64,000 nt of DNA from Bacteroidota bacterium. Lineage in GTDB: Bacteria > Bacteroidota > Bacteroidia > JABDFU01. Below, piece after piece: positions 1 through 64,000 of the stretch. Under the pieces are notes generated by a model. The model saw only the letters and a program-made list of their open reading frames with translations. It was not told where the DNA came from and searched no databases. How positions within the stretch are numbered: the stretch's first letter is position 1; the number at the start of each line of letters is the position of its first letter. The translations under genes were made by a program, and so were the position numbers. Where the stretch lies: assembly GCA_016183775.1 (NCBI GenBank), contig JACPDY010000014.1, forward strand, positions 1 to 64,000, given 5' to 3'.

Positions 1-109
1 AATTTTCACCTCAAGTCCTTATCTTTTTAATCTTAACTTTTTTATTATCAACCGTTTGTTGTCAATTTAATCCATAGCTTACGTTAATTTAATGAGTTCG
101 TGAATCTGC
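1..109. other. AT-rich left-edge sequence before the CRISPR array
   Basis: No reading frame or clear structure is visible. It abuts the degenerate end of the array, so it is more likely the old, spacer-loss end than the acquisition end. Confidence 0.4.
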
Positions 110-2381
110 GCTGCGCTGCGATTTCAGAATGTATCTTTGACGTATTGATAAATACCGTTATTTCCCTGCACAACACAGCAACTTGAGTTGTGATTTGCTT
201 TCAGAATGTATCTTTGACGTATTGATAAATACCTGTTGAAATTTTACTGTAAACTTCATTAGCGTTGTGATTTGCTTTCAGAATGTATCTTTGACGTATT
301 GATAAATACCTTTATGATTACTTCGATAATTTCAAAACCGTTGTGATTTGCTTTCAGAATGTATCTTTGACGTATTGATAAATACCGCAATTGCTTTGGC
401 TTCTGCTAATGAACGGTTGTGATTTGCTTTCAGAATGTATCTTTGACGTATTGATAAATACCCGCAACTAACGTGGCAGGCACAGCGCCAGTGTTGTGAT
501 TTGCTTTCAGAATGTATCTTTGACGTATTGATAAATACCGCGTGCAATGTGATTTATCCGGTCAACCACGTTGTGATTTGCTTTCAGAATGTATCTTTGA
601 CGTATTGATAAATACCACTTGGCTGAACACTCATTGCAGCACAATAGTTGTGATTTGCTTTCAGAATGTATCTTTGACGTATTGATAAATACCTTATCCA
701 TATTGGTTGGAATAACTGTATTGGTTGTGATTTGCTTTCAGAATGTATCTTTGACGTATTGATAAATACCTTCTGCAGGTGCATCGAACGCCTTGCAATA
801 GTTGTGATTTGCTTTCAGAATGTATCTTTGACGTATTGATAAATACCGTTTATGACAGTATTGATCCTGTAGATAATGTTGTGATTTGCTTTCAGAATGT
901 ATCTTTGACGTATTGATAAATACCCGAAGAGTTATGGGGAGAAGATGTAAAGAGTTGTGATTTGCTTTCAGAATGTATCTTTGACGTATTGATAAATACC
1001 TCGTGGGAATTTTTGTCTGTCATTAGTTCAGTTGTGATTTGCTTTCAGAATGTATCTTTGACGTATTGATAAATACCCAATTTAAAAACAAAGCCACCGC
1101 ACAATTGTTGTGATTTGCTTTCAGAATGTATCTTTGACGTATTGATAAATACCAGTGATAGCCAATGTCATTATAACCCTGAGGTTGTGATTTGCTTTCA
1201 GAATGTATCTTTGACGTATTGATAAATACCTCCGGTTCCCGCAGACCAAGTGTCTTGATGGTTGTGATTTGCTTTCAGAATGTATCTTTGACGTATTGAT
1301 AAATACCTTCTGCTGCCATATTGTTTGATTTTTAATTGTTGTGATTTGCTTTCAGAATGTATCTTTGACGTATTGATAAATACCAAAGTAAGATAAGGAA
1401 CATAACCTTATATGTTGTGATTTGCTTTCAGAATGTATCTTTGACGTATTGATAAATACCTTTTTATCGAATTTAAGCGTATTTTTGGGTGTTGTGATTT
1501 GCTTTCAGAATGTATCTTTGACGTATTGATAAATACCTGAAGATATGTTACAAACTTTAATTGATGAGTTGTGATTTGCTTTCAGAATGTATCTTTGACG
1601 TATTGATAAATACCTTAAATAATGACTACAGCGGAATTTATTCGTTGTGATTTGCTTTCAGAATGTATCTTTGACGTATTGATAAATACCTGTTTAGATT
1701 ATTCGTTTTACTCATAATAGTTGTGATTTGCTTTCAGAATGTATCTTTGACGTATTGATAAATACCTTACTCTTATAGCGGGCGCTCAGGGTTGCGGTTG
1801 TGATTTGCTTTCAGAATGTATCTTTGACGTATTGATAAATACCTTAAAAACATGGAGACTAAATTAGAAGTATGTTGTGATTTGCTTTCAGAATGTATCT
1901 TTGACGTATTGATAAATACCGAAGCATACAAAGATTTACGCAAGGCAGTAGGTTGTGATTTGCTTTCAGAATGTATCTTTGACGTATTGATAAATACCTC
2001 AGTTGCGGCGTGTATTGACTCGCCTAAGTTGTGATTTGCTTTCAGAATGTATCTTTGACGTATTGATAAATACCCCTTAATAGCCACACCTGATGTAACA
2101 TCAGGTTGTGATTTGCTTTCAGAATGTATCTTTGACGTATTGATAAATACCTCCAAATAAAATATGTTCTGTTGCCCCTCGTTGTGATTTGCTTTCAGAA
2201 TGTATCTTTGACGTATTGATAAATACCTTGATTAGCTTGAGCCCGCTGGATCGGGAGGTTGTGATTTGCTTTCAGAATGTATCTTTGACGTATTGATAAA
2301 TACCCTTAGTAAAATTCTCAATGGCCTTATCTACGTTGTGATTTGCTTTCAGAATGTATCTTTGACGTATTGATAAATACC
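110..2381 (+). CRISPR. Type II-C CRISPR array, 30 repeats of 47 bp and 29 spacers
   Basis: The repeat begins GTTGTGATTTGCTTTC and ends GTATTGATAAATACC. It is 47 bp long and appears identical in copies 2 to 30, with spacers of 29-31 bp. The first copy (110-156) differs at six positions, all within its first 12 nt. The strand is set by the GTTGTGATTTGC start, which is the tracrRNA-pairing end in type II-C systems and resembles the known Bacteroides fragilis repeat. Nucleotides 23-30 of the repeat read TATCTTTG, a perfect match to the Bacteroidota -7 box TAnnTTTG. A TTG sits 18 nt upstream, so each repeat may start its own crRNA. No spacer is duplicated, and I saw no spacer target in the window, although I could not search exhaustively. 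The array lies just beyond the 3' end of cas2 and reads towards it. Confidence 0.98.
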
Positions 2382-2458
2382 AGATAGGTCAATAACCTCA
2401 ACAATATCAATGCTTTCGGGTAGTTTTATCAATACAAAAAATGGGTGTTTATCTTTAC
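2382..2458 (+). promoter_or_regulatory. Candidate leader / integration-proximal sequence at the cas2 side
   Basis: This is the AT-rich stretch between the last perfect repeat and a terminator. It contains TTTATCAATAC at 2425-2435, the exact reverse complement of 11 nt near the 3' end of the last repeat. GGTA at 2419-2422 can also pair with the terminal TACC of that repeat. The opposite array end carries the degenerate repeat, so this side is the likely place of new spacer insertion. This is inferred from array polarity only. Confidence 0.4.
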
Positions 2459-2486
2459 AAAATCCCGCTAAAGGCGGGATTTTTTG
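2459..2486. terminator. Bidirectional terminator between array and cas2
   Basis: The stem AATCCCGC / GCGGGATT (2461-2468 and 2474-2481) has a 5-nt loop, flanked by A-runs on the left and T-runs on the right. It can therefore stop crRNA transcription on the plus strand and cas operon transcription on the minus strand. Confidence 0.8.
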
Positions 2487-2538
2487 TTTCTGTACTCACC
2501 ACCGGCCCTTCTCCGAAGGTGGTGGGGGAGTAGAAAGG

Positions 2539-2886
<348 letters not shown>

Positions 2887-2897
2887 TTATTGCATTA

Positions 2898-2961
2898 GTC
2901 AGTTCAAGCCTATTGTGTGAGTTTGTCAGTTCGAGCCCTTCCAGGATAAACTCCGTCGAGA
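2898..2961 (+). repeat. Left flank repeats of the GIY-YIG unit
   Basis: GTCAGTTCAAGCC (2898-2910) is followed by GTCAGTTCGAGCC (2925-2937), and then by GTCGAGAAC at about 2953-2961. On the other side of the GIY-YIG gene, the reverse strand of 3325-3348 reads GTCAGTTCGAGC directly followed by GTAGTCGAGAAC. The two flanks are therefore inverted copies of one sequence. The left copy is interrupted by about 18 nt and encodes the last residues of the nuclease. Confidence 0.6.
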
Positions 2962-3298
2962 ACGTGGGGAAGCATACTTCCTTGCTTTATGTGATGTCTC
3001 GTTCTTACACTCCGCTTCTATCCTTAATTGATCCCAGTTTTCTTGCATAAGGGCTTCTTTCTTTTTTCTGCTCCGGTCTTTAACTCTTTTCTCCCATTTT
3101 ATAGCCAGGTTAAAATCAGAAAACTGTTCGCAGTAAACCATTTCTACAGGCCGCCTTGAGAATGTATAGCTTTTCTCATTCATGCCCGAATTGTGTTCAT
3201 TCAGTCGTCTTTCGGGGTCGTTGGTTACCCCCGTATAATAAGTTCCCTCGGGAACACTTTAAAATGTATACGTATAAATATCTTCTTATAGCTCTCAT
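2926..3298 (-). pseudogene. GIY-YIG endonuclease of the small URI type, frameshifted
   Basis: Two overlapping minus-strand frames together make one protein of about 120 residues. The first frame begins MRAIRRYLYVYILKC. The second continues EGTYYTGVTNDPERRLNEHN and KSYTFSRRPVEMVY, which is the standard order of the GIY-YIG nuclease core. The break lies near 3246-3254: a run of three C where two would keep the frame, so one base has been gained, or there is a sequencing error. Such small single-domain nucleases are common and often multicopy in Bacteroidota. This one lies between cas1 and cas2, flanked by inverted copies of a GTCAGTTCGAGC-type repeat. I infer an insertion into the cas operon rather than a CRISPR gene. 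Confidence 0.85.
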
Positions 3299-3317
3299 GT
3301 TCTGTTTAAAAATAGCC

Positions 3318-3355
3318 TGCGCATGTTCTCGACTACGCTCGAACTGACATGCGCA
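3318..3355. repeat. Inverted repeat directly after cas1 (TCGACTACGCTC family)
   Basis: Arms TGCGCATGT (3318-3326) and ACATGCGCA (3347-3355) are perfect complements around TCGACTACGCTC (3329-3340). On the minus strand the stem is followed by GGCTATTTTT, so it may also end the cas1 transcript. The inner core recurs at 11 of 12 positions inside radA (44971-44982), which marks it as a dispersed repeat. Confidence 0.65.
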
Positions 3356-3356
3356 C

Positions 3357-4286
3357 TCATAATTCGGGATATAATAATTTACGTGCTTCACCCTCAAAAC
3401 ATTTTACAAGACTTACAGCGGTTCGCTGTGTGGCATTCATCAGCGGGCTTTTTTCACCATCAATTGTTACATCAATAACCGGAATTTTCAATAATTCTGC
3501 TTTTATTTCTTTCGGAATGTCTGTGTTGATGCCCTTTTCCTTCACTATGTCGTAAACGATCCTGTCCACATAAGGCCTGTAGGGTTCCATCAGGTCATCG
3601 GCCAGGCAATAAGCGTTGTATTTGTTGGCGTGGTGTATGCCCAATGTGGGCAACAATCCGGCGCCAACTATACTCCTGGCCATAGTAGCCCTTAATATAG
3701 CATACCCGTAATTCAGATAATTATTGGGTGGCGGGCCTTCTCTGAACCGTATAAATCCGTTCACATGACCGAATATTTTTTGCCAGAAAAATACGGCTGC
3801 CGTGGCTTCGCAGTTATCACTATCACCGCTTTTTACGTTTTTGTATAAGGGCACCAGGTAAGACGAGTCAATGTCAAGCTGCTCTAACAGCAAATGCTGG
3901 TTCTTTATTTTTTGTACAGTGGTTTGCTGCCACAATTGTTTTTTAAGCGGTTCTGTGGCGTCTAATTGTGCCCTGAAGCGTTCATTCTGTAAAGTATTGC
4001 TGCAGAGCGTAAGCAGCAGGCCGGTAGGATGGTGGGTGCTATCGCAGGTTATAACGGCCGCGTTATTGGCCAATAATGCTTCCAGCAGACCTTGTGTAAG
4101 GGTTATTTGTTTGTTGTCTAACACAACAATCCCGATATCTTCTACCGGAATTGTAGCCGTGGCTTCTTTTTTAAAAAACTCAGGCAAGTCATCATTCTTT
4201 TCTACTTCTGGCAAACGAACGATTAATTGCCCGTTGCTGAGGTTAAGGTAGGCGGGATTGCCGAAGTAGAGGCTGCGCTTAATCAT
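3357..4286 (-). CDS. cas1: CRISPR-associated endonuclease Cas1 (type II)
   Basis: A 309-residue integrase subunit of the spacer-acquisition complex. It has the N-terminal beta-sandwich (MIKRSLYFGNPAYL) and an alpha-helical catalytic domain. The likely metal ligands are Glu160 (in NCEATAA), His218 or His219 (in GIHHANKYN) and Glu234 (in LMEPYRP), by comparison with type II Cas1. The start codon overlaps the stop of the upstream ATPase gene in an ATGA, so translation is probably coupled. The stop is followed at once by a hairpin repeat and then the broken GIY-YIG gene. All catalytic residues are present, so the protein looks functional. Confidence 0.96.
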   Translation of the reverse strand: MIKRSLYFGNPAYLNLSNGQLIVRLPEVEKNDDLPEFFKKEATATIPVEDIGIVVLDNKQITLTQGLLEALLANNAAVITCDSTHHPTGLLLTLCSNTLQNERFRAQLDATEPLKKQLWQQTTVQKIKNQHLLLEQLDIDSSYLVPLYKNVKSGDSDNCEATAAVFFWQKIFGHVNGFIRFREGPPPNNYLNYGYAILRATMARSIVGAGLLPTLGIHHANKYNAYCLADDLMEPYRPYVDRIVYDIVKEKGINTDIPKEIKAELLKIPVIDVTIDGEKSPLMNATQRTAVSLVKCFEGEARKLLYPEL

Positions 4287-5467
4287 CTTTTTGATTTATT
4301 TATTTTCGGAAGCTGAGTGTTGATAAAATCATTTAGTGCACAAACAGTGATGTTCCCTGTTTTGGTATAGGTATCCCCGTCAGGTATAATGATAAAATTA
4401 TTTGTTGTTTTCAGGTCGTTTACACAGGAATAAAATCCTTTTGAGATTTGTGGCGCGTTCGAGCGTTTAATTTCGATGCAGGCCATAGGGGTTATCCCTT
4501 TTACCAAAACCAGATCGCATTCGGCATCCTGGTGTGTGCGGTAATAAAACGCGCGTAAGGTGTCGGGGATCGATTGCAACACTTGTTCTATAACATAACC
4601 TTCCCACGATGCTCCCACATGGGTATATCCCTGAAGCGCGTCAAAGTTTTGAATGTTACAGAGGCGGTGCAGCAAACCGGTATCGCGGATATAAATTTTA
4701 GGCGCTTTAACCAGGCGTTTCTTCGCGTTCACAAACCATGCCGGCAGCCTGCGTACAAGGTAAGCCCCTTCCAGATAGTCCAGGTACCGGGTTGCTGTAT
4801 GATTGCTTATGCCCATAGCTCTTCCGAATGAACTGGCATTCCATATACTTCCATGCGCGTGCGCTATCATCGACCAGAAATTTCGTAATTGAACAGGCGT
4901 AAAGTCAATGCCAAAAAAATGTGAAAGGTCGCGCTCTACATACGAATTGATAAAATCGCCCGCCCATCTGCCGTACTCGCTGTCATTTTTCGCGGTAAGC
5001 GATCTTGGGAATCCACCCCTGAACCAATGCCGGGCCATAGGTATTTTATGCCGCAAAGCTTCCTGTAATGTTACGGGCGGCAGTTCGTGGTACGCTACCC
5101 TTCCGGCCAGCGACTCGGAAACACCTCTTACTAATGCGGGATTTGCGGAACCTAACAGGAGAAAGCGTCCCGGTTTTCTTTTCATGTCAATTAACGGGCG
5201 AAGCCAGGTGAACAGCGCGGGCAGTTGCTGCACCTCGTCAATAATTACGCATTTGTCGCTATGAGGTTCAAGATAACTGAATCCGTCCGACATTTTTGTG
5301 ATGTCTGTCGGGTTTTCCAGGTCGAGGTAAAGACATTTCTTTTTTAATTTTTTAGCAATGGTTTTTGCAAGGGTGGTTTTCCCCACCTGCCTGGGTCCCA
5401 GTATTACCGTCGCCGGCTGAAACCGCAGGCTTTCAAGCAGCCCTTGCTCATGTATTCGTTTTATCAT
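4283..5467 (-). CDS. AAA ATPase with C-terminal DUF4143, inside the cas operon
   Basis: Starting at ATG 5467 gives 394 residues beginning MIKRIHEQGLLESLRF, the usual start for this family. An upstream ATG at 5515 lies inside a palindrome and would add 16 atypical residues. Walker A is GPRQVGKTT (about residues 24-32, Lys30). Walker B is CVIIDEV (Asp77, Glu78). A sensor-like LLLGSANP follows. The C-terminal half contains the restriction-nuclease-like DUF4143 region with CDLVLVKG and ACIEIKRS. These ATPases are widespread in Bacteroidota and archaea and their function is unknown; they are not normal type II-C genes. The last codons overlap the cas1 start (ATGA). A TATCTTTG box lies 4 nt before the ATG and a 51-bp palindrome before that. 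It may be a captured selfish gene or an accessory adaptation factor. Confidence 0.85.
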   Translation of the reverse strand: MIKRIHEQGLLESLRFQPATVILGPRQVGKTTLAKTIAKKLKKKCLYLDLENPTDITKMSDGFSYLEPHSDKCVIIDEVQQLPALFTWLRPLIDMKRKPGRFLLLGSANPALVRGVSESLAGRVAYHELPPVTLQEALRHKIPMARHWFRGGFPRSLTAKNDSEYGRWAGDFINSYVERDLSHFFGIDFTPVQLRNFWSMIAHAHGSIWNASSFGRAMGISNHTATRYLDYLEGAYLVRRLPAWFVNAKKRLVKAPKIYIRDTGLLHRLCNIQNFDALQGYTHVGASWEGYVIEQVLQSIPDTLRAFYYRTHQDAECDLVLVKGITPMACIEIKRSNAPQISKGFYSCVNDLKTTNNFIIIPDGDTYTKTGNITVCALNDFINTQLPKINKSKR

Positions 5468-5480
5468 AAAACAAAGATAG

Positions 5481-5531
5481 TATTTATCCATGAAAATTGG
5501 AAATATAAATTCCAATTTTCATGGATAAATA
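5481..5531. promoter_or_regulatory. Perfect palindrome with 22-bp arms upstream of the ATPase gene
   Basis: Arms 5481-5502 and 5510-5531 are exact reverse complements around the 7-nt loop ATATAAA. The left arm contains CCATGAAAATTGG. The element fills most of the gap between the zinc-finger gene and the ATPase start at 5467. It could be an operator, a recombination site, or an RNA hairpin that separates expression of the upstream and downstream halves of the operon. No T-run follows on the minus strand, so it is not a standard terminator. Confidence 0.75.
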
Positions 5532-5567
5532 ATTTATGCCGCAATTTTACAAAGTGCGGCACGGGTA

Positions 5568-6362
5568 TTAATTTTTACCCGAAAACACAACATCTCTTTT
5601 TTTGTCAATACTTCCGCCTGTATAAGCGCAAACCCCCATACGCGGCGAGTTTACCACAGGGAACGAAGCGTAATCATCAAAATCGGCGCAGTCTTTAGTG
5701 TGTTTTTTGGCACATTTGGTACAAAACATGCTGTCTTCGCCCCATTGGTGAGCAGTACATAGCTGTGCAGCAGGGGCGGCCTTGCAGTTATCGCACAAAA
5801 TTTTAAGCGGTTCGTTACGCGATAACAAAACAATATTCTTTTCGGCAGCGACAAGGTATTCAGCCACAACGCTTATTTTAAGTTCGGTGGTACTGCCAAA
5901 ATCGTATTGGTATTCCAACACCATATCTTTATAAAGCGCATCTTTTGTTTTCCGGCTTTTTGGGATTTCACCTTTGGCATCTTCCATCATTTTTTCATAC
6001 TCCTCTGTTTGCCCGTTATCGAGCAGTTTTTCAGCCTCAAAAAAATCCCACATACCGCCTCTCACTTTCTTATTAGCCACATTAACAAACGAACTCATGT
6101 GCCCGCAACACTCTAACCAAATTGCGCGCAAAAACTCATCAATGTCTGTAAAGCGCGCTTCCCCATCCACCCACAGCGATAAAAAGTAACCAGCGCGTCC
6201 CCATTTGGGCGAAAGCTCAATTTTTAACAAAAGTGATTTGCCCGGTTTGTTATGTATCGCTTTTTCCTGCAAGTGCTTTTGCAAATGCCTGTTAATGGCC
6301 ACTTTTGAGAATGTTTCATTGCAAAAAATACATTTGCCTTCTGATTTTGGTTTTTGTTCCAT
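5568..6362 (-). CDS. Zinc-finger protein with pRiA4b ORF-3-like core, in the cas operon
   Basis: 264 residues. The N-terminus carries a C2H2 finger (Cys11, Cys14, His26, His30). The middle has LLLKIELSPKW and YQYDFGSTTELKISVV, which resemble the plasmid pRiA4b ORF-3-like fold found in transposon passenger proteins. The C-terminal part has a second set of possible metal ligands: CDNC, then C, H, CTKC and H-x3-C. No catalytic residues are recognised. It begins 39 bp after the cas9 stop and is read in the same direction, so it is probably co-transcribed. It may bind nucleic acid, but I assign no function. It is not a standard type II-C Cas protein. Confidence 0.7.
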   Translation of the reverse strand: MEQKPKSEGKCIFCNETFSKVAINRHLQKHLQEKAIHNKPGKSLLLKIELSPKWGRAGYFLSLWVDGEARFTDIDEFLRAIWLECCGHMSSFVNVANKKVRGGMWDFFEAEKLLDNGQTEEYEKMMEDAKGEIPKSRKTKDALYKDMVLEYQYDFGSTTELKISVVAEYLVAAEKNIVLLSRNEPLKILCDNCKAAPAAQLCTAHQWGEDSMFCTKCAKKHTKDCADFDDYASFPVVNSPRMGVCAYTGGSIDKKRDVVFSGKN

Positions 6363-6401
6363 GGGTTTATTGTGATTGTTTATAGATGCGTTTGATCATT
6401 T

Positions 6402-9400
6402 TTATACAGGTTTTATATTTCCTAATCGGTCAACTTTTAGTTTTATGCAAATTTCTTTAATCATTGTCCCGTTATCTTTTCTTGTTTCCTTCTCTTTACT
6501 GTTTTTTTCGTAGAAAACTTTTCCGTCCCATGCTTTTTCAGATTTATTATTGGCTCCAAGTTCTTTCGTATCAATAATTGGTTTGGAAAGAAAGTTTGGA
6601 ACAAAAAAACATTGATTACCTGAACAACTCACCATCTTAAAAGTTCGTTCAAATATTTTCTTTTTATTCCTCCAATCAATTGCCTCATCAATTGAAATGT
6701 TATTTTTTACTTTACCGAATTCTTCTTGTGTCGGTACATAAACCAGATCATTAGGAGAAAGAATTATTGTTTTGTACCCTTCTCTTTTTTCAGCAAATGA
6801 TTCACCCTTTACTAAGCGTTCAATAGCTTTATGTGTTGCAAGTGATTTATAATCGTCCCTTTCTTTTGTGGCTTCATTTTCGTAAATAATAAAGTAAGCA
6901 TTACTACCTGCATCGACTTCCACATACTGATTACGAAATTTACTTTCAGAGCTTTTTTGTTCTGCAATTGTAACTTTGTTGATTGTTTTTCCTTGATTCT
7001 TTTTAGCTAATGCTTCTAAACCTTCTCCTGAAAAAGCAAGCCCAGGATCGTTTTTGTATTCAACACATTTTAAATGGTTGAGTAATAATGTTCCAATTAC
7101 TGATTTCCCTTCCTTTGCATACGGTATTTTCTTAATTTTCTTTTCATCAAATGATTTATCAAGTGTTACTCTTTTAGCTGCATATTCTGTAAATACAGCT
7201 ATTCTTACATTATAAATTTTTTCACCATTTAAATTCATTGGCTTAAACTTCTTCAAATATTTTTCTATTGCCTCTACTTTACCCCCCGATAATTCAATAA
7301 TATTTTTCACCATCTCCCTTGTCTCCTGATCGTAGATGTAACTTGCGTGTTTTTGGTTTGGAGTGTTCTGTGCCTCCATCCTTGCAATTTGCAGTTTCAC
7401 TATATCCAACATTTCTTTATGAGTGCGGAAGCTTTTGGTTTCTATCTCTTTAATATAAACAATGCCTTGAGGTTCTTTGAACATTGACTTACGTACAGCC
7501 ATCCATTTAGGATTCGATTTTTGTTTAAAAATCACTTTTTCAAAACTTCCATCGGCTTGCTTTTCCCATTTTGTAAACTTATTGTGAGGTTTGCTTACAA
7601 CTTTATGATTGGTTTTAAAACTAACAATTGTTTCTTCTAATTTAGTTCGGGCATCTTTTGTAAATTCCATCCAAGGTTCTTTAAATTCTCTGATTTTCCC
7701 TTTGACTAAGGTTTGTTGAACCTTTTTTAATTCAGCATCAGAATCAACAGCATTCAAGGAATTAAGATAACGAATATGTTCCCGTGTAGTTGCTGCTATT
7801 ATCAAGGCATCCAAGGCATGGTGGCGGTGGTCAATTCTCTTTAATTCCAATTCTGGATTTTCGGGAACATTAATATCTATATCATTTGCATCAAACTTAT
7901 TTTGCTGGACATATTCTTTTTTATTTATCTCTTCAAGTCGTTTAAATCTTGGCAATAATAATTTTTTCCATTCCTTATTTAATCCCCATTTTTTCTTTAG
8001 TTCAGTAGTAACACTCCCGCCTGTAAAAATTATTCCTGTTTTATCTTTAGCAACAGGGCATAAGAGTTCAGCAACTTTCCTTGTAATGTATCTTGTATCG
8101 TTGAGCTGCCTGGATACAAAATCTTCGGGAACTTCTGTAGCGAGAAGGTTTTTTAATTTACTCTTTTGATATTTGAATGTTTCGCTGCATCTATTTTCAT
8201 AATCATTTTCGCCAAGAATAAAATATTGTTTGCCATTTATAACATGTTCTTTCCCCTTTTCACCTCCAAATGTTTTGATGAAATTTCTTGCTAGAATGTT
8301 GCCTTTATAAGGTGGTGGATTAATTGCTGCCTCTGATATTACCAAATTATTCATGCTGTCATTTGCGAATTTTGATTGAGGAATGATATGCTCAATTTCA
8401 TAGTCTGTTGAAAATAATTTACTGATAGGTATTATTTTTCCTGTGTAAGGAGAACGGCACGATTGTGTCAACCAAAGAATGTACTTTTTTATTTCAGCTT
8501 TGGTTGGGACTCTTTCCTTGTTCCCATCTTTGAATAATTTTTCAAATTCATCATCTTTAACATTTGAACCGCTTTTCCAAATCCTGAATTTGTCAATATC
8601 TCTTGGACTTTCAGGGTTTGGCTTTACTAAAAATTGCGAAGTAACTTTTTTTTCTTCGTCATTATATTCTTCAAAACTCTCATTCAGTAATTCCTTCAAT
8701 AGCTTTTTGATGCGTTGTTTTTCAGCATGGTTTTTGTTCTGATTCTTAGTGATTTTTTCTTTTTCTTCCATATTCTTTTTCAATTCTCTTCCAAGCTCAA
8801 TGTGTATTTCATCGGGCTGTCCATGTTTTTTCCAAACATCTTTTACCAAGAGTAAAGTTTCACGTACTATTTGTTCTACAACTGGATTTCGTAAACTATT
8901 ATTAGGAATTAATTTTAAAACATCTAATTCATCAATTTTAGTGTAAGTGATATCATTTCCTTTTTCTGAATGTCTGTCATATACCAAGTAACAAGCCTGA
9001 TAGGTGTTTAATTCTTGAAGAAGATTTTCTTTTTTAATAAAACTCTTTAATAATTGCTTTTGAATGTCATCGTCAGCAATTTCATTTATTTTTCTTTCGT
9101 TATAATTTATTTCTTCTAATCGTTTCGTTATTTCCGCTGCTCTTATTTTTACTTCTGAAGTAATTAAATTTTCATTCCAGTATTTACCAACTCGCATTAA
9201 AGGCAGTAGTTTTCGGATAGCCTTAGTTGAATAGGCCGCATATTTTTTTTGTTTTTCTAACTCCGGTGAAATAGCAAGTTGATTTATTACATTTTGAGGC
9301 AAATCAAATTGATTCGTTTTATTTTCTAAGGCAGACTTAATTCCCTTTACTGATTTTTCAGCATCTGCAGAACTAATAGAGAATAAGATATGCCACAATT

Positions 9401-11048
9401 TGTAAAACTTTTCGCTATCGTTCAATAATAGTTCTCCTTTCGCTTCGTAATTACACATGTTAAATACTTTTCGGAAATAATATTTTGTTTCATTACCTTG
9501 TAATTTTTTATCGACTTTGAAAAACATATTTATACGATGTGTTTTGTCCCTGATTTTTATTACCGAATTGTTATTTATAATTTTAAATACATTTTCTTGG
9601 CTTATTTCTTTTGACGTATCAAACTTCTCAAACAACTCCTCTTTTACTTTTGGATTTATAAATTGAGAAGTAACATCGACATCAATTTTTTTATAGCCTT
9701 CGACCATTTTTTCCCTTTCGAGAATTTTAATGTTATGAATGTCTTGCCAAATACGAAATTCCTGAAAATCAGGACTTGATTTGGACGCACACTTTGAGCC
9801 GTACATTATACCATCAACCCCTTTTTTCTTTTCATATTGACATTCGCCGATAGAATTTTTTTGTGATTTTAATTCTCGTTGATAATAGATAATGTCGTTG
9901 CTTATGATATGAAGTAAGTCCTTAGTAAGAAACTCATTGACCTTAGACATTTTTGCTTTTACCTGTGTAGGATAAAGCACTTCAACAATATTTTGTAGTA
10001 GAATTGTATCTGTATTTAGTTTTTTCAATTCCTCATTTAATTCTAATTGTTTTTGCCAAATTGCTTCAAGTTCCTTTTTATATTTACTTCTGTATACGGC
10101 ATATTGTCTGATTTTAAAATCATTTTTATTTTCTTTTAATCCATCAAAAAAGTATTCTCCTGGATGTTTATCACCCATTTTATTGTCTTGAGCTGTCGTA
10201 CACAAAGCCCAATCGTCAGGCTTTGGTATTTGAGGTTTTAGTTGTTTTTCTTTCCCGGTTTTTTCATCAACTGATACAGTAATCAAAAAAGTGTATTCTT
10301 TTTCTTCCCATTCCGGCTTTTTCTTTCTCTCTTCCGTCCATGGTTTTACCCTATCACTATATGGTGTAATTTCATATTTATAGTTCCCTTTTTTATTCTT
10401 TTCCTCACTTTCAAGTTTAACGGATTTTATTTTTAAAATCTCTACCCATTTTATTTCTTTTACGTCACCTTCTTTCAAATCTTTTCTACTACTCTTAAAT
10501 CCTCTTCGCTGGTTCAACATATAAAGGATCCGAGCAAGTTCAGAAAATGTAATCTTTTCAGTAAGTGCTTTTTTTCTCAAATAATAAATTATCCAATCTT
10601 CTGATAAAGCTAATTTTCCGTCTTTGTTTTTCACTCCAAGTTCCTTCGTGGCTTCATTAATAGTTTGTTGGGTAAATGGTAAGTAATCACTAATGGAAAA
10701 CTTAAAATTCTCATCATCTTGTATGTTCTTTTTAAAATTTTCAGGGAACTCTTCATTGAGCCAACCAAGAACTTTAAATACTTTTATTAATCTTGTCCTT
10801 CTTAATTTATATCTCTGCTTTAATCTTCTGGAACCTCTTTTTACTCTTCTGAAAGCCGCTTTAGTTTCTACCGGAGAACCTGATTCAAATTTTGTAAGAT
10901 AATCACCATCCATTGGAATTATTCTGCTACCAAGCCATTCAATACTTCCTTCTTTGCCATAGTCAGCAAATGACTCCGGTAGATTAATTAGAGCTCCACC
11001 TATTGAATTCGTACCGATATCAAGTCCAAGAATTTTTTTAGCTTTCAT
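6402..11048 (-). CDS. cas9: CRISPR-associated endonuclease Cas9 (type II-C)
   Basis: 1548 residues, long for a type II-C Cas9. RuvC-I is ILGLDIGTNSIG (Asp10). The arginine-rich bridge helix is AAFRRVKRGSRRLKQRYKLRR. RuvC-II is DEIHIELGREL (Glu751). The HNH motif is YEIEHIIPQS, with catalytic His887, Glu886 in the usual Asp position as in other Bacteroidota enzymes, and an Asn in SMNNLVIS. RuvC-III is DHRHHALDALI (His1077, Asp1080). The last 350 or so residues should hold the wedge and PAM-interacting domain. All catalytic residues are present. Codon use is strongly AT-rich and Lys/Asn-heavy compared with the nuo operon, which suggests transfer. It is the first gene of the cas operon and diverges from the tracrRNA. 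Confidence 0.97.
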   Translation of the reverse strand: MKAKKILGLDIGTNSIGGALINLPESFADYGKEGSIEWLGSRIIPMDGDYLTKFESGSPVETKAAFRRVKRGSRRLKQRYKLRRTRLIKVFKVLGWLNEEFPENFKKNIQDDENFKFSISDYLPFTQQTINEATKELGVKNKDGKLALSEDWIIYYLRKKALTEKITFSELARILYMLNQRRGFKSSRKDLKEGDVKEIKWVEILKIKSVKLESEEKNKKGNYKYEITPYSDRVKPWTEERKKKPEWEEKEYTFLITVSVDEKTGKEKQLKPQIPKPDDWALCTTAQDNKMGDKHPGEYFFDGLKENKNDFKIRQYAVYRSKYKKELEAIWQKQLELNEELKKLNTDTILLQNIVEVLYPTQVKAKMSKVNEFLTKDLLHIISNDIIYYQRELKSQKNSIGECQYEKKKGVDGIMYGSKCASKSSPDFQEFRIWQDIHNIKILEREKMVEGYKKIDVDVTSQFINPKVKEELFEKFDTSKEISQENVFKIINNNSVIKIRDKTHRINMFFKVDKKLQGNETKYYFRKVFNMCNYEAKGELLLNDSEKFYKLWHILFSISSADAEKSVKGIKSALENKTNQFDLPQNVINQLAISPELEKQKKYAAYSTKAIRKLLPLMRVGKYWNENLITSEVKIRAAEITKRLEEINYNERKINEIADDDIQKQLLKSFIKKENLLQELNTYQACYLVYDRHSEKGNDITYTKIDELDVLKLIPNNSLRNPVVEQIVRETLLLVKDVWKKHGQPDEIHIELGRELKKNMEEKEKITKNQNKNHAEKQRIKKLLKELLNESFEEYNDEEKKVTSQFLVKPNPESPRDIDKFRIWKSGSNVKDDEFEKLFKDGNKERVPTKAEIKKYILWLTQSCRSPYTGKIIPISKLFSTDYEIEHIIPQSKFANDSMNNLVISEAAINPPPYKGNILARNFIKTFGGEKGKEHVINGKQYFILGENDYENRCSETFKYQKSKLKNLLATEVPEDFVSRQLNDTRYITRKVAELLCPVAKDKTGIIFTGGSVTTELKKKWGLNKEWKKLLLPRFKRLEEINKKEYVQQNKFDANDIDINVPENPELELKRIDHRHHALDALIIAATTREHIRYLNSLNAVDSDAELKKVQQTLVKGKIREFKEPWMEFTKDARTKLEETIVSFKTNHKVVSKPHNKFTKWEKQADGSFEKVIFKQKSNPKWMAVRKSMFKEPQGIVYIKEIETKSFRTHKEMLDIVKLQIARMEAQNTPNQKHASYIYDQETREMVKNIIELSGGKVEAIEKYLKKFKPMNLNGEKIYNVRIAVFTEYAAKRVTLDKSFDEKKIKKIPYAKEGKSVIGTLLLNHLKCVEYKNDPGLAFSGEGLEALAKKNQGKTINKVTIAEQKSSESKFRNQYVEVDAGSNAYFIIYENEATKERDDYKSLATHKAIERLVKGESFAEKREGYKTIILSPNDLVYVPTQEEFGKVKNNISIDEAIDWRNKKKIFERTFKMVSCSGNQCFFVPNFLSKPIIDTKELGANNKSEKAWDGKVFYEKNSKEKETRKDNGTMIKEICIKLKVDRLGNIKPV

Positions 11049-11062
11049 ATTTATAATTTATT

Positions 11063-11070
11063 TATATTTG
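11063..11070 (+). promoter_or_regulatory. -7 box of the tracrRNA promoter
   Basis: TATATTTG matches the Bacteroidota -7 consensus TAnnTTTG exactly. It lies 6 nt before the anti-repeat, so transcription should start at about 11075. No clear -33 TTTG is seen. It lies only 15-22 bp upstream of the divergent cas9 start codon. Confidence 0.6.
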
Positions 11071-11156
11071 TAGCGAAGCAAATCACAATAAGGATTTATT
11101 CCGTAGTGAGATTCGTCTCAATTAGGTTAGCCCTTGTCCTCAACAGGGGCTTTTTT
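11071..11156 (+). ncRNA. tracrRNA
   Basis: AAGCAAATCACAA at 11076-11088 is the exact reverse complement of 13 nt at the 5' side of the CRISPR repeat and is the anti-repeat. It is followed by GGATTTATTCC (11093-11103), a nexus-like hairpin, then TGAGA-TTCG-TCTCA (11107-11120). An 8-bp stem (11130-11137 with 11143-11150) ends in TTTTTT. It is encoded on the plus strand beside cas9, the usual place in type II-C loci. The exact ends are inferred; a second hairpin at 11177-11210 could extend it. Confidence 0.85.
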
Positions 11157-11176
11157 ATCCCCTTGTGAAAACATCT

Positions 11177-11210
11177 AAAGCGATCCTTCCAAAAGCGGGA
11201 TCGCTTTTTT
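11177..11210 (+). terminator. Second strong terminator after the tracrRNA
   Basis: The stem AAAGCGATCC / GGATCGCTTT (11177-11186 and 11198-11207) runs into a T-run. It is preceded by TTGTGAAAACATCT, a phrase seen in longer Bacteroidota tracrRNAs. It may therefore be the true 3' end of a long tracrRNA or a backup terminator. Confidence 0.75.
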
Positions 11211-11374
11211 ACTTACTATGCATTAGTGTAAGTTGCATCAACCACCGGGCAATAATAAGTTAAATTTTAATAAAAAACATCGGTATAAATACTTAATTTT
11301 TAGAAGCTGTAAATTGCTTTGAAATTGCACCGGAGATAAAGGGAATATGAGAAATTTTAAGCCGGGTTTTAAGG

Positions 11375-11448
11375 TTACACCCTAATCCCCACCACCGTCA
11401 TATTATCGATCTGGTTTTCATTTTTCATCCATTATTTGATGAAATGGT
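11375..11448 (-). pseudogene. Remnant of the 3' end of a third TPR-SpoIIE phosphatase gene
   Basis: The minus strand here encodes WMKNENQIDNMTVVGIRV and a stop, nearly identical to the C-terminus of the phosphatase gene at 12084-13955. An in-frame TAA just before the Trp and loss of everything upstream show it is dead. The remnant is enclosed by the perfect 10-bp inverted repeat AAGCCGGGTT (11359-11368) and AACCCGGCTT (11453-11462). The toxin-antitoxin pair now lies between it and the intact paralogues. Confidence 0.85.
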
Positions 11449-11460
11449 AAAGAACCCGGC

Positions 11461-11492
11461 TTTGGAATAAAAAAGTAAATGTCGTACCTTTA
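11461..11492 (+). promoter_or_regulatory. Putative promoter of the toxin-antitoxin operon
   Basis: TTTG at 11461-11464 and TACCTTTA at 11485-11492 are separated by 20 nt. This fits the Bacteroidota -33/-7 pattern with one mismatch in the last base of the -7 box. Transcription would start about 20 nt before the antitoxin ATG. Confidence 0.45.
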
Positions 11493-11515
11493 AGAAGTAA
11501 TAAAAAATCGCAACC

Positions 11516-11755
11516 ATGACAAGAATAGCATTAAAAAAACAGCTGTACAAAGCCATTGATAATATAGAAGACACAAGCTTTTTAAAAGCGGTATATAATA
11601 TTTTGAATGACAAAATAAGAGATCGGGCTTATGAATTTACTGATGAGCAAAAGGCAGAGTTAGACGAGCAATTTGCACTACATAAGACAGGTAAAACAAA
11701 ATCGTACACGGTGAAAGAAGTAAGGGCAATGGCGTTGGCAAGAAAGAAAAAATGA
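11516..11755 (+). CDS. Putative antitoxin of a RelE/ParE-type module
   Basis: 79 residues, with an N-terminal half of predicted helices (LKKQLYKAIDNIEDTSFLKAVYNIL) and a basic C-terminus ending ALARKKK. The family is not recognisable from sequence alone. The role is inferred from its size and from the 4-bp ATGA overlap with the downstream toxin gene, the typical layout of type II modules. Such antitoxins bind their toxin and usually repress their own promoter. The pair lies in a debris-rich gap between cas9 and the phosphatase genes, consistent with insertion as a small mobile module. Confidence 0.7.
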   Translation: MTRIALKKQLYKAIDNIEDTSFLKAVYNILNDKIRDRAYEFTDEQKAELDEQFALHKTGKTKSYTVKEVRAMALARKKK

Positions 11756-12054
11756 AGCTGAAAGTTGTTGTAAAGCCTTTAGCAGCGACACAAGTAGCCA
11801 AAGCGTATGAATGGTACGAAAAGCAGCTTAATGGTTTAGGGCTTGATTTTTTAAAAGAGTGGGAAGCTGTCACTGATTATATTGCTTCGCATCCTGAATC
11901 CTTTCAGAAAAAATACAAGCACTTCCGCCAGGGATTATTTAACCGATTTCCATATATGGCGGTGTACATATACGAGGTAAAAGAAAGAAGGATTGTAATT
12001 TTCACCGTAATCAGTGCAAAGCAAAAACCTTCAAGACGTTATAAAAGGAAATAA
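11752..12054 (+). CDS. RelE/ParE family toxin
   Basis: 100 residues with the short alpha/beta ParE/RelE pattern. The N-terminal strand is MKLKVVVKPLAA, followed by two helices (AYEWYEKQLNGLGLDFLKEWEAV), FPYMAVYIYEV, and the closing strand RRIVIFTVISA with a basic tail SRRYKRK. Family members either cleave mRNA on the ribosome or poison gyrase, and which applies here cannot be told. The length is normal and the frame intact. It is translationally coupled to the antitoxin. Confidence 0.85.
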   Translation: MKLKVVVKPLAATQVAKAYEWYEKQLNGLGLDFLKEWEAVTDYIASHPESFQKKYKHFRQGLFNRFPYMAVYIYEVKERRIVIFTVISAKQKPSRRYKRK

Positions 12055-12083
12055 ATATTCAGGTTATTGGGTTTAACAGTCTC

Positions 12084-13955
12084 CTACACCCTAACCCCCA
12101 CCACCGTCATATCATCAATCTGATTTTCATTTTTCATCCATTCTTTAATCGTATAATAAAGCGCTTCTCTCTGCTCGTTCATTGGTAATGTGCAAATGTC
12201 GAGTAATAGTAACTGGAATGGAGGGTAGTAAAATTTTTTTCGCATGTCGCCGCCTTTCTGGTCGGCATAGCCATCGCTGAATAAATACAAAATGTCGTTT
12301 TTTTCTAACTGAAATGTATGTTGCTCAAATACCTGGCCGAGCTGGTTTCCCATAGCAATCCGGTCGGCTTTGGCTTCCGTTAATTGGCCATTACGAATAA
12401 TGTACATGGAGTTATGCGCGCCCGCGTATTGCAGCTGCAAAGTGCTGAGATCAATGGAGCAAAAGGCTATGTCCATGCCGTTTTTAAGCGATACTTTTTC
12501 ATCCTCATCTTTGAAGGTATGGGCAATAGCATTATTAAGTTCCTGTAAAATCAATGCCGGCCCGTAAACCTGTTTTATTTTAACAATGTGTTCGATCATA
12601 TTATTTCCCGCCAGCGACATGAATGCTCCGGGAACACCATGCCCGGTGCAGTCAACAACGGCAAGTAATGTTTTATTGCCAACCCGGTGGTGCCAGTAAA
12701 AATCACCGCTTACTATATCTTTCGGTTTAAAAAACACAAATGAATCGGGAAAGCTTTGTTTAATATCATCTTCGTGCGAAAGTAATGTTTGCTGTATATA
12801 TTTTGCGTATTCAATACTGTCGAGTATATTCCGTCTGCTGTCATCCAACTGCTTGTATGCTGTTTTTAATTCCACATTTTTAAGTCGCTCAATTTCCGAT
12901 TCCTTTTTCATGGAGTCGATCTGGCTGAGCAGCATCATGTTCTCAATTTTTTTGGCAGACTCCAGGCTGGAAGCTTCTTCTTTCAGCCGGTAATATTTAT
13001 TTGTATGTCTCAGGGCGGTCTTATGATCACCAAGGTGTTCATAAGCGTCTGCCAATAGTTTATGACAATAGGAGAGATCTTTTTTGGTTTTCAGATCAGT
13101 ATAAATAAACAAAGCACGTTTTACCTGGTCTATTGCTTCGGGCAGTTTCCCCTGTACTAAAAATAAGCGGCCTATCGTTTGTAAACAGGCCGCTTCAGTA
13201 TTCCGGTTGCCAAATTCAACGGCAATTTTCATGCTTTCCATCAGGCATTTCTGGGCATTTTCAAAATCATTCAGCTCAATATAGCAATCGCCTATGTTGT
13301 GGAGAGTTGATGCAGTGCCCCTTTTGTCGCCGATATTATTTTTTATGGCAAGGCTTTGAATGTAACACTCAATGGCTTTTTCGTTATCGCCGCTCACCAT
13401 ATATATGCCGCCAATGCCATTCAATACCCTCGACCAGATACTTTTATCATCCAGGTCCCGCGCGATTCTCTCGCTTTGCAAATAGAATTTCAAAGCATTG
13501 TCAAAATCTTTTATCGAGGAATATACATTGGCAATATTTAGCAACGAAGATGATTGATCAGATTTTTTTTCGATCTCTTCGCGGATCTTTAAGGCCTGGA
13601 AATGGTATCGCAGCGAATTTTCATAATCGCTCATTAAGAAAGAGTCGGTTCCGATACAGGAGTAAATGGTGGCGAGCCCTCTTTTTTCCTGTAGTTCTTC
13701 AAAAAATGGAAGCGCTTCGAAGCATAATTTTAAAGAAGTGTCGTAGTTTGAAAGCAGCTGGTTGCAGACAGCCATGTTACGCAAACTGTGTGCTATTCCG
13801 CGCTTGTAATTTAATTTTTCTGACAATTCACGGGCTTCCAACGCTAATTCCAAAGCCCGTTCCGTATTTAAATTACGGATAGCCCATGATTCCTCTGTAA
13901 GAGTATCAATCCGTTCCTGCCTACTTATTTTATTTGCCGCTTCACTTTCTGACAC
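12084..13955 (-). CDS. TPR repeat protein with C-terminal SpoIIE/PP2C phosphatase domain
   Basis: 623 residues with no signal peptide or membrane segment, so cytosolic. The first 330 or so residues are tetratricopeptide repeats, many with the A-L-x-Y/F spacing (NALKFYLQSERIA). A short coiled coil leads into a SpoIIE-type PP2C domain with VVDCTGHGVPGAFMS, LFSDGYADQKGG and NQIDDMTVVG, which include the metal-binding aspartates. The domain should dephosphorylate a serine or threonine on a partner such as an anti-sigma antagonist. It starts 10 bp after a close paralogue, so the two are probably one transcript. Its 3' end is duplicated as a dead fragment at 11375-11448. Confidence 0.9.
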   Translation of the reverse strand: MSESEAANKISRQERIDTLTEESWAIRNLNTERALELALEARELSEKLNYKRGIAHSLRNMAVCNQLLSNYDTSLKLCFEALPFFEELQEKRGLATIYSCIGTDSFLMSDYENSLRYHFQALKIREEIEKKSDQSSSLLNIANVYSSIKDFDNALKFYLQSERIARDLDDKSIWSRVLNGIGGIYMVSGDNEKAIECYIQSLAIKNNIGDKRGTASTLHNIGDCYIELNDFENAQKCLMESMKIAVEFGNRNTEAACLQTIGRLFLVQGKLPEAIDQVKRALFIYTDLKTKKDLSYCHKLLADAYEHLGDHKTALRHTNKYYRLKEEASSLESAKKIENMMLLSQIDSMKKESEIERLKNVELKTAYKQLDDSRRNILDSIEYAKYIQQTLLSHEDDIKQSFPDSFVFFKPKDIVSGDFYWHHRVGNKTLLAVVDCTGHGVPGAFMSLAGNNMIEHIVKIKQVYGPALILQELNNAIAHTFKDEDEKVSLKNGMDIAFCSIDLSTLQLQYAGAHNSMYIIRNGQLTEAKADRIAMGNQLGQVFEQHTFQLEKNDILYLFSDGYADQKGGDMRKKFYYPPFQLLLLDICTLPMNEQREALYYTIKEWMKNENQIDDMTVVGVRV

Positions 13956-13965
13956 AAAACCTCGG

Positions 13966-15843
13966 TTATATCTTTATTCCAATAACAAGCATATCATCTA
14001 TTTGTTTTTCATTTCCCATCCATTCGTTAATGGTTTCACGAAGTAACCACTTTTGCTTTTCCATTGATTCCGTATATATTTTCAGGAGCAGATTTTTAAA
14101 TGGTTCATAATAGAATTTTTTTCTCAGAGGTCCGCCTTTTTGGTCAGCAAATCCATCGGTAAAAATATAGATGCAATCACCTTTTTTTAGTTTAATGCGG
14201 TGGTTGGTAAATTTAGCTGAAGCGCTGTTTCCTATTGAGATGCTATCTCCTTTATATTCGGTAATGATACCAGACGAAATATGATACAGGGGATTGTGGG
14301 CCCCGGCAAACAACAGCTCTGTTTTCGTTTTGTTTATCGAACACATGGCGATATCCATACTGTCGCGTAACCCGCTGTCATCGTGAGCCTTCAGCGTTCG
14401 CTCCATAAAATGATTCGTTTCATTTAAAATAAAGGATGGATTTGGCATCCATTGATTAACCGCCACCTGGTTCAAAACACTATTGGCTACTACCGACATA
14501 AGAGCCCCTGAAACCCCATGTCCGGTACAATCAACTGCCGCGACAAGAATATCATTTTCTTTTTCATACATCCAGAAAAAGTCCCCGCTGATAATATCTT
14601 TCGGCCGCTGAAAAACAAACGATTCGGAAAAGTATTGTTTGAAACTGCCTGCATGCGGCAAAATGGAATCCTGTATATGCTTCGCATAATTTATACTTTC
14701 CACAATACTTCTGTTTGTTTTTTCAACCTCCTCATTTAATTTTTTCAGTTCATCATTTACGGCCCGTTGCGATTCGCTTTCTTTTTTAAGCGTTTCAACC
14801 TGGTGAAGCACAAGCAGGCTTTGCGTTTTTATATCGGCTTCCCGGCTGAACTCCCGTTCTTTTTCTTTACAAAATAGTTTGTGATAAGACAATGCCTTTT
14901 CATAGTCCTTATTTGAAGCCCAGACTTCAGATAAAGACAAATACGCTTCGGCTAAAATGTTTTCTTCGGAAGTAAATTCGGCTTTGGATATTGATCCTTC
15001 AAGGTACTGAATGGCCAATTTGTGTTTCCCTCTTTTATGTGCAACCTTGCCAAGCCCGAGCAGGGCTTTCGCTTCTCCAAAATTACTTTCAAGTGATATT
15101 GCTTTTTTAAGTCCCAGTAAATAATACTTTTCTGCATTCATCAGGTCTCCGATATTGAAAAATGATTCGGAAATGGATAAAAGGACACCTGTATTGTTTA
15201 AGTAGTTATATCGATTTAAACTTTCAAAATAAAATTCAAGTGCCTTTTCATGCTCTTTATTGCGGGAATGAATACTGCCCAGGTTAATCAGCAATATAGC
15301 TTCGTCGGCCGGCCGGCCACCAATGGACCTGGCTAGCTCAAGGCCTTTTTCAAAATGTTGTATAGCATGGTGGAAATCTTTTTTGATGCAATATATAGTT
15401 CCAATATTTGTAAGTGATACAATAATGCCAGGAATGTCGTTGATTCCCTCCTGGATCTGCCAGCTGAGGATATGATATTTTAAAGAGTTTTCGTAATCTC
15501 CTAAGCTATAGCTATTGATACCTAACATTGTAATAATGGCTGCTTCGCCGGACCTGTCCTTAAGTTCACGGAACAATTCAAGGGCTTCAATTGCTTTTTG
15601 AAAACTTTGGTCATATTTTGAGAGCACGTAAAAGGCATTCGCCTGGATCCGGAGTGATTCGGCTTTACCTTTAATATAACTTACCTCTAAAGAAGAATTA
15701 TAGGTAATGGTTGCATTTGCCAATGATCCTTTAATGTCGCTCAGACGAAGCTCCCACGCCAACTGATTTTGAAGATCAATCTTCTCAAAAGTATTCCTTG
15801 TCAAATTGATTTTATCCCGTATGTTTTTTAAATTATCAGACAT
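13966..15843 (-). CDS. TPR repeat protein with C-terminal SpoIIE/PP2C phosphatase domain (paralogue)
   Basis: 625 residues with the same layout as its downstream neighbour: TPR units to about residue 330, a coiled coil, then the phosphatase core AVDCTGHGVSGALMS, IFTDGFADQKGG and KQIDDMLVIG. The two proteins clearly arose by tandem duplication but have diverged over most of their length. The TPR halves may therefore listen to different partners while the catalytic halves stay alike. All metal-binding aspartates are kept. It is the first gene of the pair and is divergent from the universal stress protein gene. Confidence 0.9.
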   Translation of the reverse strand: MSDNLKNIRDKINLTRNTFEKIDLQNQLAWELRLSDIKGSLANATITYNSSLEVSYIKGKAESLRIQANAFYVLSKYDQSFQKAIEALELFRELKDRSGEAAIITMLGINSYSLGDYENSLKYHILSWQIQEGINDIPGIIVSLTNIGTIYCIKKDFHHAIQHFEKGLELARSIGGRPADEAILLINLGSIHSRNKEHEKALEFYFESLNRYNYLNNTGVLLSISESFFNIGDLMNAEKYYLLGLKKAISLESNFGEAKALLGLGKVAHKRGKHKLAIQYLEGSISKAEFTSEENILAEAYLSLSEVWASNKDYEKALSYHKLFCKEKEREFSREADIKTQSLLVLHQVETLKKESESQRAVNDELKKLNEEVEKTNRSIVESINYAKHIQDSILPHAGSFKQYFSESFVFQRPKDIISGDFFWMYEKENDILVAAVDCTGHGVSGALMSVVANSVLNQVAVNQWMPNPSFILNETNHFMERTLKAHDDSGLRDSMDIAMCSINKTKTELLFAGAHNPLYHISSGIITEYKGDSISIGNSASAKFTNHRIKLKKGDCIYIFTDGFADQKGGPLRKKFYYEPFKNLLLKIYTESMEKQKWLLRETINEWMGNEKQIDDMLVIGIKI

Positions 15844-16072
15844 TCTATATTTTGATCATTATAAATTCGCCCCCGCAACCCTGATTTTTTAATAATTCAC
15901 TTTCCCTTGTTCGTTTTCAAAACATGCTTTAAAATTTAATTTAAAAATTAAATTAACTATATTCGCCCTACTTTATATTTTCATTTTAATGGTGTATATT
16001 TAAGTCCCTTATAAAAGTATATACATTAAGTCAATAAAATTAGCAATAATTTAACGATCAGATTTTAGCTTT

Positions 16073-16900
16073 ATGAACACAAACATTTTTCTTGTTCCTA
16101 CAGATTACAGTAAAGTCGCCGACTGTGCTATTAACCATGCTGTAAGATTGGCCCAGACTTTAAAAGGAGAAATACAGCTGTTGCATGTTGTTGCAAAAGA
16201 CAGGGATGTTGAAGAAAATAAAACAAAGCTTCAAAAAATAGCTGCTGACATAAATAAGGCAAGCAATGTTAAGGTTGATTATATTGTGCGGGTTGGAAAT
16301 ATTTTTGATGACATCGGCAAGGTGGCCTCGGAAATAAAAGCCCAGCTGATTATAATGGGAACGCATGGTGTAAAAGGATTTCAACACATAACGGGCAGCC
16401 ATGCATTAAAGGTAATTACCAACTCAAAGGTTCCTTTTATTGTTGTACAACAGCGCAATATCCGGGAAGGATATTCTAAAATTGTATTGCCGCTCGAACT
16501 TGCCAAGGAAACAAAACAAAAGATCGCCATTACAATTTCTATGGCAAAATATTTTAACTCAAAAGTGTATGTGTTTTCTCCCCTGGAAACAGATGAGTAC
16601 CTGAGGAATTCGGCAACACGTAACCTTAATTATACAAAGAGTGAAATGCAGATCCACAAGATTTCTTTTGAAACGGCTACTGCTGAAAAGTCCGGCAACT
16701 TTGTAAAACAATTGTTGCATTATGCGTCAAAAATTGACGCGGACCTGATCACTATGCTTAACATACAGGATATAGGTCTAACTGAATTTATTGCGGGGCC
16801 CGATGAACAGCAGGTCATTACAAACGAAACTCAGATACCGGTACTTTGTATGAATCCTGTTAACGTTACTGTGAGTGGAGGAAGCATTTTATTTTCCTGA
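16073..16900 (+). CDS. Universal stress protein with two UspA domains
   Basis: 275 residues. The first domain begins NIFLVPTDYSKVADCAINHA and ends with the nucleotide-binding loop MGTHG, eight residues, then GS. That loop is close to the ATP-binding type. The second domain (about residues 145-275) is more divergent and lacks a clear loop. Tandem Usp proteins of this kind are common in Bacteroidota and respond to stress or low energy. It stands alone between two minus-strand signalling genes. The spacing to the convergent cyclase gene is 26 bp. Confidence 0.88.
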   Translation: MNTNIFLVPTDYSKVADCAINHAVRLAQTLKGEIQLLHVVAKDRDVEENKTKLQKIAADINKASNVKVDYIVRVGNIFDDIGKVASEIKAQLIIMGTHGVKGFQHITGSHALKVITNSKVPFIVVQQRNIREGYSKIVLPLELAKETKQKIAITISMAKYFNSKVYVFSPLETDEYLRNSATRNLNYTKSEMQIHKISFETATAEKSGNFVKQLLHYASKIDADLITMLNIQDIGLTEFIAGPDEQQVITNETQIPVLCMNPVNVTVSGGSILFS

Positions 16901-16926
16901 TATTCACTTTTATATAATTTCTGATC

Positions 16927-19641
16927 TCAGGATTGGGCAGCATCAGTTTTAGCTGGGTATTCATCATCATACTTACCTGTTGTATAGCGTTCATTTATTT
17001 CCCGGAGATATTTTTGTTTCTTTTCGTCTCTGCGTTTTATTGATGTTGCAGTGAAATATTTATGCTTCCCTAAAAACTTTATTTGTATTTCATCCCACTG
17101 ACGTTTTGAAGTTATTTTACCCTGTGATACCAATTCCTGGCACAGGGAATCAGCTATATCATGGAAATCATTCCGACCGAGATAATCAAGGTCGGAATCG
17201 CATATTATCTGTTCAAGCAGGTCGTTAGGCTGCTGCGGGATCTTTGTTGCCATGATAAGCCGGGCTACCACTTCAATTTGTTTTTTACTATAGCCATATT
17301 GCGGCAATACTTCTCTCGCGATCTCAACACCTAATTCTTCATTGTTATCATAACGTTTTATAAATCCGGCGTCATGAAACAGGGCCGCTGTTTTAAGTAA
17401 ATCTATTTGTTCGGCCTCAACACCTTCCAGTTTACCGATACGTTCCACCGCACTGCATACACCAAGGGTATGATGAATATTATGATAGGTTAATGTTTCC
17501 GGCAAAAATTCCGATAATAATTTTATGATGTGCTGGCCGGCATCTTTATAATTCATCCGGTTAGCGAGATTGGTAGATAATAACTTAAAGAAGTCATCGT
17601 TTGGCGCACGCCCATCAAGGTTAACTGATAAACGCGGCTTGATCCGATCAACAAAATACATGTCGATCTCACCTTTGTTCTTCGCAGTAATTTTTCCGCG
17701 GAAGGTACAATCGAAAAAAGGACTTATATAATCATAGGTTGTTCCTGAAATATTTATTTTCCCGGCTTCTCCGCTTGATTCCATACGGGAAGCAGTGTTA
17801 ACGGTATCGCCCCATATATCATATGCGAATTTTTTACTTCCCACAATTCCTGCCACAACCGGCCCGGTATGGAGTCCGATCCGGATCTCCCAAAATTCCT
17901 GCCCTTTCGCCATTTTTTCCCGTTTCCAGCTCTCTATGAAATCATAGATTTCAAATGCCGCTAATGTTACATCAACAGGATTGCTTCGGTTACGAATAGG
18001 AATGCCTCCTGCACACATATACGCATCACCTATAGTTTTAATTTTTTCAATTCCGTAACGACTCATTATCTCATCAAACTTCCGAAAGCAATAATCTAAT
18101 TCGTATACTAATTGTTCCGGAGTTAGTTTTTCGGCTATTGTAGTAAATCCTTTAAAGTCAGTAAAAAGTACAGTTACCATCTTATAGGAACGGGGTGCCG
18201 CCTTTCCATAGTTCTTTAATTCTTCAGCTGTTTCAGTTGGTAAAATATTCAGTAATAATTCTTCCGATCTCTTCTTTTCTTTTTCTCCTTCTTCTTTTTG
18301 CTTCATTATTATGGTATTCTTTTCTGCAAGCTCTTTCAGGGCCGCTTTCTTTTGCGAGTAACTTATGTATATTAATATACCGAATAGTAAAAAGATCACC
18401 AGTCCGCCAACTAAAAAATAAGATATTAAACGTTGGCGTTTCGCTTCAAGTTCTTTGTATTGATTTTCTTTGACCAAAAGCGCGATCTCTTTTTCTTTCT
18501 TATCTGTTTCATACTTGGCGTTTACTTCTGCCATGCCGCGTAAATTCTCTTTATTGAGAATTATATCCTTCGTGGTGCTGAATAACAGGTAATATTGGTA
18601 GGCTTTCTGGAAATTATTCTGCCTGGCATATATAGCGGCGAGAGCCCCATATGCATCTCTCATTATTTCCTCGTTATTAAGTTTGGTTGCTATTTCCATT
18701 GCACGATTGTGGCTGTTTATGGCATCTGCCATCTTTCCAAGCTTGTCGTGAACAAACCCCAGGTTATTATAGGTAGCGGCAGTGGCGGCATTATCATGCT
18801 GCTTCTCCTGAATTTTAAGGGCTTTTTTCTGAAAGTCAAGAGCGAAATCAAGTGTATTCAATTGCAGATAAACATTTCCAAGATTATTATAACACTCAGC
18901 CAAAGTCAACGGATTCCTTACTTCTTCTTCAACTCTTAGGGCTTTTTGGTAATATTCCAAAGCCAGTTCATAGTTTTTCTTTTCATAATAAATATTTCCA
19001 ATATTATTATAAGTTTCGGTAAGCCCGGCTTTGTCGTTTAGTTCGAGCTGAATCTTGAGCGAAGATTGCAGGTAATCAAGCGCCAGCGTATAATTCCCGT
19101 CTTTTCTGTAGATCTTGGCGATATTGGTATAGCTGCTCGCTATAGCGGCTTTATCTCCTAACTCTTCCAGCACGGTCAGCATGTTCAGATAGTTTTTAAT
19201 GGCCAGGGGGAAATACCCTTGTTTGTAATAGATCAGGCCCCGGCTATTATAACAGAGCAGCATGCCCTTTTTATCGTCCAACAGCTCAAATATTTCAAGC
19301 GCTTTGGTATGGTTGTCAAGGGCGATATTAAATTCATTGTGGCTATAATGATATAATGCGATATTACGGTACGTATATGCGCGACCCCTGTGAAACTGAA
19401 GCTTATTGGCTAATTCAAAGGCCTGGTTGGCATAGTCAAGCGCAACTTCGGGTTCGGTGAGAAGGTACTCCTGACAAATTGCGTTAAGAAGGTTTACACG
19501 GGTAGTGTCATTTCCCGCTTTACGTTCCAGTACATACAGTGAATCGAGTATTCTTCTGTTTTGGGCAGGCATAAAATTCTGTATTGCAAAACCTGCAATA
19601 ACAAGAAATCCAATACTGATTTTCAATTTAAGGTTCCGCAT
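16927..19641 (-). CDS. TPR - membrane - class III adenylate cyclase - HD domain protein
   Basis: 904 residues. An N-terminal hydrophobic segment (about residues 8-25) exports the TPR region (about 40-350). A second membrane helix lies near residues 407-430, followed by a coiled coil. The cyclase domain has TVLFTDFKGFTT (metal Asp495), IEKIKTIGDAYM and YDIWGDTVNTASRM. The Lys and Asp in the last two motifs are the pair expected for ATP rather than GTP. The C-terminal part (about 690-850) has HNIHHT, LFHDAGF and DSDLDYLG, the H, HD and D of an HD hydrolase. The order suggests periplasmic TPR sensing with cytoplasmic cyclase output. The HD domain might hydrolyse a nucleotide, possibly the product, but that is a guess. 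Confidence 0.88.
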   Translation of the reverse strand: MRNLKLKISIGFLVIAGFAIQNFMPAQNRRILDSLYVLERKAGNDTTRVNLLNAICQEYLLTEPEVALDYANQAFELANKLQFHRGRAYTYRNIALYHYSHNEFNIALDNHTKALEIFELLDDKKGMLLCYNSRGLIYYKQGYFPLAIKNYLNMLTVLEELGDKAAIASSYTNIAKIYRKDGNYTLALDYLQSSLKIQLELNDKAGLTETYNNIGNIYYEKKNYELALEYYQKALRVEEEVRNPLTLAECYNNLGNVYLQLNTLDFALDFQKKALKIQEKQHDNAATAATYNNLGFVHDKLGKMADAINSHNRAMEIATKLNNEEIMRDAYGALAAIYARQNNFQKAYQYYLLFSTTKDIILNKENLRGMAEVNAKYETDKKEKEIALLVKENQYKELEAKRQRLISYFLVGGLVIFLLFGILIYISYSQKKAALKELAEKNTIIMKQKEEGEKEKKRSEELLLNILPTETAEELKNYGKAAPRSYKMVTVLFTDFKGFTTIAEKLTPEQLVYELDYCFRKFDEIMSRYGIEKIKTIGDAYMCAGGIPIRNRSNPVDVTLAAFEIYDFIESWKREKMAKGQEFWEIRIGLHTGPVVAGIVGSKKFAYDIWGDTVNTASRMESSGEAGKINISGTTYDYISPFFDCTFRGKITAKNKGEIDMYFVDRIKPRLSVNLDGRAPNDDFFKLLSTNLANRMNYKDAGQHIIKLLSEFLPETLTYHNIHHTLGVCSAVERIGKLEGVEAEQIDLLKTAALFHDAGFIKRYDNNEELGVEIAREVLPQYGYSKKQIEVVARLIMATKIPQQPNDLLEQIICDSDLDYLGRNDFHDIADSLCQELVSQGKITSKRQWDEIQIKFLGKHKYFTATSIKRRDEKKQKYLREINERYTTGKYDDEYPAKTDAAQS

Positions 19642-19805
19642 TTGATCCTTTCAAATATAGAAAATGTAATCGTGTGCCGCTGAAATTTATTATTGAATGT
19701 ATTTGTACGTGTTAAATATGTTTATGTTCGGTTTTTACTATCGTTTTTTACAAAAAATTAGTCATTCCGGGCATTTGTATTAACTTAAAATCATAACTTT
19801 AGGCC

Positions 19806-20171
19806 ATGAATAGCACCGTTTTAGATTTTGTCCCGATCGCGCTGATGTTTTTTGTAGCGATTGGCTTTGTAGCCGCTACAATGTTTGTAACTCATCTGTT
19901 GGGACCCAATCGCAAAACAAAGATTAAGCAGGAATCATTTGAATGTGGTATTGAAGTGCAGGGCGATGCGCGCACTCCATTCTCTGTAAAATATTTTCTT
20001 ATCGCCATTTTGTTTGTGTTGTTTGATGTTGAGGTAATATTTATGTACCCCTGGGCGGTAAATTTCAGGGAGCTTGGTATAATTGGATTTATTGAGATGA
20101 TGACTTTTGTAGCCTTTTTCCTCGTTGGATTCATTTATATTATCAAGAAGGGTGCGTTAAAATGGGAGTAG
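19806..20171 (+). CDS. nuoA: NADH-quinone oxidoreductase subunit A
   Basis: 121 residues with three membrane helices. The conserved loop contains FECGIEVQGDARTPFSVKYFLIAILFVLFD (given here as family hallmark order: FECG, then D-R, then KYFLIAILF). It is the small membrane subunit at the quinone-proximal end of complex I. It is the first gene of the operon, and no other gene lies between it and the divergent cyclase. A gap of 82 bp to nuoB contains an inverted repeat. Confidence 0.96.
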   Translation: MNSTVLDFVPIALMFFVAIGFVAATMFVTHLLGPNRKTKIKQESFECGIEVQGDARTPFSVKYFLIAILFVLFDVEVIFMYPWAVNFRELGIIGFIEMMTFVAFFLVGFIYIIKKGALKWE

Positions 20172-20186
20172 AGAAAAGTTAAAAGA

Positions 20187-20229
20187 AGTTAGCAGTTGGC
20201 AATGATCAATCTTTTGCCAACTGCCAACT
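20187..20229. repeat. Heptad-periodic inverted repeat, nuoA-nuoB gap
   Basis: Arms AGTTAGCAGTTGGCAA (20187-20202) and TTGCCAACTGCCAACT (20214-20229) pair at 15 of 16 positions. GTT recurs after 7 nt within the left arm. Confidence 0.85.
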
Positions 20230-20253
20230 GTCCTTTGTCAACTGAATGCATTT

Positions 20254-20814
20254 ATGAGCGCTGCCGAAATATACGATAAACCAAAATTATCAGGTTCCCC
20301 TTTGGGTTATGAAGGGCCCGGTTTTTTTGCAACGTCACTCGATAAAGCGGTTGGAATGGCGCGTAAAAATTCGATCTGGCCGTTACCATTTGCGACTTCA
20401 TGCTGTGGGATTGAATTCATGGCCACTATGGCTTCTCATTACGACCTTGGCCGCTTTGGGTCTGAGCGATTAAGCTTTTCTCCGCGTCAGGCCGATCTGT
20501 TAATGGTGATGGGAACCATTGCCAAGAAAATGGGACCGATTTTGCGCCAGGTGTATGAACAAATGGCAGAACCCAAGTGGGTGTTAAGCATGGGGGCATG
20601 CGCTTCCAGCGGAGGAATATTTGATACTTACAGTGTACTTCAGGGAATTGATCGGATTATTCCCGTTGATGTTTATGTACCCGGCTGTCCGCCCCGCCCC
20701 GAACAGGTAATTGACGGACTTTTACAGATACAAAAATTAGTTGAAAACGAATCGTTGCGCAGGCGTGACTCGGAAGAATATAAAGCTTTACAGGCAAAAT
20801 ACGGATTGGAGTAA
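20254..20814 (+). CDS. nuoB: NADH-quinone oxidoreductase subunit B
   Basis: 186 residues. It binds the last iron-sulfur cluster (N2) before quinone. The adjacent cysteine pair is in [13 protein letters not shown], the third ligand in MGACASSGG and the fourth in VPGCPPRPE. It sits in the connecting part of complex I. nuoC starts 3 bp after its stop. Confidence 0.97.
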
Positions 20815-20817
20815 TTT

Positions 20818-21315
20818 ATGGAAAACACACTTCTTGCGGAGCTTACTGATAAATTGAAAACTACATTTGGTGATGATATTGTTGGATCGGAACAGCAGTA
20901 TGATTTTCCGGTCATCACAGTTAAAAAGGAAAAGATAGTTGAGGTAATAAAAGCGTTGCATGCGGATGGGTTTAATTTTCTCACAGATCTTACCGGTATC
21001 CATTACCCCGATAATAAAGGGAAAGAGTTAGGTGCAATTTATCACCTGCATGACATGCCGAAAAACAGGCGTGTGCGTTTAAAAGCACTTGCAAGTATTG
21101 CCGACCCCTCAATTCCAACGTTGACAGGAGTTTTTCCGGGCGCCAACTGGATGGAGCGTGAAACGTATGATTTTTTCGGAATTAATTTTAAAGGCCACCC
21201 CAATCTGAAACGCATTTTGAATATGGATGAAATGAACTATTTTCCAATGCGAAAGGAATATCCGTTAGAGGATGCAAGGCGGGAGGATAAGGATAATACG
21301 ATGTTTGGAAGGTAA
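20818..21315 (+). CDS. nuoC: NADH-quinone oxidoreductase subunit C
   Basis: 165 residues of the 30-kDa subunit family, with the signature motif ERETYDFFGINFKGHPNLKR. It helps form the quinone-binding peripheral arm. Here it is a separate gene, not fused to nuoD as in some gammaproteobacteria. A 24-bp-arm inverted repeat follows the stop. Confidence 0.96.
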   Translation: MENTLLAELTDKLKTTFGDDIVGSEQQYDFPVITVKKEKIVEVIKALHADGFNFLTDLTGIHYPDNKGKELGAIYHLHDMPKNRRVRLKALASIADPSIPTLTGVFPGANWMERETYDFFGINFKGHPNLKRILNMDEMNYFPMRKEYPLEDARREDKDNTMFGR

Positions 21316-21319
21316 AATA

Positions 21320-21385
21320 GTTCCGGGTTCCGGGTTCAAAGTTCCAGGTTGTCCACAATCTAACTTTGAACCCGGAACCCGGAAC
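21320..21385. repeat. Heptad-periodic inverted repeat, nuoC-nuoD gap
   Basis: 24-bp perfect arms (21320-21343 and 21362-21385) with an 18-nt loop. The left arm is built on the unit GTTCCGG, with GTT at arm positions 1, 8, 15 and 22. The element begins 5 bp after nuoC and ends 9 bp before nuoD. Confidence 0.92.
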
Positions 21386-21393
21386 CCCAAAAG

Positions 21394-22611
21394 ATGGCTG
21401 AAGTAAAAGACATAGCAGAAAATAAAAAGGCGGAAGAAAAATTCTATTCCACTCTCAACCTCGGCCCTACACATCCTGCCACACATGGTATTTTTCAGAA
21501 TGTGTTGAAAATGGATGGGGAGATCATTGTTGATGCTGAATCTACTATTGGATACATACACCGTGCATTTGAAAAGATTGCGGAGCACAGGCCCTATAAT
21601 CAAATTACACCTTTAACCGACCGCCTTAATTATTGTTCATCGCCCATCAATAATATGGGATGGGAAATGACAGTTGAAAAGCTGATAAAAGCAGAGATTC
21701 CCAAGCGTGTGCAATACATGCGTATTGTTATTATGGAGCTTTCCCGCATCGCCGACCACCTTGTGTGCAACAGCGTTATTGGTGTGGACACAGGAGCAAT
21801 GACAGGGTTCTTATATGTGTTCCAGTACCGCGAAAAAATATATGAGATATTTGAAGAGATCTGTGGAGCACGACTCACCACCAATATTGGCCGTATAGGA
21901 GGATTCGAGCGCAACTGGAATCAAACAGTCTGGGATAAAATAAACAAGCTCTTGCCTGAACTTGAAAAGGGATTAAAAGAGTTTGAGAACCTGCTTACGC
22001 GTAACCGTATTTTTATGGATCGTACTATAAATTGCGGACCCATTACAGCCGAAAAGGCGCTTGCATATAGCTTTACTGGTCCTAATTTACGTGCTGCCGG
22101 TGTAGATTACGATGTTCGTGTAATGAACCCATACTCATCCTACGAAGAATTTAAATTTATTATTCCGGTGGGGACAAATGGAGATACCTATGATCGTTTT
22201 ATGGTGCGTGAAAAGGAAATGTGGGAAAGCATCAGCATAATAAAACAGGCGCTTGAAAAAATAAAAAAAGAGCCTGCAAATATCTTTCATGGTGATGTTC
22301 CTGAATTTTATCTTCCTGACAAGCAGGAGGTATATAACAATATGGAGGCGCTTATTTATCACTTTAAAATTATAATGGGTGAGATGGACGTACCTGTTGG
22401 TGAGGTTTATCATTCTGTCGAAGGCGGTAACGGTGAACTTGGATTTTACCTCGTTAGTGATGGTGGACGAGCGCCTTTCCGTTTGCATTTCCGCAGGCCC
22501 TGCTTTATTTATTACCAGGCTTATGCTGAAATGATAAAAGGCAGGATGTTGAGTGATGCGATCTTAACGATGAGCAGCATGAATGTGATCGCGGGAGAAT
22601 TGGATGCGTAA
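21394..22611 (+). CDS. nuoD: NADH-quinone oxidoreductase subunit D
   Basis: 405 residues of the 49-kDa subunit family, related to the large subunit of [NiFe] hydrogenases. It has LGPTHPATHG near the N-terminus and RAPFRLHFRRPCF near the C-terminus. With NuoB it forms the quinone site. The length is normal. Confidence 0.97.
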   Translation: MAEVKDIAENKKAEEKFYSTLNLGPTHPATHGIFQNVLKMDGEIIVDAESTIGYIHRAFEKIAEHRPYNQITPLTDRLNYCSSPINNMGWEMTVEKLIKAEIPKRVQYMRIVIMELSRIADHLVCNSVIGVDTGAMTGFLYVFQYREKIYEIFEEICGARLTTNIGRIGGFERNWNQTVWDKINKLLPELEKGLKEFENLLTRNRIFMDRTINCGPITAEKALAYSFTGPNLRAAGVDYDVRVMNPYSSYEEFKFIIPVGTNGDTYDRFMVREKEMWESISIIKQALEKIKKEPANIFHGDVPEFYLPDKQEVYNNMEALIYHFKIIMGEMDVPVGEVYHSVEGGNGELGFYLVSDGGRAPFRLHFRRPCFIYYQAYAEMIKGRMLSDAILTMSSMNVIAGELDA

Positions 22612-22613
22612 AA

Positions 22614-22664
22614 CAATTGGCATTTACCAGTTGGCAAAACATAATCATTGTCACCTGCCAATTG
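22614..22664. repeat. Weak heptad-periodic inverted repeat, nuoD-nuoE gap
   Basis: Arms CAATTGGCA (22614-22622) and TGCCAATTG (22656-22664) are perfect. A second TTGGCA lies 14 nt, two heptads, after the first. It looks like a worn copy of the stronger elements in this operon. Confidence 0.65.
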
Positions 22665-22678
22665 CAAACTAAAGTTAA

Positions 22679-23218
22679 ATGGCTACTAAACAAATAAAAT
22701 TTTCTGATGATGCGTATGAATTAGTACAGCGCATCATAAAGCGTTACCCGGAAGGGAAGCAGAAATCAGCTATACTTCCTGTACTGCATATTGCGCAAGC
22801 GGAGTTTGATGGCTGGCTAAGTGCGCCCGTGATGGATTACGTAGCGTCTATTTTAAGTATTCAGCCCATTGAAGTATACGAAGTGGCTTCATTTTACAGC
22901 ATGTTCAATTTAAAACCTGTTGGAAAATGTCTGATCGAAGTTTGTCGTACCGGACCATGTTGGTTAATGGGGGCCGAGGACGTAGTAAAATATATTGAGA
23001 AGAAATTGAATATAAAGGAAGGCGAAACCTCAAAGGACGGAATGTTTACTTTAAAAACAGTTGAATGCCTTGCCGCATGCGGCTCTGCGCCGATGATGCA
23101 GGTTGGGGAGACGTACCATGAGAATTTAACACTTGAAAAAGTCGATTCAATTTTACAGGATTATAAATCGAAAGGCGAATTGGTAACACATTGGGATAAA
23201 AAGCATATAAAAAAGTAG
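22679..23218 (+). CDS. nuoE: NADH-quinone oxidoreductase subunit E
   Basis: 179 residues of the 24-kDa thioredoxin-like subunit. It binds a [2Fe-2S] cluster with ligands in CRTGPCWLMG and ECLAACGSAP. It works with NuoF in the NADH-oxidising tip. The stop codon overlaps the first base of the following inverted repeat. Confidence 0.96.
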   Translation: MATKQIKFSDDAYELVQRIIKRYPEGKQKSAILPVLHIAQAEFDGWLSAPVMDYVASILSIQPIEVYEVASFYSMFNLKPVGKCLIEVCRTGPCWLMGAEDVVKYIEKKLNIKEGETSKDGMFTLKTVECLAACGSAPMMQVGETYHENLTLEKVDSILQDYKSKGELVTHWDKKHIKK

Positions 23219-23270
23219 TTGTTGGTTGTTAGTTGTCGGTTCTTGGAACTAACAACTAACAACCAACAAC
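23218..23270. repeat. Heptad-periodic inverted repeat, nuoE-nuoF gap
   Basis: 19-bp perfect arms (23218-23236 and 23252-23270) with a 15-nt loop. The left arm starts GTTGTTGGTTGTTAG, with GTT at positions 1, 8 and 15 as well as between. It fills the gap from the nuoE stop to 9 bp before nuoF. Confidence 0.9.
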
Positions 23271-23278
23271 TGGCAACT

Positions 23279-24610
23279 ATGAGACAGTTATTAATAGATA
23301 ACATTACATCTTCCACTTCACTAAGCGATTATAAATCGCATGGCGGATATGCCGCTTTGGAAAAAGCATTGAAGATGAAGCCCGAAGAAATTGTTGCTGA
23401 AGTTCAGAAGTCAGGACTGCGTGGCCGCGGAGGTGCAGGTTTCCCAACGGGCATGAAGTGGAGTTTTATTGCGAAGCCGGAAGGTGTTCCCCGTCATTTG
23501 GTTTGTAACGCGGATGAAAGTGAGCCGGGAACATTTAAAGACCGGTACCTGATGCAGCATAAGCCGCACATTCTTATTGAAGGCATGATCATTTCCAGTT
23601 TCGCGTTAGGTGCAAATCTGTCCTACATATATATACGCGGTGAAATGATGGTGCAGTTCCACATTTTGCAAAAAGCCATTGATGATGCGTATGCAGCGGG
23701 TTTGCTCGGTAAAAATATTCTGAACAGCGGCTTTGATCTCGATCTCCATGTGCATTGCGGAGGCGGGGCTTATATATGTGGTGAAGAAACTGCTCTTATT
23801 GAATCATTGGAAGGCAAACGCGGCAATCCGCGTATCAAACCTCCATTCCCTGCCATTGCAGGTGTATGGGGACGGCCAACGGTTGTGAATAATGTTGAAA
23901 CGATCGCTGCAGTCGTTCCTATTATTAATATGACGGGCGATGAATACGCAAAAATTGGTGTTGGTAAAAGTACAGGCACAAAACTTATTTCTGCCAGCGG
24001 TCATATTAATAAACCGGGTGTTTATGAAATTGAATTAGGGGTTCCGGTTGAAGAATTTATTTATTCCGAACAATATTGCGGAGGTATAAAAGGAGGGCGA
24101 AAATTGAAGGCAGTTGTTGCGGGAGGCTCATCTGTTCCTGTCCTTCCAACTGAACTTATTTTAAAAACTGCAAAAGGCGAACCGCGCTTGATGACCTACG
24201 AATCATTAGGTGACGGAGGCTTTGCAACAGGCACGATGCTTGGTTCGGGTGGATTTATTGTGATGGACGAAACAACAAGCATTGTAAAAAACCTGTTTAA
24301 TTTTTCCCGTTTCTATCATCATGAAAGCTGCGGACAATGCAGCCCATGCCGTGAAGGAACCGGATGGATGGAAAAAATATTGCGAAAGATACTGGATGGT
24401 CGCGGAACAATTGCAGACATTGATCTGTTATGGGATATACAAAGTAAAATAGAAGGAAAAACTATTTGTCCGTTGGGTGAAGCTGCTGCATGGCCGGTGG
24501 CAGCCGCTATCCGTCATTTCAGACCTGAGTTTGAGGAATATGTAAGGAATCCTCAGAATATTAAAGATGTGAAGCACTATTATAGATTAAATAATTTAGT
24601 TGAAGTATAA
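23279..24610 (+). CDS. nuoF: NADH-quinone oxidoreductase subunit F
   Basis: 443 residues from ATG 23279. An in-frame upstream start at 23219 would translate the inverted repeat and is unlikely. It binds NADH and FMN, with GRGGAGFPTGMKWSF and GGAYICGEETALIESLEG. A [4Fe-4S] cluster is held by ESCGQCSPCREG and a later cysteine in TICPLG. It is the electron entry point of complex I. Confidence 0.96.
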   Translation: MRQLLIDNITSSTSLSDYKSHGGYAALEKALKMKPEEIVAEVQKSGLRGRGGAGFPTGMKWSFIAKPEGVPRHLVCNADESEPGTFKDRYLMQHKPHILIEGMIISSFALGANLSYIYIRGEMMVQFHILQKAIDDAYAAGLLGKNILNSGFDLDLHVHCGGGAYICGEETALIESLEGKRGNPRIKPPFPAIAGVWGRPTVVNNVETIAAVVPIINMTGDEYAKIGVGKSTGTKLISASGHINKPGVYEIELGVPVEEFIYSEQYCGGIKGGRKLKAVVAGGSSVPVLPTELILKTAKGEPRLMTYESLGDGGFATGTMLGSGGFIVMDETTSIVKNLFNFSRFYHHESCGQCSPCREGTGWMEKILRKILDGRGTIADIDLLWDIQSKIEGKTICPLGEAAAWPVAAAIRHFRPEFEEYVRNPQNIKDVKHYYRLNNLVEV

Positions 24611-24612
24611 AT

Positions 24613-24665
24613 GGTTTTGGGTTTCAAGTTTCAGGTTGCCAACCTGAAACTTGAAACCCAAAACC
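24613..24665. repeat. Heptad-periodic inverted repeat, nuoF-nuoG gap
   Basis: 26-bp perfect arms (24613-24638 and 24640-24665) around a single C. The left arm has GTT at positions 2, 9, 16 and 23, with units such as GGTTTCA. It begins 2 bp after the nuoF stop. Confidence 0.93.
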
Positions 24666-24680
24666 TGAAAACATTTAAAA

Positions 24681-25691
24681 ATGCCTAGAGTAACCATAGA
24701 CGGACATACTATTGAAGTGCCAAATGGTACAACCATTTTGGAAGCAGCACGTATGATCGGCGGAGAAATTGTTCCGCCTGCCATGTGTTACTATTCAAAA
24801 TTGAAAACAACTGGTGGTTATTGCCGTACATGTATCGTAAAGGTTAGTAAGGGTTCTGAAAAGGATCCGCGTCCTATGCCAAAGCCGGTAGCATCATGCC
24901 GCACAACTGTTATGGACGGAATGGAAGTGCAGAATATTACTTCGCCCGATCTGCTTGAAGCGCGTGCAGGCGTTGTTGAATTTTTATTACTTAATCACCC
25001 ACTTGATTGTCCGATTTGTGACCAGGCGGGGGAATGTCATTTACAGGATCTTGGTTATCAAAACGGAAAAGTAAAAACCCGTTACGAATTTGACCGCCGG
25101 GAATTCGACCCGATTGATATCGGAGATAAGATCAAGCTGCATATGAAACGTTGTATTCATTGTTTCCGTTGTGTGAAACTGGCCGAACAGCTTACTCCTG
25201 GCCGTTATCATGGAATGCTGAATCGTGGCGATCATTCTGAAATATCTACATATATAGAACATGCGGTTGATAATGAGTTTTCCGGTAACATGATCGATGT
25301 TTGTCCTGTTGGCGCGTTAACTGACAGAACATTCCGTTTTAAAAGCCGTGTCTGGTATACCAATCCTGAAGATGCGCATCGCACTTGCACTAAGTGCTCA
25401 GGTAAAGTTCGTTTGTGGTTAAAGGGAGAAGAGGTATTACGTGTTACAGCTCGCAAAGACAAATATGGTGAAGTGATCGATTGGATATGTAACGAATGCC
25501 GTTTCGATAAAAAGAAAACAAGTGATTGGGTAATTGAAGGGCCGACACATATTGATCGTCATTCGGTAATTTCTGCGAATCATTACGAGTCGTTGAAATC
25601 ATTGAAGCTGGATGTTGATAAACAGAAAAGGCAGCTTGTACACACAAAAAATTTATTAGGTGAAGGAGCATTAAATCCGAATAACGAATAA
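24681..25691 (+). CDS. nuoG: NADH-quinone oxidoreductase subunit G, short form
   Basis: 336 residues. It has an N-terminal [2Fe-2S] domain (CYYSKLKTTGGYCRTC), the His-Cys [4Fe-4S] motif region (HPLDCPICDQAGECHLQD) and a ferredoxin-like cluster region (CIHCFRCVK, then CPVGALTD). The C-terminal stretch has CTKC and CNEC. The large molybdopterin-enzyme-like domain of the usual 700-900-residue NuoG is missing. Short NuoG proteins are known in Bacteroidota, so this is not a truncation by damage. nuoH starts 2 bp later. Confidence 0.93.
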   Translation: MPRVTIDGHTIEVPNGTTILEAARMIGGEIVPPAMCYYSKLKTTGGYCRTCIVKVSKGSEKDPRPMPKPVASCRTTVMDGMEVQNITSPDLLEARAGVVEFLLLNHPLDCPICDQAGECHLQDLGYQNGKVKTRYEFDRREFDPIDIGDKIKLHMKRCIHCFRCVKLAEQLTPGRYHGMLNRGDHSEISTYIEHAVDNEFSGNMIDVCPVGALTDRTFRFKSRVWYTNPEDAHRTCTKCSGKVRLWLKGEEVLRVTARKDKYGEVIDWICNECRFDKKKTSDWVIEGPTHIDRHSVISANHYESLKSLKLDVDKQKRQLVHTKNLLGEGALNPNNE

Positions 25692-25693
25692 TT

Positions 25694-26725
25694 ATGCTTG
25701 CATTTTTAATTTATAAATTAATCCTTGTAATAGCTGTGTTCAGTGTGTCACTGTTGGTTGCTATGTATTCCACATATGCCGAGCGCAAAGTGGCAGCCTT
25801 TTTACAGGATAGACTTGGACCTAATCGCGCCGGTCCGTTCGGGATATTGCAGCCTCTTGCTGATGGTGTGAAGATGTTCATGAAAGAGGAGATAATTCCT
25901 GATGTTTCTAATAAGTGGTTGTTTATTATTGGCCCCTCAATTGCAATGCTCACAGCTTGTATGACCGGTGTAGTTATTCCGTGGGGTGGAACATTAACTA
26001 TTAATGGCACACAGTATCCGATGCAGATCACTGATATCAATATCGGAATACTGTATTTATTGGGCGTTGTTTCAATTGGAGTGTATGGTATCATGATCGG
26101 CGGCTGGGCATCCAATAATAAATATTCTTTGCTTGGTGCTATTCGCGCTTCCTCACAAATGATAAGCTACGAATTGGCAATGGGCTTTGCTATCATAGCC
26201 CTGGTAATGCATACAGGTACATTGAGTTTGCGCGACATTGCCGCCATGCAATCCGGCTGGCATTGGAATATTATTTATCAACCGCTCGGATTTTTGATAT
26301 TTATTATATGTGCTTTTGCTGAGACCAATCGCGCACCTTTCGATTTACCTGAATGTGAAACGGAGTTGGTTGGAGGATATCATACTGAGTATAGTTCAAT
26401 GAAGCTCGGATTTTATTTGTTCGCAGAGTATATTAACATGTTCATATCATCTGCCATAATATCAACTTTATTTTTTGGCGGCTATAATATGCCATTCATT
26501 GGCCGCTTTGTTCATGATCCTAATTTGCTTGCTGTTTTAGGAACAGTGTTTTTATTCGCAAAAATTTTCTTTTTCATATTTTTGTTTATGTGGGTGCGAT
26601 GGACATTGCCGCGCTTCCGCTACGATCAACTAATGAACCTGGGGTGGAAAATATTAATTCCGCTATCCCTTGTAAATATTGCAGTAACTGGAATCGTAAT
26701 GTTTCTGGGAGGAAGGCTTCACTAG
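25694..26725 (+). CDS. nuoH: NADH-quinone oxidoreductase subunit H
   Basis: 343 residues with about eight membrane helices. It has the family motifs AERKVAAFLQDRLGPNR and ETNRAPFDLPECETELVGGYHTEYS in its loops (both split across the quinone cavity). It couples the peripheral arm to the membrane arm. The left arm of a heptad repeat starts on the base after its stop codon. Confidence 0.96.
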   Translation: MLAFLIYKLILVIAVFSVSLLVAMYSTYAERKVAAFLQDRLGPNRAGPFGILQPLADGVKMFMKEEIIPDVSNKWLFIIGPSIAMLTACMTGVVIPWGGTLTINGTQYPMQITDINIGILYLLGVVSIGVYGIMIGGWASNNKYSLLGAIRASSQMISYELAMGFAIIALVMHTGTLSLRDIAAMQSGWHWNIIYQPLGFLIFIICAFAETNRAPFDLPECETELVGGYHTEYSSMKLGFYLFAEYINMFISSAIISTLFFGGYNMPFIGRFVHDPNLLAVLGTVFLFAKIFFFIFLFMWVRWTLPRFRYDQLMNLGWKILIPLSLVNIAVTGIVMFLGGRLH

Positions 26726-27224
26726 AAAGTTGGCAAAGGGCAGTTGGCAGTTCGCAATGATTGTCAAGGCCTGATGTTAATTGTAAAACATTAAAAGGAT
26801 GGGATCTTTTAAAGATTTGACAGTTTATAAAAAGGCATTTTCTTTGTCAATGGATATTTTTAAAGCAAGCAAAAATTTTCCGGACGATGAAAAATATGGG
26901 CTTACGAGTCAAATAAGACGTTCGTCTCGTTCGGTATGTTCTAATATTGGGGAAGGATACAGGAAAAGAATATATAGTGCGCATTTTACCAGCAAAGCAT
27001 CCGATGCTGATATGGAAAATTCAGAAACTCAGGTTTGGTTGGACTTTTCTTTAGCTTGTGAATACATTACAAAGACAACATATGATGAGTTTACGTCAAG
27101 ATCCGAGGAAATAGGAAGATTAATTAATCATATGGTTGAAAATCCTGAAAATTATAAAGGTAAACTCATTAACAAAAATTAAAGTCGGAACTTTGCCAAC
27201 TGCAAATTGCCAGCTGCCAACTTT
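26726..27224. repeat. Split heptad-periodic inverted repeat enclosing the S23 gene
   Basis: The outer arms AAAGTTGGCA (26726-26735) and TGCCAACTTT (27215-27224) are perfect complements. AGTTGGCAAAG (26728-26738) also matches CTTTGCCAACT (27191-27201). The left arm keeps the 7-nt register, with GTT at offsets 4, 18 and 25. Read on the minus strand, the right arm shows GTT-like triplets at 5, 12, 19 and 26. The arms lie immediately inside the nuoH stop and nuoI start, with the S23 gene as the loop. Confidence 0.75.
26799..27182 (+). CDS. S23 / four-helix-bundle protein (23S rRNA intervening-sequence type) within the nuo operon
   Basis: 127 residues starting MGSFKDLTVYKKAFSLSMDI, with QIRRSSRSVCSNIGEGYRKR, the hallmark of the S23 family. 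Relatives are encoded in intervening sequences of 23S rRNA genes, and the fold is shared with Avd of diversity-generating retroelements. The biochemical role is unknown. It is not a complex I subunit. It sits between nuoH and nuoI, which are normally adjacent, with inverted-repeat arms on both sides, so it looks like a passenger of an inserted element. The frame is intact and follows the operon direction. Confidence 0.92.
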   Translation: MGSFKDLTVYKKAFSLSMDIFKASKNFPDDEKYGLTSQIRRSSRSVCSNIGEGYRKRIYSAHFTSKASDADMENSETQVWLDFSLACEYITKTTYDEFTSRSEEIGRLINHMVENPENYKGKLINKN

Positions 27225-27230
27225 TAAAAA

Positions 27231-27833
27231 ATGCTTACAAACAGGTCTGAAATAGTAGTAAAAAAAGAAATGTCGCTTATTGAGCGGTTGTACATCCCTG
27301 CTATTTTAAACGGCATGCGTATAACATTCAGTCACTTCTTTAAAAAGAAAGCCACGATAAATTATCCCGAAGAAAAGCGTCCCTTTAGCGGGGTATACCG
27401 CGGACAGCATGTTTTAAAGCGTGATGATGCAGGAGCTGAGCGTTGTACGGCTTGCGGTTTGTGTGCAGTTGCATGTCCGGCTGAGGCGATTACAATGACG
27501 GCAGCTGAGCGCAAAAAGGGAGAAGAGGCACTATATCGTGAAGAGAAGTATGCGAGTGTATATGAGATCAATATGTTGCGTTGTATATTCTGTGGATTAT
27601 GTGAAGAGGCCTGTCCGAAGGAAGCGATATTCCTGACCGACCGTATTGTTCCTTCAACTTTCACACGAGATGAATTTGTTTATGGAAAAAATATATTGGT
27701 GGAACCTGTTGATAAAGCCAAGCGGATCGATGTAACCAAACGTCAAACCCAGGCGGTATTAGAATTTAAAAAACATCCGGAGTTTGCACATAACAAACTT
27801 TACGATGGGAAACAGTTAAAACAAAAACATTAG
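27231..27833 (+). CDS. nuoI: NADH-quinone oxidoreductase subunit I
   Basis: 200 residues with two [4Fe-4S] ferredoxin motifs: CTACGLCAVACPAEAI and CIFCGLCEEACPKEAI. It passes electrons between NuoG and NuoB. The start could also be the internal MSLIERL, 13 codons later. The gap to nuoJ holds only a degenerate GCCACTGCC-rich remnant of a gap repeat. Confidence 0.95.
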   Translation: MLTNRSEIVVKKEMSLIERLYIPAILNGMRITFSHFFKKKATINYPEEKRPFSGVYRGQHVLKRDDAGAERCTACGLCAVACPAEAITMTAAERKKGEEALYREEKYASVYEINMLRCIFCGLCEEACPKEAIFLTDRIVPSTFTRDEFVYGKNILVEPVDKAKRIDVTKRQTQAVLEFKKHPEFAHNKLYDGKQLKQKH

Positions 27834-27894
27834 GCAATGTATCTGGAGTTGTGGTATACTGCCACTGCCTCCTGCCACTGCCAACTTTAAAGTT

Positions 27895-28395
27895 ATGACA
27901 GTATATTTATTTTATCTGCTATCTTTCATCGCCATCATAAGTGCGCTTATGGTTGTGATTTCTAAAAATCCGGTTTACAGCGTATTGTTTCTGATCATGA
28001 CCTTTTTCGCGATCGCGGGTCATTATGTTTTACTTAATGCCCAATTCCTGGCGGCGGTTCACGTGATCGTTTACGCCGGAGCCATTATGGTGCTGTTTCT
28101 TTATGTGATCATGATGATGAACTTCAATAAGGAAGCGGAACCGAGTAAAACGGTCTTCTCTCAGATAATTGCAACCATTGCAGGAGGTATTTTACTGATC
28201 ACACTGGTAGGTGCCATTCGCATTTATGATATTGAATTTGCTATAAGCACCAATGCCACAAGCATCGGGCTTATAAGCAATTTAGGAAAGGTGTTATTCA
28301 GTAAATTTTTATTGCCCTTTGAAATTTCATCGTTGTTGTTTTTGGCAGCGATGACAGGAGTGGTGCTTTTAGGAAAGAATAATACTCATTCATAA
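27895..28395 (+). CDS. nuoJ: NADH-quinone oxidoreductase subunit J
   Basis: 166 residues with five membrane helices. It has SKNPVYSVLFLIMTFFAIAG and VYAGAIMVLFLYVIMM, the family hallmarks near the pi-bulge helix. It belongs to the membrane arm. It is 3 bp from nuoK. Confidence 0.96.
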   Translation: MTVYLFYLLSFIAIISALMVVISKNPVYSVLFLIMTFFAIAGHYVLLNAQFLAAVHVIVYAGAIMVLFLYVIMMMNFNKEAEPSKTVFSQIIATIAGGILLITLVGAIRIYDIEFAISTNATSIGLISNLGKVLFSKFLLPFEISSLLFLAAMTGVVLLGKNNTHS

Positions 28396-28398
28396 ATC

Positions 28399-28716
28399 AT
28401 GCAGACGTCGTTACAAATACCTGTAAATCTATACATACTGCTTAGTGCGGTTTTATTTTCAATTGGAGTCTTTGGTGTGCTGCTTCGTCGTAACGCCATC
28501 ATTATTTTTATGTGTGTCGAGTTAATGTTAAACGCTGTAAACTTGTTATTGGTAGCATTCTCAACTTACCTTGGTGATGCCGATGGCCAGGTATTTGTTT
28601 TTTTTATTATGGCGGTAGCGGCAGCTGAAGTGGCCGTTGGGCTTGCGATATTGGCTATGATATATAGAAATACCGGCTCTGTTGATATTGAAGTGTTGAA
28701 TAAGTTGAAGAATTAG
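28399..28716 (+). CDS. nuoK: NADH-quinone oxidoreductase subunit K
   Basis: 105 residues with three membrane helices. The conserved glutamate lies in [13 protein letters not shown], with a second in [11 protein letters not shown]. These are part of the proton path. It is related to MrpC of antiporters. Confidence 0.96.
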
Positions 28717-28728
28717 TTTTTTAAATTT

Positions 28729-30624
28729 ATGATAAAATTAATTACCTTAATTCCTTTATTGCCGCTTATAGGATTTCTTATTACCGGGCTTTTTGGTAAA
28801 AAAATGTCAAAAGGACTTGTCGGATTTGTTGCCTGCGGAAGTGTATTGGGAGGGTTTGTTATATCGTTACTTGTTTTTTTGCAGGTACGCTCGCTGGAAT
28901 CACATTCTATAACAGTTAATTTATTCGATTGGATATCATCCGGCAAGCTGAATGTTTCTTTTTCATTTTTAGTTGATCCGCTTTCCGCCTTATTCCTTCT
29001 CATCATTACCGGTGTTGGCTTTTTGATCCACGTTTATTCGGTTGGTTATATGCATGATGATGAAGGTTTCTCCCGTTTCTTTGCTTACCTCAACCTGTTT
29101 GTGTTCTTTATGTTATTGCTGGTATTGGGTTCTAACTACTTACTCATGTTTGTGGGTTGGGAAGGCGTAGGATTGTGTTCGTATCTGCTTATCGGATTCT
29201 GGTTTAAGAACACCGCTTATAACAATGCCGCTAAAAAGGCGTTCATCATGAATCGCATTGGTGACCTTGGATTCCTGTTGGGCATCATTCTTATCTTCAT
29301 CACATTCGGAAGTACTAGTTATGCGGAGGTATTCAGCCAGGCGAAATTTTTCAGCTCGGAAAGGCCTGTTATCACTGCCATTACATTGTTGTTGTTTGTT
29401 GGCGCAATGGGTAAAAGCGCGCAGCTGCCATTATACACATGGCTGCCTGATGCTATGGCAGGTCCGACACCTGTATCAGCGTTAATACACGCTGCAACGA
29501 TGGTTACGGCGGGCATATATATGATCGCACGTTCGAATATATTATACACATTAGCCCCATTCTCAATGGGAGTCGTGGCATTGGTTGGTGTAATCACCGC
29601 TTTGTTTGCCGCATCCATCGGCCTGTTCCAGAATGATATTAAAAAAGTGCTGGCCTACTCAACAGTCAGTCAGCTTGGATTAATGTTTCTTGCGTTAGGT
29701 GTGGGAGCTTATACCGCAGGGGTGTTTCACGTGATGACACACGCCTTCTTCAAAGCTTTATTATTTCTTGGCGCCGGAAGTGTTATCCATGCCATGAGCG
29801 GTGAGCAGGATATCCGTAACATGGGCGGATTGAAAAAACATTTGCCGGTTACATTTACAACTTTCTTTATAGCAACACTGGCCATTTCAGGGATCTTCCC
29901 GTTTGCGGGATTCTTTTCAAAAGACGAGATACTGGCGCATACATTTGAGCACAATAAATTATTGTGGTTTCTCGGAACTATTACATCCGCCATGACGGGC
30001 TTCTATATGTTTCGTTTATTCTTCCTTACTTTCTATGGAGATTTCCGTGGGACTAAAGAGCAGGCACACCATTTGCATGAATCGCCTAAGTCAATGACTG
30101 TTCCGTTAATGGTATTAGCTGTGTTATCGGTTGTTGGCGGATTTGTTGGATTGCCTGCCGCGTTTCATATGCCGCACTTCCTTGAAGGATTCCTTGAACC
30201 TGTTTTCGCGGACTCCGACATGAAAATTTTGCCTGTCCACATGGATCACAATACAGAAATTATGTTAATGGCAATCGCCTTGGGCATTGCTCTGGTAATG
30301 ATTTATCTGGCCTATAGCTTTTATATTAAACAAAAACACGTTCCTGTTGCCGATGGGTCTGAAATTAATCCTGCTCAAAAGGTCGTGTATAATAAATATT
30401 ATGTGGATGAGCTATACAATGCAATATTCACCAAACCATTGGATTGGTTATCTGATAAGTTTTTCCGTTTTATGGAATTACGTTTTGTGGATGCTATCGT
30501 AAATTTTGTTGGTGATGCTGTTAATTGGTGCAGCAGCATGTTGCGATTGCTTCAAACAGGCAGCATTGCGTTTTACATATTAATTATGGTGTTGAGTATA
30601 GCGTTGATCTTATTTGTTAAGTAA
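28729..30624 (+). CDS. nuoL: NADH-quinone oxidoreductase subunit L
   Basis: 631 residues and about 16 membrane helices. It is antiporter-like, with the conserved LMFVGWEGVGLCSYLLIGFW and PDAMAGPTPVSALIHAATMV segments. The long C-terminal lateral helix region is present. It is the distal proton-pumping subunit. Confidence 0.96.
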   Translation: MIKLITLIPLLPLIGFLITGLFGKKMSKGLVGFVACGSVLGGFVISLLVFLQVRSLESHSITVNLFDWISSGKLNVSFSFLVDPLSALFLLIITGVGFLIHVYSVGYMHDDEGFSRFFAYLNLFVFFMLLLVLGSNYLLMFVGWEGVGLCSYLLIGFWFKNTAYNNAAKKAFIMNRIGDLGFLLGIILIFITFGSTSYAEVFSQAKFFSSERPVITAITLLLFVGAMGKSAQLPLYTWLPDAMAGPTPVSALIHAATMVTAGIYMIARSNILYTLAPFSMGVVALVGVITALFAASIGLFQNDIKKVLAYSTVSQLGLMFLALGVGAYTAGVFHVMTHAFFKALLFLGAGSVIHAMSGEQDIRNMGGLKKHLPVTFTTFFIATLAISGIFPFAGFFSKDEILAHTFEHNKLLWFLGTITSAMTGFYMFRLFFLTFYGDFRGTKEQAHHLHESPKSMTVPLMVLAVLSVVGGFVGLPAAFHMPHFLEGFLEPVFADSDMKILPVHMDHNTEIMLMAIALGIALVMIYLAYSFYIKQKHVPVADGSEINPAQKVVYNKYYVDELYNAIFTKPLDWLSDKFFRFMELRFVDAIVNFVGDAVNWCSSMLRLLQTGSIAFYILIMVLSIALILFVK

Positions 30625-30648
30625 TATCTGGTTAAGAAAAAATAATTT

Positions 30649-32118
30649 ATGATCGCTGTTTTACTTGTCTTTTTTCCACTTATAGCATCGTTGCTGGTTT
30701 TACTTGCAAATAATGCAATGGCAAAAAAGGCTGCATTATTCTTTTCTGTAATTGAACTTGTGATCACGGGCTATGCGTGTTACCTGATCCGTACACAACC
30801 CGACACGGCAATGCTTCGGTTTAATACCCCCTGGATCTTTGCAATGGGTATTAATTTTCATGTTGTATTGGATGGGATCAGTTTTGTGCTTGTGTTGCTC
30901 ACTAATATCCTGCTGCCGATCATAGTCCTTTCATCTTTTAAAAGGGAATTTAAAAATGCTAACGCTTTTTATGCATTGGTGTTATTTATGCAGATGGCAT
31001 TGGTTGGAGTGTTCATGGCAATGGATGGATTCCTGTTTTATATTTTCTGGGAACTGGCGCTTATTCCTATTTATTTTATTTGTTTGTTGTGGGGAGGCGA
31101 AGACCGCGCACGTATCACTTTTAAATTTTTTATATACACGTTAGTGGGCAGTTTGTTCATGTTGGTTGGGCTTATCTTTTTATATCAACATACCGGCCCA
31201 ACACATTCATTCGATATTAATGCTTTGTACAAAGCCGGTCAGGGCTTAACTTTAAAAGCACAAACATTTGTTTTTTGGTGCATGTTCCTGGCGTTTGCCA
31301 TTAAGATGCCGGTATTCCCGTTCCACACCTGGCAGCCCGACACATACACAACAGCACCAGCACAGGGTACTATGCTCCTTTCAGGTATAATGCTTAAAAT
31401 GGGAACGTATGGTTTGATCCGTTGGCTTATTCCTATGGTTCCGCTTGGCATTGCAGAATGGGGACAAACCGCTGTTATTCTTTCCATCATTGGGATTATT
31501 TATGCCTCTTGTATTGCTATTGTACAAAAAGATTTCAAGCGGCTTATCGCGTACTCATCCATTGCGCACGTTGGTCTTATTGCTGCGGGCACATTCGCGT
31601 TTAACATACAAGGGCTCCAGGGTGCAATGGTACAAATGTTCAGTCATGGTATAAATGTGGTTGGGTTATTTTTCATTGTTGATATTATCAGCTCAAGAAT
31701 GAATACCCGCGAAATAAGTCAGCTGGGAGGCATACGAAACGTAGCTCCGCAATTCGCGGTTTTCTTCCTGATCGTTTTATTGGGAAGCGTCGCACTCCCG
31801 CTTACAAATGGTTTTATCGGAGAGTTTTTATTGCTCAACGGTCTTTATCAATACAATGCATGGTATGCAGCAATCGCAGGATTAAGTGTTATCCTCGGCG
31901 CTGTTTATATGTTACGAGGCTATCAGAATATTATGCTGGGAGAAACAAATAAACTTACATTGGGTTTCGCGGACCTCGACAGAAATGAAAAGGCTGTTCT
32001 TATCCCGTTAATTATTTTAATTATTGGCTTAGGCGTGTATCCAAAACCTTTACTGGATATTACTCAGCCCGCATTGGAAAAATTAATTAATAGTTTTCAG
32101 GCGATAGTTAGCAAATAA
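30649..32118 (+). CDS. nuoM: NADH-quinone oxidoreductase subunit M
   Basis: 489 residues and about 14 membrane helices. The pump-glutamate segment is FYIFWELALIPIYFI, and TWQPDTYTTAPAQGTMLLSG is the conserved loop. It is an antiporter-like proton channel of complex I. The gap to nuoN keeps only one arm-like tract. Confidence 0.96.
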   Translation: MIAVLLVFFPLIASLLVLLANNAMAKKAALFFSVIELVITGYACYLIRTQPDTAMLRFNTPWIFAMGINFHVVLDGISFVLVLLTNILLPIIVLSSFKREFKNANAFYALVLFMQMALVGVFMAMDGFLFYIFWELALIPIYFICLLWGGEDRARITFKFFIYTLVGSLFMLVGLIFLYQHTGPTHSFDINALYKAGQGLTLKAQTFVFWCMFLAFAIKMPVFPFHTWQPDTYTTAPAQGTMLLSGIMLKMGTYGLIRWLIPMVPLGIAEWGQTAVILSIIGIIYASCIAIVQKDFKRLIAYSSIAHVGLIAAGTFAFNIQGLQGAMVQMFSHGINVVGLFFIVDIISSRMNTREISQLGGIRNVAPQFAVFFLIVLLGSVALPLTNGFIGEFLLLNGLYQYNAWYAAIAGLSVILGAVYMLRGYQNIMLGETNKLTLGFADLDRNEKAVLIPLIILIIGLGVYPKPLLDITQPALEKLINSFQAIVSK

Positions 32119-32131
32119 CGTAAGTTATTTA

Positions 32132-32157
32132 CAAACCTGAAACCTGAACCTGGAACT
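32132..32157. repeat. Single heptad tract, nuoM-nuoN gap
   Basis: The tract contains ACCTGAAACCTGAACCTGG. On the minus strand GTT recurs at 7, 6 and 7 nt. No matching second arm is present, so this is half of a gap repeat. Confidence 0.6.
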
Positions 32158-32162
32158 AATTT

Positions 32163-33548
32163 ATGATCGCATTACTTATTATATCGTTGTTGGGAGTAAA
32201 GGCAATGGGCGCTGAAATACTTAATTTCAAAAAGCCACTTCCATTTGCTGTATTACTGGGTTTGGCATTAGCTATTGGAGCAGGTGTTTATGAATGGAAC
32301 CACCCGGTTAATATATCCCTGTTCAACAACATGCTGGTATTTAACCATTATGCACTTGCATTTACAATTAGTTTATGCCTCATCACATTTCTTTGGTTTC
32401 TTTTATCACAAAATTATCTTGAAAGTGAAACGGCAGTAACGGATCATTATGCGTTGATCCTGTTTTCGTTGGCCGGGGCTATTATCATGACTTCGTTTGG
32501 TCATATGGTGATGTTGTTCCTGGGTATTGAGATCATGTCCATCCCGCTTTATGTTTTGGCGGGGAGCAATAAAAAAAGTCTTGCCTCCAATGAAGCGGCG
32601 TTCAAATATTTTTTGATGGGAGCTTTTGCCACCGGGGTTTTACTGTTTGGCATTACTTTAATTTATGGTGCAACAGGCTCATTTGATCTTATTGTTATCA
32701 GTGAGTATATTCTTCAGCATGCATTTGAAATGCCCGCATTCTTTTATGCAGGACTGATTTTATTGATAGCCGGCCTTGCTTTTAAGGTGTCGGCCGCTCC
32801 GTTTCACTTTTGGGCTCCCGATGTTTACCACGGATCTCCGAATGTGGTTACAGCTTTCATGTCCACCATTGTTAAAACGGCAGCCTTTGCGGCATTCTTC
32901 AGGTTGTTCAGCACTTGTTTTCATTCGGTTGAAAATTCCTGGAGCCAGGTAATTTGGGTAATGGCAGCGATCACTTTATTGCTTGGAAACATTACTGCTG
33001 TTTACCAGTTATCCTTTAAACGCATGTTGGCGTACTCAAGTATTTCACATGCGGGGTATATTTTGCTTGCTATACTTGCCATGAATAATTATTCCGCAGG
33101 AGCTATTTGCTATTATACATTGGCTTACTCTGTTGCGGGTATAACCGCGTTTACTGTTTTGCAACAGGTCTACGCACTAAAGGGCAATGATCTTATTGAA
33201 AGTTTTAACGGACTGGCTAAACGCAACCCTTTACTTGCATTTGCACTAACGGTATCTATGCTTTCGTTAGCGGGAATTCCGCCTACAGGAGGCTTCTTTG
33301 CCAAGTACACTATTTTTATTGCTGCAATAAATAAGGGCCATATATATCTTGTACTGATCGCCGTAATAGCATCGTTAATTGGGGTTTATTATTATTTCAG
33401 GTTGATCATTGCCGCCTATTTCAAACCTGTAAATGATGAAGCAGCAATTGAACTGAGTTTTCAGCATAAACTGCTGCTTATACTTACTATATTGATAACA
33501 CTCGCCTTGGGTTTATTTCCGAATTACATATTACATTTATTTTCTTAA
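32163..33548 (+). CDS. nuoN: NADH-quinone oxidoreductase subunit N
   Basis: 461 residues and about 14 membrane helices. It has FLGIEIMSIPLYVLAG with the conserved glutamate, and APFHFWAPDVYHGSP. It is the third antiporter-like subunit and the last gene of the operon. The next gene begins 9 bp after the stop and may be read through. Confidence 0.95.
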   Translation: MIALLIISLLGVKAMGAEILNFKKPLPFAVLLGLALAIGAGVYEWNHPVNISLFNNMLVFNHYALAFTISLCLITFLWFLLSQNYLESETAVTDHYALILFSLAGAIIMTSFGHMVMLFLGIEIMSIPLYVLAGSNKKSLASNEAAFKYFLMGAFATGVLLFGITLIYGATGSFDLIVISEYILQHAFEMPAFFYAGLILLIAGLAFKVSAAPFHFWAPDVYHGSPNVVTAFMSTIVKTAAFAAFFRLFSTCFHSVENSWSQVIWVMAAITLLLGNITAVYQLSFKRMLAYSSISHAGYILLAILAMNNYSAGAICYYTLAYSVAGITAFTVLQQVYALKGNDLIESFNGLAKRNPLLAFALTVSMLSLAGIPPTGGFFAKYTIFIAAINKGHIYLVLIAVIASLIGVYYYFRLIIAAYFKPVNDEAAIELSFQHKLLLILTILITLALGLFPNYILHLFS

Positions 33549-33557
33549 TTTTTTTTC

Positions 33558-34871
33558 ATGAAGTTTAAAGCGCCCAGCCTTGTCCTGCAAATTTTTGTCG
33601 GCATGGTGCTTGGTATTACAGTTGGCTATTTTTGCTGGCGGAGTGTATATGCCGGTATAGATATGTCTTCGATTGCAGAAGAGCAGGTAACGGCATTGCA
33701 AAACCAGGCTCAACATATTGGCGATAGATTCCAATTGCTCAGTGATATTTTTTTGCGGCTGATCAAAATGATCATTACCCCGCTGGTGTTTTCATTGCTG
33801 CTGGTAGGTATCGCTAAAGCCGGCGATTTTAAAGTGGTTGGCCGCCTGGGGTTAAAAACCATTTTATATTTCACATTCGCGGCACTGATCGCTTTGTCTA
33901 TCGGCCTCGTCATTGTAAATATCTTTGAGCCGGGAGCAGCAATGGATTTGCAAAAGGCATCATCAACAGTTATTGTTCAGCCCAAACCTTTTAACGCGAA
34001 AGATTTTATCAGCAATATATTTCCGGAAAGTGTTGTGGAGGAAATGACCAAAAATCATATCCTGCCTATCATCGTATTTGTGTTGTTCTTCGCTATAGCA
34101 ACAGCATCGATCGGGGAGAAGGGAAAAATAGTGATCGAATTTTTTGACGCTGTGGGTCATGTTATGCTGAAGGTGACCAATTATGTGATGAAGTTTGCTC
34201 CTTTCGCGGTGTTTGGTGCTATGGGTGCAATCATTACAACCAAGGGCCTGGCTATACTTACAGGGTATCTTAGTCTTATTGCCTGTTTTTTCGGAGGCTT
34301 GTTGTTCTTTGTTTTTGTTGTACTTACGGGCATTTGCCTGGTTATGCGGATCAACTTTTTCAAATTGCTTTCATACATTAAAGAACCTGCTTTGATCGCT
34401 TTCAGCACCAGCAGCTCTGAGGCGGCTATGCCTAAAACCATTGAAGCGCTTGAACGTTTTGGTTGCGGTAATCGCATTATCAGTTTTGTTCTGCCCTTGG
34501 GTTATTCATTCAACCTGGATGGATCAATAATGTATTCTACATTTGCTACCATGGCAATCGCCCAGGCGTATGGTATGTCGCTTACATTGGGGAATCAGAT
34601 CTCAATGATGCTGATGTTGATGGTAACCAGTAAAGGCATGGCCGGTGTGCCCCGTGCTTCATTGGTTGTTATTGCGGGAATGCTCGATACTTTTCATATT
34701 CCTGTAGAAGGACTAACATTGCTTCTTGCTATCGACTGGCTTCTTGATATGGGACGATCGGCCACCAATGTGGTTGGCAATGCCGTTGCAACAGCCGTTG
34801 TGTCGAAGTGGGAAGGAGAGCTTCATGAGTTTAAGAAGGAGAGGGACATTGATCATATAAAACTCGGGTAA
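33558..34871 (+). CDS. Dicarboxylate / amino acid : cation symporter (DAACS family)
   Basis: 437 residues and about eight membrane helices with two re-entrant loops. The serine-rich loop is FSTSSSEAAMPKT, the substrate region is SFNLDGSIMYSTFATMAIAQ, and the C-terminal motif is DWLLDMGRSATNVVGNAVAT. These are the GltP/DctA signatures for sodium- or proton-driven uptake of glutamate, aspartate or C4-dicarboxylates. Which substrate it takes cannot be told. It starts only 9 bp after nuoN and is likely co-transcribed with complex I. Confidence 0.93.
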   Translation: MKFKAPSLVLQIFVGMVLGITVGYFCWRSVYAGIDMSSIAEEQVTALQNQAQHIGDRFQLLSDIFLRLIKMIITPLVFSLLLVGIAKAGDFKVVGRLGLKTILYFTFAALIALSIGLVIVNIFEPGAAMDLQKASSTVIVQPKPFNAKDFISNIFPESVVEEMTKNHILPIIVFVLFFAIATASIGEKGKIVIEFFDAVGHVMLKVTNYVMKFAPFAVFGAMGAIITTKGLAILTGYLSLIACFFGGLLFFVFVVLTGICLVMRINFFKLLSYIKEPALIAFSTSSSEAAMPKTIEALERFGCGNRIISFVLPLGYSFNLDGSIMYSTFATMAIAQAYGMSLTLGNQISMMLMLMVTSKGMAGVPRASLVVIAGMLDTFHIPVEGLTLLLAIDWLLDMGRSATNVVGNAVATAVVSKWEGELHEFKKERDIDHIKLG

Positions 34872-34899
34872 CATCAACGAATAATTAGTGTAAAAGATT

Positions 34900-34967
34900 C
34901 AGATAACGAATGGTTACGAATTTACAAATGTTCCGTTATTCGTAAATTCGTAACCATTCGCTATCTG
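34900..34967. repeat. Long inverted repeat after the symporter gene
   Basis: 26-bp arms (34900-34925 and 34942-34967) with one mismatch. The left arm contains AACGAATGGTTACGAATTT. The 7-nt register of the nuo gap repeats is not obvious here. It may act as a terminator without a T-run, or be a different repeat class. Confidence 0.85.
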
Positions 34968-34995
34968 TACACCTTGCTTATAAATCCGTCATCCA

Positions 34996-35613
34996 TTGTT
35001 CTCAGATATTTGGAATTTTCTTAAAGAACTCACCAACCCGGAATCCATCATTACTTATGGAGGTTGGATGCTGCTGTTTTTTGTGGTGTTTGCCGAAACC
35101 GGTCTGCTTGTTGGTTTCTTCCTGCCGGGCGATTCTTTACTATTTACAGCAGGCTTGCTTTGCGGCATACAACTTTTCCCTGTAAATATTGTTTTTCTGG
35201 TAAGCGGCCTTTGTATTTCGGCAATAGCGGGAAATATTGCAGGTTATTGGTTTGGGAAAAGGGTAGGGCCCTCATTGTTTAAGCGCGAAGACTCACTTAT
35301 TTTTAAAAAAAGGTACGTTGAATTAACACGTGGTTTTTATGCTAAGCATGGAGGCAAAGCGCTTGTTCTTGGGCGCTTCCTTCCTATTATCCGAACATTT
35401 GCACCCATTTTAGCCGGGGTTATTCAAATTGATTTCAAACGATTTATGATATATAATTTGGTGGGCTCTGTATTATGGGTATTTTCTTTAACGCTAACCG
35501 GCTTTTTCCTTGGCCGCCAGTTTCCGTGGATCATTGATTACCTGGAATACATAGTTGTCGGTCTTATTATTATTACAATTATTCCGGTTATTCGAACTTA
35601 TCGAAAAAGGTAA
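34996..35613 (+). CDS. DedA family membrane protein
   Basis: 205 residues. It has the DedA/SNARE-associated core: ETGLLVGFFLPGDSLLFTAG, GNIAGYWFGKRVG, then FYAKHGGKALVLGRFLPIIRTFAPILAG with the conserved Arg residues. The start appears to be TTG at 34996, because no ATG occurs before the conserved core and the N-terminal FLKELTNPESIITYGG is typical. DedA proteins act as lipid (undecaprenyl phosphate or phospholipid) flippases. It stands between an inverted repeat and the TonB cluster. Confidence 0.9.
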   Translation: MFSDIWNFLKELTNPESIITYGGWMLLFFVVFAETGLLVGFFLPGDSLLFTAGLLCGIQLFPVNIVFLVSGLCISAIAGNIAGYWFGKRVGPSLFKREDSLIFKKRYVELTRGFYAKHGGKALVLGRFLPIIRTFAPILAGVIQIDFKRFMIYNLVGSVLWVFSLTLTGFFLGRQFPWIIDYLEYIVVGLIIITIIPVIRTYRKR

Positions 35614-35614
35614 T

Positions 35615-35647
35615 AAAGGTTTCAAGTTTTGTAACCTGAAACCCTTT
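35615..35647. repeat. Short imperfect inverted repeat after dedA
   Basis: AAAGGTTTCAAGTT (35615-35628) faces AACCTGAAACCCTTT (35633-35647), with one mismatch and one extra base. The arms use the same GGTTTCA vocabulary as the nuoF-nuoG element. The rest of the gap to 35894 is AT-rich with no gene. Confidence 0.6.
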
Positions 35648-35894
35648 AACCATTTACCCTAAAAAACCGGCCATCAAATAAGTTAGTATAAAAATCATGG
35701 CTTAATTACATACTTTCGTTGAGGAAGTATCGTTCTTTCACATATGCATTCCAAAATGCGGATATTTGATGAAAAAATAATGATAATTTATACTCAAAAT
35801 TCTTAAGATTTTGTAATATTGTAAGCCTTTGAAAAAAGGCCCAAAAGTGATTTAAACAAAAGGAAATTAATTAATAAACCCAAAAAAGCGGATC

Positions 35895-36689
35895 ATGAGC
35901 AACAAGAATTCATCAGGCGGATTAAAAGCGATGTTTGCAACCATTGCGATACCGGTAGCAATAGGAGTTGGATTGGTTATTTACTGGTTCATACTCGGCG
36001 CTCCCGGAAATTTTGATGCCGAAGGCCATCCAAAACCAGGAAATTATCTGGGAATGATGTATAAAGGCGGTTATATTGTCCCTCTTCTAATAGGGATTCT
36101 CATCACCATTATTATTTTTTCAGTTGAACGGGCAATAACAGTTAGTAAAGCAAATGGGAAAGGTCGTTTGGATGAGTTTGTTCGTAAAGTAAAAGGTCTG
36201 GTTGCAGGTAACGATCTGGATGCTGCGATTGCCGAATGCGACAAACAGCAAGGTTCATTAGCCAATGTAATACGCGTAGGAATAGAAAGACTTAAAATTG
36301 TTCAGAATGACGCATCAATGGATAAAGAAACTAAAGTTGCCGCTGTTCAAAAGGAGATTGAAGAGGCTACTGCTCTTGAACTTCCCATGCTTTCTAAAAA
36401 TCTGGTTATCATATCTACATGTGCTACCATCGCAACCCTTTGGGGTTTGATCGGAACGGTATTGGGAATGATTCGATCATTTGCTGCCTTGTCGAATGCC
36501 GGTGCGCCGGATACCACAGCGCTTGCAACCGGTATATCTGAAGCGCTGATAAATACAGCACTTGGAATTACTGGTTCGGTTATCGGTATAATTATGTACA
36601 ACTACTTCAGTACAAAAATTGATGCCATGACTTATAGCATGGATGAAGCAGGGTTCAGTATCGTACAATCGGTTAACGCAGGAAAATAA
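35895..36689 (+). CDS. exbB: MotA/TolQ/ExbB proton channel protein
   Basis: 264 residues with three membrane helices. The C-terminal pair forms the channel (ISTCATIATLWGLIGTVLGMI and INTALGITGSVIGIIMYNYF). It uses the proton gradient to drive TonB. It opens a cluster exbB-exbD-exbD-tonB that is typical of Bacteroidota. Confidence 0.94.
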   Translation: MSNKNSSGGLKAMFATIAIPVAIGVGLVIYWFILGAPGNFDAEGHPKPGNYLGMMYKGGYIVPLLIGILITIIIFSVERAITVSKANGKGRLDEFVRKVKGLVAGNDLDAAIAECDKQQGSLANVIRVGIERLKIVQNDASMDKETKVAAVQKEIEEATALELPMLSKNLVIISTCATIATLWGLIGTVLGMIRSFAALSNAGAPDTTALATGISEALINTALGITGSVIGIIMYNYFSTKIDAMTYSMDEAGFSIVQSVNAGK

Positions 36690-36767
36690 GTTATCAGTTA
36701 TTGAGTTGTTAGTTATTCAGGCGAATGTTCAAATAACTCAATAACTCAATAACCCAATAACCAATAA
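36690..36767. repeat. Heptad/octad inverted repeat, exbB-exbD gap
   Basis: The left tract starts GTTATCAGTTATTGAGTTG, with GTT at positions 1, 8, 16 and 23. The right tract is a near-tandem AATAACTC repeat. The arms are complementary but imperfect. It starts with the first base after the exbB stop. Confidence 0.8.
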
Positions 36768-36777
36768 CTTTTAAACT

Positions 36778-37434
36778 ATGCCAAAGATTAAAATGCCACG
36801 CAGCAGCCCTGGGTTAGACATGACCCCAATGGTTGATCTGGCGTTCCTTTTGGTTACTTTTTTTATGCTTACGGCTTCGGTGCGTGTGAGTGAGCCGGTT
36901 ATTGTGGATACTCCTTCTTCTATATCTGAAAAATTGTTGCCCGATAATGCTATGCTTATTAGTATTGATAAGGATGGAAGAGCGTTCTTTAATATTAATA
37001 ATGTGCAAGTGCGGATAAAAACGCTTGAACGTATGGGTCAGCAATATAAAGTAACATTTACCGACCAGCAGAAAAAGCGGTTTGGAGGGATGACAAGTTT
37101 TGGAGTGCCAATTCAAACCTTGGGAGAGTATATCAACATGGAAGACCCTGAACGCTTAAAGGTAAAATCTCCGGGAGTGCCGCTCGATTCAATGAATAAT
37201 CAGTTAGGCGATTGGATTCAATTTGGTCGGATCGAAGCCGCAAAACAGGCAAAAGCGGAAAAGGACAAGGCCGAAAAACTTGGTCGTGAGTTTAAATATG
37301 AGCCAATACGTTTTGCCATTAAAGCTGATGGAGGAGCCACTTATATGGCTGTAAAACAGGTAATCGACGTTTTTAAGAAAAAAGACATTTATAGGTTTAA
37401 TTTGATAACAAATCTGGAGGACGGAGCAGAATAA
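36778..37434 (+). CDS. exbD: ExbD/TolR family biopolymer transport protein (first copy)
   Basis: 218 residues. One N-terminal membrane helix carries the proton-binding aspartate in LDMTPMVDLAFLLVTFFML. A periplasmic domain with FAIKADGGATYMAVKQVIDV follows. It is part of the ExbB-ExbD motor. It is longer than proteobacterial ExbD because of an inserted charged region, as in other Bacteroidota. Confidence 0.93.
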   Translation: MPKIKMPRSSPGLDMTPMVDLAFLLVTFFMLTASVRVSEPVIVDTPSSISEKLLPDNAMLISIDKDGRAFFNINNVQVRIKTLERMGQQYKVTFTDQQKKRFGGMTSFGVPIQTLGEYINMEDPERLKVKSPGVPLDSMNNQLGDWIQFGRIEAAKQAKAEKDKAEKLGREFKYEPIRFAIKADGGATYMAVKQVIDVFKKKDIYRFNLITNLEDGAE

Positions 37435-37500
37435 AAAAATAATCAGGATAATTATGGAATTTCAAATTCCAATGCATCTAAATACAAAAGAGCTTAAAAA

Positions 37501-38136
37501 ATGGCAGAAGTAAATACAGGCGATGGTGGTGGCGGTCATGGTAAACATGAGAAGAAAAGAGCCAAAAAAATGTCAACACGGATCGACATGACTCCGATGG
37601 TTGATTTGGCCTTCCTGCTTTTAACTTTCTTCGTACTTACCTCTACTTTCAATAAGGCCAAAACAATGGAAATTAATTTTCCGGCGGATCCAAAAGACAA
37701 AAAGGATCTCATGAAAATAAATAATGCACTGACCTTTTTAATGACGGACGACAATAAAGTTTATTATTACACAGATGAATTTTATCCAAAAGATAATCCA
37801 AAGGGGAAACCAGTAACAACTTTAATAAAAACAGATTTCTCTAAAGACGGGGTGAGGAAAGTGTTACTTGAAAAAAATAAACCAACCCGAGAAGCATTAG
37901 AAAAACTGGAGGATAAATTTAAAAAGAAAGAAATTGCCGATACTACGTATAAGCGCATGGCAAGGGATGAAAAGAGTAAAAAGGCAGCCTTAACTGTTCT
38001 TCTAAAAGCAGACGATAAGGCGACCTACAAAAATATGATCGACCTGATAGATGAATTAAATATTACCCAGGTAGGTAAATACGCGGTTGTTGATCTTATG
38101 CCCGCGGAACTGGAATTAATAAAGGCGGCTAATTAA
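37501..38136 (+). CDS. exbD: ExbD/TolR family biopolymer transport protein (second copy)
   Basis: 211 residues. A Gly- and Lys-rich N-terminus precedes the helix IDMTPMVDLAFLLLTFFVL with the key aspartate. The periplasmic part ends with a strand-helix pattern around KADDKATYKNMIDLIDEL. The gap before it contains the small perfect palindrome TGGAATTT-C-AAATTCCA. Having two ExbD paralogues next to one ExbB is normal in this phylum. Confidence 0.93.
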   Translation: MAEVNTGDGGGGHGKHEKKRAKKMSTRIDMTPMVDLAFLLLTFFVLTSTFNKAKTMEINFPADPKDKKDLMKINNALTFLMTDDNKVYYYTDEFYPKDNPKGKPVTTLIKTDFSKDGVRKVLLEKNKPTREALEKLEDKFKKKEIADTTYKRMARDEKSKKAALTVLLKADDKATYKNMIDLIDELNITQVGKYAVVDLMPAELELIKAAN

Positions 38137-38147
38137 ATATATTTAAG

Positions 38148-38966
38148 ATGGCTCAGCACGATAGCACATTATTTAATAAATGGGACAATGTAGTTTCCTC
38201 TGTAAGGAACGAAATTGTATTCGAAAGCCGGAACAAGGAATACGGAGCCTACCAGATCCGCAGAGAATATAACAGGGTATTGGTACTTGCGCTTTTATCT
38301 ACCTGCACAGCTATTTTGCTTATTGCAATAACTCCCAAAATTATTGAACTGATCAAAAATACATCGCAGGAAGTTGTTGTGCCGGTTGATATTACACCGG
38401 TTGATCTCACAGCTCCTCCTCCAATTGATGAAACAGAGCCACCGCCACCGCCACCGCCACCGCCACCTGTAATGGAAACGGTAAAGTTCACCCCACCTGT
38501 GGTTGTTGATGAAGAAGTAGTGGACGATCCGCCGCCGCCGCAAGAGACTGAAGTACAGGTCAGCACGGTAACACAGGAAGGTACGGATGGTGACATTATT
38601 ATTCCCGACGAAAAAGGCACTGGTGTTGTAGAGGCGGTTGCAGAGGAAGTATTCACCGTTGTTGAACAGATGCCGGAGTTCCCCGGAGGGATGGCTGAAA
38701 TGTACAAGTTCATTAATAAGAATATGCAGTACCCGCAGATTGAAAAAGAGAATGGTATATCGGGAACAGTTTATGTAACGTTTGTAGTGGATAAAGCGGG
38801 AAACATTAATGATGTAAAAACCCTGCGTGGAGTAGCTGGCGGCCCCAACCTTGAAAAAGAAGCTTTGCGCGTGGTTAAAATGATGCCACCCTGGAAATCG
38901 GGCAAACAAAACGGACGAGAAGTGTCAGTTCAGTTTAACCTGCCTATTAAGTTTGTTTTAAAGTAA
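38148..38966 (+). CDS. tonB: TonB energy-transducing protein
   Basis: 272 residues. It has an N-terminal cytoplasmic segment, one membrane helix (LALLSTCTAILLIAITPKII) and a proline-rich spacer with a run of Pro and Glu (38400-38540). The C-terminal TonB domain contains MPEFPGGMAEMYKFI, GTVYVTFVVDKAG and MMPPWKSGKQNGR. It carries energy from ExbBD to outer-membrane transporters such as SusC-type proteins. It starts 11 bp after exbD. Confidence 0.95.
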   Translation: MAQHDSTLFNKWDNVVSSVRNEIVFESRNKEYGAYQIRREYNRVLVLALLSTCTAILLIAITPKIIELIKNTSQEVVVPVDITPVDLTAPPPIDETEPPPPPPPPPPVMETVKFTPPVVVDEEVVDDPPPPQETEVQVSTVTQEGTDGDIIIPDEKGTGVVEAVAEEVFTVVEQMPEFPGGMAEMYKFINKNMQYPQIEKENGISGTVYVTFVVDKAGNINDVKTLRGVAGGPNLEKEALRVVKMMPPWKSGKQNGREVSVQFNLPIKFVLK

Positions 38967-38975
38967 TCCCGGTCA

Positions 38976-39227
38976 TTGGCATCCTTATCCGTTCCGGATG
39001 ACACAATTTTTATATCCTTGAATAAGATCCTTCTATACTTTAGTTTTTTCATGATAGCTGTCTATATCGGCATCGGACTCATCCTTATTTTTTCTACCCT
39101 GTTCTTAAATATAGTTTCTGATAACCGCATCTTGCTGGGGATAGTATTTATTATTTATGCCGGTTTTCGTATTATTCTGACAATACAGCGTATTAGGAAA
39201 TTAAATCAACATCAAGCGCATTCATGA
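38976..39227 (+). CDS. Small membrane protein of unknown function in the tonB cluster
   Basis: 83 residues from a TTG start, with two predicted membrane helices (ILLYFSFFMIAVYIGIGLIL and ILLGIVFIIYAGFRIILTI) and a basic tail. No family is recognised, but a similarly placed small membrane gene is common between tonB and the phosphate-binding gene in Bacteroidota. Its stop overlaps the next start by 4 bp (ATGA), supporting a real, coupled gene. Confidence 0.7.
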   Translation: MASLSVPDDTIFISLNKILLYFSFFMIAVYIGIGLILIFSTLFLNIVSDNRILLGIVFIIYAGFRIILTIQRIRKLNQHQAHS

Positions 39228-40165
39228 TGAGAATCCCCGCCCCTTTCCTTCGGCCTTCTTACTTCTTATTTCTTACTTGCCTGGCTTCTTGCATAAACCC
39301 TCCCGGCATGAAGGAGCCGACCGATACAGCTACTTCGGGGGATGTAAATATTGTAATTGATGAATCATATACATTGTTGTTTGATACTGAAATTCACACT
39401 TTTCAGTCACTTTATGTGAATGCAAAAGTGCATGCTAGGTATCTTCCTGAAGATGATGCGATAATCGCGCTCATGAACGACTCGGCCAAAGTAGCGGTGA
39501 TCAACAGGCCGCTGAAGGAAGAAGAAAAAAAGAATTTCGGGGCGAAGAATATTTTTCCAATTGAAACAAAGATTGCCGAGGATGCTATTGCTTTTGTAGT
39601 TAACACCGAAAACCCTGATACGAACATTAAGTTTGAAGAAATTGCCCGGATAATGGCAGGTATTGATACAACATGGAAGCAGGTAAATGAAAAATCAACC
39701 ACTGGTGGAATAAGAATAATTTTTGACAATCCTAATTCGGCCAACGCAAGGTACATTGCAAACTTTTCAAAGCAGGCGCAGCTGCCTAAAAATGCATACG
39801 CGGTTAAGTCGAATGCAGAAGTGATCGAATATGTAAATAACAACAAGAACGCGATAGGTGTTGTAAGTGTAAATTGGATAAGTGACAAAGATGATAGCAC
39901 AACTATTGGTTTTTTAAAGAAGATCAAGGTGTTGGGCATTAGCAAAGCCGGAAACACCGAAAAATACTATAAGCCTTACCAGGCTTATATAAAAACGAAG
40001 GATTATCCCTTTTGCAGGGATGTTTATATGATCAATCGCCAAACCAGGGCCGGGCTTGGCATGGGGTTTGTATCATTTGTGGCAGGAGAGAAGGGGCAGC
40101 GTATTATATTAAAAATGGGACTTGTTCCATCAATTGCTCCGACGCGGATGGTGGAGATACATTAA
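39224..40165 (+). CDS. PstS-like periplasmic substrate-binding lipoprotein
   Basis: 313 residues. The signal peptide ends in the lipobox LASC, so it is membrane-anchored. The PstS-like fold is shown by MNDSAKVAVINRPLKEEE, NAIGVVSVNWISD and the C-terminal VSFVAGEKGQRIILKMGLVP. Family members bind phosphate for ABC uptake, but no Pst ABC genes are nearby. In the tonB cluster of Bacteroidota this gene may instead serve a sensing or envelope role. Confidence 0.88.
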   Translation: MMRIPAPFLRPSYFLFLTCLASCINPPGMKEPTDTATSGDVNIVIDESYTLLFDTEIHTFQSLYVNAKVHARYLPEDDAIIALMNDSAKVAVINRPLKEEEKKNFGAKNIFPIETKIAEDAIAFVVNTENPDTNIKFEEIARIMAGIDTTWKQVNEKSTTGGIRIIFDNPNSANARYIANFSKQAQLPKNAYAVKSNAEVIEYVNNNKNAIGVVSVNWISDKDDSTTIGFLKKIKVLGISKAGNTEKYYKPYQAYIKTKDYPFCRDVYMINRQTRAGLGMGFVSFVAGEKGQRIILKMGLVPSIAPTRMVEIH

Positions 40166-40198
40166 AAGCCTCACCCTGCTTTCACACAGGCATGCGCA

Positions 40199-40218
40199 CC
40201 CCTCTCCGAAGGAGAGGG
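40199..40218. terminator. Hairpin after the substrate-binding gene
   Basis: CCCTCTCC-GAA-GGAGAGGG is a compact 8-bp stem without a T-run. Hairpins of this wording recur in Bacteroidota intergenic DNA, and a related CACCACC/GGTGGTG stem lies near 2500-2525. It may slow rather than end transcription. Confidence 0.5.
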
Positions 40219-40267
40219 AAAATAGAAACAAAAGATTAAATTTGTAAAAACTGATTTAGAAAAGCTT

Positions 40268-41851
40268 ATGAAAACAATTCTGGGATTTATTTATTTCATT
40301 GTATATTGTTCTGTTTTGAATGCTCAAACTCTTAATGAAGCAATCCGCATGACAGAGAACGAACAGTTTGAAAGCGCTAATAAAGTATTTGAAAATCTTG
40401 TCATAGCCGAGCCCACTAATGGGAATTATTTCTATTACTATGGCGAAAACTATTTCAAAAACGACTTATTTGACAAAGCCAAAGAGAAATACCAAAAGGG
40501 GATAGAGGTAAATCCTAATAACGCCATTAATTATGTTGGCCTGGGTAAGATACAACAGGCGCAGGGAAATCGCACTGATGCGGACGCTAATTTTTTTAAA
40601 GCCAAAACAATTTCGCAATCAAAAAGCGCACCTGTGCTGATGGAACTTGCCGATGTTTATATTAATGCGGATGTGAAAAAAATTCCGGAGGCCATTACCC
40701 TCCTTAACCAGGCTTCAGTATTAGAGCCTAAAAACCCCGAAATATATACATTGATCGGTGATGCTTACCTGGAGCAGAACGATGGAAATATGGCTATAGC
40801 AAATTATGAAAAGGCGTTGAACATTGATAAAAAATTTACCAAAGCTATTTTGCGTGAAGGAAAATTATACAGCCGTGCTAAAAATTACAATCTCGCGCTT
40901 GATTATTATAACAAAGCTATAGCGATCGATTCCACTTTTGCTCCGGCATTCCGTGAGCGCGCCGAGTTGCGTTTTAGAGCCGGCCAGGCTGAGCGCGCAA
41001 CTGCTGATTATGAGAAATACCTGAAGTTGAATGATAACATCAGCGCCCGTATCCGGCATGCTTCGTTCAAGTTTGTAAGTAAAAAATACAAAGAAGCTGT
41101 TGAGGAAATTAATGCCATTCAAAAGAAGGACACAACGGATATAAACATGTATCGTTTATTGGGCTATTCCCTTTACGAAACAGGCGATTATGTAAATGGC
41201 ATGATGAACATGAATAAATTTTTTATCAAAGCCAATGCGGTTGGTAAAAAAATGCTGGCTTCTGATTATGAATACCTGGGGAAGAACCAGGTTAAAGCCG
41301 GAAAAGATTCACTGGGTACCATCAGCTTGCTTAAAGCCATTCAAATGGACAGCACGAAAACAGATCTGTACTCTGACATTGCAAGTGGCTGCCTGAAACA
41401 AAAAAACTACCCTTGTGCCATTATGTATTATGATAAAAAGATCGAGGCATCAAAAGACAAGATCGGTGGAGCTAATGATTACTATGGACTTGGTCGTGCA
41501 TATTACTTCAGTAAAGATTATGTGAAAGGTGATTCTGCTTTTGCGCAACTTACGCGCCTGCAGCCCAATTTGCCGGTTGGGCATTTGTGGAGGGCACGTT
41601 GCGAAAGCCAGTTCGACCTTGATTCAAAAAAAGGATTAGCCGCTCCACATTATGAAAAATATATTGAGAAAGTCGGAGCCGATGTGGAAAAAAATAAAAA
41701 AGATCTTATTGAAGCCTATGAATATCTTGGTTATTACAATATGCTGAAAAAAGATTACCCGAAAGCTAAAGAAAGCTGGAATAAATTAAAAGAGATCGAT
41801 CCTACGAACGTAAAAGCCAAGAAGGCACTGGCTGATCCGAATTTGAAATAA
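40268..41851 (+). CDS. Secreted tetratricopeptide repeat protein of the tonB cluster
   Basis: 527 residues. A signal peptide (MKTILGFIYFIVYCSVLNAQ) precedes about ten TPR units from residue 25 to near the C-terminus, with clear A-x-x-x-Y/F-x-K-A-I spacing (LDYYNKAIAIDSTFAPAF). TPRs mediate protein contact and no catalytic domain is seen. The exbB-tonB-PstS-TPR order is conserved in many Bacteroidota, so it may help organise TonB-dependent transport. Confidence 0.9.
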   Translation: MKTILGFIYFIVYCSVLNAQTLNEAIRMTENEQFESANKVFENLVIAEPTNGNYFYYYGENYFKNDLFDKAKEKYQKGIEVNPNNAINYVGLGKIQQAQGNRTDADANFFKAKTISQSKSAPVLMELADVYINADVKKIPEAITLLNQASVLEPKNPEIYTLIGDAYLEQNDGNMAIANYEKALNIDKKFTKAILREGKLYSRAKNYNLALDYYNKAIAIDSTFAPAFRERAELRFRAGQAERATADYEKYLKLNDNISARIRHASFKFVSKKYKEAVEEINAIQKKDTTDINMYRLLGYSLYETGDYVNGMMNMNKFFIKANAVGKKMLASDYEYLGKNQVKAGKDSLGTISLLKAIQMDSTKTDLYSDIASGCLKQKNYPCAIMYYDKKIEASKDKIGGANDYYGLGRAYYFSKDYVKGDSAFAQLTRLQPNLPVGHLWRARCESQFDLDSKKGLAAPHYEKYIEKVGADVEKNKKDLIEAYEYLGYYNMLKKDYPKAKESWNKLKEIDPTNVKAKKALADPNLK

Positions 41852-41900
41852 AAGAGTAGAGAAATTAGAGATGTGATCATCCCCCCACTTAATAATAAAC

Positions 41901-43853
41901 TCAAGAAACCCTTTTCAAACTAAGATCTCTCACCGGTGCAATAACCATTGGAATTGTTTCGATCGAAACAGAGCTGGTATCAAGGCCAAAAGCCTTTTCT
42001 TCCGATAGCCCCAAGTGTTTCATTACAGAGTATATATCAAGAATGATCTTTTCGTAGAACGGCAATTCATTTTCGTATGCGAGAATTTTTTCGATAACAA
42101 TAAAGCGGAAGTCGCCGATCACATTTTGTTTATTAAGTGATTCGTATCGGCTGGTAATATCAACCTCGTGGTTTTTTACCATATCCTGAACTACTTTGCG
42201 AAACATGAGGTTAATGCGTGGAGCAACACGGAAGCCCAGCTTAAAATCAATGCGGATAACGTCGTCGTGAATAATTTCATTCACCTTATATTCCATCCTG
42301 TAAGGTTCATCTACAACATCCACATGTATAAACCAATAGATGTCGGCACGCTTGGGTTGTTTTTGGAGAATGGAATAAATGATCTTCGACTCGATCTCAT
42401 CCTGCATATCAGCACTGGTAAGGTATACCAGGTGGGTAGCATATTTAGGAATGGTCATGTCCTTACTTAGTTCAGCTATGGTATCCGCATAATCGGCCAT
42501 TTTAACAAATTCTACATATCTGTTACGGATCTTACGCGCCTGGTACCAGATAAGCATTGTAACCATGAGTACAGAAGCGATCAGTAATGTCAGCCATCCT
42601 CCATGTTCAAACTTGTTAAGATTCGCGATCAAAAAGGATGTTTCAATGAATACATAAATAATAAAAAGCAAAATGATCAATACAGTCGGATAATGTTTAA
42701 TGCGTAAAAAATATACCAGCAAAGTTGTACTCATTAGCATTGTAAGTATTATTGCCAAACCATAGGCCGCTTCCATATTTGAAGATTCTCTGAAATGCCA
42801 TACTACAAATACACAGCCGGCCCACAACATCCAATTTATGGAAGGAATATATAATTGCCCTTTTAGAATAGTCGGATAGCTGATCCGCACCTTAGGCCAG
42901 AAATTAAGCCGGACAGCTTCGTTTATAAGTGTAAATGAACCGCTTATCATTGCTTGGCTGGCTACCACAGTGGCGGCAGTTGCGATGCTAATACCTGCGT
43001 ACAGGAACCAATCCGGCATAATAGAATAAAACGGGTTTCCTCCTGCAAACGCAGTCAATGTTTCGCCGCTGTGATTAATGAGCCATGCTCCCTGTCCGAA
43101 GTAATTAAGCAGCAAGCACGTTTTCACAAATATCCAGCTTGTGCGTATGTTTTTTTTCCCACAATGGCCAAGATCGGAGTATAATGCTTCGGCACCTGTT
43201 GTGCAAAGAAATATTGCCCCCAATAACCAAAATCCCCCCGGGTGTTTCACCAGTAAATTATATCCATAATGCGGACTGATCGCTTTAAGTACTTCTATGC
43301 CTTCGGTTAATTGATAAACGCCAAGAATGGCAAGCATGGAGAACCAGGCTAACATTACCGGCCCAAAAAAGCGGCCTACAAACTTTGTCCCGAATTGCTG
43401 GAGCATAAACAGGGCGGTAATGATCGCAATCACGATCGGTACTGTTTGAATGTCGGGTTTAATAACACGCAATCCTTCAATAGCTGAAGCAACTGAAATG
43501 GGAGGGGTAATAATTCCATCGGCAAGCAAAGCGCTTCCGCCAATTACCGCAGTGAACATAAGCCATTTCACTTTTGTTTTGCGTACGAGGGTATACAAAG
43601 AAAAAATCCCACCCTCACCTTTGTTATCGGCTTTAAGCGTAAGTACTACATATTTTAAGGTAGTTTGAAGTGTAAGTGTCCAAAAGATGCAGGAGATACC
43701 TCCCATGATCACATCTTTGTTTATCGGGAGATCGCCAACTATTGCTTTAAGTACGTATAATGGCGATGTGCCAATATCTCCGTAGATGATCCCTAACGTT
43801 ACAAGAAGTCCGGCTGCGGTTACTTTACTGTGGGTGTTATTATCGTGCGGCAC
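41901..43853 (-). CDS. kup: Low-affinity potassium transporter Kup
   Basis: 650 residues with 12 membrane helices. The N-terminal signature GIIYGDIGTSPLYVLKAI is followed by the loop DNKGEGGIFSLYTLVRK and GGSALLADGIITPPISV. The C-terminal 180 residues are cytoplasmic. It imports potassium with protons. The length is normal. It is convergent with the TPR gene, and no terminator is obvious in the 49-bp gap. Confidence 0.95.
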   Translation of the reverse strand: MPHDNNTHSKVTAAGLLVTLGIIYGDIGTSPLYVLKAIVGDLPINKDVIMGGISCIFWTLTLQTTLKYVVLTLKADNKGEGGIFSLYTLVRKTKVKWLMFTAVIGGSALLADGIITPPISVASAIEGLRVIKPDIQTVPIVIAIITALFMLQQFGTKFVGRFFGPVMLAWFSMLAILGVYQLTEGIEVLKAISPHYGYNLLVKHPGGFWLLGAIFLCTTGAEALYSDLGHCGKKNIRTSWIFVKTCLLLNYFGQGAWLINHSGETLTAFAGGNPFYSIMPDWFLYAGISIATAATVVASQAMISGSFTLINEAVRLNFWPKVRISYPTILKGQLYIPSINWMLWAGCVFVVWHFRESSNMEAAYGLAIILTMLMSTTLLVYFLRIKHYPTVLIILLFIIYVFIETSFLIANLNKFEHGGWLTLLIASVLMVTMLIWYQARKIRNRYVEFVKMADYADTIAELSKDMTIPKYATHLVYLTSADMQDEIESKIIYSILQKQPKRADIYWFIHVDVVDEPYRMEYKVNEIIHDDVIRIDFKLGFRVAPRINLMFRKVVQDMVKNHEVDITSRYESLNKQNVIGDFRFIVIEKILAYENELPFYEKIILDIYSVMKHLGLSEEKAFGLDTSSVSIETIPMVIAPVRDLSLKRVS

Positions 43854-44015
43854 AAGAGCGGAAATGAGAATACAAAACTATGAAATATACCAGTTGGAAA
43901 AATGTTTTCGAGTGAAAAATGTTTACAGTTAAATGGGGAGAAATATGTTGAAAACGCTGATTTTTTGAACCTTCATAACTTCACTTGTCGCTTTCACTCA
44001 TTCTTGGTCTCTTTC

Positions 44016-45443
44016 TTACCCAAATAACAAGCCAAATACCTCTTCCATCTTACCCACCATAATTATTTTGATGCCATATTTTTTAAAATCGAGACCTTTT
44101 TTGTTGTATTTCGATATGAAGATTTGTTCGAATCCCAATTTTTCGGCTTCAGATATACGCTGATCTACCCTACTTACGGGACGAATTTCGCCTGACAATC
44201 CAACTTCAGCCGCGAAACAAATTTTAGCGGGAATTGGAATGTCCGCATTGGATGATAACACAGCGCAAACTACTGCCAGGTCAATGGCCGGATCTTCAAC
44301 ACGTATGCCTCCTGCTAAATTTAAAAATACATCTTTCGCGCCAAGGCGAAAGCCGCAGCGCTTTTCAAGTACGGCGAGCAGCATTGATAACCTTCGCAGA
44401 TCAAACCCGGTGGAGGAGCGCTGCGGTGTGCCATACGCAGCAGAACTTACCAAGGCCTGTGTTTCAATAAGCATCGGCCGCATACCTTCCATAGTGGCAG
44501 CAATAGCCACGCCGCTCACTTGTTCGTCGCGGTTGGTGATGAGTATTTCGGAGGGGTTGCTTACTTCCCGCAGGCCATCGCCCTGCATTTCATAAATACC
44601 TAATTCGTTGGTTGAACCAAACCGGTTTTTAATAGTGCGCAGCAAACGGTAAACATGGTTGCGATCCCCTTCAAACTGTAAAACGGTATCAACCATGTGT
44701 TCCAATACTTTCGGGCCTGCCAGGCTGCCGTCTTTTGTAATATGTCCGATCAGGAAAACAGGAGTATTGCTTTCTTTCGCGTAACGGAGTATTTCGCCCG
44801 CGCACTCTCGTATCTGCGACACACTGCCGGGCGATGATTCAATGTGCGCCGAGTGTAATGTTTGTATCGAATCAATGATCAATACCTGCGGTTCGAGAAT
44901 TTCAATTTGTTTAAAAATATTTTGCGTGGAGGTTTCTGTGAGAATGTAGCAACCTGCTTTCGCTGACACTTCGACTCCGCTCAGTGTGCCAGCTTCGGCA
45001 GGCAGGTTCGCATTATTCAGTCCGATGCGTTCTGCTCTCATCCGTATCTGCTGTTCGCTTTCTTCGCCGGATATATATAACACTTTCAACCTTTTTAAAT
45101 TAAGTGCCAACTGCAGCATTAATGTTGATTTACCAATGCCGGGTTCACCGCCAAATAATATTAATGATCCTGGAACAAGTCCTCCGCCCAATGCCCTATC
45201 CAGTTCTTTATCGCCTAAAGGAATGCGATGCTCTGTGCCGATACTTATTTCACTCACCAATTGCGGCTTTTGTGAACGTTGTGTGCTTGTACTTACAATG
45301 CCGGGAGTTTTTGTTTCATCACCTCTTTGTATCACTTCTTCCACAAACGTGTTCCACTCATTACAGGAAGGACAACGCCCGACCCACTTGGGTGATTGCG
45401 CCCCGCAGTTCTGACAGAAATATGTTGTTTTGGTTTTGGCCAT
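44016..45443 (-). CDS. radA: DNA repair protein RadA with an 18-residue in-frame insertion
   Basis: 475 residues. It has an N-terminal zinc finger (CQNCGAQSPKWVGRCPSC), Walker A GGEPGIGKSTLM, the KNRFG motif in IKNRFGSTNELG, and a C-terminal Lon-like domain. RadA promotes branch migration in recombination. Between GLNNAN and CYILTET, which are adjacent in ordinary RadA, lie 18 extra residues encoded by 44952-45005. That DNA is a dispersed repeat (core TCGACTCCGCTC). Length without the insert is 457, the family norm, so the enzyme is probably still active. Confidence 0.95.
   Translation of the reverse strand: MAKTKTTYFCQNCGAQSPKWVGRCPSCNEWNTFVEEVIQRGDETKTPGIVSTSTQRSQKPQLVSEISIGTEHRIPLGDKELDRALGGGLVPGSLILFGGEPGIGKSTLMLQLALNLKRLKVLYISGEESEQQIRMRAERIGLNNANLPAEAGTLSGVEVSAKAGCYILTETSTQNIFKQIEILEPQVLIIDSIQTLHSAHIESSPGSVSQIRECAGEILRYAKESNTPVFLIGHITKDGSLAGPKVLEHMVDTVLQFEGDRNHVYRLLRTIKNRFGSTNELGIYEMQGDGLREVSNPSEILITNRDEQVSGVAIAATMEGMRPMLIETQALVSSAAYGTPQRSSTGFDLRRLSMLLAVLEKRCGFRLGAKDVFLNLAGGIRVEDPAIDLAVVCAVLSSNADIPIPAKICFAAEVGLSGEIRPVSRVDQRISEAEKLGFEQIFISKYNKKGLDFKKYGIKIIMVGKMEEVFGLLFG
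44952..45005. repeat. 54-bp repeat inserted in frame in radA
   Basis: The left part AACCTGCTTTCGCTGACACT and the right part form imperfect inverted arms around TCGACTCCGCTC (44971-44982). This core matches TCGACTACGCTC at 3329-3340, beside the GIY-YIG gene, at 11 of 12 positions. The length is a multiple of three and adds no stop codon. Confidence 0.85.
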
Positions 45444-45488
45444 TTTAAATTAGTTGGGAGTTGGCCAATAAGTAAGTTTGTTCACAGC

Positions 45489-46121
45489 TCAAGGGTGTAT
45501 TTGATTTCTTAAAAAATCCTGAATCGTTTTGCCGATCCTGTTTTTCACTTCAGTCCAAGTGATTTTTTCTTTTATTAATATGGGATCAGATTGCAGATCT
45601 GCATCATCAAAGTATAAAAGACTCTTGTATAGCAATGTCAGCTCTACATCCGGATATTTTTCTTTATAAAACCCTGTTATTGTTTTAAAATCGAACAGTT
45701 GTAATAAAAAAAATAAGTCATAAAAATCTCTTTTTGCCCCCCTTCCGGTTATTGCAGAAAGTTTCATGGCAGCAATATCCTCAATTGAAAAGAGCCGCAG
45801 ATTATCCTGTAGAGCAACTGGTGCAATCAGTTTATAGGGATGATAAACAAAATCAAGTTTGACATCATTTACAAAAAGTTGAAGTATATTTTGTGATTGC
45901 GAGAAATATTTTTTGTTTTTAAAGTCGTTTAATTGAAGGGAAATGGCATCAGGATTAAATGGTTGTGTTGAAAAAAAATCAAGATCGTAGGATATTCTGT
46001 GACCTATTTGCAAGGCTAAAGACGTTCCGCCGGCTAAAGAAAATGTGGAAAAGTCTTTCCGTCCACTAAGTTCTTTCAATAATTCCAGGGCAGGCTTGTC
46101 GACTGATGAATAGTATAACAT
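45489..46121 (-). CDS. Nucleotidyltransferase of the AbiEii/AbiGii toxin family
   Basis: 210 residues. The nucleotidyltransferase core is SLAGGTSLALQIGHRISYDLDFFS, and the later catalytic segments are VKLDFVYHPY and IAAMKLSAITGRGAKRDFYDL. AbiEii-type proteins are the toxins of type IV toxin-antitoxin or abortive-infection pairs and modify tRNA or other RNA with nucleotides. The upstream gene overlaps it by 46 bp and is the likely partner. All core motifs look intact. Confidence 0.88.
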   Translation of the reverse strand: MLYYSSVDKPALELLKELSGRKDFSTFSLAGGTSLALQIGHRISYDLDFFSTQPFNPDAISLQLNDFKNKKYFSQSQNILQLFVNDVKLDFVYHPYKLIAPVALQDNLRLFSIEDIAAMKLSAITGRGAKRDFYDLFFLLQLFDFKTITGFYKEKYPDVELTLLYKSLLYFDDADLQSDPILIKEKITWTEVKNRIGKTIQDFLRNQIHP

Positions 46122-46360
46122 CTGAAGTCTTTTAAAGGAATATTAAAAAGTACACTTACAAAATTCAAGGTTTTCTTATCGAACTCCCTGCACTGTTTCA
46201 ATTCATTTTTCACTTTTTCCTCACCATAATAATTTAAAATTGTATTAATGTCCTCAATGCTGCCACACATAAAAACACGTTCAATTATATAGCGCGCATG
46301 CTGCTTGTAATCAATATTCTTTATGTCTGTATCCCAAAAAAGGTGTTTTCTGAATTGCAT
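46076..46360 (-). CDS. DUF6922-like partner of the AbiEii-type gene
   Basis: 94 residues. The segment FWDTDIKNIDYKQHARYIIERVFMCG and the later LNYYGEEKVKNEL match the small DUF6922-type proteins that commonly precede nucleotidyltransferase toxins in Bacteroidota. The 46-bp overlap with the toxin gene implies tight coupling. It is too short to be a classical AbiEi antitoxin with a winged helix, so the antitoxin role is inferred from context only. Confidence 0.75.
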   Translation of the reverse strand: MQFRKHLFWDTDIKNIDYKQHARYIIERVFMCGSIEDINTILNYYGEEKVKNELKQCREFDKKTLNFVSVLFNIPLKDFRCYTIHQSTSLPWNY

Positions 46361-46475
46361 TGTAGTGTAAAGTTACGAGTTATTCCCACTTTTATTCTTG
46401 TCCCGTATATGGAATGACTATTCCTTACAAAACGCCCTTTACAAATTCTAAATTAATTTGGGATTAAGAAATCAT

Positions 46476-46970
46476 TCACCCTCCCTTTATCTTCTTCTCA
46501 ATCGCACTTGTAGAATACCCTTTCACCAGCTCGATCAGTTTCACTTCTCCGCCATTTGCAAGCACTATATCGTGCCCTGCAATTTGGTTCACTTTGTAAT
46601 CGGCGCCTTTAACCAATACATCTGGTTGTATCAGTTTTATTAATTCATAAGGAGTTTCTTCGTCAAACACACATACTATATCCACAAAATGTAAGGCTGC
46701 AATTATTGTTGCACGCGATGTCTGATCCTGAATTGGACGGTTGGCTCCTTTGTTTAACAGTTGCACTGAGCTGTCGCTGTTAACGCCAACGATCAATATA
46801 TTTCCGCAATCAGCGGCTTTGCTTAAATAATCAATATGGCCGAGGTGTAACAGATCAAAGCAGCCATTAGTGAAAACAATTTTCCTGCTTTTCAATCTGT
46901 GATGTGCCAATGCCGGCCCTAATGATTCACGGGTTAGTATGCGGTTCTTTATTACTTCAAGCTTTTGCAT
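46476..46970 (-). CDS. rfaE2: D-glycero-beta-D-manno-heptose 1-phosphate adenylyltransferase (RfaE2 type)
   Basis: 164 residues of the cytidylyltransferase-like fold with TNGCFDLLHLGHIDYLSKA (HLGH nucleotide site) and a C-terminal GYSTSAIEKKIK, the ISTT-like closing motif. It should activate heptose phosphate with ATP for lipopolysaccharide core. It is the stand-alone C-terminal half of HldE; the kinase half is not in this window. It lies downstream of the flippase-like gene, separated by an inverted repeat. Confidence 0.88.
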   Translation of the reverse strand: MQKLEVIKNRILTRESLGPALAHHRLKSRKIVFTNGCFDLLHLGHIDYLSKAADCGNILIVGVNSDSSVQLLNKGANRPIQDQTSRATIIAALHFVDIVCVFDEETPYELIKLIQPDVLVKGADYKVNQIAGHDIVLANGGEVKLIELVKGYSTSAIEKKIKGG

Positions 46971-46987
46971 TTTTTGTTTTGATTTCG

Positions 46988-47041
46988 GGTTTCAGGTTTC
47001 AGGTTGAGTTTGGTTAAACCGCCAACTTGAAACCTGAAACC
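46988..47041. repeat. Heptad-periodic inverted repeat between rfaE2 and the flippase-like gene
   Basis: 19-bp arms (46988-47006 and 47023-47041) pair with one mismatch. The left arm is GGTTTCAGGTTTCAGGTTG, with GTT at positions 2, 9 and 16. It has the same unit as the nuoF-nuoG and nuoM-nuoN elements, although this region is read on the minus strand. Confidence 0.9.
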
Positions 47042-47046
47042 TTTTC

Positions 47047-48078
47047 TTAACCAACCTTCAACTGTTTCCTCTTTTCAATATTCAACATTAGAATTGAAAC
47101 AGATCCCAATACCAGGATCAACAGCATTTGCGATGAGTGAACAATTGTAGCATACATCAAACCTTTACTGATCTCTTTTCCTGTTATCGGGTCGGGATGA
47201 GGAATAATCCCGTACAAGGCCAGTCCGCCGGCAACGAGGAAATGATAAGCGCCGATACCTCCCTGTACCGGTGCCGACATCCCTATTCCGCCCAGCACTA
47301 AAATAAACAGCGCGGCCGAAAATCCGAGGTCCGTTGTTTCGGGAACAGAGAAAAAGCTAAAGTAGCCTGCAACAAAATACAGGAACCATATTAGTACGGA
47401 ATGAAATAAAAATGCTTTCCACTTTTTTAATTTCAATACCGATTGCAGACCATCGCCAATCCCTTTTAAAAAAGAAACCACTTTACCGATAAGCGGTATT
47501 TTAGCGATGCGTTTTCGCATGGTGTATAATATTACAATGATCGAAAATGCCACAATAGCTGTTATAAAAATAAAAGCGGAGGAGATATGTGACACGAATG
47601 AAAGTTTATCGCGGAACAGTGTCATGAAAAAATTACCGAACAGGCTAAAGTTGATGGCAAGTGTTAAAATGATGAGGAATATTAAACTGATGAGGTCGAT
47701 TACCCGCTCAGCAATGACAGTGCCGAATAATGAATCGATAGACGTTTCTTCCACTTCATACAGAGCAGTGCAGCGTGTAACTTCACCTAAACGTGGGAAT
47801 GCCATGTTGGCAAAATAACCCAGACACAACGAATAAAACAAATTACTGAATTTAGGGCGTACGTGCAATGGCTCAATGAGCATTCCCCACCTGTATGCCC
47901 GGCTCATGTGCGCAACCAATGAGAACAACAGTGAAAACATCACCCATCCGTAGTGCGCTTCTTTCATGTCGTTAAACATTTGCGTCAGATCGACATTGCG
48001 GAACGCGAAATACATTAACAGCACACCAACGCCAAGGAAAACAATAAACTTAATGCTTGATTTTAAACGGGCTGACAA
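47047..48078 (-). CDS. Lysylphosphatidylglycerol synthase transmembrane region / flippase-like protein
   Basis: 343 residues with about eight membrane helices (PF03706-type). Signatures include HMSRAYRWGMLIEPL, FPRLGEVTRCTALYEVE and GGIGMSAPVQGGIGAYHFLVAGGLALYG (split here by family motif). It lacks the catalytic MprF domain, so the likely role is lipid translocation, not lysine transfer. It starts 1 bp after panD. Confidence 0.85.
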   Translation of the reverse strand: MSARLKSSIKFIVFLGVGVLLMYFAFRNVDLTQMFNDMKEAHYGWVMFSLLFSLVAHMSRAYRWGMLIEPLHVRPKFSNLFYSLCLGYFANMAFPRLGEVTRCTALYEVEETSIDSLFGTVIAERVIDLISLIFLIILTLAINFSLFGNFFMTLFRDKLSFVSHISSAFIFITAIVAFSIIVILYTMRKRIAKIPLIGKVVSFLKGIGDGLQSVLKLKKWKAFLFHSVLIWFLYFVAGYFSFFSVPETTDLGFSAALFILVLGGIGMSAPVQGGIGAYHFLVAGGLALYGIIPHPDPITGKEISKGLMYATIVHSSQMLLILVLGSVSILMLNIEKRKQLKVG

Positions 48079-48079
48079 T

Positions 48080-48433
48080 TTATTTCTTTAGTTTGTTGGT
48101 TTGTGGATCCGGGAAAACTACAGTTGGTCTGAATTGTTTTGCTTCTTCAAAATCCATTGATGCATACGAAAGTATGATCACGTGGTGGCCCAATGATACC
48201 TTTAGGGCCGCCGGTCCGTTCAGACAAATAATGCCCGACCCGCGCTTGCCTTTTATTACATAAGTAATAAAGCGTTCGCCGTTATTATAGTTCAACACAT
48301 GTACCTGTTCATTCTCGATCAGGTTAGCGGCATCCATCAGGTCCTCGTCAATAGTAACACTGCCAATGTAGTTCAGATCAGCCTCTGTAACAGTTACACG
48401 GTGTATCTTTGATTTTAATATATCTATCTTCAT
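48080..48433 (-). CDS. panD: Aspartate 1-decarboxylase
   Basis: 117 residues. It is a pyruvoyl enzyme made by self-cleavage at Gly-Ser in [12 protein letters not shown]. It makes beta-alanine for pantothenate, and the preceding gene panC uses that product. Substrate-binding HRV, YNNGERF and NGPAA segments are present. Normal length. Confidence 0.95.
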
Positions 48434-48485
48434 AGCACAACAAAACTAAGTATTAAATAAGAAGTAAGAAGTGAGAGAGCAGAAT

Positions 48486-49496
48486 TTATTTTAAAATAAC
48501 ATTATCGATCAGCCTCACCTGGCCTACTCTTACCGCAATACAAGCCACTGCACTTTCGGCTTTATCCAGGTTAAGCACAGGTTGCAATGTTCTGGCATCC
48601 GCTATTTGAAAATATTCCAGTTCTGTAAGTGAGCTTTCAGCGATCTCACTTTCAACAAGCATGGTAAGTTCATCAACAGATAATTTATCGGCTAATTTCT
48701 GTACGGTAAACAATGTCTGCGAAATAATGCAGGCTACTGCCCGTTCAGAAGGGGTTAAACGAATGTTGCGTGAGCTCATAGCAAGTCCGTCCGGCTCACG
48801 GACAATCGGGCAGGTAACAATTTGTACCCCATAATTAAGCTGCCGGACCATTTCCTTAATGATGGTTTGTTGCTGAAAATCTTTTTGTCCGAAATAGGCC
48901 CTGTCGGGGTTAACAATATCAAGCAGTTTGCTTACAACCTGTATCACTCCTTCAAAATGACCGGGCCGGCGGGTGCCTTCCATTACTTTATCGAGGTCGC
49001 CTAAGTTTACCTGTAAATACCGATTGTCAGATTTGAGACTGGTTTGCCGGCGCTGAAACTGTGTGTCGGCGGGCAGGTTTTGGACAGTAGTACCAACAAT
49101 TCCCATATCCGTATTACCAATTCCCTCTCTCACCTTTCGCCCTTCGTCCCTCGTCTCTTTCTTCACGTCCCTTGTCTCTCCGCCTTCCGGGTATATTTCC
49201 TTTTCCCCTGGAACAAACAATACATCACAGCCTGTTTTTTCAAGAAGTACTTTATCTGCTTCAATTGGTCTCGGGTATTTTTCCAGATCACTTTTATCAT
49301 TGAACTGGGTTGGATTAACAAAAATGCTGCAAACCGTCACATCATTTTCGGCCTTTGAGCGTTCAATAAGGGAAATATGACCTTTATGTAAGGCTCCCAT
49401 GGTTGGAACAAAGCCAATAGTATGACCTTTTTTACGCTGCTCGGTCAGGTGCCTCTCCAGATCGGTTTTTTTCTCAAAAACAAGCATTGGTATCAC
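48486..49496 (-). CDS. panC: Pantothenate synthetase with a 57-residue in-frame insertion
   Basis: 336 residues, while the family norm is about 280. Motifs are GFVPTMGALHKGHISLIERS (HIGH-like), NPTQFN, FGQKDFQQ and SSRN. Between IYPEG and VNLGDLDKVMEG, close together in ordinary PanC, 49011-49181 adds 57 residues rich in Arg, Glu, Thr and Gln. Removing it gives 279 residues. Part of the insert DNA is a 7-nt-periodic tract like the nuo gap repeats. The enzyme joins pantoate and beta-alanine; an insert on a surface loop could be tolerated. Confidence 0.94.
   Translation of the reverse strand: MIPMLVFEKKTDLERHLTEQRKKGHTIGFVPTMGALHKGHISLIERSKAENDVTVCSIFVNPTQFNDKSDLEKYPRPIEADKVLLEKTGCDVLFVPGEKEIYPEGGETRDVKKETRDEGRKVREGIGNTDMGIVGTTVQNLPADTQFQRRQTSLKSDNRYLQVNLGDLDKVMEGTRRPGHFEGVIQVVSKLLDIVNPDRAYFGQKDFQQQTIIKEMVRQLNYGVQIVTCPIVREPDGLAMSSRNIRLTPSERAVACIISQTLFTVQKLADKLSVDELTMLVESEIAESSLTELEYFQIADARTLQPVLNLDKAESAVACIAVRVGQVRLIDNVILK
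49011..49181. repeat. 171-bp in-frame insertion in panC containing a heptad tract
   Basis: On the minus strand, 49181 down to about 49125 reads as 7-nt units such as AAGGGAC, GAGGGAC, GAAGGGC and GAAAGGT in register. The rest (49011-49124) has no clear second arm. The length is a multiple of three and no stop arises in the panC frame. Confidence 0.85.
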
Positions 49497-49705
49497 TTAA
49501 AATCGGGTTAAAAGTAATTATTAATTGTTACAGGCTACCGGAATAGTTCGATAATACAGACCCACTTCTGGTTAAAATGTTCTACAAAAGCAATTTTTAT
49601 GGTACAGCCCCGTTGTATAGCTACTTAGCAATCAATAACATATAAAGAACGTAACGATAAACTTCTGTTTTTTCAAGACAAAGAGCCTTAAACATTAGGT
49701 TAATG

Positions 49706-49736
49706 TTGATAATCTTGTTAATATTTAGTACCTTTG
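49706..49736 (+). promoter_or_regulatory. Putative promoter of the glycogen synthase gene
   Basis: TTG (49706-49708) and TACCTTTG (49729-49736) are spaced by 20 nt, a full match to the Bacteroidota -33/-7 pattern. Transcription would start about 35 nt before the ATG. The remaining 49497-49705, between this and panC, holds no gene. Confidence 0.55.
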
Positions 49737-49776
49737 TTTTCCTTTAATATCAACGTACTCACTCAATATACATACC

Positions 49777-50601
49777 ATGAAAAAAGCCAAAATTTTATTT
49801 GTATCACAGGAGATCACGCCTTATTTAGAACCAACACCAATGGGAACTCTTTCCCGCCAATTGCCTCAAGGCATACAGGAGCGTGGCAGAGAGATTCGTA
49901 CATTTATGCCCCGGTTTGGCTCTATTAATGAACGCAGGAACCAATTGCATGAAGTGATCCGCCTTTCAGGGATGAACCTGATCATTAATGATGCTGACCA
50001 TCCGCTTATAATAAAGGTAGCTTCTATTCAATCGGCCCGCATGCAGGTTTATTTTATTGATAATGAAGACTATTTTCAACGTAAAGCTGTTTTTCAGGAT
50101 AAAAAGGGACATTTCTTTGATGATAATGACGAGCGTGCTATTTTCTTTTGCCGTGGGGTCATTGAAACCATTAAAAAATTAGGCTGGTCACCCGACATTG
50201 TACATTGTCATGGTTGGATGACAAGCTTATTGCCGGTGTATCTTAAAAAGTCATATGCGGAGGATCCGATGTTCGAAAACACCAAGGTAGTTTACTCGGT
50301 ATATGATGATGAGTTTCCAACAGCCTTGCATAAAGATTTCACTAAAAAAGCTGCTTTTGAGGGAATTGGTAAAAATGACCTGGATGCTGCTAAAGTTCCG
50401 TCATTTGCCAATATCAATAAATTAGCGGTGCAATATTCAGATGCTGTGATCAAAGCAAGTCCGAAAATATCTTCTGATGTTGAAAAATACATCAAAAAAG
50501 CGGATAAACCTATGCTTGATTATCATTCACCTGCGGATTATATAGATGCTTACAATGATTTTTATGAGCAGGTACTGGCAGAAGAGTTTGCCATGGCATG
50601 A
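49777..50601 (+). CDS. Glycogen/starch synthase, N-terminal (GT5) domain only
   Basis: 274 residues. It resembles the N-terminal Rossmann half of glycogen synthase: ILFVSQEITPYLEPTPMGTLSRQLPQ, WSPDIVHCHGWMTSLLPVYL. The C-terminal ADP-glucose-binding half is absent, and the usual KTGGL donor loop is replaced by TPMGTL. Such single-domain proteins are conserved next to panC and DUF4270-glmS in Bacteroidota. Catalysis is therefore doubtful and the function unproven. A tail of FYEQVLAEEFAMA ends the protein. Confidence 0.88.
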   Translation: MKKAKILFVSQEITPYLEPTPMGTLSRQLPQGIQERGREIRTFMPRFGSINERRNQLHEVIRLSGMNLIINDADHPLIIKVASIQSARMQVYFIDNEDYFQRKAVFQDKKGHFFDDNDERAIFFCRGVIETIKKLGWSPDIVHCHGWMTSLLPVYLKKSYAEDPMFENTKVVYSVYDDEFPTALHKDFTKKAAFEGIGKNDLDAAKVPSFANINKLAVQYSDAVIKASPKISSDVEKYIKKADKPMLDYHSPADYIDAYNDFYEQVLAEEFAMA

Positions 50602-50652
50602 ACAAAAAGCCATGCCTACCGGCAGACAGGTAAAAAGACAAAATAACCGTTA

Positions 50653-50685
50653 CAATTGTCCCGCCCACGCGGGACAATTGTTTTT
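50653..50685 (+). terminator. Terminator after the glycogen synthase gene
   Basis: The 12-bp perfect stem CAATTGTCCCGC / GCGGGACAATTG with a 4-nt loop is followed by TTTTT. Confidence 0.88.
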
Positions 50686-50686
50686 A

Positions 50687-50748
50687 AAAACTCCGACATA
50701 ACCCCTGACAGGGTTTCAAAACCCTGTCAGGGGTTATGTCGGAGTTTT
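50687..50748. repeat. Perfect 30-bp-arm hairpin (CCCTGACAGGGTTT family)
   Basis: Arms 50687-50716 and 50719-50748 are exact complements with a 2-nt loop, flanked by A- and T-runs. The inner CCTGACAGGGTTT wording recurs widely in Bacteroidota intergenic DNA. It can act as a two-way terminator and also looks like a dispersed repeat. Confidence 0.88.
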
Positions 50749-50782
50749 ATTAGTATTTTTGTCTGGCATTGAAAATCCGGGG

Positions 50783-52159
50783 ATGAACGCATATACCAAC
50801 AATAATTTGATACGTTTTATAACACTGTTTTTTTTAACCTGCGCCGGCATCTATTCATGTAAAAAGGAGGGGAAGATCGGGCTTGATGTTCAGCCTGTAA
50901 CTGATCTGATCTCTTCTGAATTCAAAGATACTTCCACGGTATTAAGTTATGTGCAGAAAGATGATTCGGTGAAGACCAATAATTCTTCATTGTTATTTTT
51001 GGGAAGCTATGTTGATCCTGTTTTTGGTAAAACATCCTGTTCCTTCTTTACTCAATTGAATATTTTTAATAATTCAAACAACATTGATTTTACTAATGGC
51101 ATTGGCCCCGCTTCCGAGCTGGTGCTGGATTCAGCTGTGCTCACTCTGCAATATCGTACAACCAGCACAGATGGCCGCAAATTATACGGATCGTCTGCGG
51201 ATCAACAGACGATCAATGTGTATGAACTTACCCAGGGGCTTACAGTTGATAGTACATATTATTCAAACCGGATGTTATCATACAGCAGCCTGATCGGTTC
51301 TCAAAAACTTAGTCTTTTTCCCGACAGCAATGTGCTGCTTAAAGGTGTAAAAGTATTGCCTCACCTGCGTATTAAACTTGACAGCGCTTTTGCGGCCGGA
51401 ATACTCATGCAATCCGGAACCGCTAACCTGGCCGATAATACCGCATTTCATAATTTCTTTAAAGGGATATATGTTGCACCTTCCAATGCAACGCAGGCTT
51501 CGGGAGAGGGAGCTGTGTTCTATTTTGATCCGCATGGCACATATACAAAACTTACATTATACTACCGGCGTCATATAAGCAGCCCTGCTGCCGGCGACAC
51601 TCTTAATTATTCCTTCGAGATAAATGGAACTACCGCCTATTTTAACAATTTTCAGCATGATTACACTTCAACCGCGGTTGATGCAAGGATAAACAATGGT
51701 ATTAACGACACCGATTATATATATATACAATCTGCTGCAGGCATACGTACCATGTTAATGCTGCCGTATTTAAAAAACTGGACAAGCAAAGGTCCAATTG
51801 CTGTTAATAAAGCAGAAGTTGTTTTTAAAGTTGATGGCTCGACCGTTTCAACCGATTACAACGCGCATCCGAAACTTTTCCTGGTTGCAATTGACTCAGT
51901 TCCCGGCAAGTTTGATTTTCCGATCGATTTTTATGAGCTGGCATCCGCTTATGGCGGAGAGTATAATGCCACTACACAGGAATACAGATTCAATATCGCA
52001 AGACACGTTCAATCTATTTTAGACGGCAGGAAAACAGATCATGGATTTTATTTACTTGCCGCAGGCGGCGCAGTTAACGCTGGCCGTACAGTTCTTTACG
52101 GTTCGGGTAAAGTATCAAACAAATTAAAATTTCGTTTAACCTATACCAAACTATATTAA
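50783..52159 (+). CDS. DUF4270 family lipoprotein
   Basis: 458 residues from ATG 50783; an upstream TTG at 50759 gives an unlikely start. The signal peptide ends in the lipobox GIYSC, followed by KKEGKIGLDVQP, the typical DUF4270 start. The body is beta-rich with no known catalytic site. DUF4270 proteins are Bacteroidota envelope lipoproteins of unknown role, often next to glmS. glmS follows 3 bp later. Confidence 0.9.
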   Translation: MNAYTNNNLIRFITLFFLTCAGIYSCKKEGKIGLDVQPVTDLISSEFKDTSTVLSYVQKDDSVKTNNSSLLFLGSYVDPVFGKTSCSFFTQLNIFNNSNNIDFTNGIGPASELVLDSAVLTLQYRTTSTDGRKLYGSSADQQTINVYELTQGLTVDSTYYSNRMLSYSSLIGSQKLSLFPDSNVLLKGVKVLPHLRIKLDSAFAAGILMQSGTANLADNTAFHNFFKGIYVAPSNATQASGEGAVFYFDPHGTYTKLTLYYRRHISSPAAGDTLNYSFEINGTTAYFNNFQHDYTSTAVDARINNGINDTDYIYIQSAAGIRTMLMLPYLKNWTSKGPIAVNKAEVVFKVDGSTVSTDYNAHPKLFLVAIDSVPGKFDFPIDFYELASAYGGEYNATTQEYRFNIARHVQSILDGRKTDHGFYLLAAGGAVNAGRTVLYGSGKVSNKLKFRLTYTKLY

Positions 52160-52162
52160 ATC

Positions 52163-54001
52163 ATGTGTGGCATAGTAGCATATATCGGAAAAAAGGAAGC
52201 CTACCCAATATTAATAAAGGGTCTTCATCGTCTCGAGTACCGTGGATACGATAGCTCGGGAGTGGCATTGCTTAACGGCAGCCTGAATGTATACAAATGT
52301 AAAGGCAAAGTAAGTGACCTTGAAAAATTCACGGAAGGCAAAGTAAAGACAGGCACTATTGGAATAGGTCATACACGCTGGGCTACACACGGTGAGCCAA
52401 ACGATGCCAATGCCCATCCGCATTATTCAGAAAGCAAAAGCATGGTAATGATACACAATGGGATCATTGAGAACTATGCACCATTAAAAGAACAACTTAA
52501 AAAGCGCGGACATACATTTACAAGTGATACCGATACAGAGGTACTTGTTCATCTTATTGAGGATATACAACAAACAGATAAACTTAAACTTGGCGACGCG
52601 GTGCGCGTAGCATTAAACCAGGTGGTGGGGGCTTACGCAATAGTAGTGCTTTCAAAAACAAATCCCGATGAATTGATCGCGGCTAAAAAAGGAAGTCCGC
52701 TTGTGATCGGTATCGGCAGAGATGAGTTTTTTCTCGCTTCGGATGCCACGCCAATTGTTGAGTATACAAAAAACGTAGTGTACCTCGAGGATGAAGAGAT
52801 CGCTTTTGTGCCGCGCAGCGGGGAGTTGAAAATAAAAACGATCAAAAATAAAGCGGTAACGCCGTATGTGCAGGAATTGCAGATACAACTGGAAGCGTTG
52901 GAAAAGGGCGGGTTTGATCACTTTATGATGAAAGAAATTTATGAGCAACCGCGTTCTATAAAGGATAGTATGCGTGGGCGCTTAAGTTCGGATAAGGGAA
53001 TTGTTAACCTTGGCGGCATTGCGGATTACGAACAGAAATTTGTGAATGCCAAGCGTATAATTATTGTAGCATGCGGAACATCCTGGCACGCGGGACTCGT
53101 AGCGGAATATCTTTTCGAAGATCTCGCGAGAATTCCGGTTGAAGTGGAATACGCGTCGGAGTTTCGTTATCGCAACCCGATCATATATGAAGACGATGTA
53201 GTGATCGCTATATCGCAATCGGGCGAAACAGCGGATACGCTCGCGGTCATTGAATTGGCAAAATCAAAAGGCGCAACCATTATAGGAGTTTGTAATGTTG
53301 TAGGATCAACCATTCCGCGCACTACACATGCGGGGTCATATACCCACGCGGGACCTGAAATAGGAGTGGCATCAACAAAAGCGTTTACCGCGCAGGTCAC
53401 GGTGCTTACACTTATGGCATTAAGTATAGCACGAAAAAAAGGAAGTATTTCTGAATCCCGCTTCCACCAGTTATTGAATGAACTGGAGGCAATTCCTGAA
53501 AAGGTTGAAAAAGTATTAAAGACAAACGAACAGGTAAAATACATAGCTGATATTTACAAAGAATCACGCAATTTCCTTTACCTGGGCCGCGGATATACTT
53601 TCCCGGTTGCATTGGAAGGTGCCCTGAAGCTCAAGGAGATATCATATATACATGCCGAAGGTTATCCAGCCGCTGAAATGAAGCATGGCCCGATCGCTCT
53701 CATCGATCAGGAAATGCCAGTGGTGGTTATTGCCACGAAGGGCGCCTCTTATGAAAAGGTGGTGAGTAACATACAGGAAGTGAAAGCGCGGAAAGGAAAA
53801 ATCATTTCAGTTGTTACCGAGGGAGACATTGTTGTAAAGGGCTTGGCTGATTTTACCATTGAGATACCGGAAACGGATGAAATATTGGTGCCGCTAATTT
53901 CTGTAGTCCCATTGCAGCTATTATCCTACCACGTTGCTGTAATGCGCGGCTGTAATGTTGACCAGCCAAGGAATCTGGCGAAGTCGGTTACCGTAGAGTA
54001 G
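52163..54001 (+). CDS. glmS: Glutamine-fructose-6-phosphate aminotransferase (isomerizing)
   Basis: 612 residues. It begins MCGIVAYIG with the catalytic Cys of the glutamine amidotransferase domain and carries HTRWATHGEPNDANAHPH. Two SIS domains follow with ACGTSWHAG, ISQSGETADT and LGRGYTFPVALEGALKLKEI. The end NLAKSVTVE is the family C-terminus. It makes glucosamine 6-phosphate for peptidoglycan and lipopolysaccharide. Confidence 0.97.
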   Translation: MCGIVAYIGKKEAYPILIKGLHRLEYRGYDSSGVALLNGSLNVYKCKGKVSDLEKFTEGKVKTGTIGIGHTRWATHGEPNDANAHPHYSESKSMVMIHNGIIENYAPLKEQLKKRGHTFTSDTDTEVLVHLIEDIQQTDKLKLGDAVRVALNQVVGAYAIVVLSKTNPDELIAAKKGSPLVIGIGRDEFFLASDATPIVEYTKNVVYLEDEEIAFVPRSGELKIKTIKNKAVTPYVQELQIQLEALEKGGFDHFMMKEIYEQPRSIKDSMRGRLSSDKGIVNLGGIADYEQKFVNAKRIIIVACGTSWHAGLVAEYLFEDLARIPVEVEYASEFRYRNPIIYEDDVVIAISQSGETADTLAVIELAKSKGATIIGVCNVVGSTIPRTTHAGSYTHAGPEIGVASTKAFTAQVTVLTLMALSIARKKGSISESRFHQLLNELEAIPEKVEKVLKTNEQVKYIADIYKESRNFLYLGRGYTFPVALEGALKLKEISYIHAEGYPAAEMKHGPIALIDQEMPVVVIATKGASYEKVVSNIQEVKARKGKIISVVTEGDIVVKGLADFTIEIPETDEILVPLISVVPLQLLSYHVAVMRGCNVDQPRNLAKSVTVE

Positions 54002-54073
54002 CAAGAGGAGCGGTCGAAAAAATAGCGTAAATATAGGGGGAGAGCTTTATTGCAGATTTTGAAATTGCCATCA

Positions 54074-54100
54074 TTTGTAGTACATTAGTGCTAAAATTTG
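54074..54100 (+). promoter_or_regulatory. Promoter and likely operator of the XRE-S24 gene
   Basis: The dyad TAGTAC-ATTA-GTGCTA (54078-54093, one mismatch) overlaps a TAAAATTTG box (54092-54100), with TTTG upstream at 54074. A start site just after the box would nearly coincide with the ATG at 54106, giving a leaderless or very short leader. Self-repression by the encoded regulator is likely. Confidence 0.5.
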
Positions 54101-54105
54101 TAGCA

Positions 54106-54870
54106 ATGTCAAAAATAGCAAAGAACATCAGACACCTGAGGGCCCTTGAAAATATGTCGCAAGAGCAGCTTGCCGACGAATTAAAGATCACACGGTCCAG
54201 GTTAGGATCGTACGAAGAGGGCAGAAGCGAGCCGAGCATAGAAATGCTCATTAAATTATCCGTCTATTTTCATGTGGCCATCGACGCGATGGTAAAAGTT
54301 GATCTTACAAAGACCCAGCTTAACACGTTAATGGAAATTGAAAACAATCGGACGTTATTTCCAATTTATTTAGACAAAGAAGGCAACGATCTGATAGAAG
54401 TTGTGCCCGCGAGGGCCGCGGCCGGCTACCTGAATGGGTATGCGGATCCTGAGTATTTCGAAAGTTTGCCTAAAATGAATCTCCCTTTTATTCCTGTAGG
54501 AAAGCACAGGGCCTTTTCCATCAAAGGCGATTCCATGCCTCCGTTAAAAGATGGCTCATATGTAGTAGGCAAATATGTTGAATCATTAAAAGACATTAAG
54601 AACGCCCGGACATACGTATTGCTCACAAAGCACGATGGCATTGTGTACAAGCGTGTATTCAATAATATAAAAAAGGACGGCACATTAATATTACATTCTG
54701 ATAACCCGCTTTACCAGCCTTACCCCGTTCATTTGCACGATGTGCTTGAAGTATGGGAGTTTACCTGCTGTCTTAATTTATCCGACAGCAAACCCGACGA
54801 ACTGAATATGAATAGTATAATGACCATGCTCCGGAGTATGAAGGTGGAGCTGGCGAGTATAAAAAAGTAG
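54106..54870 (+). CDS. XRE helix-turn-helix regulator with S24/LexA-like domain
   Basis: 254 residues from ATG 54106, chosen over an in-frame upstream start because the dyad operator and -7 box lie before it. The HTH is MSQEQLADELKITRSRLGSYEEGRSEPS. The C-terminal S24 domain has FSIKGDSMPPLKDGSYVVG with the catalytic-type Ser and a later Lys in GIVYKRVF. Such proteins act like phage CI or LexA repressors, but the cleavage site is not obvious. It may control the neighbouring nuclease or a phage response. Confidence 0.88.
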   Translation: MSKIAKNIRHLRALENMSQEQLADELKITRSRLGSYEEGRSEPSIEMLIKLSVYFHVAIDAMVKVDLTKTQLNTLMEIENNRTLFPIYLDKEGNDLIEVVPARAAAGYLNGYADPEYFESLPKMNLPFIPVGKHRAFSIKGDSMPPLKDGSYVVGKYVESLKDIKNARTYVLLTKHDGIVYKRVFNNIKKDGTLILHSDNPLYQPYPVHLHDVLEVWEFTCCLNLSDSKPDELNMNSIMTMLRSMKVELASIKK

Positions 54871-54936
54871 GAAAATTGTAAAAACAAAAGATCTTTACAT
54901 AATATGACCTTCTTCTATATTCAGAAAAAATATATT

Positions 54937-55065
54937 GTTACGTGAGCGTTGGAAGCGACAAAACGCGATGCCGCGTAGCTTTGTGTGGAGGAATCGTTTT
55001 GTCTTGATTTCTTTTGTTACTTTTCTTGATCAAGCAAGAAAAGTAAGTGTGGGATTTTTTAGAAT
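54937..55065. repeat. Dispersed intergenic repeat with ACTTTTCTTG palindrome
   Basis: TTACTTTTCTTG (55017-55028) and CAAGAAAAGTAA (55035-55046) are perfect 12-bp arms around ATCAAG. The minus strand holds an open frame encoding KSHTYFSCLIKKSNKRNQDK, a phrase that recurs as a spurious product of this repeat in Bacteroidota. I treat it as a repeat, not a gene. Confidence 0.55.
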
Positions 55066-55130
55066 AAGCGATTTCAAAGCCACCAGATAATTTCGATATC
55101 GTATAAATTTTTTCCATCAAACCCTGAATA

Positions 55131-56495
55131 GTGTTCGCCATCATCGACATAGAAACCACCGGCGGTTCCTACACCGCCAGCCGCATCACCGAAATTGCAG
55201 TCATCATACACGATGGTTTAAGTGTGGTGGATAAATTTACAACACTCATTAACCCAGAAGTAAAGATTCCGTATCATATTACACGCCTTACCGGCATCAG
55301 CAACGAAATGGTGGCCGATGCGCCCAGGTTCTACGATATTGCCAAACAACTTATTGAGTTTACAAAGGATAAAATATTTGTCGCGCATAATGTGGGATTT
55401 GATTATGGGTTTATCCGGCAGGAATACAAAAGTCTGGGATATGATTTTGCACTACCAAAATTATGTACAGTACAGCTAAGCCGTAAATTATTGCCCGGCA
55501 AACGTTCATACAGTTTAGGTAATTTGTGCGATGAGTTAAATATTGGAAATAAAGCACGGCACAGAGCTGAGGGTGATGCCATTGCCACAACCGAATTGTT
55601 TGAACTGCTACTTCGGGTAAAGAACGAACATCCCCAATACAAAAATTTCGGAATTGAGCAATTGACCCGTAAAGTGTCTTTTGCCAAAAGCAACGCGCTC
55701 ATTGAAAAATTGCCGGAAGAAACAGGCGTGTATTATTTCTACAACGATAAAGGAGATATTATTTATATAGGCAAAAGTAATAATATGCGCCAGCGCGCCT
55801 TGTCGCATTTCAGGAACAGTACGAGTAAAAAAGCCATTAACTTAATGAACAGCATTGTGAATGTTGATTTTACTGTTACCGGCAGCGAGTTGGTTGCCTT
55901 GTTGTTAGAGTCGAACGAAATAAAAATACACAAGCCTTTGTTTAACCATGCCAAACGGCGTTCCGCATTTAATTATGGCATTGAAGCATTTGATGATCTG
56001 AATGGGTATAAAAACTTAAGGGTAATTAAAGTCACAAATGAATCTTCACCAATTGCCTCTTTCACTACACACGATGCCGCTAAGGATTATTTACATGAAT
56101 TGGTGAATGAATACACCCTTTGCCAGAAACTCTCCGGTCTGTATGACTCACAGGCCGCGTGTTTTAATTACCGGTTAAAACAATGCAATGGAGCATGTAT
56201 AAACCAGGAATCTCCTGAAACATATAACAAGCGGGTTATTCAGGCTATTGAATCAGCAGGTTTAAATAACCGTTCCTTTTTTATGTTCGACAAGGGAAGA
56301 ACTGTAAATGAAAATTCCATTGTTCAGGTTCGGAATGGAAAATACATTGGGTTCGGTTATATTGATAAAAGCGAAAGTGTTTCGGAGATTGAAATGCTTG
56401 AAAGGTACATTACAAAATATCCCGATAACAGAGATGCGCATCAAATCATCAAATCATTTTACATGAATAGAAAAATCAAGAAGATTAAGTGTTAA
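55131..56495 (+). CDS. DEDDh exonuclease fused to a UvrC-type GIY-YIG domain
   Basis: 454 residues from a GTG start. The exonuclease (about 1-165) has FAIIDIETTGG, HNVGFDYGFI and HRAEGDAIAT, the DEDDh set as in the DNA polymerase III epsilon subunit. The GIY-YIG nuclease (about 195-275) has GVYYFYNDKGDIIYIGKSNNMRQRALSH. The C-terminal half resembles the Cho/UvrC insert, with CFNYRLKQCNGAC cysteines. Such fusions are common in Bacteroidota and are thought to act in excision repair. It is not one of the small mobile GIY-YIG genes. Confidence 0.9.
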   Translation: MFAIIDIETTGGSYTASRITEIAVIIHDGLSVVDKFTTLINPEVKIPYHITRLTGISNEMVADAPRFYDIAKQLIEFTKDKIFVAHNVGFDYGFIRQEYKSLGYDFALPKLCTVQLSRKLLPGKRSYSLGNLCDELNIGNKARHRAEGDAIATTELFELLLRVKNEHPQYKNFGIEQLTRKVSFAKSNALIEKLPEETGVYYFYNDKGDIIYIGKSNNMRQRALSHFRNSTSKKAINLMNSIVNVDFTVTGSELVALLLESNEIKIHKPLFNHAKRRSAFNYGIEAFDDLNGYKNLRVIKVTNESSPIASFTTHDAAKDYLHELVNEYTLCQKLSGLYDSQAACFNYRLKQCNGACINQESPETYNKRVIQAIESAGLNNRSFFMFDKGRTVNENSIVQVRNGKYIGFGYIDKSESVSEIEMLERYITKYPDNRDAHQIIKSFYMNRKIKKIKC

Positions 56496-56496
56496 A

Positions 56497-56706
56497 ATGA
56501 AAAACACCAGCAAACTCAAAAATATACTTCAGCTGTACACTATATCCCTCGATATGGACGAGGATAGTAATTTTTATTTAACCGTAATAAGTAAGAGAAC
56601 AAAAGTTGTGGAAACCTTTATTGACAGATCTTATTCTGTTGTTATCGGAAAGGCATTCAGTCACATGAAGAAGGAGATGAAAAAACTTCTGTTGATGGAC
56701 AGATGA
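56497..56706 (+). CDS. Small protein of unknown function after the exonuclease
   Basis: 69 residues, starting 1 bp after the exonuclease stop, so it is co-transcribed. It has a mixed strand-helix pattern (FYLTVISKRTKVVETFIDRSY, then KAFSHMKKEMKKLLL) and no signal or membrane segment. No family is recognised. Confidence 0.6.
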   Translation: MKNTSKLKNILQLYTISLDMDEDSNFYLTVISKRTKVVETFIDRSYSVVIGKAFSHMKKEMKKLLLMDR

Positions 56707-56786
56707 GTTACCGGAAAACTACATCGCCTGTTTTGCAGGTGTATTTATTATTTTGTAATTTGAGCTTCAAATAAAACCAACCGAAA

Positions 56787-57218
56787 ATGATACGATCCAT
56801 AACATGTTTTTTAGCATTCATTACACTAACATGCATAAGCAGCGCACAGGATACTGCAGGTGTTAAAACGGTCATATTCCCCAGGGAAAAGCCAACGCAT
56901 GCTACCAATGACGCTCCATCTTCACGTTTTACGCCAATACCTGATGAGATCACTCTTGTTGATTCTATTGTAAAGGCCCACATTAAAGAAAAATTTCCAC
57001 AGGCAACAACTGTGCAGGTAGATAAGTATTACAGGCAATACTATGGTTCTATTATGATGTCGCAGAGAATAGTTTATGTAAATGCCTGCTGTACCAAACC
57101 GGAAAAATTTTTCGAAGAAATGTATTTTGTTAAAGGCGGCGGGAATTGCTATTTCACGGCAAGGGTAAACCTGCAGAGTAAAAAGATCATGTCGTTCAAG
57201 TTTAATGCAGCCAAGTAA
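56787..57218 (+). CDS. Secreted protein of unknown function
   Basis: 143 residues. A signal peptide (MIRSITCFLAFITLTCISSAQ) precedes a small domain with NACCTKPEKFFEEMYFVKGGGNCYFTARVNL. Three cysteines (a CC pair and one later) may form a disulfide. No family is recognised. It faces the tRNA-like gene. Confidence 0.65.
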   Translation: MIRSITCFLAFITLTCISSAQDTAGVKTVIFPREKPTHATNDAPSSRFTPIPDEITLVDSIVKAHIKEKFPQATTVQVDKYYRQYYGSIMMSQRIVYVNACCTKPEKFFEEMYFVKGGGNCYFTARVNLQSKKIMSFKFNAAK

Positions 57219-57220
57219 AA

Positions 57221-57248
57221 AAGCCATTTAGCTATATATGGCTAAATG
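57221..57248 (-). terminator. Terminator downstream of the tRNA-like gene
   Basis: Arms CATTTAGC (57225-57232) and GCTAAATG (57241-57248) form a stem. On the minus strand it is followed by GCTTTTTTAC, which fits termination of the tRNA transcript. Confidence 0.65.
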
Positions 57249-57261
57249 ACTTGTTAAGAGT

Positions 57262-57333
57262 GTGACCTGCGGAGGCTCGAACTCCCGACCCGGTGATTAA
57301 GAGTCAACTGCTCTACCACTGAGCTACCGAGTC
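57262..57333 (-). tRNA. tRNA-Lys (anticodon CTT), structurally imperfect
   Basis: The minus strand has TAGCTCAGTGGTAGAGC (D arm), the anticodon loop CTCTTAA giving CTT, and GTTCGAGC (T loop), with no encoded CCA. The acceptor pairing GACTCGG with the 3' side fails at about two positions in any register, and the anticodon stem has a T-C mismatch. The T stem is also off by one pair. It may be a real tRNA with odd stems or a decaying copy. A T-run terminator follows. Confidence 0.7.
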
Positions 57334-57647
57334 AACTTGATTTTTTGTTAAAATCAGGGCTCTAAAGGTAATAATTTTCCATAATATTAGATTTTTCATC
57401 CTCCATGTTTGCAAAAATCAGCATAAAGTATTGAAATGATTTTTTCATAAACATAACCACCGGTTTTGGTAGTTTATTCCCCATAGTGGGATAACTTTTG
57501 CACAATATTTTTTAAGATAACGCAAGGAGAATCGTGAAATAGCCTTGGAATAAGGTTTTCCGGACGAACGTTGTTTTGGTATTCTTCTTGAATAAAGAAA
57601 TCTGAAATTCTTAACCAGTATTATTAACGCTATAAATACAGAACAAA
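57334..57647. other. Gene-free gap between tRNA and DUF892 gene
   Basis: AT-rich, no conserved frame and no strong hairpin seen. It should hold the divergent promoters of the tRNA and the DUF892 gene, but I cannot place them. Confidence 0.4.
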
Positions 57648-58223
57648 ATGAAATCAAATAGAAATTCAAAAAATGAAGATCGCACAAGTAAAAAAAATAC
57701 GCAGGATGCAGTTTCTTCACAGGACGATACAAGTCAGGGTTTGCGTGAGTTATTTGAAGATGAATTAAAGGACATATATTGGGCTGAAAAGGCCTTGGTT
57801 AAGGCAATTCCCAAAATGATAAAGGAATCGACTTCTGAGGAATTAGCAGCAGCACTCTCTGACCACCTTTCTGTTACGAAGGAACAGGTAAGCCGGGTGG
57901 AAGAAATTTTTGATTCAATTGGCGCTCCAGCCGAGGTAAAGAAATGTGAAGCGATGGCTGGTTTAATTAAGGAGAGTGAGCAAATTATGAAATATAGCGA
58001 AAAGGGATTCGTACGTGATGCCGGTATTATTTCGGCAGCTCAGAAAGTGGAACATTATGAAATAGCCAGTTATGGAACGCTTGCTGCGTTTGCAAAAATA
58101 TTAGGTGAAAACAAGGCTGTCACATTGCTTAACGAAACACTTAATGAAGAAAAAGAAGCTGATGAGAGACTTTCTGAAATTGCAGAATCTTCCATTAATA
58201 TTGAAGCAGTTAATGCAGAGTAG
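57648..58223 (+). CDS. DUF892 (YciE/YciF-like) ferritin-like protein
   Basis: 191 residues. After a polar N-terminus, GLRELFEDELKDIYWAEKALVKAIPKM starts the DUF892 four-helix bundle. The possible di-iron ligands are Glu and His in DHLSVTKEQVSRVEEIF and KVEHYEIASYGTLAAFA. YciF-type proteins are stress-induced with unclear chemistry. It opens a group of small stress-type genes. Confidence 0.9.
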   Translation: MKSNRNSKNEDRTSKKNTQDAVSSQDDTSQGLRELFEDELKDIYWAEKALVKAIPKMIKESTSEELAAALSDHLSVTKEQVSRVEEIFDSIGAPAEVKKCEAMAGLIKESEQIMKYSEKGFVRDAGIISAAQKVEHYEIASYGTLAAFAKILGENKAVTLLNETLNEEKEADERLSEIAESSINIEAVNAE

Positions 58224-58291
58224 ATAATAACATATAAATTTTTCGAGTACCAAATAATCAATTTAATTAAACAATTTAAAACCTAAACAAA

Positions 58292-58594
58292 ATGTCAGAA
58301 AATCAAAAAGACCAACGGTTTCAAAACAATCCAAATGGTCAACAACAAAATCAAAAAGGTCAACAAAATCAAGCTAACCGTAATCAACGTGAAGTTACTG
58401 CTGAGGAAGAAAGAACTAACACTTCAGAGACAGAAAACGAAGATCTAGGTACTTCAATGCCTGGTCGTGAAGGCAAAACTCCCGTTGCAGGACAAGAGAA
58501 CCGCCAGGGAGGGACTAAAACTTCAGGTGAGAGCCGGGATTATAGTTCGAGTTACAACCAGAGTAGTCAAAGCAGTGGAAAGCAAAGTAAATAA
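58292..58594 (+). CDS. Very hydrophilic Gln/Asn/Ser-rich protein
   Basis: 100 residues, almost free of hydrophobic positions (starts SENQKDQRFQNNPNGQQQNQ and ends in Ser-Gln repeats). It is likely disordered. No family is recognised. It resembles stress-induced hydrophilins in composition, and it follows the DUF892 gene by 68 bp on the same strand. Confidence 0.6.
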   Translation: MSENQKDQRFQNNPNGQQQNQKGQQNQANRNQREVTAEEERTNTSETENEDLGTSMPGREGKTPVAGQENRQGGTKTSGESRDYSSSYNQSSQSSGKQSK

Positions 58595-58606
58595 GCTACC
58601 GTGGAG

Positions 58607-58640
58607 GGCATAGCGCCGGTTTGTACCCCGGCGTTATGCC
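58607..58640. terminator. Hairpin after the hydrophilic protein gene
   Basis: GGCATAGCGCCGG (58607-58619) and CCGGCGTTATGCC (58628-58640) form a 13-bp stem with one G-T pair. A weak T-rich stretch follows. Confidence 0.65.
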
Positions 58641-59216
58641 TTAACTATTTTACATAGCAAAATAATTGTGTTGTCCGCTTCCTGAAGGAAGTGTCTATAT
58701 AAATAAATTCAAGAATTTGGTTAGATATTTAATTTGATAGGATAATAGTCTCCAATCACAATTAAATAACACAAATTAACTTGAGTTTGTTCCCGCGATT
58801 TTCACTCGTTTGGATTATTCGGTATATGATTAATCTAAAGCGGGTGATTTCGTGTATATAATTATTTTGTGTATGATAGAGGTTATATCGAATTAGATTA
58901 TTATATACATTTTCAAAAAAATATATGGAAAAACCTGACCGGCAGGTATAGAGTTTTCGTGTTTTGGTGGCCAAAATCAAATTGCCACTAAAGCACAAAA
59001 ACACTAAATCCCACAAAAGGCGTATTCAAGATAAATTCTAATATTTCCCCTAAAAAAATTTTGATAGTACTTGGGTTGAGAGTTGGAAAACAAAAAAAGA
59101 AAGTTTACTCCTTAAAATAAAATTTATTTACTTAATCAATAGTCCAGTAATTTTAACGCTAAATATGCAGTTTGTTCATTTAGACTATTGTTAACAACAG
59201 TAGATTTATTTATAAA
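58641..59216. other. Gene-poor AT-rich stretch
   Basis: The only long frame (minus, 58762-59016) has no family features or start context and is probably chance. No repeats or RNA were recognised. Confidence 0.4.
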
Positions 59217-59666
59217 TTATCGATCCTCGGTAGGAACTAGAGCTTCAGTGTGAGTGGGAGGATAATTGCCGGAATCATGTCGGTTAATGAACCGCTTAAT
59301 AAAGTTGTTTAAAGAATTGAAAATCGAAGTAGAATATTTATCTAACACCGGTACAGCCACTTTTTCAATTATTACCGATGAAAGGAATCCTTTTAAAGAT
59401 GTTGATCTGCCAAATATTCTACCAATGAAGTAACTTGCCCAGGCATTTAAGCTTATACTTTTCAGGTCCCTCTTCACCTCATTGTTTTGTGAAAGCTTAT
59501 GTAATAAATTATCTAAAATAGTTAAGGGATGAATTGTATAATAAATTTCCTTAATACCTTTTTTGAGTTCTTGTTCCTGATCGTATTTTTGAACTCTCAA
59601 TTGCATAATTCTGCGTTGAAGATCAATATAATTATTGATCGCCTTTTTTTCAGTGCCTGTTGTCAT
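59217..59666 (-). CDS. Protein of unknown function paired with a holin-like gene
   Basis: 149 residues. A coiled-coil N-terminus (QRRIMQLRVQKYDQEQELKKGIKEI) precedes a weakly hydrophobic centre (SLKGFLSSVIIEKVAVPVLD). No family is recognised. It lies 12 bp downstream of the holin-like gene and after the broken YtxH gene. A YtxH, holin-like and small helical protein trio is a common Bacteroidota stress cluster. Confidence 0.65.
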   Translation of the reverse strand: MTTGTEKKAINNYIDLQRRIMQLRVQKYDQEQELKKGIKEIYYTIHPLTILDNLLHKLSQNNEVKRDLKSISLNAWASYFIGRIFGRSTSLKGFLSSVIIEKVAVPVLDKYSTSIFNSLNNFIKRFINRHDSGNYPPTHTEALVPTEDR

Positions 59667-59678
59667 AAAGCATTATTT

Positions 59679-60029
59679 TTAAAACTGGTCTTCCTTACAT
59701 ATTTCTTTAATAATCTTATTTTGGAGGGGCTTTTCCAGCAGCATCTTTCTGAAACAGATCATAATTATGCTTAAAGCAAGATAAGCTCCTCCAACAATAA
59801 GAAATCCTTCATAATCATTATTGAGAACAGAGGAAATGTATAATGCAGCAGCAAAGCTTAGAAAAACAACACTTAAAATTATAACGGGAATAATTAAAAA
59901 CCGGGAAACAATTCTTGATATGTTAACCGAAACCTTTTCGGAAATTTTTAAAACCGTTAAATCATAACAGGTATCTATATATCTCTTAAATTTATCCAGT
60001 ATATTTTCAAATGGCTGTTCGTACTGCAT
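59679..60029 (-). CDS. Holin-like (phage holin family, PF07332-type) membrane protein
   Basis: 116 residues with two adjacent membrane helices (FLIIPVIILSVVFLSFAAALYI and FLIVGGAYLALSIIMICFR), a polar N-terminus and a basic tail. In Bacteroidota such proteins are chromosomal and probably not phage lysis proteins. It lies between the broken YtxH gene and an unknown helical protein. Confidence 0.72.
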   Translation of the reverse strand: MQYEQPFENILDKFKRYIDTCYDLTVLKISEKVSVNISRIVSRFLIIPVIILSVVFLSFAAALYISSVLNNDYEGFLIVGGAYLALSIIMICFRKMLLEKPLQNKIIKEICKEDQF

Positions 60030-60073
60030 AAAACATTTTTTAAATAAATAATAATTGAATTGTTTATTTACAG

Positions 60074-60285
60074 CTATACCCTGGAATACTGTTCCGCTGA
60101 TGACTTTTGTTGATCTGCTTTACCATTGGCAGATTTCTTTAATTCATCTTCAGCTCTTTCTCCAAAACTTTCTACTTTGTCTTTAAATTTTCCAGCTTTG
60201 CTTTTTAAATTATCCGTCAGGTCTTTGCTGCGCCAATTGCTGCTCCGAATAATAACGCACCGATAGTTTTTCCATAATTTTCCAT
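60074..60285 (-). pseudogene. YtxH-domain gene, broken by deletion and frameshift
   Basis: From ATG 60285 the frame reads MENYGKTIGALLFGAAIGAA, the usual YtxH start, then hits TGA after KT. One base out of frame it continues as KDLTDNLKSKAGKFKDKVES to a stop at 60074. The expected LFAP-KGS-TRKKI link is missing, so both a deletion and a frame change have occurred. It is upstream of and in line with the holin-like gene. Confidence 0.8.
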
Positions 60286-60651
60286 GTTTTCATTTTTTTA
60301 AGCCTTCCCTGTAAATCAGTTAAAGGCGAGTTAATTAATAGTTTTATCCTTATATATTCTTCAATATTGTGCCACAATCTGTTTGTTTTATAAATGCATC
60401 ATTAATAGGTAATTAGAGAAAAACAAATCAGTTACAGAAATAACACTGGGGAAACCTTTTCCCCAGTGTGGGAAGTTTGATAATTACCAGCTTTCAGAAT
60501 GTGATATATTTTTATTTTCATTGGAATCGGTTAGAGAGCATTTATCTGCAAATCTTATTCCTTCGGATCTGTAATTATTGTAGTGATGTATAAAATAAGC
60601 ATAGCTAATAAAAATGTAGCAAAATGTGATAATCCTAAATTGAACTTTTGG
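60286..60651. other. Gene-free gap
   Basis: AT-rich. It should hold the promoter of the YtxH-holin group. No conserved frame or strong structure was seen. Confidence 0.4.
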
Positions 60652-60993
60652 CTAGTTCTGTACCTCGTGTTCCTTTTTGGATATTTCCTCCACTTGCGTT
60701 ATGAATGCGGTAATTTTGCTATCGGAGTATGGTCCGTAAGCATCTGATATTGCACCCTTTTTTTTATCCGATGTTTCAATTGCGTAAAGAATACAATTGT
60801 CTGCAGGGTCACTTTCTCCTTCGAAACGATAAAAATTAACTATCCTTACTTGTTCAGGAGTGTACTTATTCCTATTTTCAGCCACCAGGAAATTCCCCTT
60901 AATGAGAAAATTTTCGGTATAGCCTTCTTCTATTAGTTTTGCCATGCATTCCACTAATGTGGTCATTTCCGTTTTTTGGGTTTTGGTTTTCAT
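60652..60993 (-). CDS. Small conserved protein, often labelled phosphoribosylpyrophosphate synthetase-like
   Basis: 113 residues with EEGYTENFLIKGNFL, YRFEGESDPADNCILYAIE and GAISDAYGPYSD. This pattern occurs in many small Bacteroidota proteins. The phosphoribosylpyrophosphate label seen in databases is not supported by any PRPP-synthetase motif here, so function is unknown. Confidence 0.65.
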   Translation of the reverse strand: MKTKTQKTEMTTLVECMAKLIEEGYTENFLIKGNFLVAENRNKYTPEQVRIVNFYRFEGESDPADNCILYAIETSDKKKGAISDAYGPYSDSKITAFITQVEEISKKEHEVQN

Positions 60994-61111
60994 GATTTTT
61001 TAAATTATAAATCCATATTCACTAATAATCTTTAAATACAATCATATAGTAATTTCCAGCTCATACATACCGAAAATATAATCCGGTTATACTTTATTGA
61101 AGTGTCAGATC

Positions 61112-61489
61112 CTAGACAAGATCCACACCATTTTGAACTTGTACCACCCCTTCACCATGGTAAGGTGTAATCCCGATAGTTACATCAACTTTATAATAAT
61201 AGTTTCCTCCATTTAATTTACCAAAGTCGGCGTACCCGTTTCCATCTGTATTTTTTGAGGCAAGTATAATATCGGATGACAAGTCTGATTGAGAAACTGC
61301 AATCTTGATAGTCGCATTTGGAACTGCATTACCATCTTTTTTTACTCTAAATGCCAAACCGCCTTTAAATGAAAAGTTAGGTGAGGTACTTTGATTGGTT
61401 GGCTGAACATCATTTGTTTTTTTACAACTAACAAAAAGGATTGAACCTATTATACACAATCCTATAAATAGATTATTAAATGTTTTCAT
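61112..61489 (-). CDS. Small lipoprotein with a transthyretin-like domain
   Basis: 125 residues. The signal ends in a lipobox-like LFVSC, then KKTNDVQP. The domain LAFRVKKDGNAVPNATIKIAV, followed by NTDGNGYADFGKLNGGNYYYKV, has the carboxypeptidase-regulatory-like beta pattern. It is probably an outer-membrane or periplasmic lipoprotein. The role is unknown. Confidence 0.75.
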   Translation of the reverse strand: MKTFNNLFIGLCIIGSILFVSCKKTNDVQPTNQSTSPNFSFKGGLAFRVKKDGNAVPNATIKIAVSQSDLSSDIILASKNTDGNGYADFGKLNGGNYYYKVDVTIGITPYHGEGVVQVQNGVDLV

Positions 61490-61786
61490 AAAATATATAA
61501 TTTAAATATTCCTACTCTCTTTAAGGCTTTTCGGTTTCCGCCATGATCGCTAAACCAATAAAATACCAAATGCAATTATTTTTTTTAATTGGTTTATATT
61601 ATTCAGGTACAGCGAATTGCTTTTGTCAAAAAAAACAAATTCGATTTCATACAATTTGTGTTTTGTAGAATTAAAGCCTCGTTTCGAGTAAAATATTGCT
61701 ATTCAATTATAAAACCCGTCGTATAAATAAAAGAATCCTCCCGGCTTTTTTATTTGTAAGCGTCTTTGTTTTAAAGTATTCAGCTT

Positions 61787-62188
61787 TTAAGTGTTTCCAT
61801 TTTTTTCTGTGCTGGTTTTATCTCCACCTGGATCAGGGTTTGTTTTATCTGAATTATTGCCTGATTGGTTGAATTCAGAATTATACTTGCTGGTTTTATC
61901 GCCCGGATTGATTGTATCATAGGGCATAACCCGACTAGCCTCTTTATCAGTAGCGAACCCGGTTTCATAATCACTTTTTAAATCGGTGTTATTATTAATG
62001 GAGTTCTCCTTCTTGCGGTTTTGTTCGCCTGAGGGTTTATTGTCAGAATTGTCTTTTTTTCTTGAGCTGTCAAAATCGCTTTCCTTTTTCCAATAGTCTT
62101 CATTGGTGTTTTTTTCAGGCTCTGGCATACCTGAGCGTTCTCTTGTTTTACCTGTGCGAGTCGCAGTGGTTTTTTTCGTGGTTTTCAT
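61787..62188 (-). CDS. Very hydrophilic, probably disordered protein
   Basis: 133 residues dominated by Lys, Asn, Asp, Ser, Thr and Gly (starts MKTTKKTTATRTGKTRERSG, ends DKTSTEKNGNT). No domain. It resembles the other hydrophilic products at 58292 and 62458. Confidence 0.6.
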   Translation of the reverse strand: MKTTKKTTATRTGKTRERSGMPEPEKNTNEDYWKKESDFDSSRKKDNSDNKPSGEQNRKKENSINNNTDLKSDYETGFATDKEASRVMPYDTINPGDKTSKYNSEFNQSGNNSDKTNPDPGGDKTSTEKNGNT

Positions 62189-62457
62189 GACTATTTTTTA
62201 ATGAATGAATATTATATTATAATAATGCGTGTAATAATTATACCTTATTTTTTATTGTCACAAATAATTAATTGCCAATTAATTATAGCTTGCGTATTGT
62301 GCCCATTGTATAACACAGATGTGGAATAATATTCCTGAGTTGAGTAATAATTATCCGTCTTTTATCCTTTAATATTGTGTAATTCATTATATACATACGT
62401 TTTCTGCTTTGGCATATTTTTTATATCAGTTTACATCTAACCAATAAAATAATAATC

Positions 62458-62646
62458 ATGAAAAAAAATCAAGAAAGATCTGCTGGCTCAAGCCGGGAAA
62501 GATCAAATCAACAAAGGGGTAAAACCGGTTCTACCCGTAATCAGACTGATACAACCAGAACAAAAAGTCAGTATACGGAGAAGAAGAAAAATGACCAATC
62601 GAGAACAAGGGACGATGAAGATTTAAGGGATGATGACGATTATTAG
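62458..62646 (+). CDS. Small hydrophilic Arg/Ser/Gln-rich protein
   Basis: 62 residues, basic then acidic at the end (RTRDDEDLRDDDDY). It has no hydrophobic core. A good terminator 35 bp after its stop supports a real transcript. Confidence 0.6.
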   Translation: MKKNQERSAGSSRERSNQQRGKTGSTRNQTDTTRTKSQYTEKKKNDQSRTRDDEDLRDDDDY

Positions 62647-62680
62647 AGTTCTACATCCAATTCTTGACAAACGGTATCGA

Positions 62681-62709
62681 AAAAATGCGAGTAGTTTACT
62701 CGCATTTTT
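62681..62709. terminator. Terminator after the small hydrophilic gene
   Basis: The perfect 13-bp stem AAAAATGCGAGTA / TACTCGCATTTTT has a 3-nt loop and extra Ts. It works in both directions. Confidence 0.88.
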
Positions 62710-62790
62710 TTTGAAAAAGAAAAAATTACGCAGCCGAAAACATGAAAGTAAAACTCTTACTTAAAGACCATTTCTTACACAAGAAAAAAG

Positions 62791-62946
62791 CTATACAGGA
62801 TCATTTCCCCTGATTACTCTTAAAATAATCGCTATCAGCGCAATTAACAATAAGAGATGTATTAATCCACTGGCGCTGTAAGCAAAAAAGCTAATTGCCC
62901 ACACAATAACTAATACAACGGCAACAAAATAGAGCAGCTTATTCAT
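62791..62946 (-). CDS. Lmo0937-type small membrane protein
   Basis: 51 residues, too short for the usual gene cut-off. It begins MNKLLYFVAVVLVIVWAISF and ends IALIAIILRVIRGNDPV. It has two membrane helices with the Trp-Ala-Ile-x-Phe-Phe and Gly-Leu-Ile-His turn typical of the family. Function is unknown, and it is found in stress-related regions. The start at 62946 is the only ATG. Confidence 0.8.
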   Translation of the reverse strand: MNKLLYFVAVVLVIVWAISFFAYSASGLIHLLLLIALIAIILRVIRGNDPV

Positions 62947-63145
62947 AATTAAAAGATTTAAAGAATTTATACTAAATTATTATTTAAGATGTGGCCAATT
63001 ATTATGCCATCCCTGCTAAACCTCTTTAAGCAGTTTGAATGAACGATTAAATAAAAGAGTGAACCCTAAAGTGTGGAAAACAGTCCCGACAGTGGAGAAA
63101 TATGTACGCTGATTTTTAAATTTGCTGTGTGACCTATTGAAAGAA

Positions 63146-64000
63146 TTATTTTTTCTTTTTCCCGAATAGTTTTTCCAAAAATGTTTTGTTAAGATCGTCC
63201 TCTAATTTATAAATATTGATAGAGTGGTCGATCGAAGGTTTTAGGGCATGAACAAAGGCATTCCTTAAAAGATAACTTATAGCCTTCCACATATTGGCGT
63301 CGGGAGAATCAAACTTGCCTTTAATCGAAACTTTGGTCCCGATTTGATCCGAATAATTATTTTTAAGCAATTCAGCGGCCCCTCCAACAATCAGTTCCCA
63401 CAATACCTGTTTTAATTTTTCATCTTTCTTCCAGATCGCGACTTTTATATCTTTTATCAAAGGTTTTACATATCCCCCGAATTCCCCATTCTTTGCGGCA
63501 AATTCAGTATACAATCCGAAACGACCTGTGGTCACTTCAAAATTACCGTAAGCTCTCAGTAAATCATTTAACAGTACAAGGTTCAGCTCTGTCAGTTCTG
63601 CGTTCATATCAAATGTTGGAATTTCATTTAATGCGTCAAAATCAACATTCATAGTAAAGTTCCCTCCATAAGCATGTCCTGTGGCCTGGAGGTGTGCAGG
63701 AAGCAATTTGTTGCTGTCATTTACGTTTGAAAGATTCGTGGCTTTTATAGTAACGTCTTTTAAAGCTACATCAACCATAGGTTTAGCCGCATGATCTATA
63801 TAATGTATCTGCCCGTTCATAATTTCAAAATGGTTAATGGTGAGCGGGAATAGATCCTTAATAAGCTTCTTAAAATCAGCAGTATCAGCTTTTACATTTT
63901 CATTTTTGTGAACACCTCTTACAAAATTTAATACAGGATCTTCTACATATATTTCTCCAACGACAGAACCTTTTAGCAATGCACGCCATTCAACAGATAA
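63146..64000 (-). CDS. DUF748 / AsmA-like protein, C-terminal part (runs off the window)
   Basis: The frame is open to the right edge (about 285 residues shown), so the start is outside. It has the DUF748 repeats: LTINHFEIMNGQIHYIDHAA, DVALKDVTIKATNLSN and AELTELNLVLLNDLLRAYG. The C-terminal tail is basic (KLFGKKKK). AsmA-like proteins span the periplasm and may carry lipids to the outer membrane. Confidence 0.88.
   Translation of the reverse strand, partial: LSVEWRALLKGSVVGEIYVEDPVLNFVRGVHKNENVKADTADFKKLIKDLFPLTINHFEIMNGQIHYIDHAAKPMVDVALKDVTIKATNLSNVNDSNKLLPAHLQATGHAYGGNFTMNVDFDALNEIPTFDMNAELTELNLVLLNDLLRAYGNFEVTTGRFGLYTEFAAKNGEFGGYVKPLIKDIKVAIWKKDEKLKQVLWELIVGGAAELLKNNYSDQIGTKVSIKGKFDSPDANMWKAISYLLRNAFVHALKPSIDHSINIYKLEDDLNKTFLEKLFGKKKK

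Follow-up and report, generated by a model that had tools for sequence, protein, structure and literature searches.

In the window analysed here, a 64,000-nt stretch of a Bacteroidota genome, the nuo operon carries inverted repeats in the nuoA-nuoB, nuoC-nuoD, nuoD-nuoE, nuoE-nuoF and nuoF-nuoG gaps, as the original prediction had stated. The nuoA-nuoB gap holds an empty rhythmic hairpin (20187-20229) whose 16-nt arms (20187-20202 and 20214-20229) are built on the word AGTTGGC, and the nuoC-nuoD gap a second one (21320-21385) with perfect 24-nt arms (21320-21343 and 21362-21385) and the words GTTCCGG/GTTCAAA. The left arm of the nuoE-nuoF hairpin (23217-23271; arms of 20-26 nt, words AGTTGTT/GGTTGTT) overlaps the nuoE stop codon, while the perfect 26-nt arms of the nuoF-nuoG hairpin (24613-24665; words GTTTCAG/GTTTCAA) are separated by a 1-nt loop. 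The nuoD-nuoE hairpin (22614-22664) has a degraded beat and, read by eye, short arms of 9 nt (CAATTGGCA, 22614-22622, and TGCCAATTG, 22656-22664). GTT does recur at positions 1, 8, 15 and 22 of the nuoC-nuoD arm and at 2, 9, 16 and 23 of the nuoF-nuoG arm; the heptad beat is real, but elsewhere it can be 8 nt instead of 7 and GTT is not universal. Similar elements had been noted at exbB-exbD and rfaE2, and both are present, the hairpin near rfaE2 (46981-47041, also given as 46988-47041) with a 7-nt beat and the word GTTTCAG, but that of the exbB-exbD gap (about 36690-36770) with an 8-nt beat and the word AATAACTC. Two further heptad arrays were recorded, AAGAAGT at 48455-48476 and CTTCTTA at 39254-39278.

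The picture of a nuo operon whose gaps are filled by heptad hairpins was correct as far as the hairpins go, but it left out the nuoH-nuoI gap, where a gene-bearing element in the same operon was missed by the first reading. This full-length element (26726-27224) consists of a left rhythmic arm (26726-26757, AAAGTTGGCAAAGGGCAGTTGGCAGTTCGCAA), a gene for a 127-aa protein on the + strand (26799-27182; PF05635, E 2.8e-32) and a right rhythmic arm (27193-27224, TTGCCAACTGCAAATTGCCAGCTGCCAACTTT). PF05635 is the 23S rRNA intervening-sequence protein (IVP/S23), a four-helix bundle. PF05635 proteins form homopentameric rings, and the relatives of this protein in the PDB, 2rld and 2gsc, have five chains each; its match to bAvd (PF22296) is weak and below the cut-off. 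Inverted arms surround all nine PF05635 genes of the genome, and in nearly all cases a beat of 7 or 8 nt is clear. Among 491 ORFs in a 752-kb (0.75 Mb) sample of the genome, taken in stretches, a flanking inverted repeat (score at least 13) with a 7-nt beat was found around four of four PF05635 genes vs one of 487 other ORFs (Fisher 2e-9). At least five of the nine PF05635 elements have word families in common with empty hairpins: GTTTCAG joins IVP copy L189 to the nuoF-nuoG and rfaE2 (46988) hairpins, GTTGTTA joins L193 to nuoE-nuoF, AGTTGGC (also common to the nuoA-nuoB hairpin and the element at 26726-27224) joins L191 to nuoA-nuoB, GTTATTGA joins L190 to exbB-exbD, and TCGGTAA joins L192 to two other loci. 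The array word AAGAAGT is likewise an arm word of L197, and the nuoC-nuoD words are absent from all nine IVP arms. Since the IVP copies inside one genome are mostly just 30-60% identical, there has been no recent burst of copying.

The rhythm of the hairpins is not due to chance. In the 42 intergenic gaps of the window there are 20 matches at lag 7 and 14 at lag 8, vs about 0.1 in dinucleotide shuffles, and in the intergenic DNA of the 752-kb sample lags 7, 8, 14, 16 and 21 give 700, 384, 424, 374 and 263 matches vs 0.4-3 in shuffles. Every other lag has at most 13 matches in this sample, self-similarity being confined to 7, 8 and their multiples. Repetition at 7 or 8 nt occurs in 28 of the 53 intergenic inverted repeats with arms of at least 15 nt, and the pattern of three AACYNNN units followed by AAC occurs 292 times in the genome vs 43 for a reversed control. 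The scan for a 7-nt period in other inverted repeats, called for by the original prediction, thus revealed a large excess. Its proposal that elements start at stop codons fared less well: in gaps of at least 120 nt, arrays lie within 10 nt of the stop in 31 of 93 cases vs 24 of 93 for the start (p 0.28), and we have dropped stop-codon targeting, arrays adjoining the start about as often.

Comparable nuo gaps of other Bacteroidota have the same rhythm and different words. In one same-genus genome (G002) the nuoE-nuoF and nuoF-nuoG gaps, of 6 and 3 nt, have no hairpin, and the nuoH-nuoI gap holds a hairpin that lacks the gene and is built on a different word, AGCGAAT; in another (G005) the nuoD-nuoE gap is 30 nt long and hairpin-free. 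In one pair of 92%-identical orthologues the element differs by an indel of exactly 14 nt, or two heptads, confined to one arm, and another pair has different words at the same site. Corresponding nuo gaps of same-genus genomes display presence/absence, the 14-nt step in a single arm is a directly visible case of slippage-like unit change, and the notion of a class defined by rhythm and not by sequence agrees with words that vary across Bacteroidota and with elements that come and go among genomes of one genus.

These comparisons bear on the reading of the hairpins as structured RNA elements that act in the nuo mRNA, whether as sites of RNase III processing, as stabilising stems, as terminators or as switches of translation, with arms that selection on the RNA stem would keep paired. 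Their long stems and their position between co-directional genes, near stop and start codons, fit such a role, and known 23S intervening sequences (IVS) are cut by RNase III (PMC4990558). We nevertheless consider it quite improbable: RNA selection predicts an excess of G-U mismatches, whereas the arms contain 69 G-U vs 97 A-C on the sense strand, leaving selection for pairing unsupported; a relative of the same genus has no hairpin in its gaps; and the words are not conserved, the conserved sequence across relatives that would mark ordinary RNA structures having not been seen. Intrinsic terminators are rejected, no site with a G+C-rich stem followed by a T run being found at the empty hairpins, as are known RNA families, none of which reached its gathering score in Rfam 15 (hairpin models gave sub-threshold matches only).

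The tie between rhythm and PF05635 extends well beyond this genome. Of 297 Bacteroidota genomes sampled, 233 have PF05635 genes, often with 5-15 copies each. At 30 further Bacteroidota loci the flanks pair with a median of 11 vs 7.5 in chimeras (p 6e-12), and their periodicity is almost confined to lags 7, 8, 14 and 16. No lag-7 match was found in 68 kb of intergenic DNA from PF05635-free genomes, vs 259 in 77 kb from genomes with at least 10 PF05635 genes; the density of lags 7 and 8 together differs between these groups, which are not matched by phylogeny (Mann-Whitney p 0.0027), and the 40-kb samples of several PF05635-rich genomes are free of lag-7 arrays. Outside Bacteroidota, PF05635 is present in all four genomes with clear lag-7 arrays at the nuo locus vs 10 of 35 others (p 0.012). 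When non-syntenic sites are pooled, IVPs that resemble one another also tend to have resembling words (r 0.20, p 0.0002). Of the tests of this correlation, the pooled one alone was significant: within single genomes it is not significant here and, after removal of close pairs, weak in two others.

A pure mutational by-product, in which 7-nt-preferring slippage and template switching at hairpins would act in any free intergenic space with neither element nor protein, predicts neither the arms around all nine PF05635 genes, nor the absence of arrays in the sampled PF05635-free genomes, nor words that track IVP relatedness at non-syntenic sites. This makes it unlikely, even though the 14-nt indel and the symmetric, transition-rich arm mismatches are what it would leave behind and, among the long simple repeats of many prokaryotes, no unit length is commoner than 7 nt (Mrazek 2007, cited by PMC4679880). 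It is very doubtful that the IVP gene is a passenger homing into rhythmic hairpins already made by another agent, such as a GxxExxY (PF13366) nuclease-like protein or a Y1 transposase. GxxExxY genes likewise lie between inverted arms, one of them at this very nuoE-nuoF site in a genome of the same genus, and the genome studied here has eight Y1_Tnp genes; however, of PF05635, GxxExxY and Y1 only the first has flanks with the 7/8-nt beat. GxxExxY arms use other words (CACAGAG, CGCAAAG, ACGAAT) with no 7-nt beat, so that we treat these units as a sister class and not as the heptad maker, and RAYT/Y1 was rejected as the agent since the flanks of the six Y1 loci tested have no such beat. The genome also contains one reverse transcriptase (RVT_1) gene, considered as a conceivable helper.

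The hairpins are thus probably gene-less (non-autonomous) members of a small mobile-element family related to 23S rRNA IVS. A full-length member would comprise two inverted arms of degenerate 7-nt (sometimes 8-nt) word arrays around one PF05635 gene, and the window would contain a single full member, in nuoH-nuoI, accompanied within that operon by five or more empty ones. Insertion would occur between a stop codon and the next start, presumably because damage is least there. At birth of an element, one arm may be copied from the other by fold-back or template-switch synthesis, and the arms would then diverge through point mutation and slippage in 7-nt steps; we favour arm copying at the DNA level, not specifically the hairpin priming first proposed. 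Empty copies could result from gene loss or from mobilisation in trans. We infer that the PF05635 protein moves or binds the arms: the pentameric IVP may contact perhaps one word per subunit and aid movement or persistence of the element, the evidence for a causal role being association only. No transposase, target-site duplication or transposition event was seen for the elements, whose words differ between copies, contrary to ordinary terminal repeats, and we know of no catalytic activity of PF05635 proteins. TRAP and Hfq rings read repeated short motifs, and it is possible, if tentative, that PF05635 rings likewise maintain and spread elements in multiple phyla that are recognised by rhythm, their 7-/8-nt word arrays being bound one word per subunit, with the 23S IVS as the few that happened to settle in rRNA genes.

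According to PMC4990558, no function is known for S23 proteins and the origin of IVS is unclear. The tie of PF05635 to rhythmic arms, the gene-less copies and the gap-by-gap gain and loss would give this family a natural substrate, and the link to the arms makes testable the suggestion of Ralph and McClelland 1993, as cited in PMC4990558, that the ORF of an IVS is there for mobility. The same link may account for odd intergenic heptad repeats so far noted piecemeal, and it shows that elements can form a class through nothing but their period, a kind of class beyond the reach of similarity searches. The hairpins resemble empty versions of a bacterial element that is widespread but has hardly been studied, and whose full form carries a gene for a small ring-forming protein. 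Our literature searches found no published description of such rhythmic hairpins and nothing of relevance on either the words or GxxExxY; for four-helix-bundle proteins the relevant match was the Coxiella IVS work only.

Among known systems, REP/BIME sequences with their RAYT (Y1) genes are also small intergenic palindromes that probably owe their mobility to a gene elsewhere, but REPs have a conserved family sequence, whereas here several unrelated words occur in one genome and Y1 genes lack rhythmic flanks. MITEs are likewise gene-less inverted-repeat relatives of a gene-carrying element; the resemblance here is at the level of word families, with word order specific to each element, no common terminal sequence and no target-site duplication evident when filled and bare nuo gaps are compared by eye. 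GxxExxY (PF13366, PDDEXK_3) units occupy comparable gaps and likewise enclose a small gene in inverted arms, but with CACAGAG-like words and no 7/8-nt beat. The TAACTGA repeats of Beggiatoaceae, Cyanobacteria and some Bacteroidetes are short intergenic heptad arrays near start codons whose reverse complement has GTT every 7 nt, and the Elizabethkingia and Gramella cases include other heptamers (PMC4679880); they differ in being one fixed heptamer in direct repeat (MacGregor 2015), inverted in one case, with no link to PF05635 (PMC4679880), whereas our words vary and the arms are inverted. The last comparison is with the 23S rRNA IVS of Leptospira and Coxiella. Every member in this account is flanked by protein genes and none sits within a 23S (or 16S) rRNA gene, many are empty (the five empty hairpins lack the ORF), and their arms are 7-nt word arrays whose words change from copy to copy. 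They nonetheless have the complementary ends with a long stem and, in the element at 26726-27224 and eight other copies, the S23/IVP (PF05635) ORF between inverted terminal arms, and the Coxiella 23S IVS itself has GACAGAT heptamers next to the S23 ORF, in numbers that vary among strains (PMC4990558).

The inverted repeats previously noted in five gaps between consecutive nuo genes (nuoA-nuoB, nuoC-nuoD, nuoD-nuoE, nuoE-nuoF and nuoF-nuoG) are all present, and four carry a clear 7-nt beat, the nuoD-nuoE gap having only short, degraded arms. The exbB-exbD element is also rhythmic, but with a beat of 8 nt rather than 7. A 752-kb sample of the source genome yielded 66.7 kb of intergenic DNA, delimited by simple ORF calling with ATG starts, in which self-matches numbered 700, 384, 424, 374 and 263 at lags 7, 8, 14, 16 and 21, respectively, and at most 13 at each remaining lag from 3 to 20; the 7/8-nt beat lies far above chance as judged by dinucleotide shuffles. 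The expected excess of 7-nt autocorrelation is also seen in the inverted repeats, the best lag being 7 in 26 and 8 in 2 of the 53 intergenic repeats whose arms are 15 nt or longer.

In the same-genus genome G005, the hairpin of the nuoE-nuoF gap is replaced by a GxxExxY (PF13366) gene between inverted arms (locus L179, 1682-2366), which raised the question of whether gene-carrying units also exist in an empty form, represented by the hairpins. This unit appears to replace the nuoE stop codon, lengthening the NuoE C-terminus, and its ends are tandemly duplicated, possibly an assembly artefact. The source genome has nine genes for PF05635, the 23S rRNA intervening-sequence protein (IVP/S23), all nine flanked by inverted arms; the 7/8-nt beat is clear in most of them and weakest at L194, AAAAATTAATAATTAAAAAT. 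One such full element occupies the nuoH-nuoI gap of the window (gene 26799-27182; arms 26726-26757 and 27193-27224), and the word families GTTTCAG, GTTGTTA, AGTTGGC, GTTATTGA and TCGGTAA are common to full and empty copies. Within the 752-kb sample, inverted repeats with a 7-nt beat flank 4/4 PF05635 ORFs versus 1/487 others (Fisher, 2e-9). The GxxExxY units appear to form a sister class whose CACAGAG-like arms lack the 7-nt beat. PF13366 occurs in 60 of 118 Bacteroidota genomes, and the name GxxExxY receives only two passing mentions in the open-access literature searched. At loci L182-L188 and L308-L336, GxxExxY genes lie between inverted arms of CACAGAG, CGCAAAG or ACGAAT words.

The link between beat and PF05635 extends to other genomes. 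At 30 PF05635 loci across Bacteroidota, flanks pair better than chimeras of different loci (median 11 versus 7.5, p 6e-12), and strict matches number 42, 5, 49 and 12 at lags 7, 8, 14 and 16, with none at any other lag from 3 to 16. Strict lag-7 matches number 259 in 77 kb of intergenic DNA from 20 genomes with at least 10 PF05635 copies versus none in 68 kb from 20 genomes lacking the gene (613 versus 3 at a looser threshold); the p value of 0.0027 on lag 7+8 density ignores phylogeny and compares small samples, about 40 kb per genome, from phylogenetically unmatched sets. Outside Bacteroidota, PF05635 is found in all four genomes with clear nuo heptad arrays, chosen by inspecting lag-7 counts, versus 10 of 35 others (p 0.012). 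Among 51 IVP copies, the more similar proteins at non-syntenic sites also tend to have more similar words (r 0.20, p 0.0002), and loci L195 and L350, whose hosts belong to different bacterial families, encode IVPs 61% identical and both carry GTCATT words.

The original observation of different words with one shared period extends to the 41 Bacteroidota loci of a nuo set retrieved by NuoF search (with 39 from other phyla), where the rhythm is common and the words differ (TCTAAAA in Flavobacterium, AGCCAAA in Chryseobacterium, ACTCAAT in Hymenobacter). Intergenic matches at the Bacteroidota loci exceed background at lags 7, 8 and 14 only, and 20/34 of their inverted repeats have a 7/8 beat versus 3/12 outside Bacteroidota. 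Orthologous gaps also differ in the presence of hairpins and in repeat units: in same-genus G002 the nuoE-nuoF (6 nt) and nuoF-nuoG (3 nt) gaps are bare, and nuoH-nuoI holds a gene-less hairpin of word AGCGAAT where the source genome has the full element. An orthologous hairpin differs from that of G004, another same-genus genome, by exactly 14 nt, in the left arm only, within surroundings 92% identical, and at another site the two genomes have hairpins of equal beat and differing words (GTTTCAG versus GTTCCGG/GTTCAAA). IVP elements with differing words lie upstream of apparently one thiolase-like gene in several genomes (L206, L207, L210, L212, L214 and L225), a pattern that suggests either turnover of words at a single site or insertion more than once. 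In other Bacteroidota, IVP elements (L208, L215) occupy the apparent nuoC-nuoD gap, which holds an empty hairpin in the window.

Selection on an RNA stem would predict more G-U than A-C among sense-strand arm mismatches, which is not seen in 81 periodic repeats (69 versus 97; in the source genome, 28 versus 33, with transitions making up 61 of 97). Judged from sequence, the symmetric, transition-rich mismatches are consistent with arms made as DNA copies that later decay, and the whole-unit indels with slippage or unequal exchange; together they suggest that the arms were probably born by intramolecular copying and drifted afterwards. Of the slippage and hairpin priming first proposed, the former fits the indels, and for the arms we infer a copying step. 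The elements sit in gaps between co-directional genes, where the arrays hug stop codons, as claimed, but start codons alike, with no stop-specific targeting found in their placement; this fits insertion at the few points where an operon tolerates it. Neither transposition nor target duplication was observed.

We assign the PF05635 protein a putative role in the elements from its association with them. The solved structures of its relatives 2rld and 2gsc each contain five chains, and Xanthomonas S23 has been described as a homopentameric toroid (PMC4990558); a ring in which each subunit reads one word would be an attractive explanation of the beat. Tandem copying fits the uniform period within each array at least as well.

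On the minus strand, the window also encodes a Cas9-like protein (1548 aa, RuvC_III and HNH_4; 6402-11048), with a CRISPR array nearby (30 copies at 76-78-nt spacing; 122-2381), and an AbiEii-type nucleotidyl transferase toxin homologue (PF08843; 45489-46121), close to a rhythmic hairpin (46981-47041).

REP/RAYT, terminators and Rfam families were each tested and do not fit the hairpins, and no description of the class was found in the open-access literature searched. One lead is provided by the TAACTGA repeats (PMC4679880), a probable relative with a fixed word. In Coxiella burnetii, the 23S rRNA intervening sequence (IVS) is reported to carry GACAGAT heptamers beside its S23 ORF, in two or three copies depending on the strain (PMC4990558). 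The full elements resemble such sequences but are sited outside rRNA genes, and we therefore do not class them as IVS in the strict sense.

Follow-up and report, generated by a model that had tools for sequence, protein, structure and literature searches.

S23 proteins were first met inside split 23S rRNA genes, and we know of no function assigned to them since that discovery. In the window, as we call the whole 64,000-nucleotide stretch of Bacteroidota DNA analysed here, an S23 gene lies between nuoH and nuoI, enclosed by two repeat arms, and gene-less repeats lie in other gaps of the same operon. The locus raises the question of what an S23 gene does between two protein-coding genes, and whether it and the gene-less repeats belong to one family of elements.

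An S23 gene between repeat arms in the nuo operon

The original prediction held that the arms adjoin nuoH and nuoI directly with an intact S23 gene between them, and the coordinates bear this out exactly (Table 1), the nuoH stop ending at 26725 and the nuoI ATG lying at 27231. The arms, 32 nt each and separated by 435 nt, are made of imperfect AGTTGGC heptads, and their inverted-repeat (IR) alignment score of 34 exceeds the maximum of 27 reached in 200 shuffles of the flanks. In profile searches, the protein matched PF05635 (E 2.8e-32, 111.6 bits, cut-off 33.8) and TIGR02436 (98.8 bits, cut-off 24); it also has a bAvd match, scores 24.6 bits with the NF033474 Avd model, under the cut-off of 80, and matches the solved structures 2GSC and 2RLD, each containing five chains. 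NCBIfam confirmed the identities of nuoA to nuoJ. Folding of the whole unit gives a modest gain over shuffles (z –2.4). An Rfam search found no rRNA in the window, and the unit sits outside any 23S rRNA gene; an S23 ORF between complementary ends, by which 23S rRNA intervening sequences (IVSs) are recognised, is found in it all the same. Elsewhere in the window, Rfam matches a DUF805b RNA (RF02914, 47.8 bits) at 61509-61544 on the minus strand.

Table 1. Positions of the S23 unit and of gene-less repeats in the window
Feature	Position	Strand	Remarks
Upstream arm, AGTTGGC-type heptads (AAAGTTGGCAAAGGGCAGTTGGCAGTTCGCAA)	26726..26757	+	first base is the next after the nuoH stop
S23 / four-helix-bundle gene, 127 aa	26799..27182	+	PF05635, TIGR02436; codirectional with nuo
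Downstream arm, reverse complement of upstream arm (81%)	27193..27224	+	ends 6 nt 5' of the nuoI start
Gene-less hairpin, AGTTGGC type, nuoA-nuoB gap	20187..20229	.	arm pairing, RNA folding
Gene-less hairpin, GTTCCGG/GTTCAAA type, fills nuoC-nuoD gap	21320..21385	.	arm pairing, period runs, RNA folding
Gene-less hairpin, GTTGTTA type (type of S23 locus L005), nuoE-nuoF gap	23217..23271	.	arm pairing, RNA folding
Gene-less hairpin, GTTTCAA type (type of S23 locus L001), nuoF-nuoG gap	24613..24665	.	arm pairing, RNA folding
One-sided repeat remnant (CTGCCACTGCC), unpaired, nuoI-nuoJ gap	27854..27883	.	RNA folding z –1.3
Gene-less hairpin, GTTTCAGG type, outside nuo operon	46988..47041	.	

Heptad periodicity marks the window as a whole, with seven runs of period 7 at a score of at least 11 against 0-2 for every other period from 4 to 12. 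The expectation that other nuo gaps carry the arms without the gene held in part: hairpins are present in four gaps, folding as RNA to between –24 and –51 kcal/mol (z –4.3 to –10.8), but their repeats differ (AGTTGGC-, GTTCCGG-, GTTGTTA- and GTTTCAA-like) and the repeat between nuoI and nuoJ is unpaired. Two further strong hairpins, at 34900-34967 and 50687-50748, are without heptad periodicity.

The source genome (G000; 4.54 Mb in 164 contigs) contains nine S23 genes, all of them framed by inverted repeat arms when inspected by eye, each with its own repeat unit, the IR score being marginal for some loci, including L004 and L006. In two genomes, the gene-less hairpins share their repeat types with S23 genes of the genome they lie in. 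When G000 and a second S23-rich genome (G089) were compared, 16 of the 18 periodic hairpins were closer to the S23 arms of their own genome than to those of the other, with one tie, the G000 set including the L004 arms added by hand. The GTTCCGG hairpins of G000 and an AGCAATC hairpin of G089 lack a good S23 match. All hairpin counts derive from sampled stretches of genome.

Distribution of S23 units and their residence at two gaps

S23 genes were present in 47 of the 60 genomes drawn as relatives and in 116 of 148 sampled Bacteroidota genomes, at least one in each. They are flanked by inverted repeats generally, as had been anticipated: an IR score of at least 28 was reached at 93 of 141 S23 loci (66%) and by 14 of 333 control ORFs from the same loci (4%), and inverted or tandem repeats stood on at least one side of 132/141 S23 genes against 100/333 controls, leaving only 9/141 S23 loci with neither. 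Because over half of these 141 loci are closely related to the window S23, they are not independent; the 80 named loci were collected with the window S23 as single query and thus comprise close relatives only. The best flank period was 7 or 14 at 114/141 S23 loci and 100/333 control ORFs, and since control flanks, too, have 7 as their most frequent best period (78/333), the IR comparison and period 7 were used jointly. The repeat unit is mostly 7 nt, sometimes 8 or 9 nt, and the median arm length is 30 nt. S23 genes tend to be codirectional with their neighbours (96/124 vs 155/260, p 6e-4), which points to a role at the RNA level.

On cyanobacterial plasmids, 7-, 8- or 9-nt arms accompany S23 at most loci examined. 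At five of these plasmid loci (L366, L368, L369, L371 and L372) S23 adjoins annotated integrase or tyrosine recombinase genes, and at L372 it lies between annotated cas6 and cas4. S23 matches also occur within open frames of 492 and 471 aa (G012:C51:8487-8807 and G056:C43:22553-22876), which may be fusions or in-frame insertions. Phages as carriers of S23 units are not favoured, since 50,697 phage records contained no S23, and a PADLOC search returned no link to defence.

At nuoH-nuoI itself, the S23 gene is not fixed: most relatives with a recognisable nuoI have a short gap and no unit, which supplies the unoccupied junctions that the original prediction had called for. With this result and the rarity of S23 loci devoid of repeats, neither of the outcomes named in advance as refuting the idea has come about. 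Two genomes of the same genus differ here: a gene-less hairpin with another motif is present in one, and the other has no clear hairpin. Eight nuoH-nuoI S23 entries were available, two of which (G024 and L120) are identical in both S23 and NuoI; apart from that pair, S23 identities of 0.75-0.92 are similar to those of NuoI, and the two run loosely parallel (rho 0.35, p 0.07, over eight entries with G024 = L120). This S23 is about as conserved as NuoI, suggesting an old resident lineage at nuoH-nuoI that is absent from most relatives.

A gap between PRiA4_ORF3-like and NA37 genes, compared across 121 species of genus g54, provides a second history (70 loci examined, chosen by match pattern and hence non-random). 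Many species have one S23 subfamily with octad arms here, four have an S23 of another subfamily with GTTTAAA-like arms, and others show gene-less hairpins, one-sided remnants or nothing but a spacer, of 24 nt in G286 and of 29 nt in G251. These S23-losing remnants at one orthologous gap agree with the proposal that gene-less forms derive from S23 units. Six loci (L263, L264, L265, L266, L273 and L277) hold an unrelated hairpin element with CCTCTCCCC...GGAGAGGG-like ends. One resident S23 lineage in this gap is under purifying selection, with a median dN/dS of 0.13 over 27 intact genes (three more copies gave no full ORF start). The two arms of a locus complement each other better (34) than do arms taken from different species (24), the largest permutation mean being 29.8. 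The S23 genes at nuoH-nuoI and in the g54 gap behave as residents, not as active movers.

Repeat motif and S23 subfamily

The assumption of a single heptad family did not survive. The repeat differs among the S23 genes of one genome and is specific to the S23 subfamily (AGTNGGC, GTTTNAA or GTTATTAA), so that several S23-repeat pairs exist in parallel within a genome, and this pairing is well supported. Window-type S23 genes keep AGTNGGC in 54 different gaps and in several phyla, occurring with it also in Ignavibacteria, Chlorobi, Calditrichota, Cloacimonadota and Planctomycetes, and two further subfamilies keep GTTTNAA and GTTATTAA across genera. Among pairs from different gaps only, arm similarity tracks S23 protein similarity (rho 0.50; largest of 500 permutations 0.14) and rises from about 8 to 14 beyond 50% S23 identity. 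Divergent S23 genes that share one gap have unrelated arms (similarity 7.1). Using different gaps only, with shared-flank pairs excluded as far as the flanking ORFs permitted, the arms alone assigned 97 of 109 loci to the correct subfamily. For S23 genes that do not belong to the window's subfamily, arm similarity almost vanishes when protein identity is under 50% (rho 0.12, at the permutation 95% limit), and the pairing is thus visible only within subfamilies.

The association also extends to whole genomes, where it is looser. A two-unit AGTNGGC motif was found in 14 of 25 genomes with a window-type S23 (called at E≤1e-30) and in 30 of 223 others (p 5e-6 over 248 genomes, kinship ignored), and was absent from 11 of the 25. 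G148 has 274 hits of AGTNGGCAGTNGGCA, an AGTNGGC repeat, yet lacks a window-type S23 at E≤1e-30 and is absent from the genomes with an S23 match in the survey of 148 Bacteroidota; G333 (111 hits) and G173 (53 hits) likewise have the motif without a window-type S23. Such repeat-rich genomes without the matching S23 indicate that the coupling is not strict.

One element family, its relatives and its rivals

The suspected link to 23S rRNA IVSs was strengthened by a plasmid locus of Azospirillum lipoferum that matches LSU rRNA and contains an S23-like frame between heptad arms, the same anatomy on both sides. The Coxiella IVS is described as having three tandem GACAGAT heptamers just upstream of the S23 ORF and complementary ends, with RNase III cleavage in the stem and excision (PMC4990558); these heptamers fit the anatomy of the family. 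The IVSs of Coxiella, Leptospira and Brucella resemble our units in placing an S23 ORF in the loop between complementary ends. In contrast to them, units of the nuoH-nuoI type occupy many gaps between protein-coding genes, have gene-less counterparts and carry a motif that varies with the S23 subfamily, and the Coxiella S23 appears unexpressed and decaying, unlike the lineage under purifying selection described above. We read the classical 23S IVS as one landing site of the S23 element family.

Other known systems resemble these units in part. REPIN/RAYT systems also combine many short hairpin elements with a protein gene that has the same motif on its flanks; however, the nuoH-nuoI unit encodes S23 and not a Y1 (TnpA_REP) transposase, S23 genes occur in genomes without Y1 transposase, the arms of S23 units consist of 7-9 nt repeats in tandem, and one genome contains several types of motif side by side. 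Intergenic heptamer arrays have been published for Xanthomonas and Nostoc (GGGAATC, GGGGA(C/T)T; 70 inverted pairs among 186 in X. campestris; PMC4692102) and for Beggiatoaceae together with five Bacteroidetes (TAACTGA; PMC4679880), and in their available portions these texts draw no connection to S23. S23 is homologous to the accessory protein Avd of DGRs (PMC10053308), from which it differs in that S23-bearing genomes need no reverse transcriptase. As far as the open-access literature could be seen, none of its papers connects S23 with intergenic heptad arms or with gene-less hairpins. As a separate observation, G157 has 19 reverse-transcriptase matches, many with identical scores.

That these units form one element family, in which a long inverted repeat encloses the S23 gene in its loop, is well supported. 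The original idea stands in its family anatomy, its empty sites and the matching hairpins of the same genome, but not in one common heptad; an autonomous form, with S23 moving the unit, would have to be squared with the old resident lineage at nuoH-nuoI and with G148. The recurring layout, with a motif that changes alongside the protein, suggests that S23 reads its own repeat. In this family an arm holds roughly four or five motif copies in tandem, mostly of 7 nt and in some cases of 8 or 9 nt, and S23 subfamilies are paired each with a motif of their own, that of the window with AGTNGGC. In the model that we propose, a pentameric S23 ring could bind the single-stranded RNA or DNA of the arms, with approximately one motif per subunit, and such recognition would keep protein and repeat matched. 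The pentamer is suggested by the solved relatives 2GSC and 2RLD, and the X. campestris S23, of solved structure, is a pentamer (PMC4990558). A spacing of 7-9 nt mismatches the duplex turn and, with a median arm of 30 nt, would suit a ring whose subunits each read one repeat of a single strand. Once transcribed, the arms may form a stem trimmable by RNase III, which would let the unit be tolerated between the genes of an operon or within a helix of 23S rRNA. Gene-less hairpins would be relics or passengers, recognised by an S23 encoded elsewhere in the genome, and S23 itself might help the unit to spread, the most speculative part of the model. Direct binding of S23 to the arms, and self-mobilisation of the unit, we infer. 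As a whole, a widespread element family with subfamily-specific motif pairing and a pentameric S23 recognising its own arms is, in our judgement, rather probable. A bolder reading, which we hold to be somewhat less likely than not, is that the rings recognise repeats of 7-9 nt, about one for each subunit, and that this specificity co-evolves with the arms. S23 would then be the only protein of a hairpin-bounded mobile element that has no transposase, occurs in several phyla and uses the 23S IVS as one landing site.

Much of the same evidence could be read as a host regulatory system, in which a resident RNA-binding S23 regulates the transcript it is encoded on by way of the hairpin, with the matching gene-less hairpins of other operons as further targets. 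Purifying selection (dN/dS 0.13), conservation of the position-stable nuoH-nuoI S23 genes about equal to that of NuoI, long residence in one gap over about 30 species, matching hairpins in trans and codirectionality would all be expected of a regulator. However, even closely related species differ in where hairpins stand and in their motifs, one genus alone showing three states at nuoH-nuoI; in one genus a single gap houses two different S23 subfamilies; and arms are found inside 23S rRNA too. We regard this explanation as unlikely.

Alternatively, the hairpins could arise and spread by another process, S23 genes merely settling in their loops, a view that draws on gene-less hairpins seeming to outnumber S23 genes in the sampled stretches, on G148 as a repeat-rich genome without S23, and on the location of 23S IVSs in rRNA helices (PMC4990558). 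The tie between motif and S23 subfamily over 54 gaps and several phyla, and the absence of a hairpin from most orthologous nuoH-nuoI gaps, make it quite improbable. Movement by another known enzyme, either TnpA_REP (Y1) as in REPIN/RAYT or a reverse transcriptase with an Avd-like S23, seems very improbable: the Avd homology noted above, the bAvd match and the eight Y1_Tnp and one RVT_1 matches of G000 speak for it, but G085 (a single contig with nine S23 genes) has no RVT_1 and no Y1_Tnp (PF01797) match, the S23-bearing G178 and G094 have no RVT_1, and G013, with 12 S23 genes, has no Y1_Tnp (PF01797). Neither enzyme is therefore needed for S23 genes to persist, which weakens dependence on REPIN/RAYT or reverse transcriptase.

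We thus favour an element family whose S23 proteins would recognise their own arms. The pairing of S23 subfamily and motif makes the binding target of S23, a long-standing mystery, directly and cheaply testable. It also joins three lines that have been separate in the literature as far as it was available, namely the 23S rRNA IVSs, the heptameric intergenic repeats and the large 'four helix bundle' protein family. Should S23 promote the spread of its unit as well, these units would be mobile elements without a transposase.

Follow-up and report, generated by a model that had tools for sequence, protein, structure and literature searches.

The panC gene in the window, the 64,000-nt stretch of a Bacteroidota genome (G000) analyzed here, contains a 57-codon in-frame extension of one loop, part of which is a tandem array of degenerate 7-nt units. 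Alignments and substitution patterns indicate that the extension is lineage-specific and that it is translated and maintained as protein. Arrays of this kind are abundant in the genome, both in gene gaps and in frame within other core genes. We favor, with modest confidence, the explanation that the PanC insert is the product of a genome-wide process that spreads heptads, together with slippage, selection having kept those in-frame tracts that are tolerated.

The loop extension of PanC

For panC, the gene of a vitamin-B5 enzyme, a start at the ATG at position 49487 is likelier than one at the GTG and gives 333 codons. The protein matches the Pfam domain Pantoate_ligase (PF02569) along the whole profile (positions 2-268 of 268), and the motifs common to all aligned PanC proteins (MGALHxGH, NPTQF, GQKDFQQ, and SSRN) are retained; with its full-length domain and catalytic motifs, the protein belongs to the PanC family. 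The spacing between EIYP and LGDLDKVMEG is 61 residues, compared with about 9 in most Bacteroidia and about 24 in some. An earlier sequence-only reading of this DNA had described PanC as 57 residues too long, with 279 residues remaining once the insert is removed. This is right in outline, and in outline only, since the loop already measures about 24 residues within the genus (G005).

The same reading counted about eight in-register 7-nt units that keep the frame. The frame is indeed kept and there are nine units (coding strand: GGAGAGA, CAAGGGA, CGTGAAG, AAAGAGA, CGAGGGA, CGAAGGG, CGAAAGG, TGAGAGA, and GGGAATT), but they account only for the first 63 coding nucleotides of the 171-nt insert, the remaining 108 nt being non-heptad. 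The heptad tract is translated as the 7-residue repeats ETRDVKK/ETRDEGR/KVREGIG, and the insert encodes the peptide stretch NTDMGIVGTTVQNLPADTQFQR. The period-7 signal of the whole insert was reached by 0 of 2,000 dinucleotide shuffles. For the 66-nt purine-rich part of the G000 insert alone, 13 of 2,000 shuffles reached it, a moderately significant result that reflects the degeneracy of this copy; the homologous tract of the sister species G004 is much cleaner (0/2,000). Chance composition was rejected on the basis of the full insert and of the G004 tract.

No hairpin was found in the insert, where the best inverted repeat scores 6, and an Rfam search revealed no known RNA family there. The insert may contain a weak copy of a short dispersed palindrome (Table 1). 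Its palindrome score was reached by none of 500 shuffles in G000, which is significant, and by 59 of 500 in G004, which is not. For the origin of the non-heptad majority of the insert, this weak match is the one clue.

Table 1. Coordinates of panC, its loop extension, and heptad arrays in the window.
Feature	Position	Strand	Remark
panC (pantoate-beta-alanine ligase)	48486..49496	-	336 codons from GTG
In-frame loop extension of PanC, 57 codons, lineage-specific	49011..49181	-	Shared with G004; lacking in G005 and in 27 other Bacteroidia PanC proteins
Degenerate heptad array in the PanC insert, 9 units, AGGGACG family (ACGAGGG unit)	49119..49181	-	Exceeds the G004 tract by 21 nt
Non-heptad part of the extension (NTDMGIVGTTVQNLPADTQFQRRQTSLKSDNRYLQ)	49011..49118	-	dN/dS 0.07, G000 versus G004
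Tentative degenerate copy of a short dispersed palindrome (CCTGCCTGCCGAAGC..TTTC.GCGCAGG) in the PanC insert	49047..49077	-	Weak match
Heptad array, AAGTAAG family, panD-panC gap	48447..48476	+	Unrelated sequence in the G004 gap
Heptad hairpin GTTCCGG / CCGGAAC, between two genes	21320..21387	.	
Heptad hairpin GTTGTTA / ACAACTA, between two genes	23218..23278	.	
Heptad hairpin GGGTTTCAAGTTTCAGGTT / AACCTGAAACTTGAAACCC, between two genes	24613..24670	.	
Heptad hairpin TTTCAGG / AACCTGA, between two genes	46963..47042	.	
Heptad array, CTTCTTA family, coding the hydrophobic segment of a lipoprotein-like signal peptide (MMRIPAPFLRPSYFLFLTCLASC)	39247..39278	+	

Six genomes, all from a single genus, represent the order of the source genome, and the relatives are incomplete MAGs, so that gain and loss are polarized only coarsely; at this resolution, the insert is real and lineage-specific and appears to have arisen in the lineage of G000 and G004. 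In G004, whose PanC is 91% identical, the same extension is present with a heptad tract exactly 21 nt, or three units and seven codons, shorter. In G005, a member of the same genus with a PanC about 60% identical over a long match, the loop has 24 residues and no heptads, and the insert is likewise absent from the other Bacteroidia PanC proteins compared. It is thus neither ancient nor widely conserved, which supports the sequence-only reading on this point.

Between G000 and G004, dN/dS is 0.07 for the rest of PanC, the same as for the non-heptad half of the insert, and 0.20 for the heptad part, the latter based on about 45 aligned sites. The non-heptad half evolves like the rest of the gene, which indicates that in both species the insert is read as protein and under constraint. 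A PanC of another Bacteroidia lineage (L010 5254-6222, on the same contig as G107) carries an unrelated long insert at the same loop, indicating that the site, whose location in a loop is derived from alignments, tolerates changes in length.

Heptad arrays in genes and gaps

The abundance of heptad arrays in the genome was assessed in a 0.99 Mb sample (22% of the genome) with ORFs called by a simple greedy procedure. Period-7 arrays numbered 79, whereas a third-order Markov control had 1; periods 5, 6, and 8-11 yielded 1-8 arrays each, and periods 14 and 21 were harmonics. Among 70 separate arrays, pairs with an identical unit numbered 56, compared with 3.5 expected and a maximum of 14 in 2,000 draws. 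The main units were AAACCTG, ACGAGGG (the PanC family), AAAGTTC, AACCCGG, AACCGAT, and AACAACC, and heptad families were common to genes and gaps. Inside ORFs, which cover 90% of the sequence by the greedy call, lay 41 of 88 arrays. Heptad arrays are therefore depleted from genes, yet genes are not closed to them, and nearly half of the arrays are coding. Separately, the window contains at 122-2381 a long CRISPR-like tandem array with a period of 76-77 nt and constant and variable parts, as well as an Rfam DUF805b cis-regulatory RNA (61509-61544, minus strand, 47.8 bits).

The exact AGGGACG-family pattern was found in 10 of 395 Bacteroidia genomes, belonging to several families, where the backwards control patterns had hardly any matches, and also in contigs classified as viral. 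The pattern AAACCTGAAACCTGAAACCTG, which represents a rarer family, occurred in G000 and in 1 of 98 other genomes. In the genome G006, 43 and 25 matches to the backwards control corresponded to another type of G-rich heptad array. At L163 12729-12925, a 197-nt TCTCATA/TCCCACA array has its variants ordered along its length, as slippage predicts. The dispersed palindrome that may have a weak copy in the PanC insert (CCTGCCTGCCGAAGC..TTT.GCGTAGGCAGG, about 30 nt) was found at L178 6990-7130, at L175 9540-9640, in L162, and in FolC and IspG of G004; in some cases it lies within a heptad array and is translated.

The suggestion that heptad elements are more than terminators is borne out by the many arrays that lie in frame inside essential-type genes. 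These include PriA, ValS, a BioA-type aminotransferase, IspG, LysA, BshC, FolC, TsaB, AroE, CtaA, a SpoU-type methyltransferase, and others; ten families were confirmed by Pfam, whereas PriA, SpoU, and the rest were named by sequence motifs. Inverted-repeat heptad arms are present inside PriA and IspG. In sense, the units of arrays within ORFs were stop-free in 31 of 38 cases; the figures were 19 of 38 for antisense and 36 of 66 for strands of intergenic arrays (Fisher p 0.006-0.007). Because 7 = 1 mod 3, each of the three reading frames of an array yields the same seven codons; a stop-free unit is therefore open in any phase, and steps of three units (21 nt) are frame-neutral. This equivalence of frames is a simple candidate reason for the survival of heptads in genes.

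Predicted signal peptides, too, have hydrophobic segments coded by heptad arrays (FLRPSYFLFLTCLASC, HISIFISAFLLLTSYLFSQS), at window positions 39224-40165 and at L140 3563-4942, L175 9499-10485, and L178 6979-7956, and such repeats may have been co-opted as secretion signals. In SprB-like repeat proteins (L139, L146, L150, L132, and L164), heptad-coded peptides (GSGFQVSGL, TSQISNLTSQI) occupy the same position in paralogous domains, and the heptad families differ between paralogues.

Within the genus, an orthologous loop could contain native sequence, a heptad array of a different family, or the same family in inverted orientation. The BioA loop carries CAGGTTT in G000 and AAATCTC in G004; the ValS loop, AAGAATT in G000 and AAAGTTC in G002; and the TsaB loop, GTTCAAA plus TCCCTCG in G000 and a GATCACC-type array in G003. 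In AroE, the AGAGACG strand of G000 is matched by the opposite strand, CTCGTCC, in G004. In the PriA insert, which is absent in G002 and G003, the right arm and the total length (109 nt) are kept and the left units are AGGGACG versus GAAGTCG. Of 36 scorable aligned loops, 8 also carried a period-7 array (0.25 expected), usually of another family, which indicates that loops are re-used or arrays replaced. A bulk comparison of G000 with G004 yielded few informative pairs, and paralogous SprB-like repeats confounded it. The earlier proposal that these elements move thus stands insofar as arrays are gained and replaced, given the recurrent units and the different families at orthologous loops; a discrete movable element is unsupported.

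Possible origins of the insert

In the explanation that we favor, a genome-wide process would keep generating degenerate 7-nt tandem tracts from a small common repertoire of units. New sites would be seeded most likely by the copying of short heptad tracts from elsewhere, through template switching or short-homology recombination. The evidence for this seeding step is the common unit repertoire, although a polymerase bias toward certain heptads would also yield recurrent units. Seeded tracts would then lengthen and shorten by slippage, and selection would clear most of those that hit genes. Survivors in coding sequence would be tracts in length-tolerant loops or termini, with a stop-free strand and a frame-keeping length, and an established loop would behave as ordinary protein under purifying selection. 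Coding arrays do lie in length-variable segments, with the bias toward stop-free sense units noted above. More speculatively, and with considerable doubt on our part, tolerant loops of core enzymes might act as exchangeable slots, overwritten by still-active heptad copying with interchangeable 7-nt cassettes, a process that would generate diversity in loops and signal peptides.

An unlikely but serious alternative is pure local replication slippage, in which an array grows from a chance local doublet and, as hypothesized in the literature (PMC4692102, PMC4679880), the polymerase footprint favors 7 nt. The three-unit length step in PanC, the dominance of period 7 over all neighboring periods, and a weak period-7 excess in other Bacteroidia agree with it. 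However, slippage alone would not lead one to expect units drawn from a common repertoire far above chance, the recurrence of one unit in distant families with hardly any matches to its backwards control, or the presence in relatives of a different family, or of the opposite strand, at a given loop. We regard as improbable that heptad and palindrome cassettes transpose as small non-autonomous elements and land in frame as Rickettsia palindromic elements do. Transposition would account for the dispersal, and the heptad-palindrome-heptad composites (FolC and IspG of G004, L175, L178), the inverted arms in PriA and IspG, and the replacement of families at fixed loops point in this direction. It also predicts common ends, but a search of the genome for a donor returned no second copy of the PanC insert (the best other matches were 24-32 nt of generic heptad, E at least 0.015), and neither ends nor a target duplication were definable. 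Moreover, only the 7-nt unit is common among arrays, their lengths vary continuously, and in G004 the palindrome match of PanC falls short of significance. The non-heptad part makes up about two thirds of the insert, and growth or shrinkage by three units fits slippage rather than transposition.

Inverted repeats of at least 14 bp involve 32% of intergenic arrays compared with 6% of control gaps, and four hairpins lie in gene gaps of the window, as would be expected if the arrays were terminators, RNA-processing hairpins, or protein-binding sites whose coding copies are kept for that role. We nevertheless consider such a function very unlikely for the insert: PanC and most coding arrays lack a hairpin (an inverted repeat of at least 14 bp in 2 of 33, versus 0 of 80 controls), neither sequence nor family is conserved at orthologous places, and the heptad arrays of the window had no Rfam match. 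An assembly artifact or chance composition, which the purine-rich and degenerate tract of G000 might suggest, is barely credible, as the insert was assembled independently in two MAGs (G000 and G004), is made of clean heptads in G004, and evolves under constraint.

Comparison with known repeat systems

Among the longer simple repeats of many bacteria, heptamers are the most common class, and no explanation for them is generally accepted. With in-frame arrays in internal loops of PanC, PriA, ValS, FolC, AroE, TsaB, IspG, and other proteins, and with different families at one loop in sister species, two questions become testable: by what route heptad tracts arrive at new sites, and to what extent new protein segments come from non-coding repeats.

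Repeats in frame within housekeeping genes find their closest analogy in the Rickettsia palindromic elements, which lie in frame in many such genes and are tolerated as extra peptide. These elements are palindromic, measure roughly 100-150 bp, and have a family-wide consensus. The arrays described here resemble them as in-frame insertions in conserved genes that are absent in orthologues. Unlike them, they are tandem heptads with no common ends and no full-length consensus; the PanC insert itself has no palindromic structure and no other copy in the genome.

The over-representation of heptamer repeats in bacteria, 7-nt indels, and the hypothesis of slippage set by the polymerase footprint have been published (PMC4692102, PMC4679880; both cite Mrazek 2007). 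Known heptameric SSRs include GGGAATC in Xanthomonas and GGGGA(C/T)T in Nostoc, among them the cyanobacterial short tandemly repeated sequences (PMC4692102). The present arrays share with them degenerate 7-nt tandem units that exceed chance, many dispersed loci in one genome, occurrence in gene gaps, some inverted-repeat arrangements, and variation in length and sequence between close relatives, including a unit-step change of 21 nt in panC, although indels in other arrays are mixed. Whereas those SSRs consist of one G-rich family per genome and are under-represented in coding sequence, here many families coexist, and ORFs contain nearly half of the arrays, with core enzymes carrying them in frame. 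Direct repeats of TAACTGA occur in Beggiatoaceae, Cyanobacteria, and five Bacteroidetes; translated copies are found chiefly at the ends of proteins and in hypothetical proteins, and one case is reported in a surface loop of an RNA polymerase beta-prime-like protein (PMC4679880). Our arrays are similarly heptad, patchy across phyla, subject to 7-nt indels, and translated only in the stop-free orientation. In contrast to the TAACTGA repeats, which are mostly intergenic before start codons, they occupy internal loops of about 15 known proteins, and their families are replaced between species. Heptamer repeats as such are known, and their in-frame colonization of core enzymes in this genome is an extreme variant.
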